Under the pieces are notes generated by a model. It searched no databases and had not been told where the DNA came from. It saw only the letters and a program-made list of their open reading frames with translations. From NCBI GenBank assembly GCA_029856125.1, contig JAHQWJ010000138.1, positions 1 through 64,000 of the forward strand: a DNA stretch of 64,000 bases, in the 5' to 3' direction. Shown in pieces: positions 1 to 64,000 of the stretch (positions are counted from its first letter, which is position 1; each line of letters begins with the position of its first letter). This stretch comes from Promethearchaeia archaeon (GTDB lineage Archaea; Asgardarchaeota; Lokiarchaeia; Sigyniarchaeales; SOKP01). The position numbers were made by a program, and so were the translations under genes.

Positions 1-2
1 AA

Positions 3-1166
3 AACAAAATATATCCTCATTCATTTTTAGGAGCTGGTTGTTATTATCACTATATACCTTCTTTAGTTGATTTTGTGATAAGTCGATCGGAGTTTTATAC
101 TTCATACACACCATACCAAGCAGAAGCTAGTCAAGGCTATTTACAAGCAATTTACGAATATCAGAGCATAATTTCTCGACTAACTGAAATGGAAGTTGCT
201 AACGCGAGTATGTACGATGGATCAACATCCCTTGCAGAGGCAGCTATCATGGCTTCCATTATAACGGGGAAAAATCAAGTAATTTTATTAGAAGGCGTCC
301 ATCCCGAGTATATTGACGTAGTGAAAACCTACTGTTGGGGACAAAACATCCAACTTAAAATTACTTCTGAAGATAAATTGAATGATGTGCTAAACGAAGA
401 TATTGCCGCCGTTATGTTTCAAAGCCCCAATTTTTTTGGAGACATTACCGATGGTTTAGTGATATCAAATAAGGTGAAGGAAAAATATCCCAACTGTTTG
501 TTGATCCAGTGTATGACTGACCCTACATGTTTAGGTCTCTTGAAACCCCCTGGAAAAACTAACATAGACATATTTGTGGCAGAAGGTCAGTCCTTTGGAA
601 TAGATCCTTCATTTGGGGGCCCAGGCTTAGGAATTTTCACAGCAAAAAAGAAATTTCTGAGGAAAATACCGGGAAGATTAGTAGGAAAAACTAAAGAGAT
701 AAATGGTGACCGGGAAGGTTTCTTGTTAACATTACAAGCTCGAGAACAACACATTAGGAGGGAAAAAGCAAGTTCGAACATATGTACAAATCAAGCATTA
801 TGCTCACTATCTGCGCTTATTTATCTTGTCTCATTAGGAAAAACGGGGTTGCGCGAAATTGCTACCCAAAATTTTCAAAAAGCTCATTATGTTAAGAACG
901 CAATAGCTTTAATCCCGGGATACGAAATTTTGAACAAAAAACCAACGTATAACGAATTTATTGTAAGGTGTCCCAACATTAATGGTTTAATTCGAGAATG
1001 CAAAAAAATGAACTTACTTCCTCCTCTTCAAGTATCAACCTATTACCCTGAAATGTCAGATGTTGTTCTGGTTTGTGTAACTGAGCTAAATTCGAGTAGT
1101 TCTATTGAGAAATTCATTAAAGCTGCTAAACTAGCCATAAACAACGAAGAGGAGCGTGCTGACTAA
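3..1166 (+). CDS. gcvPA: Glycine dehydrogenase (decarboxylating) subunit 1, 5' end outside window (frame is open back to base 3: ...[41 protein letters not shown])
   Basis: ORF 75-1166 plus open in-frame upstream sequence encoding the conserved FLGAG..YYHYIPS motif; [19 protein letters not shown] motif. Confidence 0.95.
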
Positions 1167-2602
1167 TGGATGCTAATGAGCATTTAATATTTAATAAGGG
1201 GAATGAGCTTGTTCAACAAAATTTCATCCCAAAACTAGATATTAAATCTGAGAATATAGAAAAAATATTACCCAAAAATCTTATTAGAGATGAACTACGG
1301 ATTCCTGACGTCTCTGAAGTTGAAATCGTACGCCATTATATAAAATTAAGTAAAATTAATTATGGTGTGGATTCTGGAATTTATCCCCTAGGTTCATGCA
1401 CTATGAAATATAATCCAAAAATCAATGAAATCGTAGCAAGAATGACTAGCTTCTCAAAAGTACACCCCCTTCAAGGTGAGAATGAAGGCGCTTTAGAAAT
1501 ATTGTATGAAATTTCACAAATGTTAGGTGAAATTACTGGAATGGATGGTTTTACTTTACAACCAGCGGCTGGAGCACATGGAGAATTAGTAGGGTTATTA
1601 ATTATAAAAAAATATTTTGAAACTAGAGGAATTGTAAAAAATAAAATAATTATTCCAGATTCAGCCCACGGTACTAATCCTGCGTCTGCAAAAATGGCTG
1701 GATTTTCGATAATTGAATTACAATCAAATGAACAGGGTGAAGTTCCTCTAGATCACCTCGAATATGCGATGAAGCAAGGAGATGTAGCGGGAATTATGCT
1801 TACGAATCCAAATACCCTTGGAGTTTTTGATAGGCAAATTAAAGACATAACAAGGATCGTCCATGAACATGGAGGGTTGTGTTATTACGATGGAGCAAAT
1901 ATGAATCCTATGTTAGGGATTTGTCGCCCCAAAGACATGGGATTTGACATTGTTCATTTGAACTTACATAAAACTTTTTCTACGCCTCATGGTGGTGGTG
2001 GGCCTGGTTCTGGACCAGTGGGAGTTATTAACGAATTAATTCCCTATCTTCCTATACCTTGTATTGTATCAACAGATAAAGGATTAGTCTGTAATCATGA
2101 AAACCACGAATCAATAGGGAGAATTAAAGCTTTTTGGGGTAATTTTAGCATAGTTTTAAGGGCTTATGTTTATATCATTTCTCTAGGTGGTGATGGATTA
2201 AAACGAGTTGGACAAATTGCGGTATTAAATGCTAATTATCTGAAAACTCTGCTTAAGAAAAAATATAATCTTCCATACGACAGAATTTGTCAGCACGAAT
2301 TTGTCCTATCTGATAAGTACTTACCAAATGAGATTACTACTGAAGACATAGCAAAACGGATTCTGGATTATGGTTTTTATGCTCCAACAATTTATTTTCC
2401 ACTAGTTGTTAATGGAGCTCTAATGGTTGAACCAACAGAAACAGAATCAAAAGACTCTTTAGACAAATTTGTTGAAGTTATGAACCAAATTCACGACGAA
2501 GCGCTAAATAAACCAGAAAAACTAAAAAATGCGCCATCTAATACACCTATTGGACGCCTTGACGCAGTAAATGCTGCCAGAAAGCCGATATTGCACGATT
2601 AA
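1166..2602 (+). CDS. gcvPB: Glycine dehydrogenase (decarboxylating) subunit 2 (PLP subunit)
   Basis: YPLGSCTMKYNPKINE, DSAHGTNPASAKMAGF, LNLHKTFSTPHGGGGPGSGPVG; TAATG overlap with gcvPA. Confidence 0.97.
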   Translation: MDANEHLIFNKGNELVQQNFIPKLDIKSENIEKILPKNLIRDELRIPDVSEVEIVRHYIKLSKINYGVDSGIYPLGSCTMKYNPKINEIVARMTSFSKVHPLQGENEGALEILYEISQMLGEITGMDGFTLQPAAGAHGELVGLLIIKKYFETRGIVKNKIIIPDSAHGTNPASAKMAGFSIIELQSNEQGEVPLDHLEYAMKQGDVAGIMLTNPNTLGVFDRQIKDITRIVHEHGGLCYYDGANMNPMLGICRPKDMGFDIVHLNLHKTFSTPHGGGGPGSGPVGVINELIPYLPIPCIVSTDKGLVCNHENHESIGRIKAFWGNFSIVLRAYVYIISLGGDGLKRVGQIAVLNANYLKTLLKKKYNLPYDRICQHEFVLSDKYLPNEITTEDIAKRILDYGFYAPTIYFPLVVNGALMVEPTETESKDSLDKFVEVMNQIHDEALNKPEKLKNAPSNTPIGRLDAVNAARKPILHD

Positions 2603-2675
2603 TTACAATTAAAAATCTATATCGAAAGTAGTAATAATAATTATAAAAAAATATAAACTAAATGAAGTTGCTTTT

Positions 2676-3539
2676 TTAAATTATTGAACCTGAAAGAGAA
2701 TGTTTGCATGTGCACTCGTTTTCAAAATCAATTTTGGGTATTGTTAGTTCTAACATTTTCATTAAGTTTACTGAGTTTTTCTCCATAGTATTTAAAATTT
2801 CTTCTATACTCACAGCAAGTTTCTTTACGGGCCCTCCACATGTCTCACAATATTCTTTAATTTCCACGACTCCACAGTTCTGGCATTCACCTGCCCATAC
2901 ATCTAAGTCTGTTACCATGGCAATACAACAGTAAAAAATCTCTTTTTCAGCTGCGAGGACTACTTCAGGGTAGGTTGTCATTCCTATGATATCTCCTCCC
3001 CATTGTCTAAACATTTTAGATTCGGCTCTTGTCGAAAATCGAGGACCTTCAATACAAACATATGTACCACCATTTAAAATATCTAATCCTTCAATATTTT
3101 TTCCAGTTTCGTAAAATAGATTATTAAGATAGCTACAATATGGATCAGCTTGGTTAATATGACACACTTGCCCACCTTCATAAAAAGTATCTAACCTCTT
3201 TTTGGTTCTATCTATATATTGATCTACCATGATAAATCTACCTTTATCATGCTCCTTTTTTAAAGATCCAACAGCTGATGGGGAGATAATACCCTTAACT
3301 CCCAATTCTTTCAATGCCCATATATTAGCTCTAGAATTTACATTGTGTGGTGGTAATGTATGACCTTTACCATGGCGCGAAATAAATGCAACTTTTTTAT
3401 CTTTAAACTCTCCAACTTGAACAAAATCAGAAGTGTGGCCATAAGGTGTATATATTTTCAGCTCTTCAACATTTTCGAGTTTTATATCCGATCCTGTTCC
3501 GCCAATTATTCCAATTTCAGCTTTACCTTCAAATTTCAT
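2676..3539 (-). CDS. mtnP: S-methyl-5'-thioadenosine/purine nucleoside phosphorylase family, with a CxxC...CxxC insertion
   Basis: IGIIGGTGSD, ISRHGKGHTLPPHNVNSRANIWAL, GGTYVCIEGPRFSTRAES, IGMTTYPEVVLAAE motifs. Confidence 0.93.
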   Translation of the reverse strand: MKFEGKAEIGIIGGTGSDIKLENVEELKIYTPYGHTSDFVQVGEFKDKKVAFISRHGKGHTLPPHNVNSRANIWALKELGVKGIISPSAVGSLKKEHDKGRFIMVDQYIDRTKKRLDTFYEGGQVCHINQADPYCSYLNNLFYETGKNIEGLDILNGGTYVCIEGPRFSTRAESKMFRQWGGDIIGMTTYPEVVLAAEKEIFYCCIAMVTDLDVWAGECQNCGVVEIKEYCETCGGPVKKLAVSIEEILNTMEKNSVNLMKMLELTIPKIDFENECTCKHSLSGSII

Positions 3540-3660
3540 AATTTATATCCTATTTTTTTATGTTTGAATTTAACTAAATAAAAAACTTGATATTTTTGGA
3601 TTGTTTTAACTATGTAAAAAGTTTTTTGATATTTATTAAAAATTACTAGAGTTTTTTCAC

Positions 3661-4965
3661 ATGGTAAAAATTACATTTTTAGGGTGTTGTAGAGAAGTTG
3701 GACGCTCAGCAATATTAATCGAATCAAAAAATGGAGCGCAATGCATTCTAGATTACGGGATTCGATTTAAAGGGGAAGAACGGTTACCACTTAACGGAGA
3801 AATCCATAATCTTAAAGCAGTTGCTCTTTCTCATTGTCACGTTGACCATTCTGGAGGAGTACCATTTTTATTTAAAGATAGAGATGTCCCGTTTTTCACC
3901 AATCCATTAACACTAAGAGTTTCAGAAATCTTACTTGAAGATATGATTAAAATTTCCAATTATCCCTACCCTTTCGGATACAGGGAGCTTAAAAAAACTA
4001 GAAAAAACGCTTTATTTTTAAAAAATGGAGTACGCCAAAAAATAGATCATGAATTTTATCTTACTTTTTTCAGCGCAGGACATATCCCTGGAAGTGTTTC
4101 TATATTAGTTGAAGTCGATAAGAAGAAAATACTTTATACCGGCGACATCAACAACCAAGAAACAAACCTAATTTCTCCAGCTAACGCTCAGGATATACCC
4201 GAGATAGATGCTCTAATTACAGAATCCACATATTCTGATAGAGAACATCCCTTAAGAGAAGAACTCGAAAAAAAATTTATAGAAGACACAGTAAACATCA
4301 TTGATAACGGTGGAAGTGTTTTAGTTCCTGCTTTTGGAGTTGCTCGATCACAAGAAATTTTACTTGTTTTAGAAAAGTACAATTACAAAAATGACATTTA
4401 CATCGACGGATTAGCAAGGAAAATTTTAACAGAGTATTCTGAATTTCCTGAATCTTTCCGGGATTTTACTCGCTATAAGTCAGCCGCGAAAAAAGCTCAA
4501 TTTGTTTCTAGAGAAAAGAGAAAGAAAATAGGAGGAAAGTCGCAAGCTTTGATTATATCACCGTCGGGTATGTTAAAAGGTGGAGCTGCTATAGATTATA
4601 TCCCAACTTTTTTAGATGATCCAAAATCTGCTGTTTTTTTAGTTGGGTATCAAGTAGAGGGGACACCTGGTAGAAAATTAGTTGATGAAAAAATCTTTGA
4701 GTTTAAAGAGAAAGGCAAAAGAAACTACCCATCCCGAGATATGTTTATCAAAGCAAAGTGTAAAATAGAATACTTTGACTTCTCAAGTCACGCAGATAAA
4801 GTCCATATAAACGATTATATTAATAAACTTAAATTCCGCAATAATTCTAAATTTGTGTTTTGCGTACACGGAGATGAGAAATCAACAACTTCCTTTGCTC
4901 ACAATTTATCAAAAAAAAATTATAATTCTGTAGCACCAGAGATAGGAGAAAGCTATATCTTATAA
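3661..4965 (+). CDS. Metallo-beta-lactamase / beta-CASP RNase family protein
   Basis: SHCHVDHSGG, TGDINNQETNL, ESTYSDREH, PAFGVARSQE, FDFSSHAD motifs; no N-terminal KH domains. Confidence 0.9.
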   Translation: MVKITFLGCCREVGRSAILIESKNGAQCILDYGIRFKGEERLPLNGEIHNLKAVALSHCHVDHSGGVPFLFKDRDVPFFTNPLTLRVSEILLEDMIKISNYPYPFGYRELKKTRKNALFLKNGVRQKIDHEFYLTFFSAGHIPGSVSILVEVDKKKILYTGDINNQETNLISPANAQDIPEIDALITESTYSDREHPLREELEKKFIEDTVNIIDNGGSVLVPAFGVARSQEILLVLEKYNYKNDIYIDGLARKILTEYSEFPESFRDFTRYKSAAKKAQFVSREKRKKIGGKSQALIISPSGMLKGGAAIDYIPTFLDDPKSAVFLVGYQVEGTPGRKLVDEKIFEFKEKGKRNYPSRDMFIKAKCKIEYFDFSSHADKVHINDYINKLKFRNNSKFVFCVHGDEKSTTSFAHNLSKKNYNSVAPEIGESYIL

Positions 4966-4989
4966 AAAGTAATATTTTAAATCAAATTT

Positions 4990-6507
4990 CTAATTCTCTC
5001 GCAATTGTTTTTCAATCACGCTATCACAATTTTCTAAAAAAACATCTATTTTATTTATTGGTACTTTCGTACCTGCTGCTGGGGGATGCCCACCTCCAAG
5101 CGCTTCTAAATTCGAAAGTTCTAAAGCTTCTCTAATTGCTTCTGAAAGATTTACACCCTTTTCCACAATATCTTTGTGAGCTCTCCCCGATATTTTGAAC
5201 ACTTCCTCGTCCTTTCTTTTTGCGCACCCAAAAATTGGTTTATTTATGTCAATAATACCACTTTTACTAAATATTAACATGGAAGCAATCGTACCCACAA
5301 TGTTTTCAAAGATAACATTTTCGCCAAAAAAATATTGGATATTGTTTTTGTATTGGATTTTATTCTCATCCTTTAACCACGATAACGCTTGACCTAAAGA
5401 TTTCTTATAATTTAATAAATGATCTTTTGCTTTGTTATAAGCAATTTTTCTATCTCCCATTGCTATAGCAATTCCTAAAGATGCGTTATCACTCCTTCCA
5501 CATGAATTCAAAAGATACGCAAAATCATTTAAATCATGCAATTGCGATCCCACAATTTCATTCTTTAATACATACTTACTTACGATAAGCTTCTCTATAA
5601 TTTCAGAAGGCTCTATATCTAACTTAAGAGACATATACTCTATAATAGCAGAAGAAACTTTTTGTTTTTCTTCTTGATTAAGGTCGTTCAGTGTTTTTAT
5701 ATCTCCTTGCGAAGTTTCCATTAAAATTCCTAATGATTTTAAGAATTTTAGCATTTTACTTGTATTATCACTTAATCCTGGAAGAGTTATTTCACTTGAA
5801 TATGAGATTGCTTCATTTAAAGGCTTAATCGATGAAAAATTTAAATCGTTGCTTACTTCAAGTAAATCTGCTTTGGTGGCATGTTCTAAAATTACAGCAT
5901 TTAATCCAATAAAAGAATTATTAGGGCCTCGACATTGAACATCTCCCGTTGCTCCTACAAGTGCAATAGGAGATAAATCGAAATTTTTCTGATTTAAAGA
6001 TTTTACAAAAAAATAACACATCCCCGCCCCTGAAATTTCACCGCTACCATCAAATTCGTAAAAATAAGGGTTGATGTGCCAAGGTCTTGAATTAGAGTAA
6101 ATTTCTTTAATTTTACTATCGTTTTTATCTGAGACATTTTGAGGCAAATGGTGATCCAATATAATAAAAGGAACATTATTATCGAGATTATTCAGCTTTT
6201 CAGTGAGCTCTAAATACTGACCGCTTCCAAAATCAGCAAAGATTAAGAATTTCTTACTATCTTTAGAATTTTCTGCAATTTTTATTATCTCTTCTCTTTC
6301 CAATTGTTTTAAAACGGTTATCTGAAATGGAATTTTATCTCTATATAAAGCTTTTCCGAGAATCGCTCCAGCAGATAATCCATCAGCATCAAGATGGGTA
6401 TAGATATGTACGGTTGATTCTAATTTTTGTAGATGGTCTATAAACCAATTTTTAGTCTTTTTAAGATCGGAATTTAATAACTCAAGGTTTTTTGTTTTTT
6501 TATTCAT
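4990..6507 (-). CDS. DHH/DHHA1 family phosphoesterase (RecJ-like single-strand exonuclease family)
   Basis: THLDADGLSAGAILGKAL, ADFGSG, ILDHHLPQ, C-terminal EALGGGHPPAAG. Confidence 0.88.
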   Translation of the reverse strand: MNKKTKNLELLNSDLKKTKNWFIDHLQKLESTVHIYTHLDADGLSAGAILGKALYRDKIPFQITVLKQLEREEIIKIAENSKDSKKFLIFADFGSGQYLELTEKLNNLDNNVPFIILDHHLPQNVSDKNDSKIKEIYSNSRPWHINPYFYEFDGSGEISGAGMCYFFVKSLNQKNFDLSPIALVGATGDVQCRGPNNSFIGLNAVILEHATKADLLEVSNDLNFSSIKPLNEAISYSSEITLPGLSDNTSKMLKFLKSLGILMETSQGDIKTLNDLNQEEKQKVSSAIIEYMSLKLDIEPSEIIEKLIVSKYVLKNEIVGSQLHDLNDFAYLLNSCGRSDNASLGIAIAMGDRKIAYNKAKDHLLNYKKSLGQALSWLKDENKIQYKNNIQYFFGENVIFENIVGTIASMLIFSKSGIIDINKPIFGCAKRKDEEVFKISGRAHKDIVEKGVNLSEAIREALELSNLEALGGGHPPAAGTKVPINKIDVFLENCDSVIEKQLREN

Positions 6508-6591
6508 TTTTTATAAAATTTTAAAATAAACTTAATTTAATATATTAAAATAAGATTTTAATAATAAATACTCAATTAAAAAAAATATTAA

Positions 6592-7599
6592 GTGAAAAAT
6601 ATGACACACCACATTAAAATAAACGAGTTAGCTTTAAGAATTGTTAACAAAATAATAGGAAATAAAGACTACTATAAAACAGAAATAATTCAATATGATA
6701 ATGGAGCAACCGTCTTAGATATGACAAATGCATCTTGGAACGGAGGAAAATTAGTTGGAGAAATTTGTATGGGTGGGTTAGGAACGGTCGATTTTGCATC
6801 TTATAAATTAAACGAACATTTTATACCGTGTGTTAATGTTCATACCTCACAACCACTGATATCTTGTATGGCGTCACAATTAGCTGGATGGAATGTAAAA
6901 TTAAAAAAAGAAGTTGAAAAGGACGGACAAATTAAAAAAAAAAAAGTATTTGAATCTTTGGGATCAGGACCAGCCCGAGCAAAAAGTAAAGTTGAGAAAT
7001 TATTTGATGAAATTAACTATGATGATGAATCTGATTGTGCCATTATCGTTTTTGAAACTCCAAAACTACCAACTGAAGAAGTAATGGCTTTGGTAGCCGA
7101 AAAATGCAGAGTTGGACCCGATAAAACGTATGCACTTTGTGCTCCTACAGCGTGTTTAACCGGCTCTATACAAGTAGCTGCGAGAATAGTCGAAACTGGA
7201 ATGCATAAATTACACGAAATCAAATTTCCTCTTGATGTCATTAAGGATGGTTTTGGAACGACAACGATTGCCCCGATTGCGAAAGACGACCTTGGAGCCA
7301 TGGGGCGAACTAATGATTCCATCATAGCTGCGGGTATGACATATTATACTATAGAAGTTGAAAAAGACGAACAAGATGATTTATTCGAATTACTGAAAAA
7401 AGCTCCTGCTAATACCTCAAAAAGTTATGGAAGACCATTTTTAGAGACATTTAAAGCAGCTGATTACGATTTCTATGCAATTGATCCTGGTTTATTTGCT
7501 CCGGCAACTTATACTGTAACAAATATAAAAACCGGAAAGAGCGCTACTGTTGGTGAAATTAACCATAAATTATTAAAGGAGTCCTATAATTTAAACTAG
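6592..7599 (+). CDS. mch: Methenyltetrahydromethanopterin cyclohydrolase
   Basis: GGKLVGEICMGGLGTV, SCMASQLAGW, SLGSGPARAK, IAPIAKDDLGAMGRTNDSI. Confidence 0.96.
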   Translation: MKNMTHHIKINELALRIVNKIIGNKDYYKTEIIQYDNGATVLDMTNASWNGGKLVGEICMGGLGTVDFASYKLNEHFIPCVNVHTSQPLISCMASQLAGWNVKLKKEVEKDGQIKKKKVFESLGSGPARAKSKVEKLFDEINYDDESDCAIIVFETPKLPTEEVMALVAEKCRVGPDKTYALCAPTACLTGSIQVAARIVETGMHKLHEIKFPLDVIKDGFGTTTIAPIAKDDLGAMGRTNDSIIAAGMTYYTIEVEKDEQDDLFELLKKAPANTSKSYGRPFLETFKAADYDFYAIDPGLFAPATYTVTNIKTGKSATVGEINHKLLKESYNLN

Positions 7600-7660
7600 A
7601 AGTTGTTTTGTAAATTTATCTTCTAATTTCTTTTAATTTTATTTGTAATCAAACTAAAAT

Positions 7661-8842
7661 TTAAAAATTAGTTAACTCGTGTTGATATTTTAATATCTCT
7701 GCATCAGAAATATCTTTGTCAAATTCTATTTCTTGAGGGACCCCCAAGTATGCACACGCAATTTTAGCAGCAGCAGCGATTTCCGCTTTTTTTAATGTTA
7801 ATGAATATTCATCTACTGATTGTACTGGATCTTCATAATTTGTTCGACGAAGAGTACCTCTAGTTTGAAAATTTTCCTCGTAATTCGATACGTCATGGTT
7901 TTTCTTTTCTCTTAGCTGAAATGACCTCTCAGATTTCATTTTATACAATAAAGACCCCATTTTATCAGCAACATTAAAAGGTAGGTCATTATGCACTATC
8001 AATCTTATCATGTTGTTGATGTCAAAATAATTTAGAGTATCATATTTAACTCTTAAATAACTTTTTAGGTTATCTGGGTTTGCTTGACATTCGATTTCAG
8101 TCCAATCATGAATTGCTAGTCTTCTTCTAAAAAAAATCAATTCCCAATCTATACCGAGTTCTTTTAAAAATTCAAGTAGTTTATTGCTGTTTGGTTTTCT
8201 TGATTCTATTATTATAAATAACTGCAAACCGTAATATTTATGTTCTTGTTGGAGAAAATATCCTCGTTGTTGCATAGACGCGAGAATTTTGATTTTGATA
8301 GAATAAATATCGTCAGATACATCTCTCTTCTCACACTTTAAGTAAATCACGTTTCCCTCTTCACTCACATATTCACTATCTAAAAAGCCTAAGATACTTT
8401 CATCATTTTCTTTGATAAAATTTTTCAAACCGGTTAAAGTTGGTTTAACATCGTATTTTATTAAATCTTTTTCTCTGATTGAAACATAATCATTTTTACT
8501 TCCCCCTACTGCCAATTTGATGGAACGTAGCTTTAACTCTTTCTCTTCTCCAAAAACAATTTTAAACGCATCTATTAGTGGAAATACTTCTTCTTCCAAT
8601 ATGTTAAGAGTAGCCATCGAACTTTCAAATGGTTGGGGATTCTCCGAAATTTTGTTTAGTACTGGTGCTTCAGATGCATCTACTTCAATATCATAGTCTT
8701 TTGCTAAATTCTTCCGAACGATACAGATTGCTCTCCTTTTTTCGTTATACATAGAAAGAGTAGTTGAATTGTCAATAACCGCCCGAAATTGTTCAGTGGA
8801 TTTCTCTTCAGATCCTTTAGACTTAAGTTTTCTTTTTCCCAT
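7661..8842 (-). CDS. Hypothetical protein, 393 aa, no family recognised
   Basis: Long open frame; no known motif recognised. Confidence 0.7.
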   Translation of the reverse strand: MGKRKLKSKGSEEKSTEQFRAVIDNSTTLSMYNEKRRAICIVRKNLAKDYDIEVDASEAPVLNKISENPQPFESSMATLNILEEEVFPLIDAFKIVFGEEKELKLRSIKLAVGGSKNDYVSIREKDLIKYDVKPTLTGLKNFIKENDESILGFLDSEYVSEEGNVIYLKCEKRDVSDDIYSIKIKILASMQQRGYFLQQEHKYYGLQLFIIIESRKPNSNKLLEFLKELGIDWELIFFRRRLAIHDWTEIECQANPDNLKSYLRVKYDTLNYFDINNMIRLIVHNDLPFNVADKMGSLLYKMKSERSFQLREKKNHDVSNYEENFQTRGTLRRTNYEDPVQSVDEYSLTLKKAEIAAAAKIACAYLGVPQEIEFDKDISDAEILKYQHELTNF

Positions 8843-9130
8843 AAGCGCAACCGACGAATAACGAATGATTTATTCTTTCTCTGTTTAAGTAAAAAAATAG
8901 CGTTCTTATAATTTTATGTATATGGAATTATAATAGTCTTTAATTTGGTCTTTTAGCTCTATTAATTACTTAATTTCTCTCTATTAAAAATAATAAAGAC
9001 TCTTAATTTACTATTATATTAATTGCTTCTTAAAACTGAGAACGACATAGTTCTACTCAAAATATAGATAGGAAAAATTAGCTCATATAGGAAAGGACCG
9101 TTAAACAATGGTATTAAATTATTTTATGTA

Positions 9131-9325
9131 TTAATCTAATTCCTCTTCTAAATAATAGTTTTCATCTTTTTTAATATACACAACTGTTGAGCCAAAATTA
9201 TTACGAACCGTATATTTAGTATCGTCAACTTCTAATAATTCTATCGAATATGGTATTCTTCTATTTTTTAGAATATCTTCAACAATCCTTTTTTCTTCTA
9301 AAGCATCCATATCTATAATTATCAA
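9131..9325 (-). CDS. Small hypothetical protein (64 aa)
   Basis: ORF in the same orientation as its neighbours, no overlapping longer ORF. Confidence 0.45.
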   Translation of the reverse strand: MIIIDMDALEEKRIVEDILKNRRIPYSIELLEVDDTKYTVRNNFGSTVVYIKKDENYYLEEELD

Positions 9326-9382
9326 ACAATCAAAAAAAATTTTTTGATTTTTGATAGAATTAGTACTTTTATTTTACTATTA

Positions 9383-9865
9383 CTATTCCGAAGCCTTTCC
9401 TGTAATTAAGTGAATCTCTAATTTTAGTAAGCAAGTGTTTTTATAAGATTCTTCACTTTTAAAGAATCTTTTCTTTAATTTACTTGGATTATCTTCTAAA
9501 TGTGTTAACATTATATCAAATGCATGCTTTTTTTCATCCAAGATTTCTACAAAAGTCATATCTCCCCAAAAAACAATGGAGCGGTATTTATGAGAGCAAG
9601 CACTCTTAACATAGCCTAAATCCTCTAAGATTGTGCCACAAACTTTTTGATTTTCCTTTAAAAACTCTAGTTTTAATCCATTTTGAGCGCTATGAAAGTA
9701 CAAGCAATTATTTATCTCGTCAAAACCATAACTAAGCGTTACGATATATGGTTCGTCGTTTCTACACATAGAAATTGTTGAAAACTTTCCGTTTTTCAAA
9801 ATTTCCAAGTAGATTCTTTTATCTAAAATTTCCCTCTCCTTTTTTTCCATATGATATTTTTGCAT
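9383..9865 (-). CDS. Pyridoxamine 5'-phosphate oxidase-like FMN-binding family protein
   Basis: GKFSTISMCRNDEPYIVTLSYGFDEINNCLYFHSAQNGLKLEFLKENQKVCGTI. Confidence 0.82.
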   Translation of the reverse strand: MQKYHMEKKEREILDKRIYLEILKNGKFSTISMCRNDEPYIVTLSYGFDEINNCLYFHSAQNGLKLEFLKENQKVCGTILEDLGYVKSACSHKYRSIVFWGDMTFVEILDEKKHAFDIMLTHLEDNPSKLKKRFFKSEESYKNTCLLKLEIHLITGKASE

Positions 9866-10136
9866 AGCTATTACTCACCTAAATATACAAATTTAATATC
9901 GAAATTAACCATGATTAAAAATTACTGATTAGCAATAATTCCTCTGGATATTACTAATATTTAAAAAAATAGTTTCAATTTAAAAATATCACATATAAAA
10001 CTAACGGTTTTAACGATTTTATTAAGAAACTGTGAAAATTTTAATAAAAGAAAGAGTTTAATTAGAAACAATTTAACTAGATATATGTCTAAATATATGT
10101 AATACTATTAATGATATTTATTAGGGGTCTACAGTC

Positions 10137-11384
10137 GTGGTTAAAAATATTCTTGATATTGGTTTTTTCAGCACTATGTATAGCCAAATCAACGGGACCG
10201 CTCACGCAGTAAGATTTCTATCCGAAGCAATCGCTAATCTTGGACACAATGTTCATGTCTTTGCACCAAGAATTCAAAATGGTTACAAAATACCGAAAAC
10301 ATTGCATTTTCACGAAATTGGAGGTGCTATTATTGGTCATAATACCGGTTTTGTTCTTAGTGCTCCTATACATAAAATATTTTTCTGTAAACATGACTAT
10401 TTAGATGTTGCCCATATTCATACACATGCTGTTGTAGGGACAATGGCTATAAATTGGGCTAAATATTTGGGTATTCCAATGATAGGGACACACAATAGCC
10501 CAATGCAATACTATACTGCTCAGTATGTTCCCGTAATTGGGAAGCTATTAACAAAAGGCGACCTGATCTGGAGATACGAACGCCACATTGTCGATAAATA
10601 TGATTTTGTTCATGTCGCTACAAAATCCAAAAAAGATTTACTCCGAGATTATAGGTTCAAGGAACCAATTGTTTGCATGACCAACGGAATTCGCGACTTA
10701 TATTACACAAATTTAAAAGAAAATGGAATTCGGGAGAAATATGGATTAGAAGGAAAGAAAGTTCTTTTATACGCATCACGATTATCTCCTGAAAAACATC
10801 CTATAGATGTTATTAAAACCTTTAAAAGAGTTCATGATGAAGTCCCTGATGCTCATCTTTTGTTAGTTGGGAGTGCTGGACCTTCAAAGGACCAAGTAAA
10901 AAGAATAATTAAAAAGAAACCGTATAGAGATTTCGTATCTTATGCTGGAAGAGTTCCTTTTCCCGATTTATTAAAATTATACAATACTGCGGATTTAACT
11001 TGTTTATGGTCGTGGATTGAAGCTGAAGGACTTGTTTTGCTAGAAGCAATGGCTCAAGGAACTCCAAGTGTTGGAGCTAATGCATGCGGAATCAGTAATA
11101 TAATTCGACACGGTAAAACTGGTTATTTAGCCAATAATCTTGATCAGTTTAAAGATTACATTGTTAAATTGTTAAAAAATGATGATCTTAGGGCTGAGTT
11201 TGGACAAAACGCAAAAAAAATTGCTCAAGATTATAGAGTAAATGAGATCGCAAAAACTTGGATTAAACTATACAAATTTACAATTGATCAACTTTATCCA
11301 TTACGATACAATAAAGCCGATAGGAAAGTTCGTGTTGAATTAGTAAAAGAGTTTATACACCAATTACCTCATGTTACTTTTTAA
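10137..11384 (+). CDS. Glycosyltransferase family 4 protein (GTG start)
   Basis: HIHTHAVVG, GTHNSPMQYY, LLYASRLSPEKHPIDVIKTF, EAEGLVLLEAMAQGTPSVG. Confidence 0.93.
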   Translation: MVKNILDIGFFSTMYSQINGTAHAVRFLSEAIANLGHNVHVFAPRIQNGYKIPKTLHFHEIGGAIIGHNTGFVLSAPIHKIFFCKHDYLDVAHIHTHAVVGTMAINWAKYLGIPMIGTHNSPMQYYTAQYVPVIGKLLTKGDLIWRYERHIVDKYDFVHVATKSKKDLLRDYRFKEPIVCMTNGIRDLYYTNLKENGIREKYGLEGKKVLLYASRLSPEKHPIDVIKTFKRVHDEVPDAHLLLVGSAGPSKDQVKRIIKKKPYRDFVSYAGRVPFPDLLKLYNTADLTCLWSWIEAEGLVLLEAMAQGTPSVGANACGISNIIRHGKTGYLANNLDQFKDYIVKLLKNDDLRAEFGQNAKKIAQDYRVNEIAKTWIKLYKFTIDQLYPLRYNKADRKVRVELVKEFIHQLPHVTF

Positions 11385-12082
11385 AAATTATTCTTTAATC
11401 TAACTTCATTTAATTTAGACTGACATTTTTTACAGAGTTTTACTGATTTACTATCGATCTCTTCTATAATTTTTGAATATCGCATAACACAATCTGTGGT
11501 AAGACAGTGTTCAAGGCCAATAATTAGATGTCCAATTTCGTGAATTACCTCTTTAATTATCCTATTTCTAACTTTTAAGTTATATCCTGAATCTTCATTT
11601 AAGTGAGGAATCAAATTATGAGTAGATACTATAGCACACCGGTGATTAATATTAGATTCTCCAAATAAGAAGAGTAAACTCTTATCGTTACTTGAATAGA
11701 GAGGTAGGTCTGTAAGTCCTAAACCTACATTAAAATTGTGTTCTTTCATCAAATTCTTAATAATATTGTATAATTTATTAGTTGGTTGGAGGATTACCTT
11801 TTTAGAAGCTTGCTTTAACAAATTATTTTCTTCTCTAATCTCACTTTCATACAAAACTGAGGGAATTTTGGTTTCGCCAATAAATAGAATTTCATAAAAA
11901 AATGAGTTGAATATTTTATTAATATAAAAATCTATTTTCGTTAAAATGGATGGTGAAATCTTTCCAATAAAAATAATTCCTAAATAGCTCGGATAAACGT
12001 GTTTTATAGAGGGATATTGATTTGTTGGTAATGATAATTCTTGATTAATAAAAAAATATTTAGTGTTTTGATATTTTGGCAT
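11381..12082 (-). CDS. amzA: Archaemetzincin family Zn-protease
   Basis: HEIGHLIIGLEHCLTTDCVMRYSKIIEEIDSKSVKLCKKC = archaemetzincin HExxHxxGxxHCxxxxCxM...CxxC signature. Confidence 0.92.
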   Translation of the reverse strand: MPKYQNTKYFFINQELSLPTNQYPSIKHVYPSYLGIIFIGKISPSILTKIDFYINKIFNSFFYEILFIGETKIPSVLYESEIREENNLLKQASKKVILQPTNKLYNIIKNLMKEHNFNVGLGLTDLPLYSSNDKSLLFLFGESNINHRCAIVSTHNLIPHLNEDSGYNLKVRNRIIKEVIHEIGHLIIGLEHCLTTDCVMRYSKIIEEIDSKSVKLCKKCQSKLNEVRLKNNF

Positions 12083-12201
12083 AATTTCATTATTTTACAA
12101 TACGTTTATCCAACTTGATAATTCATTATTATTATATATTTAAATTATTAATTATTTTATTAATTTAAATTATTTTTTCAATAAACATAATCATTGAAGC
12201 A

Positions 12202-13269
12202 ATGTCTAATAACCCAAATTCAGTAAAAGTTCGAAAGGACGACCAAGATGAAGAGCAAAAATTTTCAGAAATTGAAGAAGGACAAAAAGGAATTATCAAA
12301 AAGGATATTATTCCACACTTTTTGCCAACGTACCGAATAAAATTCAATTATTATTCAATTCCTATTGTTGTCGTAATAATCTTAGCTTCAATACTAGCGT
12401 ATCTCACCTTCTTTGTTGCAGGAGTTCAAGTAGAAGAAAGTTACTTTCCTGAAGATGATTTGGGGCCTTTAGCTGTTCTATTAAACGGTGTAATTTTTAC
12501 AGTAATTGCGGTTGTATCAGGATTTTTAATTGTATTTTTTATCAAAAAGCTCGGGATGGGTGTCTTAAAGTACCTTTTTGGAATAAGTTTCGGTTTTGTT
12601 AGTTTTTTCATTACCTTAATGTTTTTAGATGTTATTATTTACTTAATTTTCATCCAATTTCCTGAGACTACATTTGTTTATAGACTGTACCTTCTTTTTA
12701 CGAATTTGTATATACCAATTGGAACAGCTATTTCTGTTTTCTTTCTTCTGTATAAATACTTCACTTCAAAATCTATAAAAACTAAAAATTTTATCGTCCT
12801 CTATATCAGTCTTTTGATAAGTGCTTCTATGAGTATTGTTTTACCTTTTTGGAGCACTCTCGCTATTTTGGTTGGGATATCTTTTTGGGATATTTTTGCT
12901 GTCCTCTATAAAAAAGGGCCAATTAAGGAAATGATAGAATTAATATCAGAAAATGACATTAAAGACGAGATGGAAGAAGCAGAACTGAAAGAGAAAATTG
13001 AAAGTGGTAATGCTATTTATGATACAACTAATTTAGAAATTGGAATTGGAGATTTAGCTTTTTATGGTTTACTTACTTCCAGTGTACTATTATTTACGAA
13101 TAATATTATAATTGCAGCTTTAACTACAGTAGCAATCGTAATTGGAACAGGAATTACTATCTCGAGATTGAAAAAGAATAGGATTTTACCAGGACTTCCG
13201 ATTTCCATATTTTTAGGAATTGGCACTTTTTTACTATCTCAATTAATAGTAACAATCTTTTTTATATGA
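12202..13269 (+). CDS. Presenilin-like intramembrane aspartyl protease (A22 family), multi-pass
   Basis: Hydrophobic segments; SFWDIFAVLYKKGPIKEMIELISEND (catalytic D230), LEIGIGDLAFYGLL (GxGD, D284), ILPGLPISIFLG (PAL-like motif). Confidence 0.88.
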   Translation: MSNNPNSVKVRKDDQDEEQKFSEIEEGQKGIIKKDIIPHFLPTYRIKFNYYSIPIVVVIILASILAYLTFFVAGVQVEESYFPEDDLGPLAVLLNGVIFTVIAVVSGFLIVFFIKKLGMGVLKYLFGISFGFVSFFITLMFLDVIIYLIFIQFPETTFVYRLYLLFTNLYIPIGTAISVFFLLYKYFTSKSIKTKNFIVLYISLLISASMSIVLPFWSTLAILVGISFWDIFAVLYKKGPIKEMIELISENDIKDEMEEAELKEKIESGNAIYDTTNLEIGIGDLAFYGLLTSSVLLFTNNIIIAALTTVAIVIGTGITISRLKKNRILPGLPISIFLGIGTFLLSQLIVTIFFI

Positions 13270-13396
13270 GTTGTGATTTCTTATCATAAACCTATATAAA
13301 ATTCATTTATCTCATTATTTTCCAATCATAGAGGTGTAATAAGTTATAGTAGATATAAGTAAGGTTAAAACGATTTCAATTATCGGAGCCGGAACA

Positions 13397-14536
13397 ATGG
13401 GTAGGGAAATCGCTCAAGTTGCTCTAATGTCAAATATATTTAATAAAGTTTACATAAACGATACTAACGACAACGCTTTAAAAAATGCTAAAACCTATAT
13501 ACTAAATGGCCTTAACAAGTTGGAATCCAAGGGTTTATTAGCGCAGGGGTTAACAACGAATGAATTAATTAAAAAATTAATTCTCGAAAAAAATTTAATA
13601 TCCTCAATTAAAGACGCAGATATTGTTGTTGAAGCAATACCCGAGATAATGGAATTAAAACAAGAACTGTTCGAAGAATTAGGCCAATACGCTCCAGAGC
13701 ACGCTTTATTAGCGACAAACACATCGACTATGAGCATTACCAAAATCGCAGAGGCATCAAAAAGACCTGAACGAGTAGTTGGAATGCATTTTTTTACTCC
13801 TATTCCTTTGCTCAGGCTAATTGAATTGATAAAAGGAGAAAAAACATCACAAGAAGCTTTTGATTTAGGTGTAGCAATCGGTCAAAGGTTACCCGCAATC
13901 AAGGGTAAAAGATATATCGCAAAGATAGAAAAAGAAAGTCCAGGATTCATAGTAAATCGCCTAACTATTACGGCCAATCTCTTATTTAATTGGATTTTAG
14001 ATATGGCTACTGAAAAAGAGATTCTCTACGAGAAAATCGATAACGATTTCGTGGCTCCTCCTGAATTAGGTCCATTTGCTAAGTGGGATTATTTAGGTTT
14101 AGATGTTGTTTGCGATGTAATGAATTATTTTGTCAAAGAAATATCTCCTGAATTTGCTCCCGGTAAAACGCTTACAAACCTTCTAAAAGAAGGTAATTTG
14201 GGAAGAAAATCGGGTGAAGGTATTTATGAGTGGGTTGAAGGAAAACCTAATCGTAAAACTAATGAAAAAGCAGGCTTATTCAACCCAGAACATTATTTGG
14301 CAATTCAATTAAACGAAGGATGTAGGTTATTAGAGGAAAAAATTGTTTCTGGATATAAAATAATTGATGATACAATGTTAGCAGGAATGGATATGCCAGG
14401 ACCATTTGGGGCTGGGAAAAATAATTACGAAAAATGGTCATTAATGCTAGAAGACCTCGCTGAAACAACCCAAATAAATTATTTTAAACCGTGTGACATG
14501 ATGAAATCTGGAGCTTTTCTTAAACTTAGAAAGTAA
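13397..14536 (+). CDS. 3-hydroxyacyl-CoA dehydrogenase (NAD-binding + C-terminal domains); true start probably upstream of the first canonical ATG
   Basis: IIGAGTMGREIAQVA Rossmann motif lies partly upstream of ATG; ANTSTMSITKIAEASKRPERVVGMHFFTP; ESPGFIVNRL; GRKSGEGIYEW. Confidence 0.93.
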   Translation: MGREIAQVALMSNIFNKVYINDTNDNALKNAKTYILNGLNKLESKGLLAQGLTTNELIKKLILEKNLISSIKDADIVVEAIPEIMELKQELFEELGQYAPEHALLATNTSTMSITKIAEASKRPERVVGMHFFTPIPLLRLIELIKGEKTSQEAFDLGVAIGQRLPAIKGKRYIAKIEKESPGFIVNRLTITANLLFNWILDMATEKEILYEKIDNDFVAPPELGPFAKWDYLGLDVVCDVMNYFVKEISPEFAPGKTLTNLLKEGNLGRKSGEGIYEWVEGKPNRKTNEKAGLFNPEHYLAIQLNEGCRLLEEKIVSGYKIIDDTMLAGMDMPGPFGAGKNNYEKWSLMLEDLAETTQINYFKPCDMMKSGAFLKLRK

Positions 14537-14647
14537 TTAATTTGTAATTGAAGTTAGCGGTAGAAACGAAAATAAAACTAAAGTATGAAAATTAAATATC
14601 CTAAATCTTTATTTGAAGTATATAAAAATTAAATTTAATTCTATATT

Positions 14648-14938
14648 TTGAGCGAGAAAAATACAACCCCTAAAACGGGATTTGATAAAATATTAGATTT
14701 CTTTAACAATAATCTCGCAGTTAATCATCCCATCGCAATCGCAGAAGTTGTTGAGCGAACTGGATTTTCTTGGAGTTTTGTGAAAAAGACCTTAGCTAAG
14801 ATAAAAGACGATTACGATGGATTTTACTTCGAAAAATCGGGGAGTACGTGGATTATATGGAAAGACCGAAACCATATAATTAAGAAATTAGATGAAACAT
14901 GTTCTCGATTTTTAGTAGATGATGAAGAGGAATGCTAA
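14648..14938 (+). CDS. Small helix-turn-helix-like protein (TTG start)
   Basis: AIAEVVERTGFSWSFVKKTLAKIKDDYDGFYFEKSGSTWIIWK looks like wHTH. Confidence 0.55.
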   Translation: MSEKNTTPKTGFDKILDFFNNNLAVNHPIAIAEVVERTGFSWSFVKKTLAKIKDDYDGFYFEKSGSTWIIWKDRNHIIKKLDETCSRFLVDDEEEC

Positions 14939-14946
14939 AATCTAAG

Positions 14947-16056
14947 TCATATTTTAGATTTCGCGAGCTTTCTAAACTTTTTCCCCGACAAGTATAAAAT
15001 ACAGCAACCAGAACAGACTGGGAGGAGGTTATATTGACTAAAATAACTTCGAAATTTCTGAAATTTATCTCCATTCCAGATATCGCAAATTTTTTTCTCG
15101 TTTAAATTTCCTAGAACAAGATCGTAAAAAATGTGACATGGTGCGACATCACCTGAAGCTGTTATATCAATCGAAGTCAAAGGACTTAAACAGGTTTTAT
15201 AAATATCCGTCATTTCTTCCCATTTTGCCCCTAAATATGCTTTAATATTAACTTGTGAAAATGTTGGTGGTAGAAGTAAATAATTCTTATGCATAGAGCA
15301 TAATTTCGCAATGACTCTCTTAACTTGGCGGGATAATTCTTCCGTATCTATATTTGCAAAATCTTCGGGCGATCGGACCATGGCTTTCCAATACTTATCA
15401 GAACTAATTCCAAACTCAGACTTTAGGAATTTTGCATAAGATTTACCCATACTTTCAGTTAAAAAGTTCTGCATCTGAATTGTAACCCAATCTATTTTGT
15501 TGAGGTCGAGATCCTCAAGAAATAACTTCTCAAGTGAGGTGTAATTGTCATTTGTTATCGTGTATATTAAACTGATAGTTGGTTTTTTTTTCCCCGCTTT
15601 TTCTCTTTCATTGTACAGCGTTTCTATACCTTTAATGGCTTTAGCATAACTTCCCTTTCCTCGCTGGATATCGTTAACATCTTGTGGGCCATCTAGTGAA
15701 ACTCTTATTGAATCGAATCCAGTCCGCACTAACATTGAAGCATTTTTAGCTAAGAGTGTTCCATTAGTAGGTGTGTCAACAATTGAGCCCGTCTTTTTGA
15801 TCCTAATTATTAATTCTTCTAAGAACGGATATGTTAAAGGTTCTCCACCAAATAAACTATAAAAGGGCGTTACAGAACTTAATTCTGATATTATCTTTTT
15901 TGCTAATTCGAAATCCATAACAGCGGGTTTCTTTCCTGACAAATTATTGGAAGATGTGCCCGTTTCTCCCCAAAAATAGCACATCTTACATCTTAGATTA
16001 CAGTTCTCGGTTAAGTGGAGCGTTACATTGCGTGGTAAAGAAGAATCTTTAAGCAT
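14947..16056 (-). CDS. Radical SAM/SPASM domain protein
   Basis: HLTENCNLRCKMCYFWGE (CxxxCxxC); C-terminal CLSPLTSIDITASGDVAPCHIF..LGNLNEKKICDIWNGDKF..CSGCC. Confidence 0.93.
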   Translation of the reverse strand: MLKDSSLPRNVTLHLTENCNLRCKMCYFWGETGTSSNNLSGKKPAVMDFELAKKIISELSSVTPFYSLFGGEPLTYPFLEELIIRIKKTGSIVDTPTNGTLLAKNASMLVRTGFDSIRVSLDGPQDVNDIQRGKGSYAKAIKGIETLYNEREKAGKKKPTISLIYTITNDNYTSLEKLFLEDLDLNKIDWVTIQMQNFLTESMGKSYAKFLKSEFGISSDKYWKAMVRSPEDFANIDTEELSRQVKRVIAKLCSMHKNYLLLPPTFSQVNIKAYLGAKWEEMTDIYKTCLSPLTSIDITASGDVAPCHIFYDLVLGNLNEKKICDIWNGDKFQKFRSYFSQYNLLPVCSGCCILYLSGKKFRKLAKSKI

Positions 16057-16151
16057 AGAAAACTAAATAAATAATTCTATAAAGTGTTTTAACTGGTAAA
16101 AGCATGTGTATAATTTAAATAAATATGTTTAATCTCATAAGGCTCTAAAGA

Positions 16152-16544
16152 CTAATCTACAATGTTACTAAGTGATTTTGGTGGGTTAGCCGAAAAATAT
16201 ATCTGAATAGAAGGAATATCGAGCTTACTTAAAGCAGCAGCATTTTTACACGATGCTACTAAGATGCCATCCTGATTGATTTGTTGTATTAAGATTAATC
16301 CATTACTACAATCAACCATAATTCGTTTTAAATTGCTCTCCGTTATCTCACTAGTAAGTTCTTGACCTATATATTTCAGAGCCGTACACATTCCGGATAC
16401 AAGAGTTTGATCGGTAAATCCAGTAATAGACGATGCGAGAGCAATTGGTAATCCTTCATTATTCACAACAATGAGATCGTTTATTTCATCATTTTCACTA
16501 CACAAATATTCTAAATATTCTGCTAAATCAGAATTCATGAACAT
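16152..16544 (-). CDS. Roadblock/LC7 domain protein
   Basis: EINDLIVVNNEGLPIALASSITGFTDQTLVSGMCTALKYIGQEL...DGILVASC. Confidence 0.82.
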   Translation of the reverse strand: MFMNSDLAEYLEYLCSENDEINDLIVVNNEGLPIALASSITGFTDQTLVSGMCTALKYIGQELTSEITESNLKRIMVDCSNGLILIQQINQDGILVASCKNAAALSKLDIPSIQIYFSANPPKSLSNIVD

Positions 16545-16843
16545 AACCTTGGTTTTCGCTTAGAATTATTTAACCAGAATATATTAAGAAATTTTGATAT
16601 ATATGTCTTTGTGTTGAGAATGATTTTTAAAAGTGAAGCAGGTTTTCGTCAGATTATGAAATTCAATAGATTAAATATATCAATTATATATAATTCGCCA
16701 CAAATTTTAATGTATTATTCTTGAATGTTCATTATATGGAGAGTGTGAAATTTCGTTTAAGGTTTAAATGTTATGATTTATTTTACTACTCAATAATAAT
16801 TGAATTACTAATAGAATTTTAATCGTATAAGTGGGATTATTGA

Positions 16844-17785
16844 ATGAAGATTGAAAAATCAAGTCAAGATCTTGAAAATGAAGTTATTTATGGAGGATTG
16901 TGCATTCATTGCGGAAGTTGTAACGCTTTCTGTCCACACATGGATTTCAATAAAGAAACTGGGTTAGCATATGTTGTAGATGAGTGTGCTGAGACTGTAG
17001 GTTTGTGTTATAATGCATGTCCCCGCAGTTTTCTACCGATTTCTGAAATCGAGCAAAAAATGTTCGGTCAAACACGCGTTGATTTAGGAGTAGGAGTTTA
17101 TAAAGATATAATCCAGGTAAAATCTAAAAATAAAGATAAAATTCTTTATAATTTAGTCTTAGCTGCTTTCGAATCTGGAGTAACAAAACATTTTGTTTTA
17201 GGAGAACCTAAAAGCCAAAAACCACCTGTGTCCTTTCCTGTGGTTGTTGACAATGCAAACGATGCGAAAAAATATATTCCCGAAAAAACTATGGACCTGG
17301 CCGGTCCTTTGGTTACAGGAATTGGTCAAGCTTACCTAGACCGGAAACGGGATATTGGTATTCTCGGAAACCCTTGCCATCTTCAAGGGCTTGCTAAGAT
17401 ACTAACAAGCGATTTTAACACAGGAGCGGAAAGAACAACTCTAAAAATAGCCTTTGCTTGTTCCTCTGGTGGAATGGCAGGTTGTAAATATTGTACTGAT
17501 TTTTCTGGTGAATTTTCAGATATTTCTTATAGCCCTTGGGGCGCTCCAAAAGGCTCAGAAGAAGCATTTTTAATAATAAGAACGGATATTGGGCAAAAAG
17601 TTGTAGATCATGCGATAAATAAAAAATTGATCGACATAACGAGTAAGGAACCAGACCTTAGCGAGATGAAGAAATTCCTTAATAGGAAAAGAAGGAAAAA
17701 CTTTATAAATTTACTAGGCAAAGATTTAATTACAGCTAAATATCTTCAATTAAATATTGATGAATTTAGAGATATTCTTGAATAA
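16844..17785 (+). CDS. Coenzyme F420 hydrogenase/dehydrogenase beta-subunit family (FrhB/FdhB-like)
   Basis: CIHCGSCNAFCP ferredoxin motif; GILGNPCHLQGLAK; CSSGGMAGCKYCTDFSGEFSDISYSPWGAP. Confidence 0.9.
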   Translation: MKIEKSSQDLENEVIYGGLCIHCGSCNAFCPHMDFNKETGLAYVVDECAETVGLCYNACPRSFLPISEIEQKMFGQTRVDLGVGVYKDIIQVKSKNKDKILYNLVLAAFESGVTKHFVLGEPKSQKPPVSFPVVVDNANDAKKYIPEKTMDLAGPLVTGIGQAYLDRKRDIGILGNPCHLQGLAKILTSDFNTGAERTTLKIAFACSSGGMAGCKYCTDFSGEFSDISYSPWGAPKGSEEAFLIIRTDIGQKVVDHAINKKLIDITSKEPDLSEMKKFLNRKRRKNFINLLGKDLITAKYLQLNIDEFRDILE

Positions 17786-17799
17786 GAGTTATAAATGAG

Positions 17800-18342
17800 T
17801 TAAATTAACTCTCTTTTTTTTAACATTGCGTCTACTAAAGTTTCAAAAACATTAGCATTATTATCTCCAGTTTTAGAGCTAGTTTCTATCAGAAAAGGTA
17901 TATTGTGTTCTTTTTTGAATTCTTCTGCTTCTTCTTTTTGAACCGTCCTTCTAGAGTCTGAAAGATCGACTTTTCCTCCAACCATAAGGAAAATTGTATC
18001 ATTCGTATTCTCTTTTACGATATCATACCATTCTTGAAGATTCTGAAAGCTAGTATATCTCGAAATGTCGTAACAAAGTAAACAACCTTGGGCTCCTCTT
18101 GAATAGTTCGGTAAGAAGAATCGGAATCTTTTTTCCCCAGCAAAATCCCATATTTGAAGTTTTACATCCATATCGTCTCTCTCTGTGCTCCAGGTCAATA
18201 GATCTGTCCCAATAGTCAAACGCATTGGCACGAAATGGCCAGTAATCAATCTCTGTATCATAGTACTCTTTCCAACACCACCATCACCTACTACAAGGAT
18301 TTTAAATAAAAACTGGCGTTTTTGATCTGATTGTTGCGACAT
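17800..18342 (-). CDS. Ras-superfamily small GTPase
   Basis: G1 GDGGVGKST, G3 WDFAGEKRF, G4-like GGKVDL, G5 ETSSKTG. Confidence 0.95.
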   Translation of the reverse strand: MSQQSDQKRQFLFKILVVGDGGVGKSTMIQRLITGHFVPMRLTIGTDLLTWSTERDDMDVKLQIWDFAGEKRFRFFLPNYSRGAQGCLLCYDISRYTSFQNLQEWYDIVKENTNDTIFLMVGGKVDLSDSRRTVQKEEAEEFKKEHNIPFLIETSSKTGDNNANVFETLVDAMLKKRELI

Positions 18343-18423
18343 TTTTAAGAAATTTACTGTAATTTGTTTGAGATAGATTGTATTAATAATATGTTTTTTT
18401 TTTAAAAACTTTTATTCAATATT

Positions 18424-19293
18424 TTATTCACTACTGAAATCTCTATAGTATTTGTGATTTATATTTTTTAATGTTTCAATAATATTGTTTTGCTTGCTTT
18501 CTGGCAATAGTTGGAGCTTTTCTATTAATTCAGAGGGATTTATGCTCGAAATATTTTTATAAATAAGGTAAAAAAGTAGGATAGCCACCAGTGGAGAAAT
18601 TACTACAATTAGAAGTGAACTTAGTGAGATTTTCAAGGGTAATGAACTTTCGATTCCAGTCCCTGGAAGGATGTACATAATTCCAAGAAAGCCATTAATT
18701 TCAGTTAGGGTTACTATTACTATGTTTAAAATATTTAAAAGGACAAATGTACCTAGGTTTATTAGGTAAATTAGCTTAAAATTTTTAAGATCTAGTTTAT
18801 TTACTAATATCTCCGAATTTATTTCAATATTGCTTTTGGTTTCAATTGTTATTTTAGAATATTTCCAAATGTCAATTAAGACCCAATAAAATCCAAATGT
18901 GTAAATGAAATTAAATATAATATTAAAAAAAACCCCATAAGTCTGAATGAGTTGGGGATGATAATATGATTCAGCCCCAATCCAAAAAAGTAATATCAAT
19001 TGTAATACCGTAGTAAAAATCAATCTATTAGCATGTTTTCTTTCTAATCCAAGAGGATTGTATGTGATTGCGTTATCAAAAATTGATAATCTCCATTTAT
19101 TAGCATTAATTAATCGAAAAAATAGAGAAAAAGTGTATGTTATTAACGGAAAAAGCAATAAAAAGATGTTTTTCCAAGACTGAGCCAAAATAAAGAGGTA
19201 AAATATCACAAAAATAATCAAATCGCGGAGTAAAGACTCATTTAGTAATTCTCTTAAAAGCAAAAACTCTTGCTTAGTATTCTTTTCTCTCAT
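18424..19293 (-). CDS. Hypothetical multi-pass membrane protein
   Basis: Several hydrophobic segments over 289 aa. Confidence 0.65.
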   Translation of the reverse strand: MREKNTKQEFLLLRELLNESLLRDLIIFVIFYLFILAQSWKNIFLLLFPLITYTFSLFFRLINANKWRLSIFDNAITYNPLGLERKHANRLIFTTVLQLILLFWIGAESYYHPQLIQTYGVFFNIIFNFIYTFGFYWVLIDIWKYSKITIETKSNIEINSEILVNKLDLKNFKLIYLINLGTFVLLNILNIVIVTLTEINGFLGIMYILPGTGIESSLPLKISLSSLLIVVISPLVAILLFYLIYKNISSINPSELIEKLQLLPESKQNNIIETLKNINHKYYRDFSSE

Positions 19294-19333
19294 TTTTTTA
19301 TAAAATTAAGCATTAATAAATAAACTTATATGG

Positions 19334-19367
19334 TCTTTACAAATATTAACTCTTTACAAATATTAAC
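19334..19367. repeat. Perfect 17-bp tandem repeat upstream of XPD-like helicase
   Basis: TCTTTACAAATATTAAC twice in immediate succession. Confidence 0.9.
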
Positions 19368-19411
19368 TCTTACTTCAAATTAAGAATACAAGATAACCAA
19401 CGAATAATATT

Positions 19412-21607
19412 ATGAAATTTTGCCCAAATTGCGAAAAAATACTATATCCTACTAATAATCGACTTTATTGTAAAGGTTGTTCTCTTTATTATGTCCTGAA
19501 AAAGGGTAGATTAGAAGTAAACAATGACAACGACTTTTTGAGCGAAATTAATCATGTAAATTTTGATGATAACAACTCTAAAGCGGAGTATAAAAAAAAA
19601 TCAGATAAAGATACGAGTAATTCAAATCCTCAAAAAACCAGTTACCTAACCTTTTTTCCTTATGAGCATTTTAGAAGTGAGCAAGAGAATATTATTAAAC
19701 AAATCGAAAAAGCTTCGCTGGAAAAAAAAAATTCTTTACTTGCAGCACCGAACGGGACAGGTAAGACCATTATAGCTTTAAGCGCCATGTTGCCCATAGC
19801 AATTAAAAAAAATTTAAAGATAATATATTTATGTCGCACCCACTCCCAAAACACTCGTATTATCAAGGAACTTACAAAAATTTCTAATAACTTGAGAAAT
19901 AATGATATTAATATTAAGGTTAACGGACTTTCTATTCGGGGAAGGAACGAAATGTGCCTTAATGAAGTACTTTTAGGTTTAAAACTTAATCCCAGAGAAT
20001 CAATGGCTGTGTGTTCAGATTTAAGAAAAAATAGGAGCTGTAAGTTTTTTCTCAACCTAATTAAAAAGAGAGATAAATACGATAATTTAATTAATATCGC
20101 TCCTGAAATTTTCAATAAACCCGTAGATGCTGAAGATTTAATCAAATTTTGTGACGACCAAAAATTGTGTCCTTATTTTTTGAGCAAATTTCTCTTAAAA
20201 GATATGAGGTTGATAATATGCAATTATCAATGGTTATTCAACCCATTTATCCAGCAGAATTTTTTGCAATTTATAGATAAAGAATTAACTAACTGCATTT
20301 TAATTTTTGATGAATGCCATAATATTATTGATGTAGCAACTGATGTTAACTCCCGTAGAATAACCCCGTATACGCTTAGGTTATGTTTAAAAGATCTTGA
20401 GATATATCGTTCACCAACTATTATGCAAACTTTCGTGAAGGCTCTTATAAGTCACTTAGAAAAAAAGAAGAAAAGTCTTAGTTTTGAGAAAGAAATAGAC
20501 GCTGAGAGATTCTTAGTTCAAGTGTATTCTATCTTGCGCATCGAAAATTTAAATGAGTTTGAAAATTTCGTTAATGATTTGCTTGATTTTAGTGAATCTA
20601 TTCACGAAGAGAAATTAGCTAATGGGGACATTTCAAGAGATTTTTTAGGTTCTTTAGCAGATTTCTGGATAAAATGGATAAGGTGTTATCTACTGGAAAA
20701 TTATTTCTTTTGTTATAATATCAAGAAGATTAAAGGGAAATCTACCATCTCTATAGAAATAGTTGCATTAGATCCTCGAGAAATTGCTATTCCTATTTTG
20801 AAAGAATGCTATACCAGCTTACATCTTTCAGGAACCGTAAATCCGTACGTATATAATAATTTGATGGGTTTACAACAGAGTGGAAAAAGTTACAAGGGCA
20901 TAATAGCGGATTCTCCATTTCAAAGACAACATATTAAGGCTATTATAACTGAAGGTGTTGATACTCGTAGAAAAAATCGAAATCCTCCAATGTTTAAAAA
21001 GATGCTCTCTAAAATTGAAGAAGTTATATGTAGCACCCCAGCAAATGTAGGCATATTTTGTGCATCGTATAAAATTCTAAATGCTTTAGCTAATAACGGT
21101 ATTGAATCCATTGCTATGAATTACGACAAGAAATTATTTATAGAGGAACCTGGTCTTTCTGCCTCTGAAAACGCTTATTTAATAAATGATTTTAAATCAA
21201 CAGCTTCTAAGCCCCGAAATGGAGCAATTTTGTTAGGCGTGTGTGGCGGACGAAATTCAGAAGGAGAAGATTATCCTGGTGACCATATGAACTCTGTAAT
21301 CATCGCTGGCTTCCCTTATCACTTACCTACACCTCGTGTTGACGCTAAGATTAAATATTACGATAAGGTTTTTAACGATCAAGGATGGAATTTTGCATAT
21401 CTTTATCCCGCTATTCAACGGGCAAATCAAGCTGCTGGGCGCCCGATAAGGAAGTTAAAAGATAAAGGGGCTATAATTTTTATGGATTTTCGCTTTAAAC
21501 AAAAATCCAAATGGATTGCTGAGTGGATAAGAAAGGAGTTAGAAATTATTCCAGATAAACCTAAAATTCTCTTCCAAAATCTAAAAGTCTTCTGGAAATC
21601 TAATTAG
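19412..21607 (+). CDS. XPD/Rad3-family Fe-S DNA helicase with N-terminal zinc ribbon
   Basis: APNGTGKTIIAL (Walker A), FDECHNI (DEAH-like), Cys cluster C..C...CDDQKLCPY, AAGRPIRK motif VI; N-terminus MKFCPNCEKILYP...LYCKGCS. Confidence 0.88.
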   Translation: MKFCPNCEKILYPTNNRLYCKGCSLYYVLKKGRLEVNNDNDFLSEINHVNFDDNNSKAEYKKKSDKDTSNSNPQKTSYLTFFPYEHFRSEQENIIKQIEKASLEKKNSLLAAPNGTGKTIIALSAMLPIAIKKNLKIIYLCRTHSQNTRIIKELTKISNNLRNNDINIKVNGLSIRGRNEMCLNEVLLGLKLNPRESMAVCSDLRKNRSCKFFLNLIKKRDKYDNLINIAPEIFNKPVDAEDLIKFCDDQKLCPYFLSKFLLKDMRLIICNYQWLFNPFIQQNFLQFIDKELTNCILIFDECHNIIDVATDVNSRRITPYTLRLCLKDLEIYRSPTIMQTFVKALISHLEKKKKSLSFEKEIDAERFLVQVYSILRIENLNEFENFVNDLLDFSESIHEEKLANGDISRDFLGSLADFWIKWIRCYLLENYFFCYNIKKIKGKSTISIEIVALDPREIAIPILKECYTSLHLSGTVNPYVYNNLMGLQQSGKSYKGIIADSPFQRQHIKAIITEGVDTRRKNRNPPMFKKMLSKIEEVICSTPANVGIFCASYKILNALANNGIESIAMNYDKKLFIEEPGLSASENAYLINDFKSTASKPRNGAILLGVCGGRNSEGEDYPGDHMNSVIIAGFPYHLPTPRVDAKIKYYDKVFNDQGWNFAYLYPAIQRANQAAGRPIRKLKDKGAIIFMDFRFKQKSKWIAEWIRKELEIIPDKPKILFQNLKVFWKSN

Positions 21608-21712
21608 TTTTTTCTCACCATTAAAAGATTGAGGGGTAAAGAATTGGAGAGAGAAGTTTATTATTGATTATCTTTACATATACTCCTTTTCTGTTCAAAT
21701 AACAGTTAAAGC

Positions 21713-23509
21713 TTAGGAATTTAAATTTTCGTATAAAAGAGCTAATTTTTTGGAAACCAAACTCCATGTAAAGTGTTCTTTCACCCTTTTATAACAATTT
21801 TCTTTTAGAGTATAAAAAAATTGAGGATTTAGAAGAACGTGTGATTTTATAACCTCGTCAGGAATTTGATTAACGATCTCAAGCGTATCTGTGTCAAATA
21901 TTGTGTGATTTTCAGAAATATTAACCAAATGAGCGACTTCTTGAGATTTAAACAATGATATTAGAGCTTTTGCGAATTGATCAGGATTATCTTTATCAAT
22001 TAAAATTCCCGTACCCGTTTTTGGATTCATTACAGCATCAACCATAGTTTCTTGCAAACCTCCTACCTTTGTGGCGATAATCGGAATTTTGCATGCCATC
22101 GCTTCTAGCGCCATAATACCAAAAGGTTCCCATCTCGATAGAGCACAATAAACATCCGCAGATAAATGTGCTAATAAAAAAATGTCTGAAGCTACACCAA
22201 AAATGATTCTGATGTTCTGAGGATATTGTTTTACGAATTGTGAATAAGCTTTAATTTCATTTATACTATAATCCGTAGGTAGTATCAAAAAAAGAAATTT
22301 AGCGTTAGGTAGTACTTTCAAAACTTCTGGAACAGCTTCAAAAATAGTATCAAATCCCTTTTGGGGTGAAATTCGGCCTGTTGTTAAAACTAATGGGCCC
22401 GAATCCAAAAAAGCTTTAATGTTACCGTTTTTGACGAGTGGGTTTCCATTCGAAATTTCATTTATAGTGTTTAACACGTTTTGGGAACTAATTAGTGGAC
22501 TTTGGCTGAGATTTCCGATTTTATATTCCAACAGAAATCTCTTCATATTCTGTTGATTAATTTCAGTATTGTCGGTAATTTGCAGAAAACTACGAATCTC
22601 TTTCCCATGAATCTCAATAACCTGATTAAAAATTTCATAATAATCCCAATCGCAACCATCCCAAATAAAATCCGCTTTAAATTCTATTAATCCCTTTCCA
22701 CATTTTGGAATGATATCCGAATTTAAATACGACTCGCTTACAGTAGTCACCATATCCGAAATAATCGCTCCGATTTTTTCAACAATAGGCATTCGAAATT
22801 CTGTTCCTTTATTTTCGTCGAATTGAGATATTTGTAGAATCTGGTTCAAGTTTAACATTTTAAATCCGCTGCTAAGCAGTACCCTGATTGAAGTGTCATC
22901 TATCGCACAAATTTTGTAAAAATTATATTCAAACCTAGGCCTTGTCATTAAGTGTATAGTTAGTATTGATGCAACTTTCAACCCATTTCTTGCTAACACT
23001 TGTTTCATTCCGAAAAAGGGCAATACTACGTGATAATCGTGTAAATGTACTATGTTTGGTATTCTTTCTTCTTTATTTTCAATGAAATAGCGTACCAAAC
23101 AACGAATTCCTAGACTAAATAGCGCAATTTTCCCCATTATGGTATTTGGATTATATACCGTGTTGTCATCTAAAAATTTTGAGGTAAATGAATTTTCGCC
23201 GGATAATAAAATTATTTCAACGTTTTCTTTTTTAAATTTATAAAACGAGATGTTATAACTCGCTACTCTTTCTTCCATTCCAAACAACGTAGGGTTTATA
23301 GTTCCAACACAGGTGAAGGGTAGTTTTTCTAAAGCGTATTTATTCTTTAAATCCTCAACCTTTCCATGTGAGGGCATAAATACGGTAATATTGAACTGTT
23401 TAGATAAATGTTTAGCCTGATTTGCTGGTACTTCTGCAAGTCCTCCAACTTTTGCTACACCGGCATACTCAAATGAGAAAATCCACACGCTTTTCTTATT
23501 TTCCATCAA
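21713..23509 (-). CDS. Glycogen/starch synthase-like glycosyltransferase (GT5/GT4 type)
   Basis: WIFSFEYAGVAKVGGLAEVPANQAKHL, VHLHDYHVVLPFFGMKQ, TTGRISPQKGFDTI, EPFGIMALEAMACKIPIIATKVGGLQE. Confidence 0.88.
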   Translation of the reverse strand: MMENKKSVWIFSFEYAGVAKVGGLAEVPANQAKHLSKQFNITVFMPSHGKVEDLKNKYALEKLPFTCVGTINPTLFGMEERVASYNISFYKFKKENVEIILLSGENSFTSKFLDDNTVYNPNTIMGKIALFSLGIRCLVRYFIENKEERIPNIVHLHDYHVVLPFFGMKQVLARNGLKVASILTIHLMTRPRFEYNFYKICAIDDTSIRVLLSSGFKMLNLNQILQISQFDENKGTEFRMPIVEKIGAIISDMVTTVSESYLNSDIIPKCGKGLIEFKADFIWDGCDWDYYEIFNQVIEIHGKEIRSFLQITDNTEINQQNMKRFLLEYKIGNLSQSPLISSQNVLNTINEISNGNPLVKNGNIKAFLDSGPLVLTTGRISPQKGFDTIFEAVPEVLKVLPNAKFLFLILPTDYSINEIKAYSQFVKQYPQNIRIIFGVASDIFLLAHLSADVYCALSRWEPFGIMALEAMACKIPIIATKVGGLQETMVDAVMNPKTGTGILIDKDNPDQFAKALISLFKSQEVAHLVNISENHTIFDTDTLEIVNQIPDEVIKSHVLLNPQFFYTLKENCYKRVKEHFTWSLVSKKLALLYENLNS

Positions 23510-23701
23510 TTTAACTCATTTTTTTTGAAACATGAATTACAGAAAAAAGCCTATGTAATCAATAATTGTATTCATCTAATTATTTGACTTAAAATGTTAT
23601 TTTTATAAAAGGTTAATCAAAAGTGATTATTGTTTGAAACAATAACATGAATAAAAAGATCAATGTAAAAATCAGATTGAATAGATATCCTTTACTTATT
23701 T

Positions 23702-25096
23702 CTAAGATTTATCGTTAATTTCTTTTAGTAATTTCTTCGCATTATTTTCGATATAAGCTCCACACAGAGGACTAAAGCACATAAATGGTTCATACCCGCC
23801 TTCCTTAATATACATTTCTAGTGGGAATAAATAACCTATCCAATCTTGAGTATTCTGGAAAATTAGCGTGTTTTCCTTTTTAGTTGGGGCATGAGAAATT
23901 AGAGTTTTTCCAATATCTTCAAATAATTCGCCGGGAATTGTTATTATTCCAAAAGTATTACCATTACCAGCTGTAAATTTAATAAAATGAATTACTGTTT
24001 TTCCATAATTCTTTAAATTTTTGCGTTCAACCGTAAAAAATGGAAAGTTAACAGACTTGTAATCAAACTTGGCTATTTTAAACAAGAAATATTTTTTTAA
24101 TACCCACTTTGCTTTATTTGAAAACCATACTTTTGAATAATATTTCGCATCTTTCTGGGGAATTAAAAATCTCTTCGTATTTATATCAACTTCTGTCAAC
24201 GTAGAGTAATCCTTTTTAGGAATAGACTTAGCAACTTTTAAAGCTTCTTCTCCAATCGAATAACCTATTTTTTTAGTATGTTTGTAGGTTCCAAGCTGAT
24301 CATAGGATATTGTCTTGTCTTTTTCTATTTTTTCTAGGTTAGTCCCTGAGGTTGTTATTGGATTTAAATCTCCTGACGGACCGTTAAAATAAATAGCTTT
24401 AATGCTTCCGCTGGTTAAATCATCAATTATAGAAATTACCCTCCCTGGAAAATCAGCAGATAACTTATCATTTTTATATGAAAGCGTGGTCGGATGACAA
24501 GAATAATTAATTATAATCCCTATTATCTTATTGTCTTCTAATTTTTTAAAAGCAATAACCCCTAAATCAGGTAAGACTTTCCGAGTTGGCCATCTTCGAT
24601 TAAGTACAATATCAGGGTTAAAACTTTCTTTTTTCCAAGCTATTGTACATGGCTCTAGATCCTCAAATAATTTACTAACCATTCTCACAATTCTATTTGT
24701 TATCCGTACGATAAATCTATCATTTTTGTTATCGGCAAACATCACCCCTTTTATGAATCCTAATGCTCCACCGGGATAATAAAACTCACCCGTAAGATCA
24801 AATGAGGAATGGGTGTGAGTGGCATGCAGAAATATTTCATCTGGATTTAACGACTTAAATTTTAAAATCAATCTCTTTTTAATATACTCAACAATCGAAA
24901 GGGGTAATTTTAATATATCAACCGAAATCATTAATAAATAATTATTATTATTACCATTATTTATGTTTAGTAAAACACCATAAGCATGAATATCGTCCAA
25001 CTTTCCTAAGCAAGGGTCTTTACGAGAATAACCTGCCATGGGTTTTCCTATAAAATCCTTTGGTGTAATTTTTGTACTATTAAACGCAACTTTCAT
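23702..25096 (-). CDS. Neutral/alkaline ceramidase-like hydrolase (N-terminal domain family)
   Basis: N-terminus KITPKDFIGKPMAGYS; EIFLHATHTHSSFD; NYSCHPTTLS; NGPSGDLNPITTSG. Confidence 0.8.
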   Translation of the reverse strand: MKVAFNSTKITPKDFIGKPMAGYSRKDPCLGKLDDIHAYGVLLNINNGNNNNYLLMISVDILKLPLSIVEYIKKRLILKFKSLNPDEIFLHATHTHSSFDLTGEFYYPGGALGFIKGVMFADNKNDRFIVRITNRIVRMVSKLFEDLEPCTIAWKKESFNPDIVLNRRWPTRKVLPDLGVIAFKKLEDNKIIGIIINYSCHPTTLSYKNDKLSADFPGRVISIIDDLTSGSIKAIYFNGPSGDLNPITTSGTNLEKIEKDKTISYDQLGTYKHTKKIGYSIGEEALKVAKSIPKKDYSTLTEVDINTKRFLIPQKDAKYYSKVWFSNKAKWVLKKYFLFKIAKFDYKSVNFPFFTVERKNLKNYGKTVIHFIKFTAGNGNTFGIITIPGELFEDIGKTLISHAPTKKENTLIFQNTQDWIGYLFPLEMYIKEGGYEPFMCFSPLCGAYIENNAKKLLKEINDKS

Positions 25097-25231
25097 TGGA
25101 TTATATTAAATGGGTTTTGCTCAAAAAGTTTTCTTTTTTAAAATCTACGATAAAAAGAACTGCATTTACGAAAATTTTTATCTTTTCAAATATTTTTTTC
25201 TAGTAATTCAAATATAACAAATGGTTTTTTT

Positions 25232-25525
25232 ATGGCTTTGAATAAATTAGATTTACTAGGACTTGAAGGGGTCATTTCCAATTACAAACAAGGTCGTCAC
25301 ACAATTCACCTAAAGCACTGTATAATCGTATTTCCAAATATTATTAACAGAAAAGAGGCTAATAAATTAATTGGAAGGACCGTTGTATGGGAAAGTTCTA
25401 CGGGAAAGCAATTGAAAGGAATAATTACACGAGCACATGGTAATAATGGTGCTATTAGAGCTCATTTCAAAAAAGCCGGCGTTCCTGGGCAGGCGTTAGG
25501 CACAAAAATTAAAATAATTAAATAG
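25232..25525 (+). CDS. Ribosomal protein eL33 (L35Ae)
   Basis: GVISNYKQGRHTIHLKHCIIVF...GRTVVWESSTGKQLKGIITRAHGNNGAIRAHFKKAGVPGQALGTKIKII. Confidence 0.94.
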   Translation: MALNKLDLLGLEGVISNYKQGRHTIHLKHCIIVFPNIINRKEANKLIGRTVVWESSTGKQLKGIITRAHGNNGAIRAHFKKAGVPGQALGTKIKIIK

Positions 25526-25650
25526 TTCTTATTCAATCGATTCTTATTTTTCTTCTTAGTTATATCTGAATATTACATGATACGGGAATAATATAGCTTT
25601 TTTTATGTTTTAGAATTTCTTATTCTTCTGATAAAGCGATCAAAAATTGG

Positions 25651-27780
25651 TTGTTTTTAAATTTAAATAATTCGGGTTTAAAACTTATTATGTCGGAGCC
25701 ACACTTCCAAATTTGCCGTTTCTGTCAAAGAAATGTTAAATTAGCGTATTATTGTGAAAGTTGTGGGACCAGCTGTTGTTCGGACTGTCTTCACGAAGAA
25801 AAAATTAAAACATTTGTTTGTCAAGATTGTGACTCAACAGATATAACTATTTCTGAATCAGGAGATAAGAAGATATGTAAAGATTGCGGTGCTGAGAACA
25901 TAGAAAGTTCCAATCAGCTCCTAAAATCATGTCCAAAATGCCATTCGAACCAAATTATTAATATCTATGAAAAAAAAGAAGATTTAGAAAAACATTTTTT
26001 GGAGCTAATTAAAAACTCAAGAGGTTTCATAACTCCCTTAAGAGATTTATTAGGGTCTTTGTATCGATTAAAACAAAAAGTTATAGATGCAAGAGCTCCC
26101 CCTGTTAGGTGTTTTCACTACCCTACTATGGAATTAGATCTATTAGCTCTCTTCAAGTTATTTATATATGCGAAAGAAAATCTTATAGAAAAAATTCGTA
26201 ATTTTCTTCAACATCTATCGCTTAATAAAGAATATTTTTTTGATATTTACACGCAACAAAATTCGAATATAAAGATTATTGAAGATATTTTAGAGAATTT
26301 AACGAGAAGCTATAATTCAATAAATTCTTTTATAGCCAATAATGTAAAAACAATTAGTACGAGCGTCGAGACTCTTTCAAAAAATCTCAATTTTATTGAT
26401 AAGATAACATTTTATTTCATAAATTATCTAAAGTTTCTGAATCTAGCCGACGAAGAAAAACCCGTATATGCAATATATGCAAAACTATCTAACGGCCTTA
26501 ATACTCAAGATAAATTCAAAAAAGATAAAGGAATTCTTTTTATAACTAATTTTGACCTTTCTTTTGTTCGTGAATATGGGAAGCGAAAGAAGAAGCAAGA
26601 GGGTATCTTTAAAGCTCCCGTAAAGGATTTAACCAAAGTTCAAATCAGAGGAAAAATTTTCAAGAAACTTTATATTGAGTTTCCTTACGGTAGATATGAA
26701 TTTTCTCTTCCTCCCAACTCTGCTTCTAGAGTATTAGATTATATTTTACTCGCAAGAAGTTTTGACGAGACAATCGTTTACGATAAAGAGGCTGCTCAAA
26801 AACTTTTTAATATTGAGGTTGATTTGAGTGATCTAACGAACTTTATTGAGGAAGCCATCAATTCTTTCTTCAGTTTGAAATGTAAATATAATAATGTTAA
26901 TCCAAATAATGGATTGGCTAATCACAGTCAGGTATCGCAGGCATTTAATCAAAACCCGAATTATTTGTCTAATATCACAGCAAGTCAGCCTTTGTATAAT
27001 CCTTATCAAAATAGAAATCCCAATGATCCAAACTTTTCCTATTATTCTAATCCGAATTATCAAAATTTACCCGGAAATCCATTATTCCATCCTGGAAACA
27101 TAAAAAACCCTGGAAATTCAAATTACAATTACAATAACGTACCGATTAATCCTCCACCGATTTATAATCAGGACGAATTTTTCTTACAAAACTTAATCGA
27201 TAACAATAGGATTCAAAATTACAAACCCACAAGTTTTAACAATGGTTTCGGAAATCGCATTACAAACGCGGAGGAAAAAAATTTATTGATGAGAAAATTA
27301 GAACAATTACAAAAATATGGCAGAATTTTTCCTAACACACCACCCAATAACTCATATAACTTTGATGTTTTGAAAAACAATCCGGCATACTATGAGCCAA
27401 TAGAAAGGGGTAGACGAATGCCGCAATATGACGATTATTCAAAAAATCACCTATCTGAATTATTCAATCGTGATTCTATTTCAAATTATCCAGATGAAAG
27501 GTCAAAACATTACTCAAAAAAGCATAGTAAAACAAGACGTAAAAAAATGTTTGACCTACAAAAAGAGAAATACAGCCTTGAAGAAACGCTAAAAGCTTTA
27601 GACTCTAAATTTGAATCCGGAAATATCTCCGAAATAGATTTCTTTAAAAACTTTAAGAATTTACAAAAGGAAATTTATATAATCGAGAAAAACCTTGAAG
27701 TTTTAGATGATGACATGGAAAATGACGAGTTTTTAAGGAATACACCAAAAGAAATTGACAGAAAAAGATATTACTCTTAA
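25651..27780 (+). CDS. Large multi-zinc-finger protein with GRAM/PH-like segment, Asn/Pro/Tyr-rich region and C-terminal coiled coil (likely start MSEPHF at 25690)
   Basis: CRFC/CESC/CSDC/CQDC/CKDC/CPKC Cys pairs; GILFITNFDLSFVREYGKRKKKQEGIFKAPVKDLTKVQIRGKIFKKLYIEFPYGRYEFSLP; Asn/Pro-rich tract; EKYSLEETLKALDSKFESGNISEIDFFK. Confidence 0.75.
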   Translation: MFLNLNNSGLKLIMSEPHFQICRFCQRNVKLAYYCESCGTSCCSDCLHEEKIKTFVCQDCDSTDITISESGDKKICKDCGAENIESSNQLLKSCPKCHSNQIINIYEKKEDLEKHFLELIKNSRGFITPLRDLLGSLYRLKQKVIDARAPPVRCFHYPTMELDLLALFKLFIYAKENLIEKIRNFLQHLSLNKEYFFDIYTQQNSNIKIIEDILENLTRSYNSINSFIANNVKTISTSVETLSKNLNFIDKITFYFINYLKFLNLADEEKPVYAIYAKLSNGLNTQDKFKKDKGILFITNFDLSFVREYGKRKKKQEGIFKAPVKDLTKVQIRGKIFKKLYIEFPYGRYEFSLPPNSASRVLDYILLARSFDETIVYDKEAAQKLFNIEVDLSDLTNFIEEAINSFFSLKCKYNNVNPNNGLANHSQVSQAFNQNPNYLSNITASQPLYNPYQNRNPNDPNFSYYSNPNYQNLPGNPLFHPGNIKNPGNSNYNYNNVPINPPPIYNQDEFFLQNLIDNNRIQNYKPTSFNNGFGNRITNAEEKNLLMRKLEQLQKYGRIFPNTPPNNSYNFDVLKNNPAYYEPIERGRRMPQYDDYSKNHLSELFNRDSISNYPDERSKHYSKKHSKTRRKKMFDLQKEKYSLEETLKALDSKFESGNISEIDFFKNFKNLQKEIYIIEKNLEVLDDDMENDEFLRNTPKEIDRKRYYS

Positions 27781-27816
27781 GTTCTACTTATACAATTCAA
27801 TATGGCTATATTGAAT

Positions 27817-28470
27817 CTAGCTCCCTTCCAACTCTTTTCGCAATTTATCTATCTCATCTTCAAGTTTTGCCTTTGTTTTTACTCCCGGTTCTTCTTCTAT
27901 TTCTTCAAAATCTGAAATATAGGCAAGTTCATCGTCAGGGACCTCTGGCATTTGACCACCTTGTTCTAAAAGCATTTCAGTTTCAAGTTGGTTTAACTCG
28001 TCAGTTATATCAATTGCTAAATCAATTTCAGGATCACCAGCAAGAATTTCCGCAGACTCTTCTATTTCCGACACATATAGTTCAGAGTCCTCTGCGATTT
28101 CAGCAATCTTTTCGGGGGCAACTGTAGTAGCTATAGTCTGTAGTTCGTCCCTAATCCCGCCCATTAAGTCTCCCGTCATGGAAATCATCCTGCCCTCAGA
28201 AATTGCTTCGATTTGGCGTTCTATCTTAGATCGAATATTGTTTTGACGATCCACCTTCATTTGATACTGTTTATGGTGAATAAGGTAATTCTTAGCCCTG
28301 GTTCTCTCTCCTCTCTTTATCGCAATTTTAGCGTTCTTTCTGGCGATTTCTGCTCTTTTGTTGTAGGTTTTATTTGATAATGCAATTTTTCTGATATGTG
28401 CTTTAGCTTGAATAACAAGCTCAGTCTTTTCTTTACCTTTTCTAGGAAAAAGTTTTTTTTTAATTGCCAT
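27817..28470 (-). CDS. ESCRT-III / Snf7-family protein
   Basis: Basic N-terminus, helical NKTYNKRAEIARKNAKIAIKRGERTRAKNYLIHHKQYQMKVDRQNNIRSKIERQIEAI core, acidic C-terminal half and terminal KLEDEIDKLRKELEGS helix. Confidence 0.82.
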   Translation of the reverse strand: MAIKKKLFPRKGKEKTELVIQAKAHIRKIALSNKTYNKRAEIARKNAKIAIKRGERTRAKNYLIHHKQYQMKVDRQNNIRSKIERQIEAISEGRMISMTGDLMGGIRDELQTIATTVAPEKIAEIAEDSELYVSEIEESAEILAGDPEIDLAIDITDELNQLETEMLLEQGGQMPEVPDDELAYISDFEEIEEEPGVKTKAKLEDEIDKLRKELEGS

Positions 28471-28604
28471 TTTTTTTAGTGCTAGAATCTCTTTTATATT
28501 TAATATAAATTTTTTACCTTAAATATTTAATAGAATTTAACTTAGTTTAATAATTCCTATCAATGAAACTTTAATCTTAAAGGTTTAATAGTCCAAAGAT
28601 TGAG

Positions 28605-29717
28605 ATGTTACAAGTGAAAAAAATAATTTTAAATTTCGCTGAAAAATCGGAAATTTTTAACGAGTTAGTGCAAGAAGCATTTAACATGAATTTCCTTGAT
28701 TTTTTAGTTTCGAGAGATACTTATTCAGATTTCAAGAATGTTGAACGTATAACTACTTATAGCAGAGATTTGAGTATTAAAACGCAGAATTTAATATTAA
28801 ATAATGTAGGTGAGCAGCCATTGGGAGTTGATAAAGGAGTAAAAATTGGGCTCATTTACGAGTTGAAATCAAAACAGGATGAAGAATTTATTGTAGAAGA
28901 ATCAAAAAAAGGTATTTTTGCCTTCATTATAGTTAAAGCGCAGGACTGGAAGGTCATCCCATTTGAAAATCTTATCGCAAAAATGCATAAAAATGAGACA
29001 GAATTAATTGCTTCAGTCGAAAGCATAAAGGAGGCAGAATTGATGTTAAAAACCCTTGAAGTCGGCACCGATGGAATATTAATTACTCCCAAAGAAGTAA
29101 ATGATATCATAGAACTAAAAAAATTAATAGTAACCGAATTTAAGGTTGGATTAACAAGCGCAGAAGTTATTGCCTTACAAAATGTCCCCGAAAGCGAAAG
29201 AGTGTGCGTCGATACTACATCCTTATTGAAACCTGGAGAGGGAATGCTTGTTGGAAGCACTGCAAAAGGATTTGTGTTAGTACATGCTGAAGTCTTTGAA
29301 ACTCAATTTGTTTCCTCAAGACCTTTCAGAGTAAATGCCGGCGACGTTTCCGCGTATATTCTAGTTCCGAGCGATGACTCTGAGGAAGGATATCGGACGA
29401 AATACTTAAGTGAATTGAAAGGGGGCGATCAAGTTCTAGTGGTAAATACTAGTGGTGAAGCCAAAAGGGTAACAGTGGGTCGAGTTAAAATTGAAACGCG
29501 TCCTATGTTAAGATTAGAATTAGAAATTGATAAACGAGGAAAGAAGATCAGATTTAATTACATTGGTCAAAATGCAGAAACGATTCGATTAGTTAACTCA
29601 ATTGGAGCACCTGTATCCATAGTAGATATTAAGGTTGGAGACAAAGTTTTGACTCATATTGGTCCCGAAGCAACTCACTTTGGTATAAAAATTAAAGAAA
29701 AAATAATTGAAAAATAA
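28605..29717 (+). CDS. 3-dehydroquinate synthase II
   Basis: EVGTDGILITPKEVNDI, GEGMLVGSTAKGFVLVHAE, RPFRVNAGDVSAYILVP, YIGQNAETIRLV motifs. Confidence 0.95.
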   Translation: MLQVKKIILNFAEKSEIFNELVQEAFNMNFLDFLVSRDTYSDFKNVERITTYSRDLSIKTQNLILNNVGEQPLGVDKGVKIGLIYELKSKQDEEFIVEESKKGIFAFIIVKAQDWKVIPFENLIAKMHKNETELIASVESIKEAELMLKTLEVGTDGILITPKEVNDIIELKKLIVTEFKVGLTSAEVIALQNVPESERVCVDTTSLLKPGEGMLVGSTAKGFVLVHAEVFETQFVSSRPFRVNAGDVSAYILVPSDDSEEGYRTKYLSELKGGDQVLVVNTSGEAKRVTVGRVKIETRPMLRLELEIDKRGKKIRFNYIGQNAETIRLVNSIGAPVSIVDIKVGDKVLTHIGPEATHFGIKIKEKIIEK

Positions 29718-29773
29718 AATGCTCTCTTTATTTAATTCCATTTTATAAATTGTAAAAATAATATAAATATTAA

Positions 29774-31030
29774 ATGTTGGATGTAAAAATGATATATTGG
29801 GCTCCATTGTTACATATGTATCAACCCGCTTTTCAGGATATTAGAGTATTGCGGCAAATTGATAAAGAATGCTATAAACCTTTGTTAAAAATGTTTGAGG
29901 AGCATGATAATGTTAAGATCAGTCTTAATATCAATGCAGTTCTCCTAGAAATGTTACATGAATTTGATCTAAGTGATACAATAGAAATTTTACATAATTT
30001 AGAATCGAATAGTAAAATTGAAATTACGGGTACCGCAAAATTCCATCCGATCCTTCCACTTATTCCACAAAATGAAGCTGAACATCAGATAAAAATCAAC
30101 GAACAAGTAATTAAAAAAGAATTTGAACAGTGGGAAAGATTGGGATTTTTCCCTCCTGAAATGTCAATCAGTTCTCAAGTTGCAAAGTATATCCGAGAAA
30201 TAGGGTATAAATGGGTAATTGTAAGCGGTATAGCCTGTCCTGTAGATTGGCCTACTGATCAAATTTATTGCTCCCCCAATGGATTACAGTTATTTTTTAG
30301 AGACGATATTTTGAGTAATAAAGTATCTTTCAACACTATTAATGCTAAAGAATTTGTTGAAAGTTTAAAAGAATTATCGAATTTTCAAGAGAACGGTAGC
30401 GATGAAAAATATGTTATTACAGCCCAAGATGGGGAGACTTTCGGGTGGCACCACAAAAAGTTTGAACGAAAATTTCTTAGTAAAACTCTTGAACTTATTA
30501 ACGATCAGAGTGAAATAAAATTAGAGTTTATTTCCGAATTAGATAAGCATTTTCCAATTCATAAAGAAAGAATAGTTCCAAGAGATTCAAGTTGGAGCAC
30601 TTCTAACAATGATATGGAGGCAGAAATCCCGTATCCTTTGTGGGATCATCCCGATAATAGAGTTCATACATTATATTGGAAAATTGTGAAAAGTTTAAAC
30701 AACCTAATGAACTTATTAGATAATTTAGATCTGAATCAAAATTGGGACGCAGAGAGACACTATAATACTTCCCGGTGGTTTTATGATAGAGGAATATGTT
30801 CCGATACAACTTGGTGGGGGAATCCTAACCGAGGGACTTGGAGTCCAAATTTAATTTACAAAGGAATAGAATTACTTATGAAATCTGCCCTAAACGCCCA
30901 ACTTGCGTTAGTACATGCTAATCAATCCGATATAGCAGAGGGTTACTTCGATTCTATTTCTTTTTACCATAATCTATTGCTCATGGAACTTTATTCAAAA
31001 ACTAAAGAACTTAAGAGAAGAAAGAAATAA
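29774..31030 (+). CDS. Glycoside hydrolase family 57-like protein
   Basis: YWAPLLHMYQP N-terminus; KIEITGTAKFHPILPLIP; FFPPEMSIS; ITAQDGETFGWHH. Confidence 0.88.
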   Translation: MLDVKMIYWAPLLHMYQPAFQDIRVLRQIDKECYKPLLKMFEEHDNVKISLNINAVLLEMLHEFDLSDTIEILHNLESNSKIEITGTAKFHPILPLIPQNEAEHQIKINEQVIKKEFEQWERLGFFPPEMSISSQVAKYIREIGYKWVIVSGIACPVDWPTDQIYCSPNGLQLFFRDDILSNKVSFNTINAKEFVESLKELSNFQENGSDEKYVITAQDGETFGWHHKKFERKFLSKTLELINDQSEIKLEFISELDKHFPIHKERIVPRDSSWSTSNNDMEAEIPYPLWDHPDNRVHTLYWKIVKSLNNLMNLLDNLDLNQNWDAERHYNTSRWFYDRGICSDTTWWGNPNRGTWSPNLIYKGIELLMKSALNAQLALVHANQSDIAEGYFDSISFYHNLLLMELYSKTKELKRRKK

Positions 31031-31192
31031 AAAGATTCAATCGTAATCGATAAAAGTAATGGTAAAGCGCGCTTAAAGTTTCCCTATTGTCAATATATTG
31101 TTTTAGTTGTACAAAATAACAATAAAATATATAATTTTAAATTTAATATATTAAACTAAGTACGCTTTAGCACAATTAAATTTCTTATTTTA

Positions 31193-32320
31193 TTGAGAGT
31201 AATGTCAAAAGAAACTGAAAAACCTCAGGTAACAAAATTTTGCGTGTATTGTGGAACTACAATCCAAGAGGACTTAGCTTATTGCCCAAATCCTAAATGT
31301 GGGAAATCAGTAGTCAATATTAAACCAAGTAAGGATAAAATCGATCAAGCGAAACCTATGCCAAAACCAATTAAAAAAGAACCTATATCGCGCAAATGTT
31401 CGAATTGTGGATCGATTATAACTTCTATGGTATTAGAACAGTGTCCTATATGTGATTCAAAATTAGAAAAAATTCCTGAACAAGAAATCGCAATCCAAAG
31501 CAAAAAACATCAAAGTAGAATAGGGTATGTATTTAAAAATAAAAAATTGGTTCCAGAACAAAAGTTTGTATTGAAAAAAAGCGAATGGAATTTCAGAGAG
31601 GGGGTAAGGGTATTTAGTAATGCTCTTATGGTATATATCACAGTTCGATTAGTAATTACTATGTTGTTAACTTTACAACTAGGTCCATCTGAAACATTAG
31701 ATTTAAACATGACAACAATTCTCTTAAGTCAAGCTCCGGATATCGTTTTAGGAATCTATCCCTTGTATTATATTTATTCAAAAAGACATAATCTCAAAAA
31801 ATTAGGGGTGATCTTTAATAAAAAATCGTTAGTAATTGCCACTATAGTTGGCATCGCCGGAAGTATTGGATTAGTTTTAATTGATAATTTTTCGTCCCTA
31901 TTAATCGATTTTATGTACAAATCGGGTATAAGTTTCTACGATATCGTTGCCTATTTAGACGAAGAATATCTTGTCCTTCAAAACTCGAATATAATTCAGG
32001 TAATAATACTTATCCTTCTTTTAAGTTTATCAGTAATTTCCACTGAACTAGTATTTAGAGGTGTATTACACAGAACTTTAAAAGCGCATTTTGACAGCAA
32101 ATTTCTGGGAAAATTTTCAGTAATTGTTATCGTAGCCTTGATTTACTCATTTCTGTTTCTATTTTTTACATTACCCGTTGGGATATATTTCTTTTTAGCA
32201 AACTTCATGGTTTCTATATTCTTGGGGGTAGTCTATGAAATTAATAAGAACCTAGTAAGTACAATAATGGCTAGCTTGATTTACAACATTACTCTCATTA
32301 TCTTAATTATCTATTTCTAA
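31193..32320 (+). CDS. Double zinc-ribbon + CPBP-like membrane protein (active-site motifs degenerate; likely start at 31202)
   Basis: CVYCG..CPNPKCG and CSNCG..CPICD ribbons; STELVFRGVLHR CPBP-like motif 1. Confidence 0.75.
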   Translation: MRVMSKETEKPQVTKFCVYCGTTIQEDLAYCPNPKCGKSVVNIKPSKDKIDQAKPMPKPIKKEPISRKCSNCGSIITSMVLEQCPICDSKLEKIPEQEIAIQSKKHQSRIGYVFKNKKLVPEQKFVLKKSEWNFREGVRVFSNALMVYITVRLVITMLLTLQLGPSETLDLNMTTILLSQAPDIVLGIYPLYYIYSKRHNLKKLGVIFNKKSLVIATIVGIAGSIGLVLIDNFSSLLIDFMYKSGISFYDIVAYLDEEYLVLQNSNIIQVIILILLLSLSVISTELVFRGVLHRTLKAHFDSKFLGKFSVIVIVALIYSFLFLFFTLPVGIYFFLANFMVSIFLGVVYEINKNLVSTIMASLIYNITLIILIIYF

Positions 32321-32438
32321 TTTAAACATAAATCTCCATTATCTTTTAATATATAAATTTAATAATAAGAAAAATCAAATATCTCTAGAGTTATTATTAG
32401 TAACTTATTTTTTTTAAAATACGATAAGAGTCTACAAC

Positions 32439-33170
32439 GTGGAGAAAGAGAGATTGGGTAAAAAATATTATACAAACAAGGGTAGCAAAGATAATATAAT
32501 TATTTCTATTGCAGGAGTACACGGAATTGGAAAAACCACAATCTTTAATCTTTTAAAAAAAAAATTGGGAGATAATAATAAGTTTAAGTTTTTTTCCGAA
32601 AGATACATCAAAATTCCTCCTTTTCCATTTGGTTCCAACGACAAACAAATCGCCTTTCGAAGCGAAATTCACTTTCTCCAACAGCTAATTCGGAGAAACA
32701 AAAATATCACTAATTTTAATAATAATTACAACGGGAGAGTTATTTTTCTAGATCGTACGCCAATCTGCGTGCTAATTTACTCTAAAAGTCTTTACCTTAA
32801 AGAAAAAGACTATAATCTAATCCTTGATATGTATAAGTCAGTTAAGTGGAAAGAAGATTGCATTATATATCTTACTGCTGAAACAGATACTATTTTAAAA
32901 AGAATAATTCAACGAGGTTCAATTGATAATACCAGAAAGGATTGGAATGAAGACGACAAGAAATACCTATTAGAAATTCTCTCCTATTATAATCAATTTC
33001 TGTTTCCTAAAACTCAAACTAAAAAAGTATTTACAATCGATACTAATGATTCAACTGCTGAAAATGTGATAGAGGAGATTAAAAACATAGTTATTGAATT
33101 GTCTGGATACTCCTTCAATAAATATGATATTTCTTCCTCTACACAGAAGATATTAAAAGAATTTATGTAA
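32439..33170 (+). CDS. P-loop nucleoside/thymidylate kinase-like protein (GTG start)
   Basis: ISIAGVHGIGKTTIFNLLKKKL Walker A; FLDRTP; IIYLTAETDTILKRIIQRG. Confidence 0.75.
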   Translation: MEKERLGKKYYTNKGSKDNIIISIAGVHGIGKTTIFNLLKKKLGDNNKFKFFSERYIKIPPFPFGSNDKQIAFRSEIHFLQQLIRRNKNITNFNNNYNGRVIFLDRTPICVLIYSKSLYLKEKDYNLILDMYKSVKWKEDCIIYLTAETDTILKRIIQRGSIDNTRKDWNEDDKKYLLEILSYYNQFLFPKTQTKKVFTIDTNDSTAENVIEEIKNIVIELSGYSFNKYDISSSTQKILKEFM

Positions 33171-33278
33171 GTAATTATGATAAAATATATTAATGTAAAT
33201 TTTATGATATACATTAAGAGAATTAATATTGTATTGATTCTAATTAATTTTAATATAAAAAAGATTTTGGTGTGAAAT

Positions 33279-34250
33279 GTGTCTCTTGCGCAAGGTATTC
33301 GAGATAATATGATGAAGATTTTAAAATTCGAAGAAGATAAAACAGATTTAGAAAATCTAGCAGTACTTTCGAGAGTTGGTATGAAAGTTGCGTCTGCTTC
33401 TTCTTCTGAGCTCGATGCTGATGCAACATCCGCTTCAAGTACTGCGCTAATTGATTTAGGATTGAGATTAAGCGTAGCGACTGCACACGGCGCCCTAAAA
33501 GAGATAATTCTTCACAATACTTCTGGTTATAGTATAATTCTAGCAATCAACGACGAATATCTAGTGTTTGGTGGGTTAAAAAATGTATATCGAATTGGAT
33601 ATTACCTTGGATATATACGAGAATTAGCTAAAAAATTGAGTCAATTAATTTCAGGAGATGAAATTACTAACATGACACTTTCTTTAGATGATGCTGAAAA
33701 AGCTAAGCTAAATATTGAAGAAGAGGAAGTGACATCAATTATGAAACCTAGCATTGAAGAAGATAAAGCAGCGTTAGATGATTTGCTAGGTTTTTTAGAC
33801 GATTGGGAAAGCGAAGGTGGGGATTTAGAAGATGCCGAAACGGAAGTACAAAATAACATTGTTGCAATTCCAAAATCTGTTGGTTTAGAATACGAAAAAC
33901 AAATGGAAAAAGGTATTGAGGCCTCAGAAACTTCATTAAAGTCAGAAGAGCCATCCCCGATTATTGAGTCGCATTTTAAAGTATACGATGACGAAATACC
34001 TCCTGTTCCGCTTGAGGATTATACTCCTATGGAGATCGAGGAAGACGAAAGCATACATGAGCCTCAAATCGTCCAAGAACAACCTTTACAGGGATCTATT
34101 CCATCGCTCGAGGATCTACCTCCTCCAGATTTTAATATTGATTTTGAAGAAACCGCCACCGAGTACGATACTGAATTTGTACTCGATAAGGAATCCGAAG
34201 CTTTTGAATCCGTTCTAAAAGATTTAGGATGGGACGAGGAAGAAGATTAA
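33279..34250 (+). CDS. Roadblock/LC7-like domain protein with long acidic C-terminal tail (GTG start)
   Basis: ENLAVLSRVGMKVASASSSELDADATSASSTALIDLGLRLSVATAHGALKEIILHNTSGYSIILAINDEYLVFGG; Glu/Asp/Pro-rich C-terminus. Confidence 0.78.
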   Translation: MSLAQGIRDNMMKILKFEEDKTDLENLAVLSRVGMKVASASSSELDADATSASSTALIDLGLRLSVATAHGALKEIILHNTSGYSIILAINDEYLVFGGLKNVYRIGYYLGYIRELAKKLSQLISGDEITNMTLSLDDAEKAKLNIEEEEVTSIMKPSIEEDKAALDDLLGFLDDWESEGGDLEDAETEVQNNIVAIPKSVGLEYEKQMEKGIEASETSLKSEEPSPIIESHFKVYDDEIPPVPLEDYTPMEIEEDESIHEPQIVQEQPLQGSIPSLEDLPPPDFNIDFEETATEYDTEFVLDKESEAFESVLKDLGWDEEED

Positions 34251-34415
34251 ATTGATTTTTCCAGCAAATCTGTTTAGTAGCTTCTAATTTTCACTATTTA
34301 AATCATCTGTTCTTCTATCATTTTCATCTTTTCAATAAAAATTAAATAGATTTTTATCTAATCTTAATTAACTTTAAATTTATTTAAAAAATAAAAATAA
34401 AAATAGTGAAACGAA

Positions 34416-35780
34416 ATGAATGAAACGGCAAGATTCCAAAGAAACGAGACTACTACTATTAGAAAAATTAATTATGGAGCACCTAGAATTTCAAGCTCCA
34501 TTGTTCTTGGAATTGAACAATTTGCTTTATTTGCGCTGTATTATCTTGGATATGGAGTACCACCACTTCAAGTTGGTTTTGCTCAGTCGATGGGATATCT
34601 TAGCATTGCAGTCTCTCAATTTTTTTTTGGATGGGTAAGTGATGCAAAATATACAAAGTTGGGCAGAAGAAAACCATATATTTTGATATTAGCTCCATTG
34701 CTTGGAATTTCTTTCATATTTCTTTTATTACCTGGCTTCTTTTTACCAGATCTTAGCGATAAAACTGCTCTTTTTGGATGGTTATTAGTTTGGGATATTA
34801 TTTTTAGAATATCATATGCGGTAACAACTCCTTATCAAGCATGGATGGCAGAACAATTTCCTGTGGGGGAGCGGCCAAAGGTTTCTCAATTTCAAAATAT
34901 CTTTGGGTACCTTGGAAATGCAATTATGATTGTTTTTACATTATTGATTTTAACACCTGCATTTGAAGATATTGCTTTAACACCCGAAGTAACACCCATC
35001 CTAGTTTCAGTACCAGTTCTGATATTTGGCCTACTTGTAATTATATTCTACTTATATATCGCCTTAACGATGCCCACAGAGCCAGATTTTAAGAAGGAAT
35101 CAACCGAATCTACGAATTTAATTACAAATTTAAAAATAATAATAAAAAATAAAAATTATTTCTTTATATTATTAATGGCCGGAATATCTAGTTTTGCATG
35201 GTCAATAATTACTACTGTAATGTTAACATTCGTAGAAATCGTATTAGGGTTGAGAGGATTAATATATTATATTGTTGCAGTATTTCTAATAATTGGGTTT
35301 ATCATTTTCTTGTACGTGTGGAGAAGACTTATCCAAACTAAAGGCAAAAAGCAAACGCTTCTGTATTTGTTTATTTTTGCAATAGTTCTTCTACCAACGA
35401 CGTTAATAGGGATGATCCCTCTTGCAGCGAATGCTATTTTTGGAACTATCTTTATTCTTATTATAGCGGCAGTTTTAAGTGGATGGAACCTATTTCCATA
35501 TATATATATGGCAGATTTAGCGGAAGACGACGAAAAACGAACTGGACAGTTAAAAGCAGGAATATATGCTGGGTTCCCCAGTATACTTCTTAATATATTT
35601 CAAGCCTTTGGTCCGCTGGTTATAGGAGTTATTTTATCGTTACAAGATATTACGGTTGGGTCTTCAACTTATTCTTTCGGTTTAGTTTTATGGGGACCAA
35701 TTTGTTCTTTAATACTTATTGTAGCATATTTCTTTACGAAAAAGTTCGTAAAACTTGATTTTGACTGGGAAAAAAAATAA
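34416..35780 (+). CDS. MFS / GPH-type (sugar:cation symporter-like) transporter
   Basis: FFFGWVSDAKYTKLGRRKPYILILAPLLG; 12 hydrophobic segments. Confidence 0.88.
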   Translation: MNETARFQRNETTTIRKINYGAPRISSSIVLGIEQFALFALYYLGYGVPPLQVGFAQSMGYLSIAVSQFFFGWVSDAKYTKLGRRKPYILILAPLLGISFIFLLLPGFFLPDLSDKTALFGWLLVWDIIFRISYAVTTPYQAWMAEQFPVGERPKVSQFQNIFGYLGNAIMIVFTLLILTPAFEDIALTPEVTPILVSVPVLIFGLLVIIFYLYIALTMPTEPDFKKESTESTNLITNLKIIIKNKNYFFILLMAGISSFAWSIITTVMLTFVEIVLGLRGLIYYIVAVFLIIGFIIFLYVWRRLIQTKGKKQTLLYLFIFAIVLLPTTLIGMIPLAANAIFGTIFILIIAAVLSGWNLFPYIYMADLAEDDEKRTGQLKAGIYAGFPSILLNIFQAFGPLVIGVILSLQDITVGSSTYSFGLVLWGPICSLILIVAYFFTKKFVKLDFDWEKK

Positions 35781-35867
35781 TCTATTACTTAAAATCTATA
35801 TTCCTTTTTTTTCATTATCTGAAAGACCAATAAAAACAAAAGTAATACTCAATTATTTTACTAAAGT

Positions 35868-37223
35868 ATGACTATTTTTGACAAAGTTATAGAGATTTAC
35901 CAAGATAAGTATATTTGCTTTCACTGTTTAGGTAGGATGTTTTCCTTATTAGGAACAGACACTACCAATCACGATAGGGGTAATTCTCTTTTACTCGCAA
36001 TCACCATGGATAAACACCGTGCCTATTTATCCCAACAAGACAACCATGATAATGCTAGTCAAATATTAAAATTATTAGCTGAAAAAGCAAAGTATACACC
36101 CGCTCAAAGCGTATTAGAAAAGGAGGGTATTGAATATAGCAAACCTGATTTTGCAGAAAAATGTTATTTGTGTAATGATCTTTTTAACGACATAGGTGTT
36201 TATGCTAAAGGAGCAGAAAAATACTTAAAAGGTATTGAATTCACTAATTTCCTCATAGGTACTGCCCTCGACGCGCAAATTATTAATAAAGAAGATAATT
36301 TCAAAGCCATTCATAATCTTTTGGAAGCTGAATCGTTTAAGAATCATTTTAACCGAGAAGTGGGTAAAGAGTTATCTTTAATATTGAGTAAACCCGCAGA
36401 GTTTAGGATGCCGGATATAACTATTATTTATTCAGTAAAATTTGGCTCCTTCGATATTACTTTACTCTTAAGATCTCTTTTTATCTACAGTAGATATAAC
36501 AAATTTGCTAGAGGAATTCCTCAAACTCATTGGGATTGTCGGTTATGCAGGGGAAAAGGGTGCGAATCCTGTAAATTTACAGGAAAGCAATACAAAACTA
36601 GTGTAGAAGAACTTATCAGCCCGGAATTTGTTAATAAAGCTAAAGCAGATGGCTCAAAGTTTCATGGCGCTGGGAGAGAAGATATTGATGTGAGAATGTT
36701 AGGCACAGGAAGGCCCTTTGTCCTAGAATTAAAAAACCCCAAAATCAGAACTCTGAATTTGAAAAAAATTCAAAATAAAGTAAATAAAAGTAATAAGAAA
36801 AAAATTAAAGTATCAGATTTAATATATAGTAGTAAGGAACGAGTTAAAAATTTGAAACTTAGTGCTGAAAACACAAAGAAAGTCTACGAAGCCATAGTAA
36901 TCTCTAAAGAAAAGATTTCAAAAGACACTTTCGATGTTCTTTTAAAAAAATTGAAGACTGTTTACGAAAAACAAAAACTTCAACAAAGAACACCAATAAG
37001 GGTATCCCATCGTCGTGCAGATAAGATAAGAGAAAAAAAGATTTTTCGAGTAGAAGGCAAATTCATTAAACCAAATGTTTCAGAATTCATCGTAGAAGCT
37101 CAAGGTGGAACATATATTAAAGAACTTATAAGTGGTGATAATGGAAGAACAACACCCTCTTTCTCTGATGTATACGGATTCTCTTTAGAATGTAAAAAAT
37201 TAGATGTTCTTGAAATATATTAA
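35868..37223 (+). CDS. pus10: tRNA pseudouridine synthase Pus10
   Basis: CFHCLGRMFSLLGTDTTNHDRG; THWDCRLCRGKGCESCKFTGKQYKTSVEELI; FHGAGREDIDVRMLGTGRPFVLELKNPK. Confidence 0.96.
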   Translation: MTIFDKVIEIYQDKYICFHCLGRMFSLLGTDTTNHDRGNSLLLAITMDKHRAYLSQQDNHDNASQILKLLAEKAKYTPAQSVLEKEGIEYSKPDFAEKCYLCNDLFNDIGVYAKGAEKYLKGIEFTNFLIGTALDAQIINKEDNFKAIHNLLEAESFKNHFNREVGKELSLILSKPAEFRMPDITIIYSVKFGSFDITLLLRSLFIYSRYNKFARGIPQTHWDCRLCRGKGCESCKFTGKQYKTSVEELISPEFVNKAKADGSKFHGAGREDIDVRMLGTGRPFVLELKNPKIRTLNLKKIQNKVNKSNKKKIKVSDLIYSSKERVKNLKLSAENTKKVYEAIVISKEKISKDTFDVLLKKLKTVYEKQKLQQRTPIRVSHRRADKIREKKIFRVEGKFIKPNVSEFIVEAQGGTYIKELISGDNGRTTPSFSDVYGFSLECKKLDVLEIY

Positions 37224-37316
37224 TTCTCTTGTTAAAGAAGTGAAATCAAAAAATAAATAAATTATTATAAATTAAATAAATTATCAATACAATTCAAAAT
37301 AGTTTAGGGAATTAAT

Positions 37317-37622
37317 TTGACATTACATAAAGGTTACCGGAACAAGTCTCGCCAAAGACACCGAAAAAACGTAAGAGACCGGGGCTTAGGTTCCATTGAG
37401 AAATATTTAATTGATTATGAAATAAATGATAAAGTAGACGTTATTACCGATCCTTCTCAGCATAAAAGAGGATTTCCTCACAGGAGATATCATGGAAAAA
37501 CCGGAACCGTTAAGGGTATACGAGGAAGGTGCTACGAAGTTGAAGTTAAATTAGGCAATTCAAAGAAACTTCTTATCATTGGCAAAGAACACTTACGTTC
37601 TAATAAAGGTTCAGCCCAATAA
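37317..37622 (+). CDS. Ribosomal protein eL21 (TTG start)
   Basis: HKGYRNKSRQRHRKNVRDRGLGSI...FPHRRYHGKTGTVKGIRGRCYEVEV. Confidence 0.96.
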   Translation: MTLHKGYRNKSRQRHRKNVRDRGLGSIEKYLIDYEINDKVDVITDPSQHKRGFPHRRYHGKTGTVKGIRGRCYEVEVKLGNSKKLLIIGKEHLRSNKGSAQ

Positions 37623-37654
37623 CGCATTTATCAATTTGAGGGGAGAAAAAATAT

Positions 37655-38020
37655 ATGTCTGGACGCAAAATTAATGAAAAAACTGTTTCTATACCAGAAG
37701 TAAAAAAAATTATGGAAGCTGTCAAGGAGAAAATCGAAAAAATTGACAGTGAAGAAGGTTTATCTCACTTTCAAGAAATTACTTATAATTATGTTAACAA
37801 ATTTTCTAAAATGAGTGAAAAAGATGCGATAAAAGTTCAGAAATTGTTAATTGAGAAGTACGAAATCGAAGAAAATTACGCAATAACCATTGTAAACATT
37901 GATCCACACACAGTTCCGGAACTTAGAATGATCTTAGAGAAAAGTTTTACTGGAAAATCGTTAAATGACGAACAATTACAAGATCTTTTAGCGCAAATAG
38001 AAGAACTTAAATCTTCTTAA
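37655..38020 (+). CDS. rpoF: DNA-directed RNA polymerase subunit Rpo4 (RpoF)
   Basis: Rpb4-like EKYEIEENYAITIVNIDPHTVPELRMILEK; position between eL21 and DUF655. Confidence 0.92.
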   Translation: MSGRKINEKTVSIPEVKKIMEAVKEKIEKIDSEEGLSHFQEITYNYVNKFSKMSEKDAIKVQKLLIEKYEIEENYAITIVNIDPHTVPELRMILEKSFTGKSLNDEQLQDLLAQIEELKSS

Positions 38021-38175
38021 AAAAAAATAAGTTATAAATTTTTTTAAAAGCGTATTAAACAACGAAGAATTTATAAATTCTTATTGTTTTAAATTTTAAT
38101 GAGCAATCCTTGTTAAAAAAGGAATATATTAAAAATAATATATTATGCACTTCAGGATAGTAAATAATTATAAGA

Positions 38176-38841
38176 GTGGTTGGTATGGACAGGAATCGGG
38201 ATCGAGATCGATACAGAAGGCCTCCTCAAAGACCCAGATATCAAAGAAGAGACCCAAGAAAAAAGAAACAATTCATCAAGAAGTTTCGAGAACTTGTCGT
38301 CTTAGATTTATTACTCCATGGTCATCCTGAAGAAGATAAACCAAGCTGGTCAAAAACTCCAATTGCACAAGTACTTACTTTTCCAGATTTTGTATTATAT
38401 GAAGTTAAATGCAACAGAGATTCAGATATAAAGATACAAGAAAAAGGATTGTATGAGGGCTTTCAGCAACAAAATAAGTTGAGGGAAGTTTTAAAAAAAA
38501 TTAATTATCAAGACCTTACAAATACAGCAAAAGCCCTAATTCAACCGATACTTGAAAAAGAAATATTAAATTATGAGGAGGAATTCATAAACTTCTTTAA
38601 TAACTCCACTTCTATAACTCCCCGAATGCATTCTCTTAAATTATTGCCTGGAATAGGACAGAAACATATGTGGGATATACTAGAATCTAGACAAAGACAA
38701 AAATTCACTACTTTTCAAGATATTTCTGATCGGACGAGCTTATCGCATCCAGCAAAACAACTTACTTTAAGAATCATTAAAGAACTGAAACGTGAGGGAA
38801 TAAAGTACTACTTGTTCTCGAAGACTCAAAAATACGAATGA
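38176..38841 (+). CDS. DUF655 family protein
   Basis: VLDLLLHGHPEEDKPSWSKTPIAQVLTFPDFVLYE; LKLLPGIGQKHMWDILE HhH. Confidence 0.92.
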   Translation: MVGMDRNRDRDRYRRPPQRPRYQRRDPRKKKQFIKKFRELVVLDLLLHGHPEEDKPSWSKTPIAQVLTFPDFVLYEVKCNRDSDIKIQEKGLYEGFQQQNKLREVLKKINYQDLTNTAKALIQPILEKEILNYEEEFINFFNNSTSITPRMHSLKLLPGIGQKHMWDILESRQRQKFTTFQDISDRTSLSHPAKQLTLRIIKELKREGIKYYLFSKTQKYE

Positions 38842-39695
38842 ATAATATGAATAAAAGCGAAGTTTTACTTATTTTAAAACAATTAGGAATTAGACCAAAA
38901 AAAAATCTAGGTCAAAACTTTCTCATCAATAAAAATACTGTTTCTAAAATAATCTTAGAATCACACATTAAAATAACACAATCAATTTTAGAAATAGGAC
39001 CCGGTTTAGGGGCACTGACTGAAGATTTGGTCAAAAAATCAAACCAAATCTATGCTTATGAAATAGATTCTGTTTTGTTTTCTTATCTTTCAAATAAGTT
39101 TTCCAGCTATGAAAATTTAAAGCTATTTAACGAAGATATTCTAAAAGCGAAAATTCCTTTGCACGATCTTATAATTTCAAATATACCTTATTCTATTACA
39201 GGTCCTATATTTGAAAAAGTTTTTTATAACGCACAACCTCCGCGTGGTGCTTTAGTAATTGAAAATAGTATTGCCGAAAGACTTTTTAATAAAAAAAGTT
39301 ATAAATCCTTCTCAAGAATAACTGTTACCTTTAACGCTTTCATGAAACCAGTGAGAAAATTTAAGATTTCTAGATTTGATTTTTTTCCCCCTCCTAAAAT
39401 TGAATTAGCTTTAGTTATTGTCGAGCCTAGAAAGGATATCGATAAATTGTTATTATCCGATGATGGGAGGACCTTCTTCTTAAAGTTTGTTGCTGGAATA
39501 ATGCCCTATAAAAATAAAAATATGGCAAATACATTATATTATTTCATAAAAAATGATAAAAATTTTACATACTCAAAACAACATATCGAAGATTTTTTGC
39601 ATGAAAATCAAATAAAAAATGATAAACTAGCTAGTTTTAGTGTGGATGAAATCGTTGAATTAAGTAGCAAGTTTTTTACATTCATAAACAACTAA
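38838..39695 (+). CDS. ksgA: 16S rRNA dimethyladenosine transferase
   Basis: KKNLGQNFLINKNTVSKI; ILEIGPGLGALTEDL; ISNIPYSITGPIFEK. Confidence 0.96.
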   Translation: MNNMNKSEVLLILKQLGIRPKKNLGQNFLINKNTVSKIILESHIKITQSILEIGPGLGALTEDLVKKSNQIYAYEIDSVLFSYLSNKFSSYENLKLFNEDILKAKIPLHDLIISNIPYSITGPIFEKVFYNAQPPRGALVIENSIAERLFNKKSYKSFSRITVTFNAFMKPVRKFKISRFDFFPPPKIELALVIVEPRKDIDKLLLSDDGRTFFLKFVAGIMPYKNKNMANTLYYFIKNDKNFTYSKQHIEDFLHENQIKNDKLASFSVDEIVELSSKFFTFINN

Positions 39696-39705
39696 TTCTA
39701 TTCAG

Positions 39706-40398
39706 ATGGTGAAAAATATTAATTCTTTTCCAGATCCAAGTATTCTTTATACTTTTGATGAAGTATATCCTCCTTCCGATGATACATATTTAATTATTGA
39801 TTATTTTAAAAAAGAAATTAACGAAAACTTCTTTGATGGCTTACCAATCAATAGTATTAAAAAGATCTTAGATATGGGAACTGGAACTGGGATAATCGCT
39901 TTATTCTTTCAAGAAATTAAAAAATATTTATCAAATTTCACATCCAAAATATATGCATCAGACATATCAGATGCAGCTATTAGATGTGCTACGTTAAATG
40001 AAAAAACAATTAATTACAAAAATAATATTAACTTTATCAAATCTGATCTATTTAGAAAATTTCCGCCAAATCTTCAACAATCGTTTGATATTATTGTTTT
40101 TAATCCACCTTATTTACCCTCTATTAGTGATAAAGAAAATAATATCATTCGTAGGCGTAGTGATTCTAATTGGGATGGAGGAGAGCGTGGTTTTGAAGTT
40201 TTCCTTGAATTTTTAAGACAAGTAAAAGATTTTCTAAATTCAGAACAGAAATATTATATTTATTATATCAGTTCAAGTTCAACGGATTTAAGTGAGTTAA
40301 ACGAAGAACTGGAAATACTAGGGTTTCAGAATAGTGTTTTAAATAAAAGGCATATATTTTTCGAAGATATAATATTGAATCGACTGGAAGAACTCTAA
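39706..40398 (+). CDS. HemK/Mtq2-like N5-glutamine methyltransferase
   Basis: YPPSDDTYLI; ILDMGTGTGIIALFF; FNPPYLP; DGGERGFEVFLEFL. Confidence 0.93.
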   Translation: MVKNINSFPDPSILYTFDEVYPPSDDTYLIIDYFKKEINENFFDGLPINSIKKILDMGTGTGIIALFFQEIKKYLSNFTSKIYASDISDAAIRCATLNEKTINYKNNINFIKSDLFRKFPPNLQQSFDIIVFNPPYLPSISDKENNIIRRRSDSNWDGGERGFEVFLEFLRQVKDFLNSEQKYYIYYISSSSTDLSELNEELEILGFQNSVLNKRHIFFEDIILNRLEEL

Positions 40399-40401
40399 AG
40401 T

Positions 40402-41688
40402 TTACTTAAAAGGTCTCCTCGTTCTACGCTTTTCTAACAAAGAAACTCCATGAACTTTCAAAGTTCTAGATAAACTATTAAACAGTAGATCGATCTCTTG
40501 AGGCTTAAATACTGCTCTTTTATGTGCTTCGATTTGCGGTATTGGCAATCCGTAAAATTCATTAAGGCTTGAGATCGGAAGGAGGATTGAAGATATTAAA
40601 TCAGCTTTTTCGGAAGCTTCTTTTAAATCACAATTTTCATCCATAAAAAACTCAATTCTACATGGCGTATCGTAAGTCGCAGTTTTTAAGTAGAAAGCAT
40701 AAAAATTAAAAGGAAAATAGTATGGAATCTCTTTTTTTATCCCGGTATCCCTTATTTTGTCTACTTCTTTTTTACAATTGAAAATACAACTTCTCTCTGT
40801 TTTCCGCAATACTCTATTGTATAAATCTAAATCAGAAAAGTAGTCTAAAATCTGACGATAATTAATTTTTATGAAATCAGATAGATTCGTAACATTCGGT
40901 TTTAACATCTGTATGGTTCTTCTTAAGAGATTAGTTAACGCTGATGTCCGCGTATCTTTTATCGAACCGATCAAAATTATTCCCTTCTCAATGCAAGTAG
41001 AATATAGCTTTTGATATTCCTTTAACAATTTATCGTATCTCTTAGAAATTTCTAAATCCTTAGTAAATATCAGATTTATGGGCATTATTACTACTGACCC
41101 ATCTAAAATAATTAAGTCTACTTCGCTCTTCTTTTCGATTAAATTATTTAAAAGATTAATTTCCATAAAAGTCATGTCCATCGAAGTCTTGGCTTCTACC
41201 ACATTTTCCTTCCGATTCAAATAATTTCCTTGGACATTATAATTATTAAACCCTGCTAAGTCAGGAAAGTACTCAATTCGAGATGATTGGTTTTCATAAA
41301 AATAGTACTTCACAGCAATAGCCTTTAAGAAAGAAAAATCTACATTCATGAATTTTTTTACAACAGAACTTCCATCCACACTTACTATGTTTAAACCTCT
41401 TATGTTAGATGCCGAAGTTAGTTTTCTAATAAAATTTTCTTTAATATCATAATTTGGATATTTCAGTAATTCTTTAAAATCCAGACTTTCAAGATTACCT
41501 AAAAGTATTTCTACAAATTTTTTTTTCATTCGTTCGATTCCAATATATTCTTGAGCGAGATTCTTTAAATTTGTTAATAAAATCTGTTCTTTGGTAAAAC
41601 CGGAGTCACCGGAGCTAGTGGAGTTAAAGGAACTAGAATTTAGATTTATGTTCCTCTGATTTGATGTATTATTTCTAACTGTCATCAA
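40402..41688 (-). CDS. NurA domain protein
   Basis: IVSVDGSSVVKKFMNVDFSFLKAIAV; DLIILDGSVVIMP; IGSIKDTRTSALTNLL. Confidence 0.82.
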   Translation of the reverse strand: MMTVRNNTSNQRNINLNSSSFNSTSSGDSGFTKEQILLTNLKNLAQEYIGIERMKKKFVEILLGNLESLDFKELLKYPNYDIKENFIRKLTSASNIRGLNIVSVDGSSVVKKFMNVDFSFLKAIAVKYYFYENQSSRIEYFPDLAGFNNYNVQGNYLNRKENVVEAKTSMDMTFMEINLLNNLIEKKSEVDLIILDGSVVIMPINLIFTKDLEISKRYDKLLKEYQKLYSTCIEKGIILIGSIKDTRTSALTNLLRRTIQMLKPNVTNLSDFIKINYRQILDYFSDLDLYNRVLRKTERSCIFNCKKEVDKIRDTGIKKEIPYYFPFNFYAFYLKTATYDTPCRIEFFMDENCDLKEASEKADLISSILLPISSLNEFYGLPIPQIEAHKRAVFKPQEIDLLFNSLSRTLKVHGVSLLEKRRTRRPFK

Positions 41689-41779
41689 GATTTGAAATGA
41701 AGAGAGGTAATTATAATAATGAAGAGAGATTAAAATTAATAATTTTTATAATTAGAATCAGCAGATAATTACTTTAAAA

Positions 41780-42433
41780 ATGGCTATCAATTTAGGAAAC
41801 GATCCGAATATATTGATATTAATATCTTTTGCTGAAATTTTGTTCGTTCTTGTTCCTTCATTAATTGCCGCAAAAATAGAAAAAACTCCATTCATCGTAG
41901 AAGTTAAAAAACTTGGTTTTAATGTAAAAAATCCAAAACTCAAGAATATCCTATTAAAAATTTGTGCGGGAATATTTATTGGATTTTTATTCTTTTTCAT
42001 TAGTGATTTACTATTAACCTTTTATATGAGCTTTATAATTCAAAATCTGTTTGGAGCACATTTTATTGAAGAGGCTATAGGTAACGCGATTTCTACATCA
42101 CCTGTGAATCCTAATTTTATTCAATTATCACTTCTTATAGCGATTCAAATCGCTATTATCGGGCCATGTGAAGAGGCGTTTTTTAGGGGTTTTATTATCA
42201 ATAAAAGCAAAAATAAGGTGAAGTTAATCTACTCTATCATTCTTTCTTCATTTTTATTCACATTATATCATGTTCCTCCTTTTCTCGTACCTTTGACTAC
42301 AATCATAACTTTTTTTGGATATTACTTCACTTTTGGAATTTTATTATCTTTAGTTTTCGTCGCGTTTAAAAGCTCTCTTCTCCCAAGCTCAATTGCTCAT
42401 TCTAGTTTAAACATATTACTTCTAATATTTTGA
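41780..42433 (+). CDS. CPBP (CAAX-type) intramembrane protease with intact motifs
   Basis: CEEAFFRGF (EExxxR), FTLYH (FxxxH), HSSLN (HxxxN). Confidence 0.88.
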   Translation: MAINLGNDPNILILISFAEILFVLVPSLIAAKIEKTPFIVEVKKLGFNVKNPKLKNILLKICAGIFIGFLFFFISDLLLTFYMSFIIQNLFGAHFIEEAIGNAISTSPVNPNFIQLSLLIAIQIAIIGPCEEAFFRGFIINKSKNKVKLIYSIILSSFLFTLYHVPPFLVPLTTIITFFGYYFTFGILLSLVFVAFKSSLLPSSIAHSSLNILLLIF

Positions 42434-42601
42434 GGAAAAGAGGTTCGTTGGGATAGAAGGTTTAAAAGTATTGAAAAATAAATAAAAACATACATTTAAA
42501 AAATCTTACAAAGATAAATATAATTAAGTCAAACCTATCAATATTAAATATTGGAGTACAGAAAAATAATTAGTACCATCTATCAATAAGGGTAAAGAAT
42601 T

Positions 42602-43132
42602 TTGGCAGGCTACGATTACACTTGGAAAATAATGATGTTAGGGGACGCGGCTGTTGGGAAGACTTCCTTAACATTAAGGTATATTTCGGGCTTTTTCCTA
42701 CAAGATTTGAAACTCACGATTGGAGTAGATTTTTATTCAAAAACTACCACCCATAGAGAGAAAAAAGTAAAACTACAAATTTGGGATTTTGGTGGAGAAG
42801 AACGATTTAGATTTCTCTTACATCAATATTGTAAAGGAGCTAACGCTGCCTTCTTCTTATATGACATTACTAATAGGTTATCTTTGGACCATTTACCTGA
42901 TTGGACTCAAATCATCCGAGAACATGCTGGAGATATCCCCATTATGCTAATTGGTTCTAAAGTAGATTTAAAGGAATTCCGAGCTGTTACAAGGGAGGAA
43001 GGGATTTTAGCTGCTAAAAAATATAATTTATCTTCATTTATAGAATTGTCTTCTAAGACGGGTCAAAATGTTGAGAAAGCATTTGATGTAATAACTGAAA
43101 CTCTTTTTGAAAGATATAAACCTAGTTTATAG
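42602..43132 (+). CDS. Ras-superfamily small GTPase (TTG start)
   Basis: G1 GDAAVGKTS, G3 WDFGGEERF, G4-like GSKVDL, G5 ELSSKTG. Confidence 0.95.
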   Translation: MAGYDYTWKIMMLGDAAVGKTSLTLRYISGFFLQDLKLTIGVDFYSKTTTHREKKVKLQIWDFGGEERFRFLLHQYCKGANAAFFLYDITNRLSLDHLPDWTQIIREHAGDIPIMLIGSKVDLKEFRAVTREEGILAAKKYNLSSFIELSSKTGQNVEKAFDVITETLFERYKPSL

Positions 43133-43190
43133 CGGAAAAAAATTTGAATCTTTGTTAACATTTTTTCATAAAGAAAGGAATTAAAACTAA

Positions 43191-45167
43191 TCAAATTGCT
43201 AGATGCCAAACTTGCATATTATTAGCACCTCTATTATTCCATGCAAAATATGGAATTGCGGTAAATTTACTGGCACTGTTAGTTGTCCCGGTAATGAGAT
43301 TGACACCCCCTAACAATTCTGTTTCGAACTTAACACGTAAATCCTGATTTTTAGAGATAACAATATTAAAAATATCACTATTTTTATTATCTTTTTGCTC
43401 AAGACAATAGATTAACGGCCCATTAGATATAGATACTCTTTTTCTGTTTCCTTTGATTCTCGGATCACTTTCAACAAGAATTGGTATCATTTTAAAAGTT
43501 AAATCAATTTCGTCATTATCTAACCATTTTCTTAAAATTTCAACGTATTTTCCTTTATTTATTATATTTGAGTGCCTTTGGCCATTGATATTAATGTCCG
43601 TGCCATAACTCCAATCTGGAATTCTAAGGAATAAAGAAAATTTTTGGCTTTTAGACAATACAAATTTAATGGTAATCTCCCCTTTCCAAGGGAATTCACT
43701 TTTTTGGATAATTTTGACTACGTTTGAGCCCAATTCAATATTTGCTTTATTTCCAATGTACTGGTGAATCCAAATTCCTTCTTTCGAAGTGCTGTAGATA
43801 TAATCTCCTAAGGAAGCGATGGTTCTGGCTACATTAGGAGGACAACAAGCACATCTAAACCATTCGCTTCTTTTATCCTTAGCATATGAAACTAAAGGAT
43901 TATCGTATGTGTATTCTTTACCATCAATGGATTGGCCAACCAACATCGCGTTATATAACACCCTTTCTATCAAATCTGCATATTTACTGTTGGCGGTTAT
44001 TTGGAGCATTCGCAAGTTCCACATCATATTTCCAATCGCGGAACAAGTTTCAGAATATGAATCTTCATTCTTTAAAGCAAAATCTTTTTTAAAACCTTCT
44101 GTGCCTTTTTCAGATCCAGTCCCACCAGTAATATACATTCTGGCTTTAACCATTTTCAACCATACTCTACGAAGGGCTTTTAATAATGTTTTATCTCCTA
44201 TTTCAGAATATAAATCAGCCATCCCACAAAATAAATACATTGCTCTAACAGCGTGTCCAACGGGTTCGAAAATTTTTCTTACTGGAACATTTGATTGAAT
44301 ATAAGCTCCGTTCAAGTTTTCTTTGTAGAGTATTAATTGACTTTTTAGTGTAAGATTCGTAGCCCATTCTGATACTTCGCTCTCCTGTTCTTTAATAATA
44401 TTTTCTTTTCCTACTGACAAAAAAAATTCTTTATTTTTCTTTTTTGCTATTCCTAGGGTAGCTAGCATGTTTATATATTGATTAGCAACATAAGTTTTAA
44501 AGTTCGACACATTTCCTCTTCGGTTAACAAATTCTTCCGCTAAATTTAAGTAATTTGAGTTCTCAGTGATTCTATACAACGCGATTAAAGCCATTTCGAT
44601 TTCCTCGTGACCGGGAACGCCCTTCCTTTTTCCTCCCAAATATTGAGACACTAACAAATTTGCAAACTTAATGGCTACATTTATCATTACTTGTTTCTTA
44701 GTAGCATGATGGTGGGCTATAGCTGCTTGGATCAAATGACCCGCACAATACAATTCATGCATTAGGTATATATTTGTGAACCTTTTTTCTATAAACCTGG
44801 TCGAATAGAATGTATTAACATATCCATCTATAGTTTGAGATTTCTTTATTAAATCAACAACCTCATTCACTTTTGCTTCTAAGCCAGGATCACTATAAAT
44901 ATTAAGGATGTAACATGCTGCTTCAAGCCATTTATAAAGATCCGAATCAAAGTAGAATTCTCCTATTTGAACTCCTTTTTTAAGACCTGAAGCAACTCTA
45001 AAATTATCTATGTGAAAATCACCTTCTAGCATTTGATGTTGATGGTGAATTGATATTTCTCGATTGATCTGCTGTCTTTTTGACCAAAAACTATCGTTAA
45101 TATTAACATCTACAAACGAAACGGGCTTTAGCTTATTAAAAGGTCGTTTATTAGTGTTATACGTCAT
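43191..45167 (-). CDS. Glycoside hydrolase family 127-like (beta-L-arabinofuranosidase family)
   Basis: VNINDSFWSKRQQINREISI; YITGGTGSEKGTEGF; YSETCSAIGNMMWNLRML; WFRCACCPPNVARTIASLGDYIYS. Confidence 0.92.
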   Translation of the reverse strand: MTYNTNKRPFNKLKPVSFVDVNINDSFWSKRQQINREISIHHQHQMLEGDFHIDNFRVASGLKKGVQIGEFYFDSDLYKWLEAACYILNIYSDPGLEAKVNEVVDLIKKSQTIDGYVNTFYSTRFIEKRFTNIYLMHELYCAGHLIQAAIAHHHATKKQVMINVAIKFANLLVSQYLGGKRKGVPGHEEIEMALIALYRITENSNYLNLAEEFVNRRGNVSNFKTYVANQYINMLATLGIAKKKNKEFFLSVGKENIIKEQESEVSEWATNLTLKSQLILYKENLNGAYIQSNVPVRKIFEPVGHAVRAMYLFCGMADLYSEIGDKTLLKALRRVWLKMVKARMYITGGTGSEKGTEGFKKDFALKNEDSYSETCSAIGNMMWNLRMLQITANSKYADLIERVLYNAMLVGQSIDGKEYTYDNPLVSYAKDKRSEWFRCACCPPNVARTIASLGDYIYSTSKEGIWIHQYIGNKANIELGSNVVKIIQKSEFPWKGEITIKFVLSKSQKFSLFLRIPDWSYGTDININGQRHSNIINKGKYVEILRKWLDNDEIDLTFKMIPILVESDPRIKGNRKRVSISNGPLIYCLEQKDNKNSDIFNIVISKNQDLRVKFETELLGGVNLITGTTNSASKFTAIPYFAWNNRGANNMQVWHLAI

Positions 45168-45319
45168 CTTTAAAAAACTACGTTTTTAAAAAAATATAGA
45201 AAAAATAATTAAGAATAGAAAATAAAATATTTTAATTATTCAATCCAATAAAGTGAAAATAAAACACGTCTGATTTAACTTATTTTATAGGAATTATTTT
45301 CGCACTCCTTGCGGGAATT

Positions 45320-46168
45320 GTGGTCTATATTGGAGCTCTTATTCAAAAGTCTGTTATCAATAAACACTCTAATGACCCAAAGTTTATCAGAAGTCTTGTT
45401 AAAAGCCCAGTATGGTTCCTGGGGCTTCTACTACAAATTATTATCGGAGGGCTTATTTTTTACTTTATAGCGATTATTTTTATAGGACCTGCCTTGGTTC
45501 CAGGTCTAATGTCTGCAGGATTAATTGTTCTTGCGTTAGGTTCTGTTAAAATTTTAAAAGAAACATTAGGAAAAGTGGAGATTTTTGGTATAATCTTAAT
45601 GATTATTGGCGTTACCTTGCTTGGCTTAAGCCAATTATCAATTGATGTTTCTACATTTATTATCCTTGATTATGATTTCATTTTTAGAATTATTTTGTTC
45701 ACGATTGTTATTCTTTCTTTAGCAATTTTGTTTGAAATTTTGCGTCGAAAACACAAAAAGTTTAAAGGCTTATTAATGGCAATCGAGGCGGGATTAATCC
45801 TCTCTCTGAATACTGTTTGGGCGAGTCCGGGAACTACAGTTGTAACTCACGTAGTTGAAGGAATTATAATTGAAGAAGAAATAATATTTGGAATTATAAT
45901 TGGCATAATCCTCCTCCTAATTGTAGCTATTGGAATCACTATAGGACAAATTTCGCTTAAATACGGGCAAGCTAATATTTTGATCCCATTAACAAGCGTC
46001 CCGATTCAGATAATACCAGTATTTGCTTTTTTTATTGTATTTCTATCTACGCCCTCTAATATTCTTTCAGTAATCTATTTGATAATTGGATTTATTCTCA
46101 TTATAAGTAGCTCTTTTTTACTCTCTAAACGGCAAGCTAAGCTTGAAAAAGTAAAGAAAGATCAATAA
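45320..46168 (+). CDS. DMT/NIPA-like multi-pass transporter; N-terminus probably upstream of the annotated GTG
   Basis: Hydrophobic repeats; open in-frame upstream sequence ...YFIGIIFALLAGIVVYIGALIQKSVINKHS. Confidence 0.8.
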   Translation: MVYIGALIQKSVINKHSNDPKFIRSLVKSPVWFLGLLLQIIIGGLIFYFIAIIFIGPALVPGLMSAGLIVLALGSVKILKETLGKVEIFGIILMIIGVTLLGLSQLSIDVSTFIILDYDFIFRIILFTIVILSLAILFEILRRKHKKFKGLLMAIEAGLILSLNTVWASPGTTVVTHVVEGIIIEEEIIFGIIIGIILLLIVAIGITIGQISLKYGQANILIPLTSVPIQIIPVFAFFIVFLSTPSNILSVIYLIIGFILIISSSFLLSKRQAKLEKVKKDQ

Positions 46169-46185
46169 ATAAAAAAAAGGAGAAT

Positions 46186-46695
46186 TTATTTTTTTGTAGT
46201 AAGATAAGCTATTATACCGTAGATTAATCCATTTACCAAACTCCCAAAGATCACATTCATTAAAGCCGCAGTTTGGTAAAATTCCCCTGCAAGCAATACT
46301 TGATAAGCAAATCCTTGATATAGTATTATAATACTAACAAGCATACATATTATTGCAGATAGGAAAAATCCTGCGAACGCATGAACCCGCTTTTCGCTAA
46401 GTCTTCCAGTTATCACAGCAGCAATTAATGGAGCAATTATAAATCCAAGATTAAGGAAGAAAAAATTCCAACTAATAGGATCAGTCCCGATTGAGTAAGC
46501 TAAAAGATCTACTAAATACCAAATAGCATGGGCAGTTGAGGAGAACAACACGTAGAGAAGATAGGGCACATTTGGTAATATACCTGTTATGAAATTATCA
46601 AAACCATAGCCGATAGCATAGATTATGGTAAAAACTACAGCATTTAAGACTACTAATGCTACGAAACTAACTATAAAAGATTTTCCAAAACTCAT
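46186..46695 (-). CDS. Hypothetical 4-TM membrane protein (paralogue A)
   Basis: 169 aa, hydrophobic, similar to 46947-47456. Confidence 0.75.
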   Translation of the reverse strand: MSFGKSFIVSFVALVVLNAVVFTIIYAIGYGFDNFITGILPNVPYLLYVLFSSTAHAIWYLVDLLAYSIGTDPISWNFFFLNLGFIIAPLIAAVITGRLSEKRVHAFAGFFLSAIICMLVSIIILYQGFAYQVLLAGEFYQTAALMNVIFGSLVNGLIYGIIAYLTTKK

Positions 46696-46946
46696 ATCCT
46701 TTCCTTCTGATTTTATGTATAAACTAGATTAAATTTCTTAGTTGTGTATTATTAGAATGCCTTTTTTATATAAATTTTACCTCTTGAGATGACTATTTTA
46801 GATACATTAAGGAATGTCTCCATCTTATTAGAATCTTAAAAGAATTCATTCCTCAATTTTTGACTAGATATCTCCGGAATATATTAAATATTTTTGGATA
46901 CTTATATGAATTTATTTTGTAATTAAAAGAAAAAAGATGTAAAAAT

Positions 46947-47456
46947 TTATTTTCTTTTTGTTGTAAAGAAAGCTAAAAGTCCAAAAATTAGGCCGTTAAG
47001 GAGACTTCCTCCAACAACAATAAACAACGCACCACTACCGAGAAATTCACTAGTGATAATTATTTGATAAGAAACACTGTTAAATATTAGTATCAATGAA
47101 ACAGTCATGCTGACTAAAGAAGTCAAAAAGACTCCGAAAAACGAATGTATCCTTTTCTCCCCAACTCTTCCGGCAACTATAGCCGCAATCAAAGGAGCAA
47201 CAAGTATTATAAGAATCGAAAATAAGCTAAATAGATTATCATTAACAATTTGGTATGCTATTCTATCTACAGTTAACCAAATCGCATGTCCCATCGAACA
47301 GAAGAGATTATAAATGAGACTTGTCGTAGCTCCTGCTGTAAATATGCTAATTATATCGTCAAATCTACCAAAACTAACATAAAGTATGATTACTAATAAT
47401 AGATTGCAGACCATCAATGTTAGTAGACTAAACAAAAACGCTTTTAGTAAACTCAT
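46947..47456 (-). CDS. Hypothetical 4-TM membrane protein (paralogue B)
   Basis: 169 aa; shares AHAIW/GHAIW, APLIAA, GR..EKR.H and NGLI(Y/F)G blocks with 46186-46695. Confidence 0.75.
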   Translation of the reverse strand: MSLLKAFLFSLLTLMVCNLLLVIILYVSFGRFDDIISIFTAGATTSLIYNLFCSMGHAIWLTVDRIAYQIVNDNLFSLFSILIILVAPLIAAIVAGRVGEKRIHSFFGVFLTSLVSMTVSLILIFNSVSYQIIITSEFLGSGALFIVVGGSLLNGLIFGLLAFFTTKRK

Positions 47457-47883
47457 ATTTATTATCTTTTCATATTTTTATATACAAATTGATTATTCAT
47501 CAAATGAATTATATTCCTATTTAAACCTTCTCTGATTTTGTTTGAATTAAATTGAGATTTTTCACACATACAAATTTCAATTAATGTTGTCTTTGATAGA
47601 TTAGATCGGATTGAAATTATTCTAACAAAACTAGGCTGTTGACTTTGAATTTTGACTCCTTCAAGTAAATTTATAATTACAGACCTATCTTGTAAAGAAG
47701 CACCGTTTCTAAAGAATAATTACTAAAAAGGCGACTACCGATTATTCATTTTGAGATATGTTAAAGTCTAACGATTCAATACAACAAGAATTTTCAGTAC
47801 AATTGGATATATAAAAAAAAAGAAAAAAAAGTTTTTATTTTTTGCTAAACAATCTGGTTCAAACAGAAAATCGGTTAGATCAA

Positions 47884-48090
47884 TCAAATTAAGTTGATAG
47901 CGATTTTCATATCATTTTGTGTAACCTTCTTACGACCTGAATGTTTTGCTATGTCTAGCGCGCAGCCAGTTAAAGTTTTTGCGTATTCTTCTAAATAGTC
48001 CATTAACTTATCTACTGCGGCTCTACTAACGATTTCGGCTCCCGCTTTTTTCATTAAAGCTCTAAGCGGACTCCATGCGAACGCGGCCAT
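47884..48090 (-). CDS. Archaeal histone
   Basis: FAWSPLRALMKKAGAEIVSRAAVDKLMDYLEEYAKTLTGCALDIAKHSGRKKVTQNDMKIAINLI histone fold. Confidence 0.92.
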   Translation of the reverse strand: MAAFAWSPLRALMKKAGAEIVSRAAVDKLMDYLEEYAKTLTGCALDIAKHSGRKKVTQNDMKIAINLI

Positions 48091-48126
48091 GATTTTATTC
48101 CTCCACTAATTATTTTTGTTTAATTT

Positions 48127-48149
48127 CCCGCACTTTTTACAAGTTTGGG
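48127..48149 (-). promoter_or_regulatory. Conserved palindromic leader block upstream of histone copy 1
   Basis: CCCGCACTTTTTACAAGTTTGGG, identical at 49183-49205; folds as CCC-AA-ACTT-(GTAAA)-AAGT-GC-GGG on the coding strand, 37 bp upstream of the ATG. Confidence 0.5.
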
Positions 48150-48564
48150 TTAAATTCTTTAATTTTTAATTTTTTAAAAAAATTTAAAGTATTTAAATTA
48201 AAATTGGTATTATTCCTATATAAATGTGTTGGTTGATCATAGTTTATCCGAGTAATTTTATCATCCAATTATGGTCGACAAAAAGAATCATTGTTGCTGA
48301 GAAAAAAAAAATTTAATAGCAAAATCAGATCGTAAAAAATGATCAAATGTTGACTTCGGTTGTAAATTTGGATTTGAAGTTGAACTTAAGACCTATTAAT
48401 ATTGTTGAGATCCTTGACGAGTTTTCAGAAAATATTCTTGTTAGTAAAAGATAGAGTAGGCTATAATATGAGAATTCAAATATTCAGTATTTTTGAGCCA
48501 CATATTCTAACCTACTTTTTTATTACTTCTAATCTATAGAAGTTCAAAAAATATTCAAAAAAAA

Positions 48565-48837
48565 TTGTCCATCCTTTTGTATTTTGATTCGTCTATAACT
48601 TCTCTCCCCTCAACGAAGAGGGCGAACTATCGCCTTTTGTTAAACTTCTTAACGAGATTAATTCCAATCCAAAAGTTATTCTATCGAAAGAAAAACTTAC
48701 CAACGTCATTTACTAATGAACTTCTTTCTCTAGATGACAAGGAAAAATTGTCGGATATAGCAGTTAATCAATATATCAACTCATATAAGACAGTTAAGGC
48801 AGATTATCTAGATTATTGTAAGGGAAAAGGTATTTAA
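48565..48837 (+). CDS. Small hypothetical protein between the two histone repeats
   Basis: 90-aa ORF; weak support. Confidence 0.3.
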   Translation: MSILLYFDSSITSLPSTKRANYRLLLNFLTRLIPIQKLFYRKKNLPTSFTNELLSLDDKEKLSDIAVNQYINSYKTVKADYLDYCKGKGI

Positions 48838-48902
48838 AAAAAGAAAAAAAAGTATTTTTTTTTTTTGCTAAACAAACAAGTCCAAACAGATAAATCGATC
48901 AA

Positions 48903-49138
48903 TTAAATTAAGTTGATTGCGATTTTCATATCTGCTTGAGTCTAAAGGCATTCTAGATACTAGAACAGCATACTTTCTTACGACGTGAGTGTTTTGCTAT
49001 ATCTAGCGCGCAACCTGTAAGTTCTTTGGCGTATTCTTCCAAATAATCCATTAACTTATCAACTGCGGCTCGACTAACGATTTCGGCTCCCGCTTTTTTC
49101 ATTAAAGCTCTAAGCGGACTCCATGCGAATGCTGCCAT
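48903..49138 (-). pseudogene. Second archaeal histone copy, interrupted by a 29-nt insertion (tracked as truncated ORF 48953-49189)
   Basis: MAAFAWSPLRALMKKAGAEIVSRAAVDKLMDYLEEYAKELTGCALDIAKHSRRKKV then VCCSSI*; removing 29 nt restores KKVTQADMKIAINLI*. Confidence 0.75.
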
Positions 49139-49182
49139 AATTTTTTTAATTTCCTCCACGGATGTATAATTTTGGTTATTTT

Positions 49183-49205
49183 CCCGCACTTTTTACAAGT
49201 TTGGG
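49183..49205 (-). promoter_or_regulatory. Conserved palindromic leader block upstream of histone copy 2
   Basis: Identical 23-mer to 48127-48149 inside otherwise diverged flanks. Confidence 0.5.
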
Positions 49206-49580
49206 TTAAACTCTTTAATTTTTAATTTTTGTTTAAAAATGTAAAGTATTTAATGTTAAATTGGCATTACTCCTATATAAATGTGTTGGTAGATGATGCG
49301 CATCCGAGTAATTTTATCATCCCATTTTGGTCGACAAAAAAAATTTGAATTTTTATAGCACGATTTTTTTAGTAGTGAATTCCGATCTCCAAAAATGATC
49401 AATTATTGGCATCGATTGGCAATGTTTACCCAAAGTCAAATTAAGTTTCATACTAATCTGGCTAACATCCTTAGCGTAGGAGATTAAAATATTCTTGTTA
49501 ATAAAAAATAGAGTAGAGTATAATATGAGATTTTAAATATTTAATGTTTTAAAGCCTTGTTTCTGATATTATGCTTTATA

Positions 49581-49919
49581 TCATGTGATTTCAAAATTAG
49601 ATACCTTAATAATTTTTGTGATAGGTTTAACAATTGGTATTAACTTATCAAATTCAAAATAAAAAGCGTTCCAGCATTTTTCAAACCTAATTTCAATTAC
49701 TTTTATAAGAGAAAATACGATTTCTTCTTTATAATATTTTAATTCGCTTATTGATTTCGCTAATCGACCTCTTGCGAGGTGTAAAAAATGTCTAGAATTA
49801 TCTACATGCTTTAATTTTCCTTTTGCAACCATGTTATATAATAGTTCCCACGCAGACACGGTACTAGAGTAAATACCGTTTACATCTGAAATCCATAATT
49901 TTTTAGTTACATCGTCCAA
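49581..49919 (-). CDS. Hypothetical protein, start uncertain (frame open upstream to about 50069 without ATG/GTG/TTG)
   Basis: 112-aa ORF; upstream in-frame PRLGDLIISDEEKLIDRKDDIKRIWKIRDYIQELEDIKDGIVDFLNSRKK. Confidence 0.45.
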   Translation of the reverse strand: MDDVTKKLWISDVNGIYSSTVSAWELLYNMVAKGKLKHVDNSRHFLHLARGRLAKSISELKYYKEEIVFSLIKVIEIRFEKCWNAFYFEFDKLIPIVKPITKIIKVSNFEIT

Positions 49920-50092
49920 TTTCTTACGGGAGTTTAAAAAATCTACGATACCATCTTTTATATCCTCGAGTTCTTGGATATAATCTCTAATCTTCCAAAT
50001 CCTCTTTATATCATCTTTTCTATCAATTAATTTTTCTTCGTCACTTATAATTAAATCACCAAGTCTCGGTCAATCAAGAAAAATCCAATGTT

Positions 50093-50554
50093 TTACAATT
50101 CAATTTTTGTTTCGGTAGTAGCTTTTTCTGCGTAAAAGAAACGTCCTGATCCCATAACATCTACATGTCTAAATGTTATCTCGTGATATGTAAACTGTTG
50201 AGACTTAATCTGGTGTCTTAATTTTAATGTTCTCATTTGCTGTTTGGAGTAAGACTCAGTAACTTGTATTATTAATTTTCCTAGCTCTGAAACTAACAAT
50301 TCGTCTTCCGAAGGATAGTATTGGTCAGCATCTGCTCCAATCGCAACATTTCCCGTTCGAATTTCTCCAGGATTATTTTCAGCGGCATTCTTATATTTTA
50401 TAAGATGAGTTACAATAGTTTTTAGATTATTGATACTAGGTTCTCCGATTTCTCCAAGGATTTTATATACTTTGCTTGGCTTTCTAAGGTAATCTTCAAG
50501 TGAGTCCGGAGAAATCTTTGGTCGATAATCAGGAAACATATTTTTTTCGTTCAT
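50093..50554 (-). CDS. Hypothetical protein (153 aa)
   Basis: ORF followed closely by another same-strand frame; no recognised family. Confidence 0.6.
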   Translation of the reverse strand: MNEKNMFPDYRPKISPDSLEDYLRKPSKVYKILGEIGEPSINNLKTIVTHLIKYKNAAENNPGEIRTGNVAIGADADQYYPSEDELLVSELGKLIIQVTESYSKQQMRTLKLRHQIKSQQFTYHEITFRHVDVMGSGRFFYAEKATTETKIEL

Positions 50555-50684
50555 AATTTCTATATTTCAATTCGATAATAAAAATTTCTCTCTATTTATT
50601 ACATAAAGATTTAAAACCAATCGTGATGTATATTCCTAGAATCTAATAGATTTTTAAAGCAATTTAAATAGCAGTTGAAAATCA

Positions 50685-51263
50685 ATGTCATTTGAACAAG
50701 AAAAACAACCACATTATATCTTCAAGATATGTCTGCTGGGTCAAGGAGGTGTAGGAAAAACTTGTATAGCGAGAAGGTTATGCTTTGATACGTTCGATGC
50801 AAACACACGATTAACGATAGGGATTGATTTTTACACCTATGACCTCCCGATTATTGTTGACGGAAAGGAAACATATGTCCGCTTATCTCTTTGGGACTTC
50901 GGTGGACAGGAACAGTTCAAGCAAATGTTTAGTTATTATATTCATGGCGCAAACGGAATATTTATGATTTTTAGCTTGTTCAACCTAAATAGCACTCTAA
51001 TTGGTTTGGATTGGTGGTATGAACATCTCATAAAACAGAAGCAAAGCAAAACTCCAAAGTTACTAGTTGGATGTAAAAGTGATTTAACAAAAAAACTGGA
51101 AAAAGTTGACGAGTTAGTTATAGAAAGCTTTAGGAAAAAACATAATAATGTTGATTTTTTTAAAACTTCTGCTAAGAAAAACTATAACATAAGGGAAATT
51201 TTCGTAGAGATGACCAAGAACATCTTGGATACTCATGGTTTTAAATACGATAAACTGCTCTAA
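50685..51263 (+). CDS. Ras-superfamily small GTPase
   Basis: G1 GQGGVGKTC, G3 WDFGGQEQF, G4-like GCKSDL, G5 KTSAKKN. Confidence 0.94.
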   Translation: MSFEQEKQPHYIFKICLLGQGGVGKTCIARRLCFDTFDANTRLTIGIDFYTYDLPIIVDGKETYVRLSLWDFGGQEQFKQMFSYYIHGANGIFMIFSLFNLNSTLIGLDWWYEHLIKQKQSKTPKLLVGCKSDLTKKLEKVDELVIESFRKKHNNVDFFKTSAKKNYNIREIFVEMTKNILDTHGFKYDKLL

Positions 51264-51279
51264 AAAAACTTCTTAATTT

Positions 51280-52236
51280 TTATATTATAACCACAATTAC
51301 TCCTAAGATCGTAGTAAGTACTCCCAAAAAACCGTATTTAGTAATCTTCTCTTTATTCAACCAATATGTTAGTGGAAGTGAAAATAATGGGCTTGCACTA
51401 GCTAATAATGACATCACAATGGCTCCAGCCGTGTGAGCCGCCTCAGTGTATAAATATGCTCCTAAAGAAGTACCAATAATAGATGCTATAAGCAGAATAA
51501 ACCATGTTTTAGAAGGCTTTCTAAATGAGTAAATGTTTTGTTTACTATTCCCAAAATTGTTTTCTCTCCAAACCATTAACAATAAAATCAACAGAGCAAA
51601 TGGAAAGCGAATGACATTACTAATAATCGAACTTATTCCGTTTGTAACTAAGATTTGATCAATTTGATTCGTCACATAATCAATTATGACAAGACCAATA
51701 GCCCATCCAAGCGAAGCAATTAAAGCGTAAACAATCGGGATAAAAGAAGTGTGATAACTTAATTTTTGAGGGTGAATTTCCGAGTCTAGTGGGTTTTTGT
51801 TTTCAGCTTTCATTTTGGATTTCCCTATCACTATGATCCCTAACCCAATAAGAACAATCGATAGAATTATCTTAGATTCAAAAGCACGATTTAGAAAAAT
51901 TAGTGATAGAATAACGGTAAATATAGGAAATGTCATTGATATCGCTAAAGCAAGCGTAGTACCAAGTTCTTTTTGCGCTTTAAAATACGCTGTGTCTCCA
52001 ATTACTTGTCCAAAAAGAAAACTTAGGAAAGTTATTACCCATAAATTCCATGGCAATAAGAATATATACGTAAAAATACCTAAAATAACAGCTAATACTA
52101 TAAATGTTAAAGTTCCAATAGCTGTTCGAAAAAAGTTAATAAAAACAGGGCTAGCATACCGCTCAGTTTTTCGAAAGAGGACATTTGATACTACAAAAGT
52201 TAAGACTGCGAGAATTGCGATTAATTCTCCAGTCAT
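51280..52236 (-). CDS. EamA/DMT-family transporter
   Basis: 10 TM-like segments, two EamA-like repeats; IIGTSLGAYLYTEAAHTAGAIVMSLLASASPLFSLPLTYW. Confidence 0.88.
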   Translation of the reverse strand: MTGELIAILAVLTFVVSNVLFRKTERYASPVFINFFRTAIGTLTFIVLAVILGIFTYIFLLPWNLWVITFLSFLFGQVIGDTAYFKAQKELGTTLALAISMTFPIFTVILSLIFLNRAFESKIILSIVLIGLGIIVIGKSKMKAENKNPLDSEIHPQKLSYHTSFIPIVYALIASLGWAIGLVIIDYVTNQIDQILVTNGISSIISNVIRFPFALLILLLMVWRENNFGNSKQNIYSFRKPSKTWFILLIASIIGTSLGAYLYTEAAHTAGAIVMSLLASASPLFSLPLTYWLNKEKITKYGFLGVLTTILGVIVVII

Positions 52237-53690
52237 AAAATTACTTTCCTCTTTTTAGCATATTCGTACAACTTCAAAAACGATCTAGCTGCGCGTTCTA
52301 TTGATTCGTATACCAAAAATCCATCACTTTTTAGTTTATTGGATAAAATCTCCCGGGATTCGCTAGGATACTGTGGCAATATAATCACAAATATTTTATC
52401 TAAAGATTCTGCATGCTTCCTAATTCCAAGTAAATTGATATAAAAATTCTTAAATTTATCATCCTCCAAATCCCTCCAAGCATCAGTTACTATCATTACT
52501 AAATCGATCGTATCATCTATTGCTGCCTTACAGACTTCCAAATAGACCTTACTTGAAATAATCCAAGGCATATCTAAAGGATTAGATAAACTCCCAACCC
52601 TAATAGGGTATATCTGTTTTAGTGCCTCTAACTTTTTTCCTGATATAATCGGTAGGCTCAAACCTAATTCAGTTAAAATATCAGTAGCTAAAATTCCAAA
52701 ACCTCCAGACCATAAAACTACTAAAACATTTTTATATTTAGGATACTCTATCTCTTTTTTTCTTTCTTTATAATTTTGTATATTCGTGGAAAATAAGTAA
52801 GTATAATCAATTAGCTCATCTAAAGATGGTGGAACGTCAATAATTGGTGTCTGTTTGAATATTGCTTTCCAAATATTAGCTTTTGAAGCCAAGGAGCCCG
52901 TGTGAGTTAAAACTGCTGCCTGACCTCTCTCAGTTCTTCCTCCGCGCATAAAGAGTACGGGTTTCTTCATATTTTTTAAAACTTCTAAGAGCCTTCTTCC
53001 CTCATTTTTTTGTAAAACAGGCAAACCCTCGAAGTAAACGCAAATCACTTGCGTTTCATTGTCATTATTTAAGTATTGTAAGAATTCAGAAACTTGAATA
53101 TCAACGCAGTTTCCTACGCTTGCCCCTTTCGAAAATCTTAAATTGTATCTTCGAGTACCAAATTTAACCATCTTAGAATGTAAATCTCCGGACTGAAAGA
53201 TTAATCCTACATCCCCATTTTCTGTAGGAAAAGAGGAGTAATATGCTATTTTTCCTCGTGGGCAATACAAACCCATACAATTTGGACCTATGCTTCTCGT
53301 AGAGGGATAGGCATTAAGGATTTCTTTAATTTTCCTTTCAATAATAGCACCTTTTTCGTCAAATTCTCCAGTGCCCGCTGTAAAAATATGAATAAACTTA
53401 ATTGTCTTACGGGATAATATATATGATAATTCCTTAATCAAATTGTCTCTTCTAACGGATAAAATAACGAGATCGATCGAATCAACAGGAACATCATCAA
53501 CAGATTTTAAACATTTTAAGCCTAAAATTTCTTCAACTTTAGTAGAAACGAGATAGAGATTTTCCAAATTGTATCCTTGTCTAATAAATCCATCTACAAA
53601 AAAAGAAATTTTGGGCTTTGCATCATATATTAGGACATTTTTTGGTTTAAACAATCGTTCAAATGACATTTCTTCATTTCTTACTTCCAA
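52233..53690 (-). CDS. NDP-forming acyl-CoA synthetase-like protein (CoA-binding + succinyl-CoA-ligase-like domains)
   Basis: FKPKNVLIYDA; STRSIGPNCMGLYCP; FSKGASVGNCVDIQVSEFLQYL; GGRTERGQAAVLTHTGSLA. Confidence 0.85.
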   Translation of the reverse strand: MEVRNEEMSFERLFKPKNVLIYDAKPKISFFVDGFIRQGYNLENLYLVSTKVEEILGLKCLKSVDDVPVDSIDLVILSVRRDNLIKELSYILSRKTIKFIHIFTAGTGEFDEKGAIIERKIKEILNAYPSTRSIGPNCMGLYCPRGKIAYYSSFPTENGDVGLIFQSGDLHSKMVKFGTRRYNLRFSKGASVGNCVDIQVSEFLQYLNNDNETQVICVYFEGLPVLQKNEGRRLLEVLKNMKKPVLFMRGGRTERGQAAVLTHTGSLASKANIWKAIFKQTPIIDVPPSLDELIDYTYLFSTNIQNYKERKKEIEYPKYKNVLVVLWSGGFGILATDILTELGLSLPIISGKKLEALKQIYPIRVGSLSNPLDMPWIISSKVYLEVCKAAIDDTIDLVMIVTDAWRDLEDDKFKNFYINLLGIRKHAESLDKIFVIILPQYPSESREILSNKLKSDGFLVYESIERAARSFLKLYEYAKKRKVIL

Positions 53691-54285
53691 TTATTTCCCC
53701 TAATTCTTCTTTTAAATAAGTATTACAGTTATAACAATATTTTGGTTTTGAATCGAATTTAGCTCCACATTGAGGGCATTCTGATCTATTTTTTAATTCG
53801 ATATCCATTATATCTACTTTCTTCTCTTCATTTCTAATTAATTTTAAGAGTAAAGATAATCCTATGGAAACTATTACGAGTGTAATCGCTAGCGCGATAG
53901 TTTCGACTAAAAAAGTTGGGAAAATAGAGTTAAATGATGTTATTGAATACCTCCAATAGAAAACATAAAAAAAGAAATTAGGAAAAAAGAACGTTGTTAA
54001 ATTCATTGAATAAACTTTTCTGAAATTGTTAAAAATTAGAATAGGTAATAACGATACAATTACCCATGTAATGTTTATGAATAAAAAACCATGAATTGTG
54101 TTATATAAAATAATGTTTGCAAGAAATTGGATAATAAATTGTTGTTCCCCTGCTCTAGGGTCAATACTCAAATCAAAATTAATTTGAATCCGATAGTTGA
54201 ATATCGCGCTAGATATCAGTAAAATCAATATTTGAATGCAGAATACCATTAATTTACTTTTAAATAGCGACTTTATCTTCATCAT
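53674..54285 (-). CDS. Membrane protein with C-terminal zinc ribbon
   Basis: Hydrophobic segments; CPQCGAKFDSKPKYCYNCNTYL. Confidence 0.7.
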   Translation of the reverse strand: MMKIKSLFKSKLMVFCIQILILLISSAIFNYRIQINFDLSIDPRAGEQQFIIQFLANIILYNTIHGFLFINITWVIVSLLPILIFNNFRKVYSMNLTTFFFPNFFFYVFYWRYSITSFNSIFPTFLVETIALAITLVIVSIGLSLLLKLIRNEEKKVDIMDIELKNRSECPQCGAKFDSKPKYCYNCNTYLKEELGEIIGSKK

Positions 54286-54293
54286 TGCTTGAG

Positions 54294-54344
54294 CTATAAA
54301 ATAAACTACTTGATATACATCTATAAAATAAACTACTTGATATA
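54294..54344. repeat. Perfect 24-bp direct repeat (27-bp period) upstream of rpoA1
   Basis: CTATAAAATAAACTACTTGATATA at 54294-54317 and 54321-54344. Confidence 0.9.
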
Positions 54345-54462
54345 AAGTAAATAGAAAAATTTTTAATATTTGTTTATTTATTCTCTTTATAGTGCAGAAC
54401 TTGTTAACTTATTCTTTATTGTTTTATTGTATTAATTCAAAAATTGAGGTTATTTTAGATTT

Positions 54463-57435
54463 ATGAGTTATTCATTCAGTCGAACTAAATTAGTTGAAAA
54501 AATTAAATTCGGATTATTAAGTCCCGATGAAATTAGAAAAATGTCTGCTGCCAGGATAATTACAGCAGATACTTACGATGAAGATGGTTTACCTATTCCC
54601 AGTGGCCTTATGGATCAACGGTTAGGGACTATAGAGCCGGGACAGAGGTGTCAGACTTGTGGTAACCTTGTTAGTAATTGTATGGGGCACTTTGGTCATA
54701 TAGAATTAGCAAGGCCCGTTATTCATGTCGGCTATTCGAAAAAAGTCCTTAAAGTCCTAAGAAGCATCTGTCCTGAATGTTCAAGGTTAATGTTAACAGA
54801 TGAAGAAATGGAAACATTTCGGCAAGGACAAATGAAGCACCGTAGAATTTTCTTTGAAGATGATGAAGAAGCTACAAAGAATGTGTTTAAACAGGCAAGA
54901 AAAAGTAAAATTTGTCCGTATTGTGGTGCAAAAAAGAAAAAAATTGTAATAGAAAAACCTACTACTTTTTATGAAGAAGAAGAAACTAAGGGCTCTCGAA
55001 GGATTACTCCTATTGAAATACTAGAACGTCTTAAAAAAATGACAGACAACGACCTTAGGATTTTAGGAGTATCCCCTGAAAATGCGAGACTTGAATGGGT
55101 AATATTTACAGTATTACCAATTCCACCTGTTTGTGCTCGACCTTCTATTACGTTAGATAGTGGAATTAGATCTGAAGATGATTTAACTCACAAGTTAGTT
55201 GATGTTATTCGTATTAACCAAAGACTTAGAGAAAATATTGATGCAGGCGCACCTCATCTAATCGTTGAGGATTTATGGGAATTACTTCAGTATCATATTA
55301 CAACTTATTTCGATAATCAGGTTTCTGGAATTCCACCAGCGAGACATCGATCAGGGAGAGCGTTAAGAACTCTTACACAAAGATTAAAAGGGAAGGAAGG
55401 AAGGTTTAGAAGCAACTTAAGTGGAAAAAGAGTTGATTTTTCCGCACGCTCTGTAATTTCTCCAAACCCTTTCATTAGCATTAATGATGTAGGTGTACCA
55501 ATGGAAATTGCTAAAATTTTAACTATACCTACAAATATAAACGATTGGAACATCGAAGAAATGAAACAACTCGTTCTTAATGGACCCTTTCATCATCCAG
55601 GAGCAAATTACATAATTAGAAGCGATCGTAGAAGGATAGATTTACGATACGTCAAGAATCGTAAAATAATTTCAGAAATGCTTGCTCCAGGATATACCGT
55701 TGAACGGCATTTAGCTGATGGTGATTTGGTTTTGTTTAATCGACAACCATCCCTTCATAGAATGTCTATTATGGCTCACGAGGTTAAAATAATGGATGGT
55801 CGAACTTTTAGGTTAAATTTAACGGTTTGCCCACCTTATAACGCCGACTTTGATGGTGATGAGATGAACTTGCATGTCCCACAAAGCGAAGAGGCTCGAA
55901 CTGAAGCCGAACTGCTACTGAAAGTGCAAAATCATATATTATCTCCGAGATTTGGCGGTCCAATTCTGGGAGGAATTCAAGACTTTATTTCCTCTGTTTT
56001 CCAATTTACTAGTTTAGACTCACTTTATAACAGAAAAGACGCGTTAAAATTACTTTATATGGGGGATGTCTTTACTACTAAACCAGAATTTAGTTTAGAC
56101 GATGTTACTCCAATTAAAACCGATCCTGAGAAATATTACTCGGGAAAGCAAATTTTTAGCACTCTTTTTCCGAACGATTTGAATATAAAAGTAAAATCGA
56201 AATTTTGTAAAAAATGTGAAGTTTGTAAGGAAGAAGGTTGTGAATACGATGCTTATGTGGTAATTAAAAACGGTATTCTTATAACGGGAACTATTGACGA
56301 AAACTCATTCGGTGCTATGCAATCTAATAGTATTCTACAGCGTGTAATTAAGGATCATGGAAACGCGCGAGGAAGAGAATTTTTAGACAACGCCACAAAA
56401 ATGTTATTGTACGTTATTCGTCAGAATGGAATGACTATGGGATTGGATGAAGTTTATGTCTATGGTGAAGCTTATGACAAAATTCTGAAAATTTTAAAAG
56501 ATGTTGATATTGAAGCAAAAAAACTTATCAAAGCGTATAGAGAAGATGACACAACGGTTTTGAGAAGAGCCCCCGGACGTTCTATGCGCGAAACACTTGA
56601 ACTTAGAATACGACAAATATTAGCAGAAGCGAGAAAAATGGCAGAAGAAACCGCAGCTCACCATATTGGAGACGAAGCTCATTCAGTAATTATGACAAAG
56701 TCGGGAGCAAGAGGAAACATCTTAAATTTAGGACAAATGTCCGCTGTAGTAGGCCAACAGGCAATAAGAGGTGAAAGAATCAATAGAGGATATAGTTCAA
56801 GAACTCTTCCACATTTTAAACAAGACGACTTAACACCTAAAGCAAGAGGTTTTGTTGAGAGTTCTTACCGAAAAGGACTAAATCCCGAAGAATTCTTTTT
56901 TCATGCTATGGGTGGTCGAGAAGGTTTAGTAGATACTGCTGTTCGTACCTCTACTAGTGGGTATATGCAAAGACGGTTGGTAAACGCTTTACAAGACATG
57001 ATTGTCGAAAATGATGGGACTGTAAGAAATAGTGATAAAAATATTATCCAATTCCACTATGGTGACGATGGTATAGATCCTATGCATACCGATCATTCTG
57101 ATGCGGTAAACCTTGATGTTCTTCTGCTCAAAGCTAAAGCACTTGATTTAAACGAAATTCGTGAGGAAATCAAAAAAAATCCAAAACCTAAAGTTACATC
57201 TAAAACAACAACAACCAAAAAACCTTCCGCTAAAAAACCTCCCGCTAAAAAACCTACACCTAAAAAACCTATCAAGAATTCACCTGAAAAACAAGAAAAA
57301 GCAGATAAGAAAGATCAAGCGCTCAGTGAAGAAGAATTGAGGGAATTGTATAACACAGAGACAGGTAAAAACGCAGAATGGAGAGGGAAGCTCACAAAAG
57401 GATATTTAGAGTGGAAAAAAGAAAGATTAGGATAA
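54463..57435 (+). CDS. rpoA1: DNA-directed RNA polymerase subunit A' (Rpo1N) with Lys/Pro-rich C-terminal extension
   Basis: CQTCGNLVSNCMGHFGHIEL; NLSGKRVDFSARSVISPNP; FNRQPSLHRMSIMAH; YNADFDGDEMNLHVPQ. Confidence 0.98.
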   Translation: MSYSFSRTKLVEKIKFGLLSPDEIRKMSAARIITADTYDEDGLPIPSGLMDQRLGTIEPGQRCQTCGNLVSNCMGHFGHIELARPVIHVGYSKKVLKVLRSICPECSRLMLTDEEMETFRQGQMKHRRIFFEDDEEATKNVFKQARKSKICPYCGAKKKKIVIEKPTTFYEEEETKGSRRITPIEILERLKKMTDNDLRILGVSPENARLEWVIFTVLPIPPVCARPSITLDSGIRSEDDLTHKLVDVIRINQRLRENIDAGAPHLIVEDLWELLQYHITTYFDNQVSGIPPARHRSGRALRTLTQRLKGKEGRFRSNLSGKRVDFSARSVISPNPFISINDVGVPMEIAKILTIPTNINDWNIEEMKQLVLNGPFHHPGANYIIRSDRRRIDLRYVKNRKIISEMLAPGYTVERHLADGDLVLFNRQPSLHRMSIMAHEVKIMDGRTFRLNLTVCPPYNADFDGDEMNLHVPQSEEARTEAELLLKVQNHILSPRFGGPILGGIQDFISSVFQFTSLDSLYNRKDALKLLYMGDVFTTKPEFSLDDVTPIKTDPEKYYSGKQIFSTLFPNDLNIKVKSKFCKKCEVCKEEGCEYDAYVVIKNGILITGTIDENSFGAMQSNSILQRVIKDHGNARGREFLDNATKMLLYVIRQNGMTMGLDEVYVYGEAYDKILKILKDVDIEAKKLIKAYREDDTTVLRRAPGRSMRETLELRIRQILAEARKMAEETAAHHIGDEAHSVIMTKSGARGNILNLGQMSAVVGQQAIRGERINRGYSSRTLPHFKQDDLTPKARGFVESSYRKGLNPEEFFFHAMGGREGLVDTAVRTSTSGYMQRRLVNALQDMIVENDGTVRNSDKNIIQFHYGDDGIDPMHTDHSDAVNLDVLLLKAKALDLNEIREEIKKNPKPKVTSKTTTTKKPSAKKPPAKKPTPKKPIKNSPEKQEKADKKDQALSEEELRELYNTETGKNAEWRGKLTKGYLEWKKERLG

Positions 57436-57464
57436 TTTATTAAATTTTATAAAGGTCAAATGAA

Positions 57465-58673
57465 ATGGCAAAAGTAACTCAAGAAATTTTAGAGGAAAAC
57501 TTAGAAATACTCAAAGAAGATGGTATTCCCAACGATCTCATTAACAGAATCAGAAACCGCGTCAAAGATGAAGATCTTGAAGAAGAACAGCTAGAATACC
57601 TCTTAAACAAGATTTATATTAATTTTAATAATGCTATTGTCGAAACTCATGAACCTGTTGGAACAGTAGCAGCTCAAAGTATTGGAGAACCCGGAACACA
57701 AATGACTTTAAGAACATTTCACTACGCGGGCGTAGAAGAATTCTCAGTAACCCAAGGTCTTCCTAGACTCATAGAAATCGTAGATGCTCGACGTTTTCCA
57801 AGTACACCTCAACAAACAATTTATTTAGAAGAACCGTATAATCAAAGCGAAGAAAAGGCTATTGAAGTTCACAAAAGAATCGAACAAATTCGCATTGAAC
57901 AAATAACTCATGATGTCGACTTAGACTTTGTCAACTGGAACATCATCATCAACTTAATACCCGAAATCTGTGAGAAACGCGGTATCGATATTGAAGCTAT
58001 TCCTGAAATATTGAAACGTTACAAAAAGAAGGGAACAATCAAACGCGAAGGTAATTCTATAATTATTGATCCTCAGATTGAAGATATTCAAAATCTGCAA
58101 AAATTAAGAGAAAAGATACTTAAAAAAGTAGTTAAAGGTGTACGTGGTATTAAAAGAGGTTTACTAACACCAACAGACGATAAAAAGGAATGGGTTATTA
58201 AAACTGAAGGGACAAATATGCACGGCGTCGTTCAAATCGAAGGAGTAGATACTACTAGGACTGTGTCAAATCATATTCATGAAATCGAAAAACTCTATGG
58301 AATCGAGGCAGCTCGAAACATGATAATTAAAGAGGCTCAAAAAGTTTTAGAACAACAAGGTTTAGATGTTGATAAAAGGCACCTCCTTATTTTATCCGAT
58401 TTAATGTGCGTAGAAGGCTCAATTCAATCAATTGGAAGGCATGGAATTTCAGGTTCTAAATCAAGTGTATTTGCCAGAGCAGCGTTTGAGGTCACAGTAA
58501 ATCAATTACTAGATGCAGGACTGTATGGCGAAGAAGAGAAATTACTTGGAATTCCCGAAAATGTTATCATAGGTCAGATATCTCCCATAGGCACGGGTCG
58601 TGTAAATGTCATGTTCGACTTGGATGCTAACCTCGAAATATTAAATCAATTAAAAAAACCCGAGAATACATAA
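57465..58673 (+). CDS. rpoA2: DNA-directed RNA polymerase subunit A'' (Rpo1C)
   Basis: [41 protein letters not shown]. Confidence 0.98.
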
Positions 58674-58877
58674 AATAGGCATACAGCACGGATTACAATC
58701 CTAACCAATGGTTTTAACGCTTTTTAAACCCAATACTAAAAAAAGATAAGTTAAATGGCAATACTAATTTGAAGTTGCTTGAAAACAAGAAATAGGAGAA
58801 CATGCGATAAAAATTTAAATTATTGTGTATTTTTTTTATTACATTATTTTTGATTTTTAAAACTGACACAACAAGTT

Positions 58878-59258
58878 ATGACGATGGCAAGGAAAAACAA
58901 AAAGATAAGCGATACAATCGACTTATCCCGAAAGAAAGTAAAAGAATTCGATATTGATACGAATATAAAAGTTGCTTATAAGACCGGTAAAATGATTTTT
59001 GGTAAAACCCAAGTCTTAAGGCAACTAAGACAAGATCCTTTTAAGATGATTATTATCGCAAATAACTGTCCAGCCGAATTGGAAGCCCAATTAAGTTATT
59101 ATAATTCTCTTATAAAAAGCAACATATATATACACAAATATAAAGGTTCTTCGTGGGATCTAGGGTTAGCGATGGGCAAACCTTACATGATCTCCGTTAT
59201 CGGAATCAACGATTTTGGAGATTCGGATCTAATAACTTTGAAGGATAAAAATAATTAA
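58878..59258 (+). CDS. Ribosomal protein eL30
   Basis: KVAYKTGKMIFGKTQVLRQLRQDPFKMIIIANNCPAELEAQLSYYN; SSWDLGLAMGKPY. Confidence 0.92.
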   Translation: MTMARKNKKISDTIDLSRKKVKEFDIDTNIKVAYKTGKMIFGKTQVLRQLRQDPFKMIIIANNCPAELEAQLSYYNSLIKSNIYIHKYKGSSWDLGLAMGKPYMISVIGINDFGDSDLITLKDKNN

Positions 59259-59265
59259 AGACTAA

Positions 59266-59754
59266 ATGGAACCGTTAATGATGTTACATAGAAATATCAA
59301 ACTCGACAGAAAATCAATGGAATTAATATCGCTTTTCAATAATATTTCTGGAGCTATTATTAAAGATTGTTTAATATTTGAATCTCCTGAAAATAACTCT
59401 GAAATAATTATATTCTTAGTTAAAAAAGAAGATGTTGGGAAAGCAATTGGTAAAGCAGGGGAACATGTGAAAGATCTTATGAATAAGCTTCAAAAGAAGA
59501 TCGATGTGATTCCTTGGTCAGAAGATCTTGGACAATTCATTCAATTCATATTAAATACTACTAAGAATTCAATCCAAGTTCAAAACATAGAAGTAAAAGA
59601 AAGTAGAAATGAGAAAAAAACCGTGATTATTTCTGTACGACCTCAAGATCGTGGAAAAGCTATCGGTAAAGAGGGTTCAATGATTAGGAAGATAAAAGAA
59701 CTCGTTTTACGTCATTTTGAAGTTGATAACGTAATAATTAACACAAAAAATTAG
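59266..59754 (+). CDS. nusA: Archaeal NusA-like KH transcription factor
   Basis: KKEDVGKAIGKAGEHVKDL and DRGKAIGKEGSMIRKIKEL KH GxxG motifs; position. Confidence 0.9.
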   Translation: MEPLMMLHRNIKLDRKSMELISLFNNISGAIIKDCLIFESPENNSEIIIFLVKKEDVGKAIGKAGEHVKDLMNKLQKKIDVIPWSEDLGQFIQFILNTTKNSIQVQNIEVKESRNEKKTVIISVRPQDRGKAIGKEGSMIRKIKELVLRHFEVDNVIINTKN

Positions 59755-59854
59755 TTCATATTTTTCTCAATTCAAAAATTTTAAGTTTTAAGGTAGATGT
59801 TAAGTTATATCTCATTAAGTAAGATTTTAAAAATAAAGAATAAATTGATTTTTC

Positions 59855-60289
59855 ATGGCAAAACCTAAAGGTCTTTACGCAGCAAGACAACTGAAAAATA
59901 ACCGAAAGAAGCTTAGATGGAGTAAAACTAAATATAAAAGAACCAAGCTTAAACTAAAGCAGAAAGTTGACCCCATGGAGGGATCTCCTCAAGCATTGGG
60001 TATCGTGCTTCAAAAGGTAGGGAGAGAAAGTAAACAACCTAACTCTGCTATTCGAAAGTGCGTCCGTGTTCAGTTAAAAAAGAATGGAAAAACTATCACT
60101 GCTTTTCTTCCAGGAGACGGTGCTCTTAATTTCATTGAAGAACATGATAGAGTACTTGTGGAAGGGATTGGAGGAGCTAAGGGTCGAGCAGTAGGTGATC
60201 TTCCTGGTGTGCGATGGCGCGTAGTTATGGTAAACGGTGTAAGCTTACAAGCGTTAATCTCAGGCAAGAAAGAAAAACCATTGAGATAG
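59855..60289 (+). CDS. Ribosomal protein uS12
   Basis: [55 protein letters not shown]. Confidence 0.97.
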
Positions 60290-60298
60290 GTGTAAAAT

Positions 60299-60916
60299 AT
60301 GAGTAAAGTGAAAAAAGACATTAAACTTTTTAACAAGTGGTCATTTGAAAAAATTGAAGTTAGAGATTGGACCTTGGAAAATTATATTAATCTAAAACCG
60401 GTTATAATTCCTCATACCGCAGGAAGGCACGAGCATAAGCGCTTTTGGAAAACTACTAAAATATCTATTATTGAGCGTTTTGTAAATAGATTACTAGCAC
60501 CCGGTTTTATTGGCAGTAAAATTAAAGGACATAAAAGTTCATACAGTTCTGGCAAAAAAAGTAAACTCTTAAGGAATCTAGAAAATGCTTTTACTTTATT
60601 GGAATTAAACACGGGTCATAATCCAATTCAAGTGCTAGTTGACGCAATTTGTAATTCAGCGCCTAGAGAAGAAACGACACGTATCGCGATGGGTGGAATC
60701 TCCTATGCTTCTGCTGTAGATATTTCGCCACAGCGTCGAGTAGATTTAGCGATTAAGTATTTGATCCAAGCAATTGGCTCAAGTTCTCACTCAAACGAAA
60801 GAGCTTTTGCTGCGAACATCTCTAAGGAGGTAGTATTAGCTTCTCAAGATTCTCAAGAATCTAAAGCAATAAAAAGGAAAGACGAGGTAGAAAGAATAGC
60901 CGTTTCAGCTCGTTAA
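60299..60916 (+). CDS. Ribosomal protein uS7
   Basis: IVERFVNRLL-like start; NTGHNPIQVLVDAICNSAPREETTRIAMGGISYASAVDISPQRRVDLAIKYL. Confidence 0.97.
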   Translation: MSKVKKDIKLFNKWSFEKIEVRDWTLENYINLKPVIIPHTAGRHEHKRFWKTTKISIIERFVNRLLAPGFIGSKIKGHKSSYSSGKKSKLLRNLENAFTLLELNTGHNPIQVLVDAICNSAPREETTRIAMGGISYASAVDISPQRRVDLAIKYLIQAIGSSSHSNERAFAANISKEVVLASQDSQESKAIKRKDEVERIAVSAR

Positions 60917-61141
60917 GAAAGATATAATTTAGGAATCTAATTCAACCCTCTTTATTAATTTTCTTTGTCTTCTTTAATTATTAACCTAACTAGGCTAGAT
61001 TATCAAAAAAAATCGTCCGATATCACCCACATAATATCTAATCTTACTTTGGATTAATAAAATTCCTAATTTTTATATATCTCTTAAGTATATTATTTAG
61101 TTAAGCAGAATTAATGATATTTATGAAGATTTAAACTTAAC

Positions 61142-63139
61142 TTGAATTCCGACAAAAATCACGATGTTTTAGAAAAGCAGCTTAAAACATTAGGTCAAAA
61201 GATTAGGATTGACATTTTAAAGAAATTAAGTCTTACTAGTAATCCTTTACCCTATTCTATACTTCAAAAGGAAGTTTTAGGAACTAATCCAAATTCCGTT
61301 AATTTTTCATTTCACTTAAAGGCGTTGAAAAACAGCGACTTAATGTATATCACCGACGATGGATATGCTTTGAGTGCCTTAGGGGGTCAGATTCTAAAGA
61401 ATATTGTCTCTATTGAAAAAATTCTAAATGAAAAGAACAAAACAATAATGATTAGGACCTCTAAATATTCCAAAGAGCCATTTGATTCAAGTAAAATCGA
61501 AAATTATCTAATTAAGGAAGGTCAAGTAGATGGTCATTTAGCAAAACAGATTGCAAAAGAAGTTGAAGAACGCTTATCTAAAACGAACATAGTATATTTA
61601 ACGGCTCCTTTAATGAGGGAATATATAAACGGAATTCTATTGGAAAATGGTCAAGAAGAGATTAGACATAGGTTGACTCGATTAGGTACTCCTCCTTATG
61701 AAGTTTCTCGATATTTTGATAACGACAGAATTAATCCTGAACAGCTTCTTTCTAAACTCGGATCAGAAGTTTCAGAGCAATTTCTATTGTTAAACTTGCT
61801 ACCGAAGAATTTAGCAGACATGTATTTGTCTGGAGAATTAGTTTTACTGAACTTAAATTACTGGAGTCTAAGACCATTGGGCTTCTATATAGACTCAAAT
61901 TCAATCGTATCTTATCTTTCAGAACGAAAATTAGTGAATTTTAATAATTCAGACAAGCCAATTGAATTGATTAAACTATATTCTAATTTTTTTGATGTCC
62001 TGGGCAAGATAAAGCCTTTTTTCTCTGAAGATATTCTGCTAGGTAATTTTTCTGACTTTTTATTCAAGAGCATTAGTTCCAACGAGAATTCAGAAACTCT
62101 TATTAATTTCCTAAATTCAAAGATTATGAATCATTCAAATAGAATCTATGACCAAAAGTCTCATCTCTCTTTAGAACTCTCTTCTTCTGACATATTTAGA
62201 GATTCTGACGACTTGAATTCGAAAACACCCTCTATTTCTTACTTTTTGGGCAGATTATTTAACCAAATTGATCAAAATGATGGATTTAGTTGTCCTCAGA
62301 TTGTATTTGATTACTCTTTATTGCCTGATAATAAGTCTGGATATGAATTCTTAAGGGAAACCATAAATTCACGTCATTCTAACGATGTAATATTCTCTTT
62401 AAATAATGATCTAAGTTTACTAAATTCTACTTTAATAAATGTGAATAAGAATAATACTAAAGAAGAACAAAAAAGTAGGGTTGTTTTAGATAAAATTTTA
62501 ATAAATTTACATAATATTGCCGATAATTCTAAGCAGAACGATTCTTTATTTTTAGAAAATGTTCAAGAAAAGCTTAATTCAGTATTTGAAATTTTTGCTC
62601 ATAAAAAAGATTTAATAAATAGAAGGTTGTCTACTTCAAAAGAATGGAATAGAATTATATCTGATTTCATTAAACCAGAATCCCTTAGTTGGATAGATAA
62701 CTCATTAAAATCAGTTAGTTTTTTCGGATTAAATGAAGCCATAAAGACTCATTGCGGTATTGAAATCGATAGGATAGAAAACAGCGAATCGTTTGCTTAC
62801 AATCTCCTAATGTTTATGAAAGATATGATTAACGAAATTAACAAAGACCAAAACGAAAATTATATCCTTACTCAGCCCCATAATGACAGTTATCTTTCTA
62901 AACATTGGTGCAGTAATATGGGCGAAGTAGGTACTGGTCCTAACAAATATTGCATAGATATGGTACGAGGGAATTCAAAGTTATCACTAGAGAAAAGAGT
63001 TCAGATTTATAAAAATTTTGAAAGCATTATTGATGGAGGTAGTGTTTTTATATTTAATGTAAATAACAAACCCATAAAAGAATTAATGGCACAATTATCT
63101 TATTCAAAAGTAAACACATTTCAATTAAAAATAGAATAA
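61142..63139 (+). CDS. Winged-helix + ATP-cone + degenerate NrdD-like protein (TTG start)
   Basis: N-terminal ArsR-like region; MIRTSKYSKEPFDSSKIENYLIKEGQVDGHLAKQIAKEVEERL ATP-cone; LLPKNLADMYLSGELVLLNLNYWSLRPLGFY resembles the NrdD LPKE.A..H..GDIHIHD..YW.LRP region. Confidence 0.75.
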   Translation: MNSDKNHDVLEKQLKTLGQKIRIDILKKLSLTSNPLPYSILQKEVLGTNPNSVNFSFHLKALKNSDLMYITDDGYALSALGGQILKNIVSIEKILNEKNKTIMIRTSKYSKEPFDSSKIENYLIKEGQVDGHLAKQIAKEVEERLSKTNIVYLTAPLMREYINGILLENGQEEIRHRLTRLGTPPYEVSRYFDNDRINPEQLLSKLGSEVSEQFLLLNLLPKNLADMYLSGELVLLNLNYWSLRPLGFYIDSNSIVSYLSERKLVNFNNSDKPIELIKLYSNFFDVLGKIKPFFSEDILLGNFSDFLFKSISSNENSETLINFLNSKIMNHSNRIYDQKSHLSLELSSSDIFRDSDDLNSKTPSISYFLGRLFNQIDQNDGFSCPQIVFDYSLLPDNKSGYEFLRETINSRHSNDVIFSLNNDLSLLNSTLINVNKNNTKEEQKSRVVLDKILINLHNIADNSKQNDSLFLENVQEKLNSVFEIFAHKKDLINRRLSTSKEWNRIISDFIKPESLSWIDNSLKSVSFFGLNEAIKTHCGIEIDRIENSESFAYNLLMFMKDMINEINKDQNENYILTQPHNDSYLSKHWCSNMGEVGTGPNKYCIDMVRGNSKLSLEKRVQIYKNFESIIDGGSVFIFNVNNKPIKELMAQLSYSKVNTFQLKIE

Positions 63140-63146
63140 CGAAAGA

Positions 63147-64000
63147 TTAATCAGATAATAACTCCGCTAAGATTGCCATCCTCATAGGTATTCCATAATA
63201 TGCTTGTTTGAAATAAATTGATTTAGGAGAACCATCGATTTCAGGTGAAATTTCTATAATCCTTGGTAGAGGATGCATAATTTTAAAATCGTCTTTTGTT
63301 TCCTCCAAGTCTTTTTTCCCGAATACATAGAAATCTTTTACTTTTTCATATTCTTCAACATCAGCAAACCTTTCTTTCTGAATTCTCGTGACATAGAGAA
63401 CATCTAAAATACTTAATATTTCTCTATATTTTTCTATTTCTTTGTATTTGGTTTGTCGTTGTTGTAAGAAGTCCTTGTCTCTTTTACGCAGCATCAAGTC
63501 TCTAGGGCTAATAAAATAGATATTTGCATCGTAATTTGAAAGCAATATCGACAAAGAATGTACCGTCCTTCCGTATTTAAGATCCCCCATTATCCCGATA
63601 TTTAAACCGTCTAAACTATGACCCTCTTCAGTAATTGTTAATAAATCTAATAACGCTTGAGTTGGGTGTTCGCCACTTCCAGAACCTGCATTTACAACAG
63701 GTATTTTTGAGAATTTTGCTGCCAACCTGGCTGCTCCCTCTAAATTGTGCCTCATTACGATGCCGTCGCTGTAGTTTTCTACAGTACGAATTGTGTCAGC
63801 AATACTTTCTCCTTTTTTTATAGAAGAAACATCACCAGTATGAAAACCTATCACATTTCCACCTAAGCGATACATCGCGGATTCAAAACTTAAGCGGGTT
63901 CTAGTGGAGGGTTCAAAGAATAGAGTAGCTAAAATCTTACCCTTTAAGATTTCTGTGCCCTTTTTGTTAAGTATCATACCCTTAGCTTTTTTTAAGATAT
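63147..64000 (-). CDS. pyrB: Aspartate carbamoyltransferase catalytic subunit, N-terminus beyond window end
   Basis: LATLFFEPSTRTRLSFESAM; NAGSGSGEHPTQALLDLLTI; MHPLPR; frame open (ILKKAKG) upstream of the tracked ATG to the window edge. Confidence 0.96.
   Translation of the reverse strand, partial: ILKKAKGMILNKKGTEILKGKILATLFFEPSTRTRLSFESAMYRLGGNVIGFHTGDVSSIKKGESIADTIRTVENYSDGIVMRHNLEGAARLAAKFSKIPVVNAGSGSGEHPTQALLDLLTITEEGHSLDGLNIGIMGDLKYGRTVHSLSILLSNYDANIYFISPRDLMLRKRDKDFLQQRQTKYKEIEKYREILSILDVLYVTRIQKERFADVEEYEKVKDFYVFGKKDLEETKDDFKIMHPLPRIIEISPEIDGSPKSIYFKQAYYGIPMRMAILAELLSD

Follow-up and report, generated by a model that had tools for sequence, protein, structure and literature searches.

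A probable presenilin-type intramembrane protease of an Asgard archaeon is nearer to eukaryotic presenilin than to euryarchaeal PSH by profile, fold and motif

The stretch of Asgard archaeal DNA analysed here (64,000 nucleotides, hereafter the window) encodes at 12202..13269 on the + strand a 355-aa protein that is very probably a vertically inherited, single-subunit intramembrane protease of the presenilin type (GxGD, diaspartyl). Profile, fold and motif evidence place this protein nearer to eukaryotic presenilin than to the euryarchaeal PSH proteins. The protease reading is based on homology, motifs, predicted fold, conservation, synteny and the absence of partner genes, from which we infer catalysis, topology in vivo and substrates.

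The gene is the only one of presenilin type in the 3.69 Mb source assembly. It starts with an ATG downstream of an AT-rich intergenic stretch; no promoter or terminator signals beyond chance were found near it, and the opposite strand carries stop codons throughout with no open frame. The translation contains SFWDIFAVLYKKGPIKEMIELISEND, LEIGIGDLAFYGLL and ILPGLPISIFLG together with D230 and D284, and the multi-pass protein of 355 residues with these two aspartates described in an earlier note corresponds exactly to the open reading frame. The first catalytic Asp, D230 (codon 12889..12891, +), stands in a WD context within TM helix 6 (residues 216-235 in the model) and is followed by KGPI (residues 238-241; 12913..12924, +), the presenilin-type signature in the motif alignment. 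The inter-aspartate loop (residues 231-283; 12892..13050, +), modelled with pLDDT <50 in parts, leads to GIGD (residues 281-284; 13042..13053, +), where D284, the second catalytic Asp, lies at the start of TM helix 7 and is followed by LAFY. The third motif, PGLP (residues 330-333; 13189..13200, +), read as PGLPIS, precedes TM helix 9 and is the counterpart of presenilin PALP, with PGL where presenilin has PAL. Across 42 aligned homologues D230, G281, G283, D284, Y288, L332 and P333 are invariant; taken as motifs, the catalytic aspartates, GxG, KGP and LP are invariant or nearly so.

Pfam searches assigned the protein to PF01080 (Presenilin), for which it scored 71.9 bits where the cut-off is 34.3 (E=5.5e-20). 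No other Pfam family matched it up to E=1, no NCBIfam model matched it, and neither PF06550 (SPP/PSH) nor PF04258 (SPP/SPPL) had a match in the source genome. In MEROPS, eukaryotic presenilin is family A22A and SPP/SPPL is family A22B. A phmmer search of the PDB returned human PS2 as the best match (2e-8) and PS1 at 1e-4, and the similarity to presenilin proposed earlier is thus far beyond chance. A profile built from 13 diverse Asgard relatives matched PS1 at 1e-32 and PSH at 7e-11 in the PDB, with no match to SPPL2A at E<=10. Profile-profile comparison (hhalign) of the window protein's family gave 9.5e-22 with presenilin (PSEN), 3.3e-7 with PSH and 0.008 with SPP, and the Asgard-PSEN comparison 1e-21; between the other groups, the values were 1.4e-6 for PSEN-PSH and 4e-11 for SPP-PSH. 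Among the reference sequences, full-length verification against the PDB covers PS1, identical to chain 5a63_B across all 467 residues, and MCMJR1 alone; the set further comprised the PSEN2, fly, SEL-12 and Arabidopsis presenilins and three SPPs. The human presenilin stretches quoted in the earlier note are correct, being found in PS1 and matching 5a63_B.

The predicted structure agreed with this assignment. An AlphaFold2 model built from 42 aligned sequences (pLDDT 80.6, pTM 0.78), which superseded a single-sequence model computed without an alignment (pLDDT 50), contained nine TM helices with the N-terminus predicted inside. The hydrophilic N-terminal tail (residues 1-49; 12202..12348, +) is predicted to be mostly disordered, with pLDDT 32-34 for residues 1-30 and close to 50 for residues 31-40. 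In the model D230 and D284 lie in adjacent membrane helices, 216-235 and 282-299, the latter opened by D284. A short TM6a-like helix (residues 240-251) follows helix 6, and the loop holds a further short helix (256-267) and a weak strand pair (271-273 / 277-281) ahead of GIGD. In a Foldseek search the top matches were PS1 chains from gamma-secretase (7c9i, TM 0.66/0.76), above PSH (4hyg, 0.53/0.73) and then SPPL2a (9k93, 0.49/0.59). Positively charged residues were concentrated in the alternate loops 2-3, 4-5, 6-7 and 8-9, an arrangement common to eukaryotic presenilin and PSH; unlike these, the loop charges of SPP show the reverse tendency, suggesting an opposite topology, and presenilin and SPP have been described as opposite in topology (PMC2947513).

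Some homologues carry additional regions. Two proteins of one sister genus (L006:400-1770 and L010:412-1803) have an extra N-terminal region of ~80-100 residues on the presenilin, for which a Pfam search with L006 gave no match. In another Asgard family, L152 (G130:C80:30800-34000) has a ~130-residue insert between helices 1-2 that looks like a beta-rich ectodomain; its relatives L153-L155 are without it.

Alignment of the homologues showed that two motifs divide the superfamily. Past the first Asp, (K/R)GP(L/I) or a sequence near it occurs in eukaryotic presenilins and in the Asgard proteins, and GP(L/I) was found at that place in 66 of the 70 Asgard loci, some of them redundant; every PSH and each of the three full-length SPPs has Tx(x)MxxxA or the nearly identical form NVMVxVA there, and PSH has no GP motif. 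Four residues after the GxGD Asp stands Y in 63 Asgard loci and in eukaryotic presenilins and F in 7 Asgard loci, as opposed to P in SPP and in every one of 131 PSH loci; in PSEN2 a second GSGD follows downstream, and Y is the residue aligned at this position. On this alignment the superfamily splits into a presenilin/Asgard side with (K/R)GP(L/I) and GxGDxxF(Y/F) and a PSH/SPP side with Tx(x)MxxxA and GxGDxxxP. With eukaryotic presenilin the window protein thus has in common YD/WD and GxGD, (K/R)GP(L/I), GxGDxxFY and LP(A/G)LPIS; with SPP/SPPL it has in common the superfamily and its YD and GxGD. Three other, divergent Asgard loci (L047, L161 and L159, from families f8 and f18) kept GxGD with KGP and YD lost or changed, and their products are possibly altered or inactive.

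The earlier note had pointed to a presenilin-like catalytic region in this particular protein. KGPI and PGLPIS are real, but (K/R)GP(L/I) and GxGDxxF(Y/F), on which most of that idea rests, are common to nearly all Asgard homologues, so that the resemblance is no peculiarity of the window protein. The more specific match, AVLYKKGP, with two extra residues as in AVLCPKGP, is present but confined to the window protein's family (27 loci), and the nearest relatives of that family have SV(K/R)RGP at the same place. The simplest reading on the tree is that the AVLxxKGP spacing was probably gained in parallel, convergently with presenilin. We do not favour the alternative that it is a derived trait shared with eukaryotic presenilin, although a clade of the window family and PSEN was not rejected by the AU test (p=0.315).

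Phylogenetic analysis separated the window protein from PSH. PSH formed a clade of its own (support 99/99), and the AU test rejected a clade of the window family with PSH (p=0.0148); placement inside PSH, the outcome against which the earlier note had proposed to check its claim, is therefore contradicted and the window protein lies firmly outside this group. It is accordingly very improbable that the protein is an ordinary euryarchaeal-type PSH whose likeness to presenilin arose by chance. PSH does resemble it in being archaeal and stand-alone, in fold class (the TM scores above) and in loop length, but its profile and fold matches to the window protein are weaker than those of presenilin, each PSH examined departs from it in both diagnostic motifs, and the source genome lacks PF06550; together with the AU test, we consider that these observations refute this reading.

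The position of the window protein relative to eukaryotic presenilin is less firm. In an LG+C20 tree of 93 sequences, which is unrooted and for which the program gave a warning that the long branches of PSH and SPP join, presenilin and Asgard sequences were separated from PSH and SPP with support 96/94, and the same split was recovered after long-branch removal (94/92). When SPP was left out of the tree, the position of presenilin within the Asgard set received support of 64/4. AU tests rejected neither PSEN+SPP (p 0.397, 0.445) nor PSEN+PSH (p 0.185). The window protein thus falls firmly outside PSH and probably belongs with presenilin in a split that has PSH and eukaryotic SPP opposite, a placement favoured but short of proof; the trees do not establish descent of presenilin from Asgard archaea. 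The proposal that the protein is closer to the eukaryotic presenilin lineage than the euryarchaeal forms thus stands as regards profile, fold, motifs and separation from PSH, but not as a statement of descent.

Two histories were weighed for this split. Tentatively, and short of calling it probable, we suggest that the split may predate eukaryotes, with a presenilin type in Asgard archaea and an SPP type in euryarchaea; eukaryotic presenilin would then derive from the Asgard host and SPP from a PSH-type source, and nicastrin, APH-1 and PEN-2 would have been added later around a stand-alone protease. It is also a substantial possibility, if one just below even, that the presenilin-like motifs were ancestral to the whole superfamily and lost in PSH and SPP, in which case the likeness would be silent on descent from Asgard archaea to eukaryotes. 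The missing root, the failure to reject a PSEN+SPP sisterhood and the good match of Asgard proteins outside the window protein's family to PSH (hhalign, 2.4e-16) are in keeping with ancestral motifs. Against them stand the maximum-likelihood trees, which favour PSEN+Asgard, and the occurrence of Tx(x)MxxxA and GxGDxxxP in both SPP and PSH, since a PSEN+SPP grouping would need these motifs to have changed in parallel or reversed. The Asgard proteins speak against a convergent origin of presenilin and SPP, as suggested in PMC2947513, since their sequences connect presenilin with both PSH and SPP.

The distribution of the gene was consistent with vertical inheritance. PF01080 was found above the cut-off in 82 of 97 relatives and, across the Asgard phylum, at E<=0.001 in 132 of 180 genomes, 110 of them above the cut-off. 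PF06550 exceeded its cut-off in three of the 97 relatives and those proteins also match PF01080, which gave the higher score in the two compared directly (L033 and L036); PF04258 exceeded its cut-off in none of the 97. In the phylum of Methanoculleus, PF06550 was carried by 145 of 147 genomes and PF01080 was passed by 0 of 119; a Halobacteriota match to PF01080 (G222) contained 13 internal stops and was discarded as spurious. The archaeal sampling comprised Asgard archaea and the PSH-bearing phylum. No relatives of the protein were found on viral contigs.

Gene order was conserved around the window copy, in which MCH, a glycosyltransferase, an archaemetzincin, the presenilin-type gene, a 3-hydroxyacyl-CoA dehydrogenase, an FrhB-like gene and a small GTPase follow one another. 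Eight relatives from the family of the window protein's host retained this order apart from some gaps and insertions, and G064, from a different family, retained part of it; G066 did not show it. The relatives with conserved order represent several genera. Synteny and distribution across relatives indicate that the gene is native and old, and syntenic orthologues across the family that it was inherited and is not a contaminant. A recent transfer of the gene from a eukaryote, or contamination of the assembly with eukaryotic DNA, would fit the top PDB similarity to human presenilins, but the probability of this is negligible given the gene order shared by several genera, the matches in most relatives and the position of the protein deep among Asgard sequences on the tree; synteny and distribution refute it.

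Two features of the neighbourhood may be recorded here. The archaemetzincin gene (Peptidase_M54, 1.7e-19; 11381-12082, -) encodes a zinc protease of soluble type and is divergent from the presenilin-type gene; of nine relatives with synteny, six have the two genes side by side. As archaeal neighbours need not share a pathway, this adjacency is only a hint as to the function of the presenilin-type gene. Further downstream, a Roadblock/LC7 protein (16152-16544, -) and a Ras-family GTPase (17800-18342, -), typical eukaryote-like genes of Asgard archaea, are encoded close together and point to an Asgard host.

The inter-aspartate loop is much shorter than in human presenilin, as had been noted: the Asp-to-Asp length is 54 residues, compared with 128 in PS1 and 120-182 in five eukaryotic presenilins. 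Short loops are common in the superfamily (58 residues in PSH, 46 in SPP), so this feature is not distinctive; the long autoproteolytic loop, absent here, is a feature of the eukaryotic subgroup. Some Asgard lineages (L003-L005, L141, L143, L162 and L163) have longer loops, and the five of these that were measured span 75-88 residues, nearing the eukaryotic length. L003-L005 have PALP where others have PGLP, and L003 gave the top PF01080 score of the loci scanned (84 bits).

Unlike eukaryotic presenilin, the catalytic subunit of gamma-secretase, the window protein appears to have no partners. Searches, as proposed in the earlier note, found no homologue of nicastrin, APH-1 or PEN-2 in the source genome, and we therefore infer a single-subunit diaspartyl protease. 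Nicastrin resembles M28 peptidases. The sole relative above the nicastrin cut-off (37 bits; L052:1165-2160, in G077, a genome that also has a weak presenilin match) encodes a protein that resembles M28-type peptidases and carries a membrane helix at its C-terminus; it reads as intact, looks like an active M28 peptidase and is not a credible partner. Neither are the APH-1 and PEN-2 matches, which were stop-containing fragments under the cut-off.

We propose that the nine helices would form a presenilin fold with the N-terminus inside and the C-terminus outside, in which D230 (helix 6) and D284 (helix 7) would activate water and cut single-pass membrane proteins inside the bilayer. The loop strand ahead of GIGD and the PGLP segment may hold the unwound substrate. 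The protease would work without nicastrin, APH-1 and PEN-2, as MCMJR1 does, and, its loop being short, would probably not undergo autocleavage, again as MCMJR1. Its likely role would be to clear or release membrane stubs. Two points weigh against the protease reading: MCMJR1, the closest archaeal enzyme that has been tested biochemically, lies across the split, and the third motif is PGLP instead of PAL.

The channel function of presenilin is disputed. It is improbable that the main function of the window protein is a cation (calcium) leak pathway (TC 1.A.54) and not proteolysis: a pure channel would not need catalytic aspartates or the GxGD glycines, and their invariance in the 42 homologues counts against this reading. 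On the other side, a 2021 transporter survey places the Asgard homologues of presenilin in the presenilin ER Ca2+ leak channel family and, for archaeal homologues, cites activity both as protease and as channel (PMC7997004).

Asgard presenilin homologues were thus already known. That survey lists them as calcium leak channels, one each in Loki, MK-D1 and Heimdall and also in Odin, and this is repeated in PMC9433394; they very likely belong to the same protein family as the window protein, the survey's passages on them (PMC7997004) being without motif, fold or partner analysis. No analysis of the placement or motifs of Asgard presenilins was found in the open-access literature, and there we found the motif split undescribed.

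Collectively, the comparison bears on the choice of archaeal models for presenilin. The PSH MCMJR1 (PDB 4hyc), the archaeal model enzyme for presenilin, carries signal peptide peptidase motifs; Asgard archaea carry presenilin-motif proteins without the complex partners. If active, the Asgard proteins would offer a model of the presenilin catalytic core that is both simpler and closer, and with them the origin of gamma-secretase could be tested.
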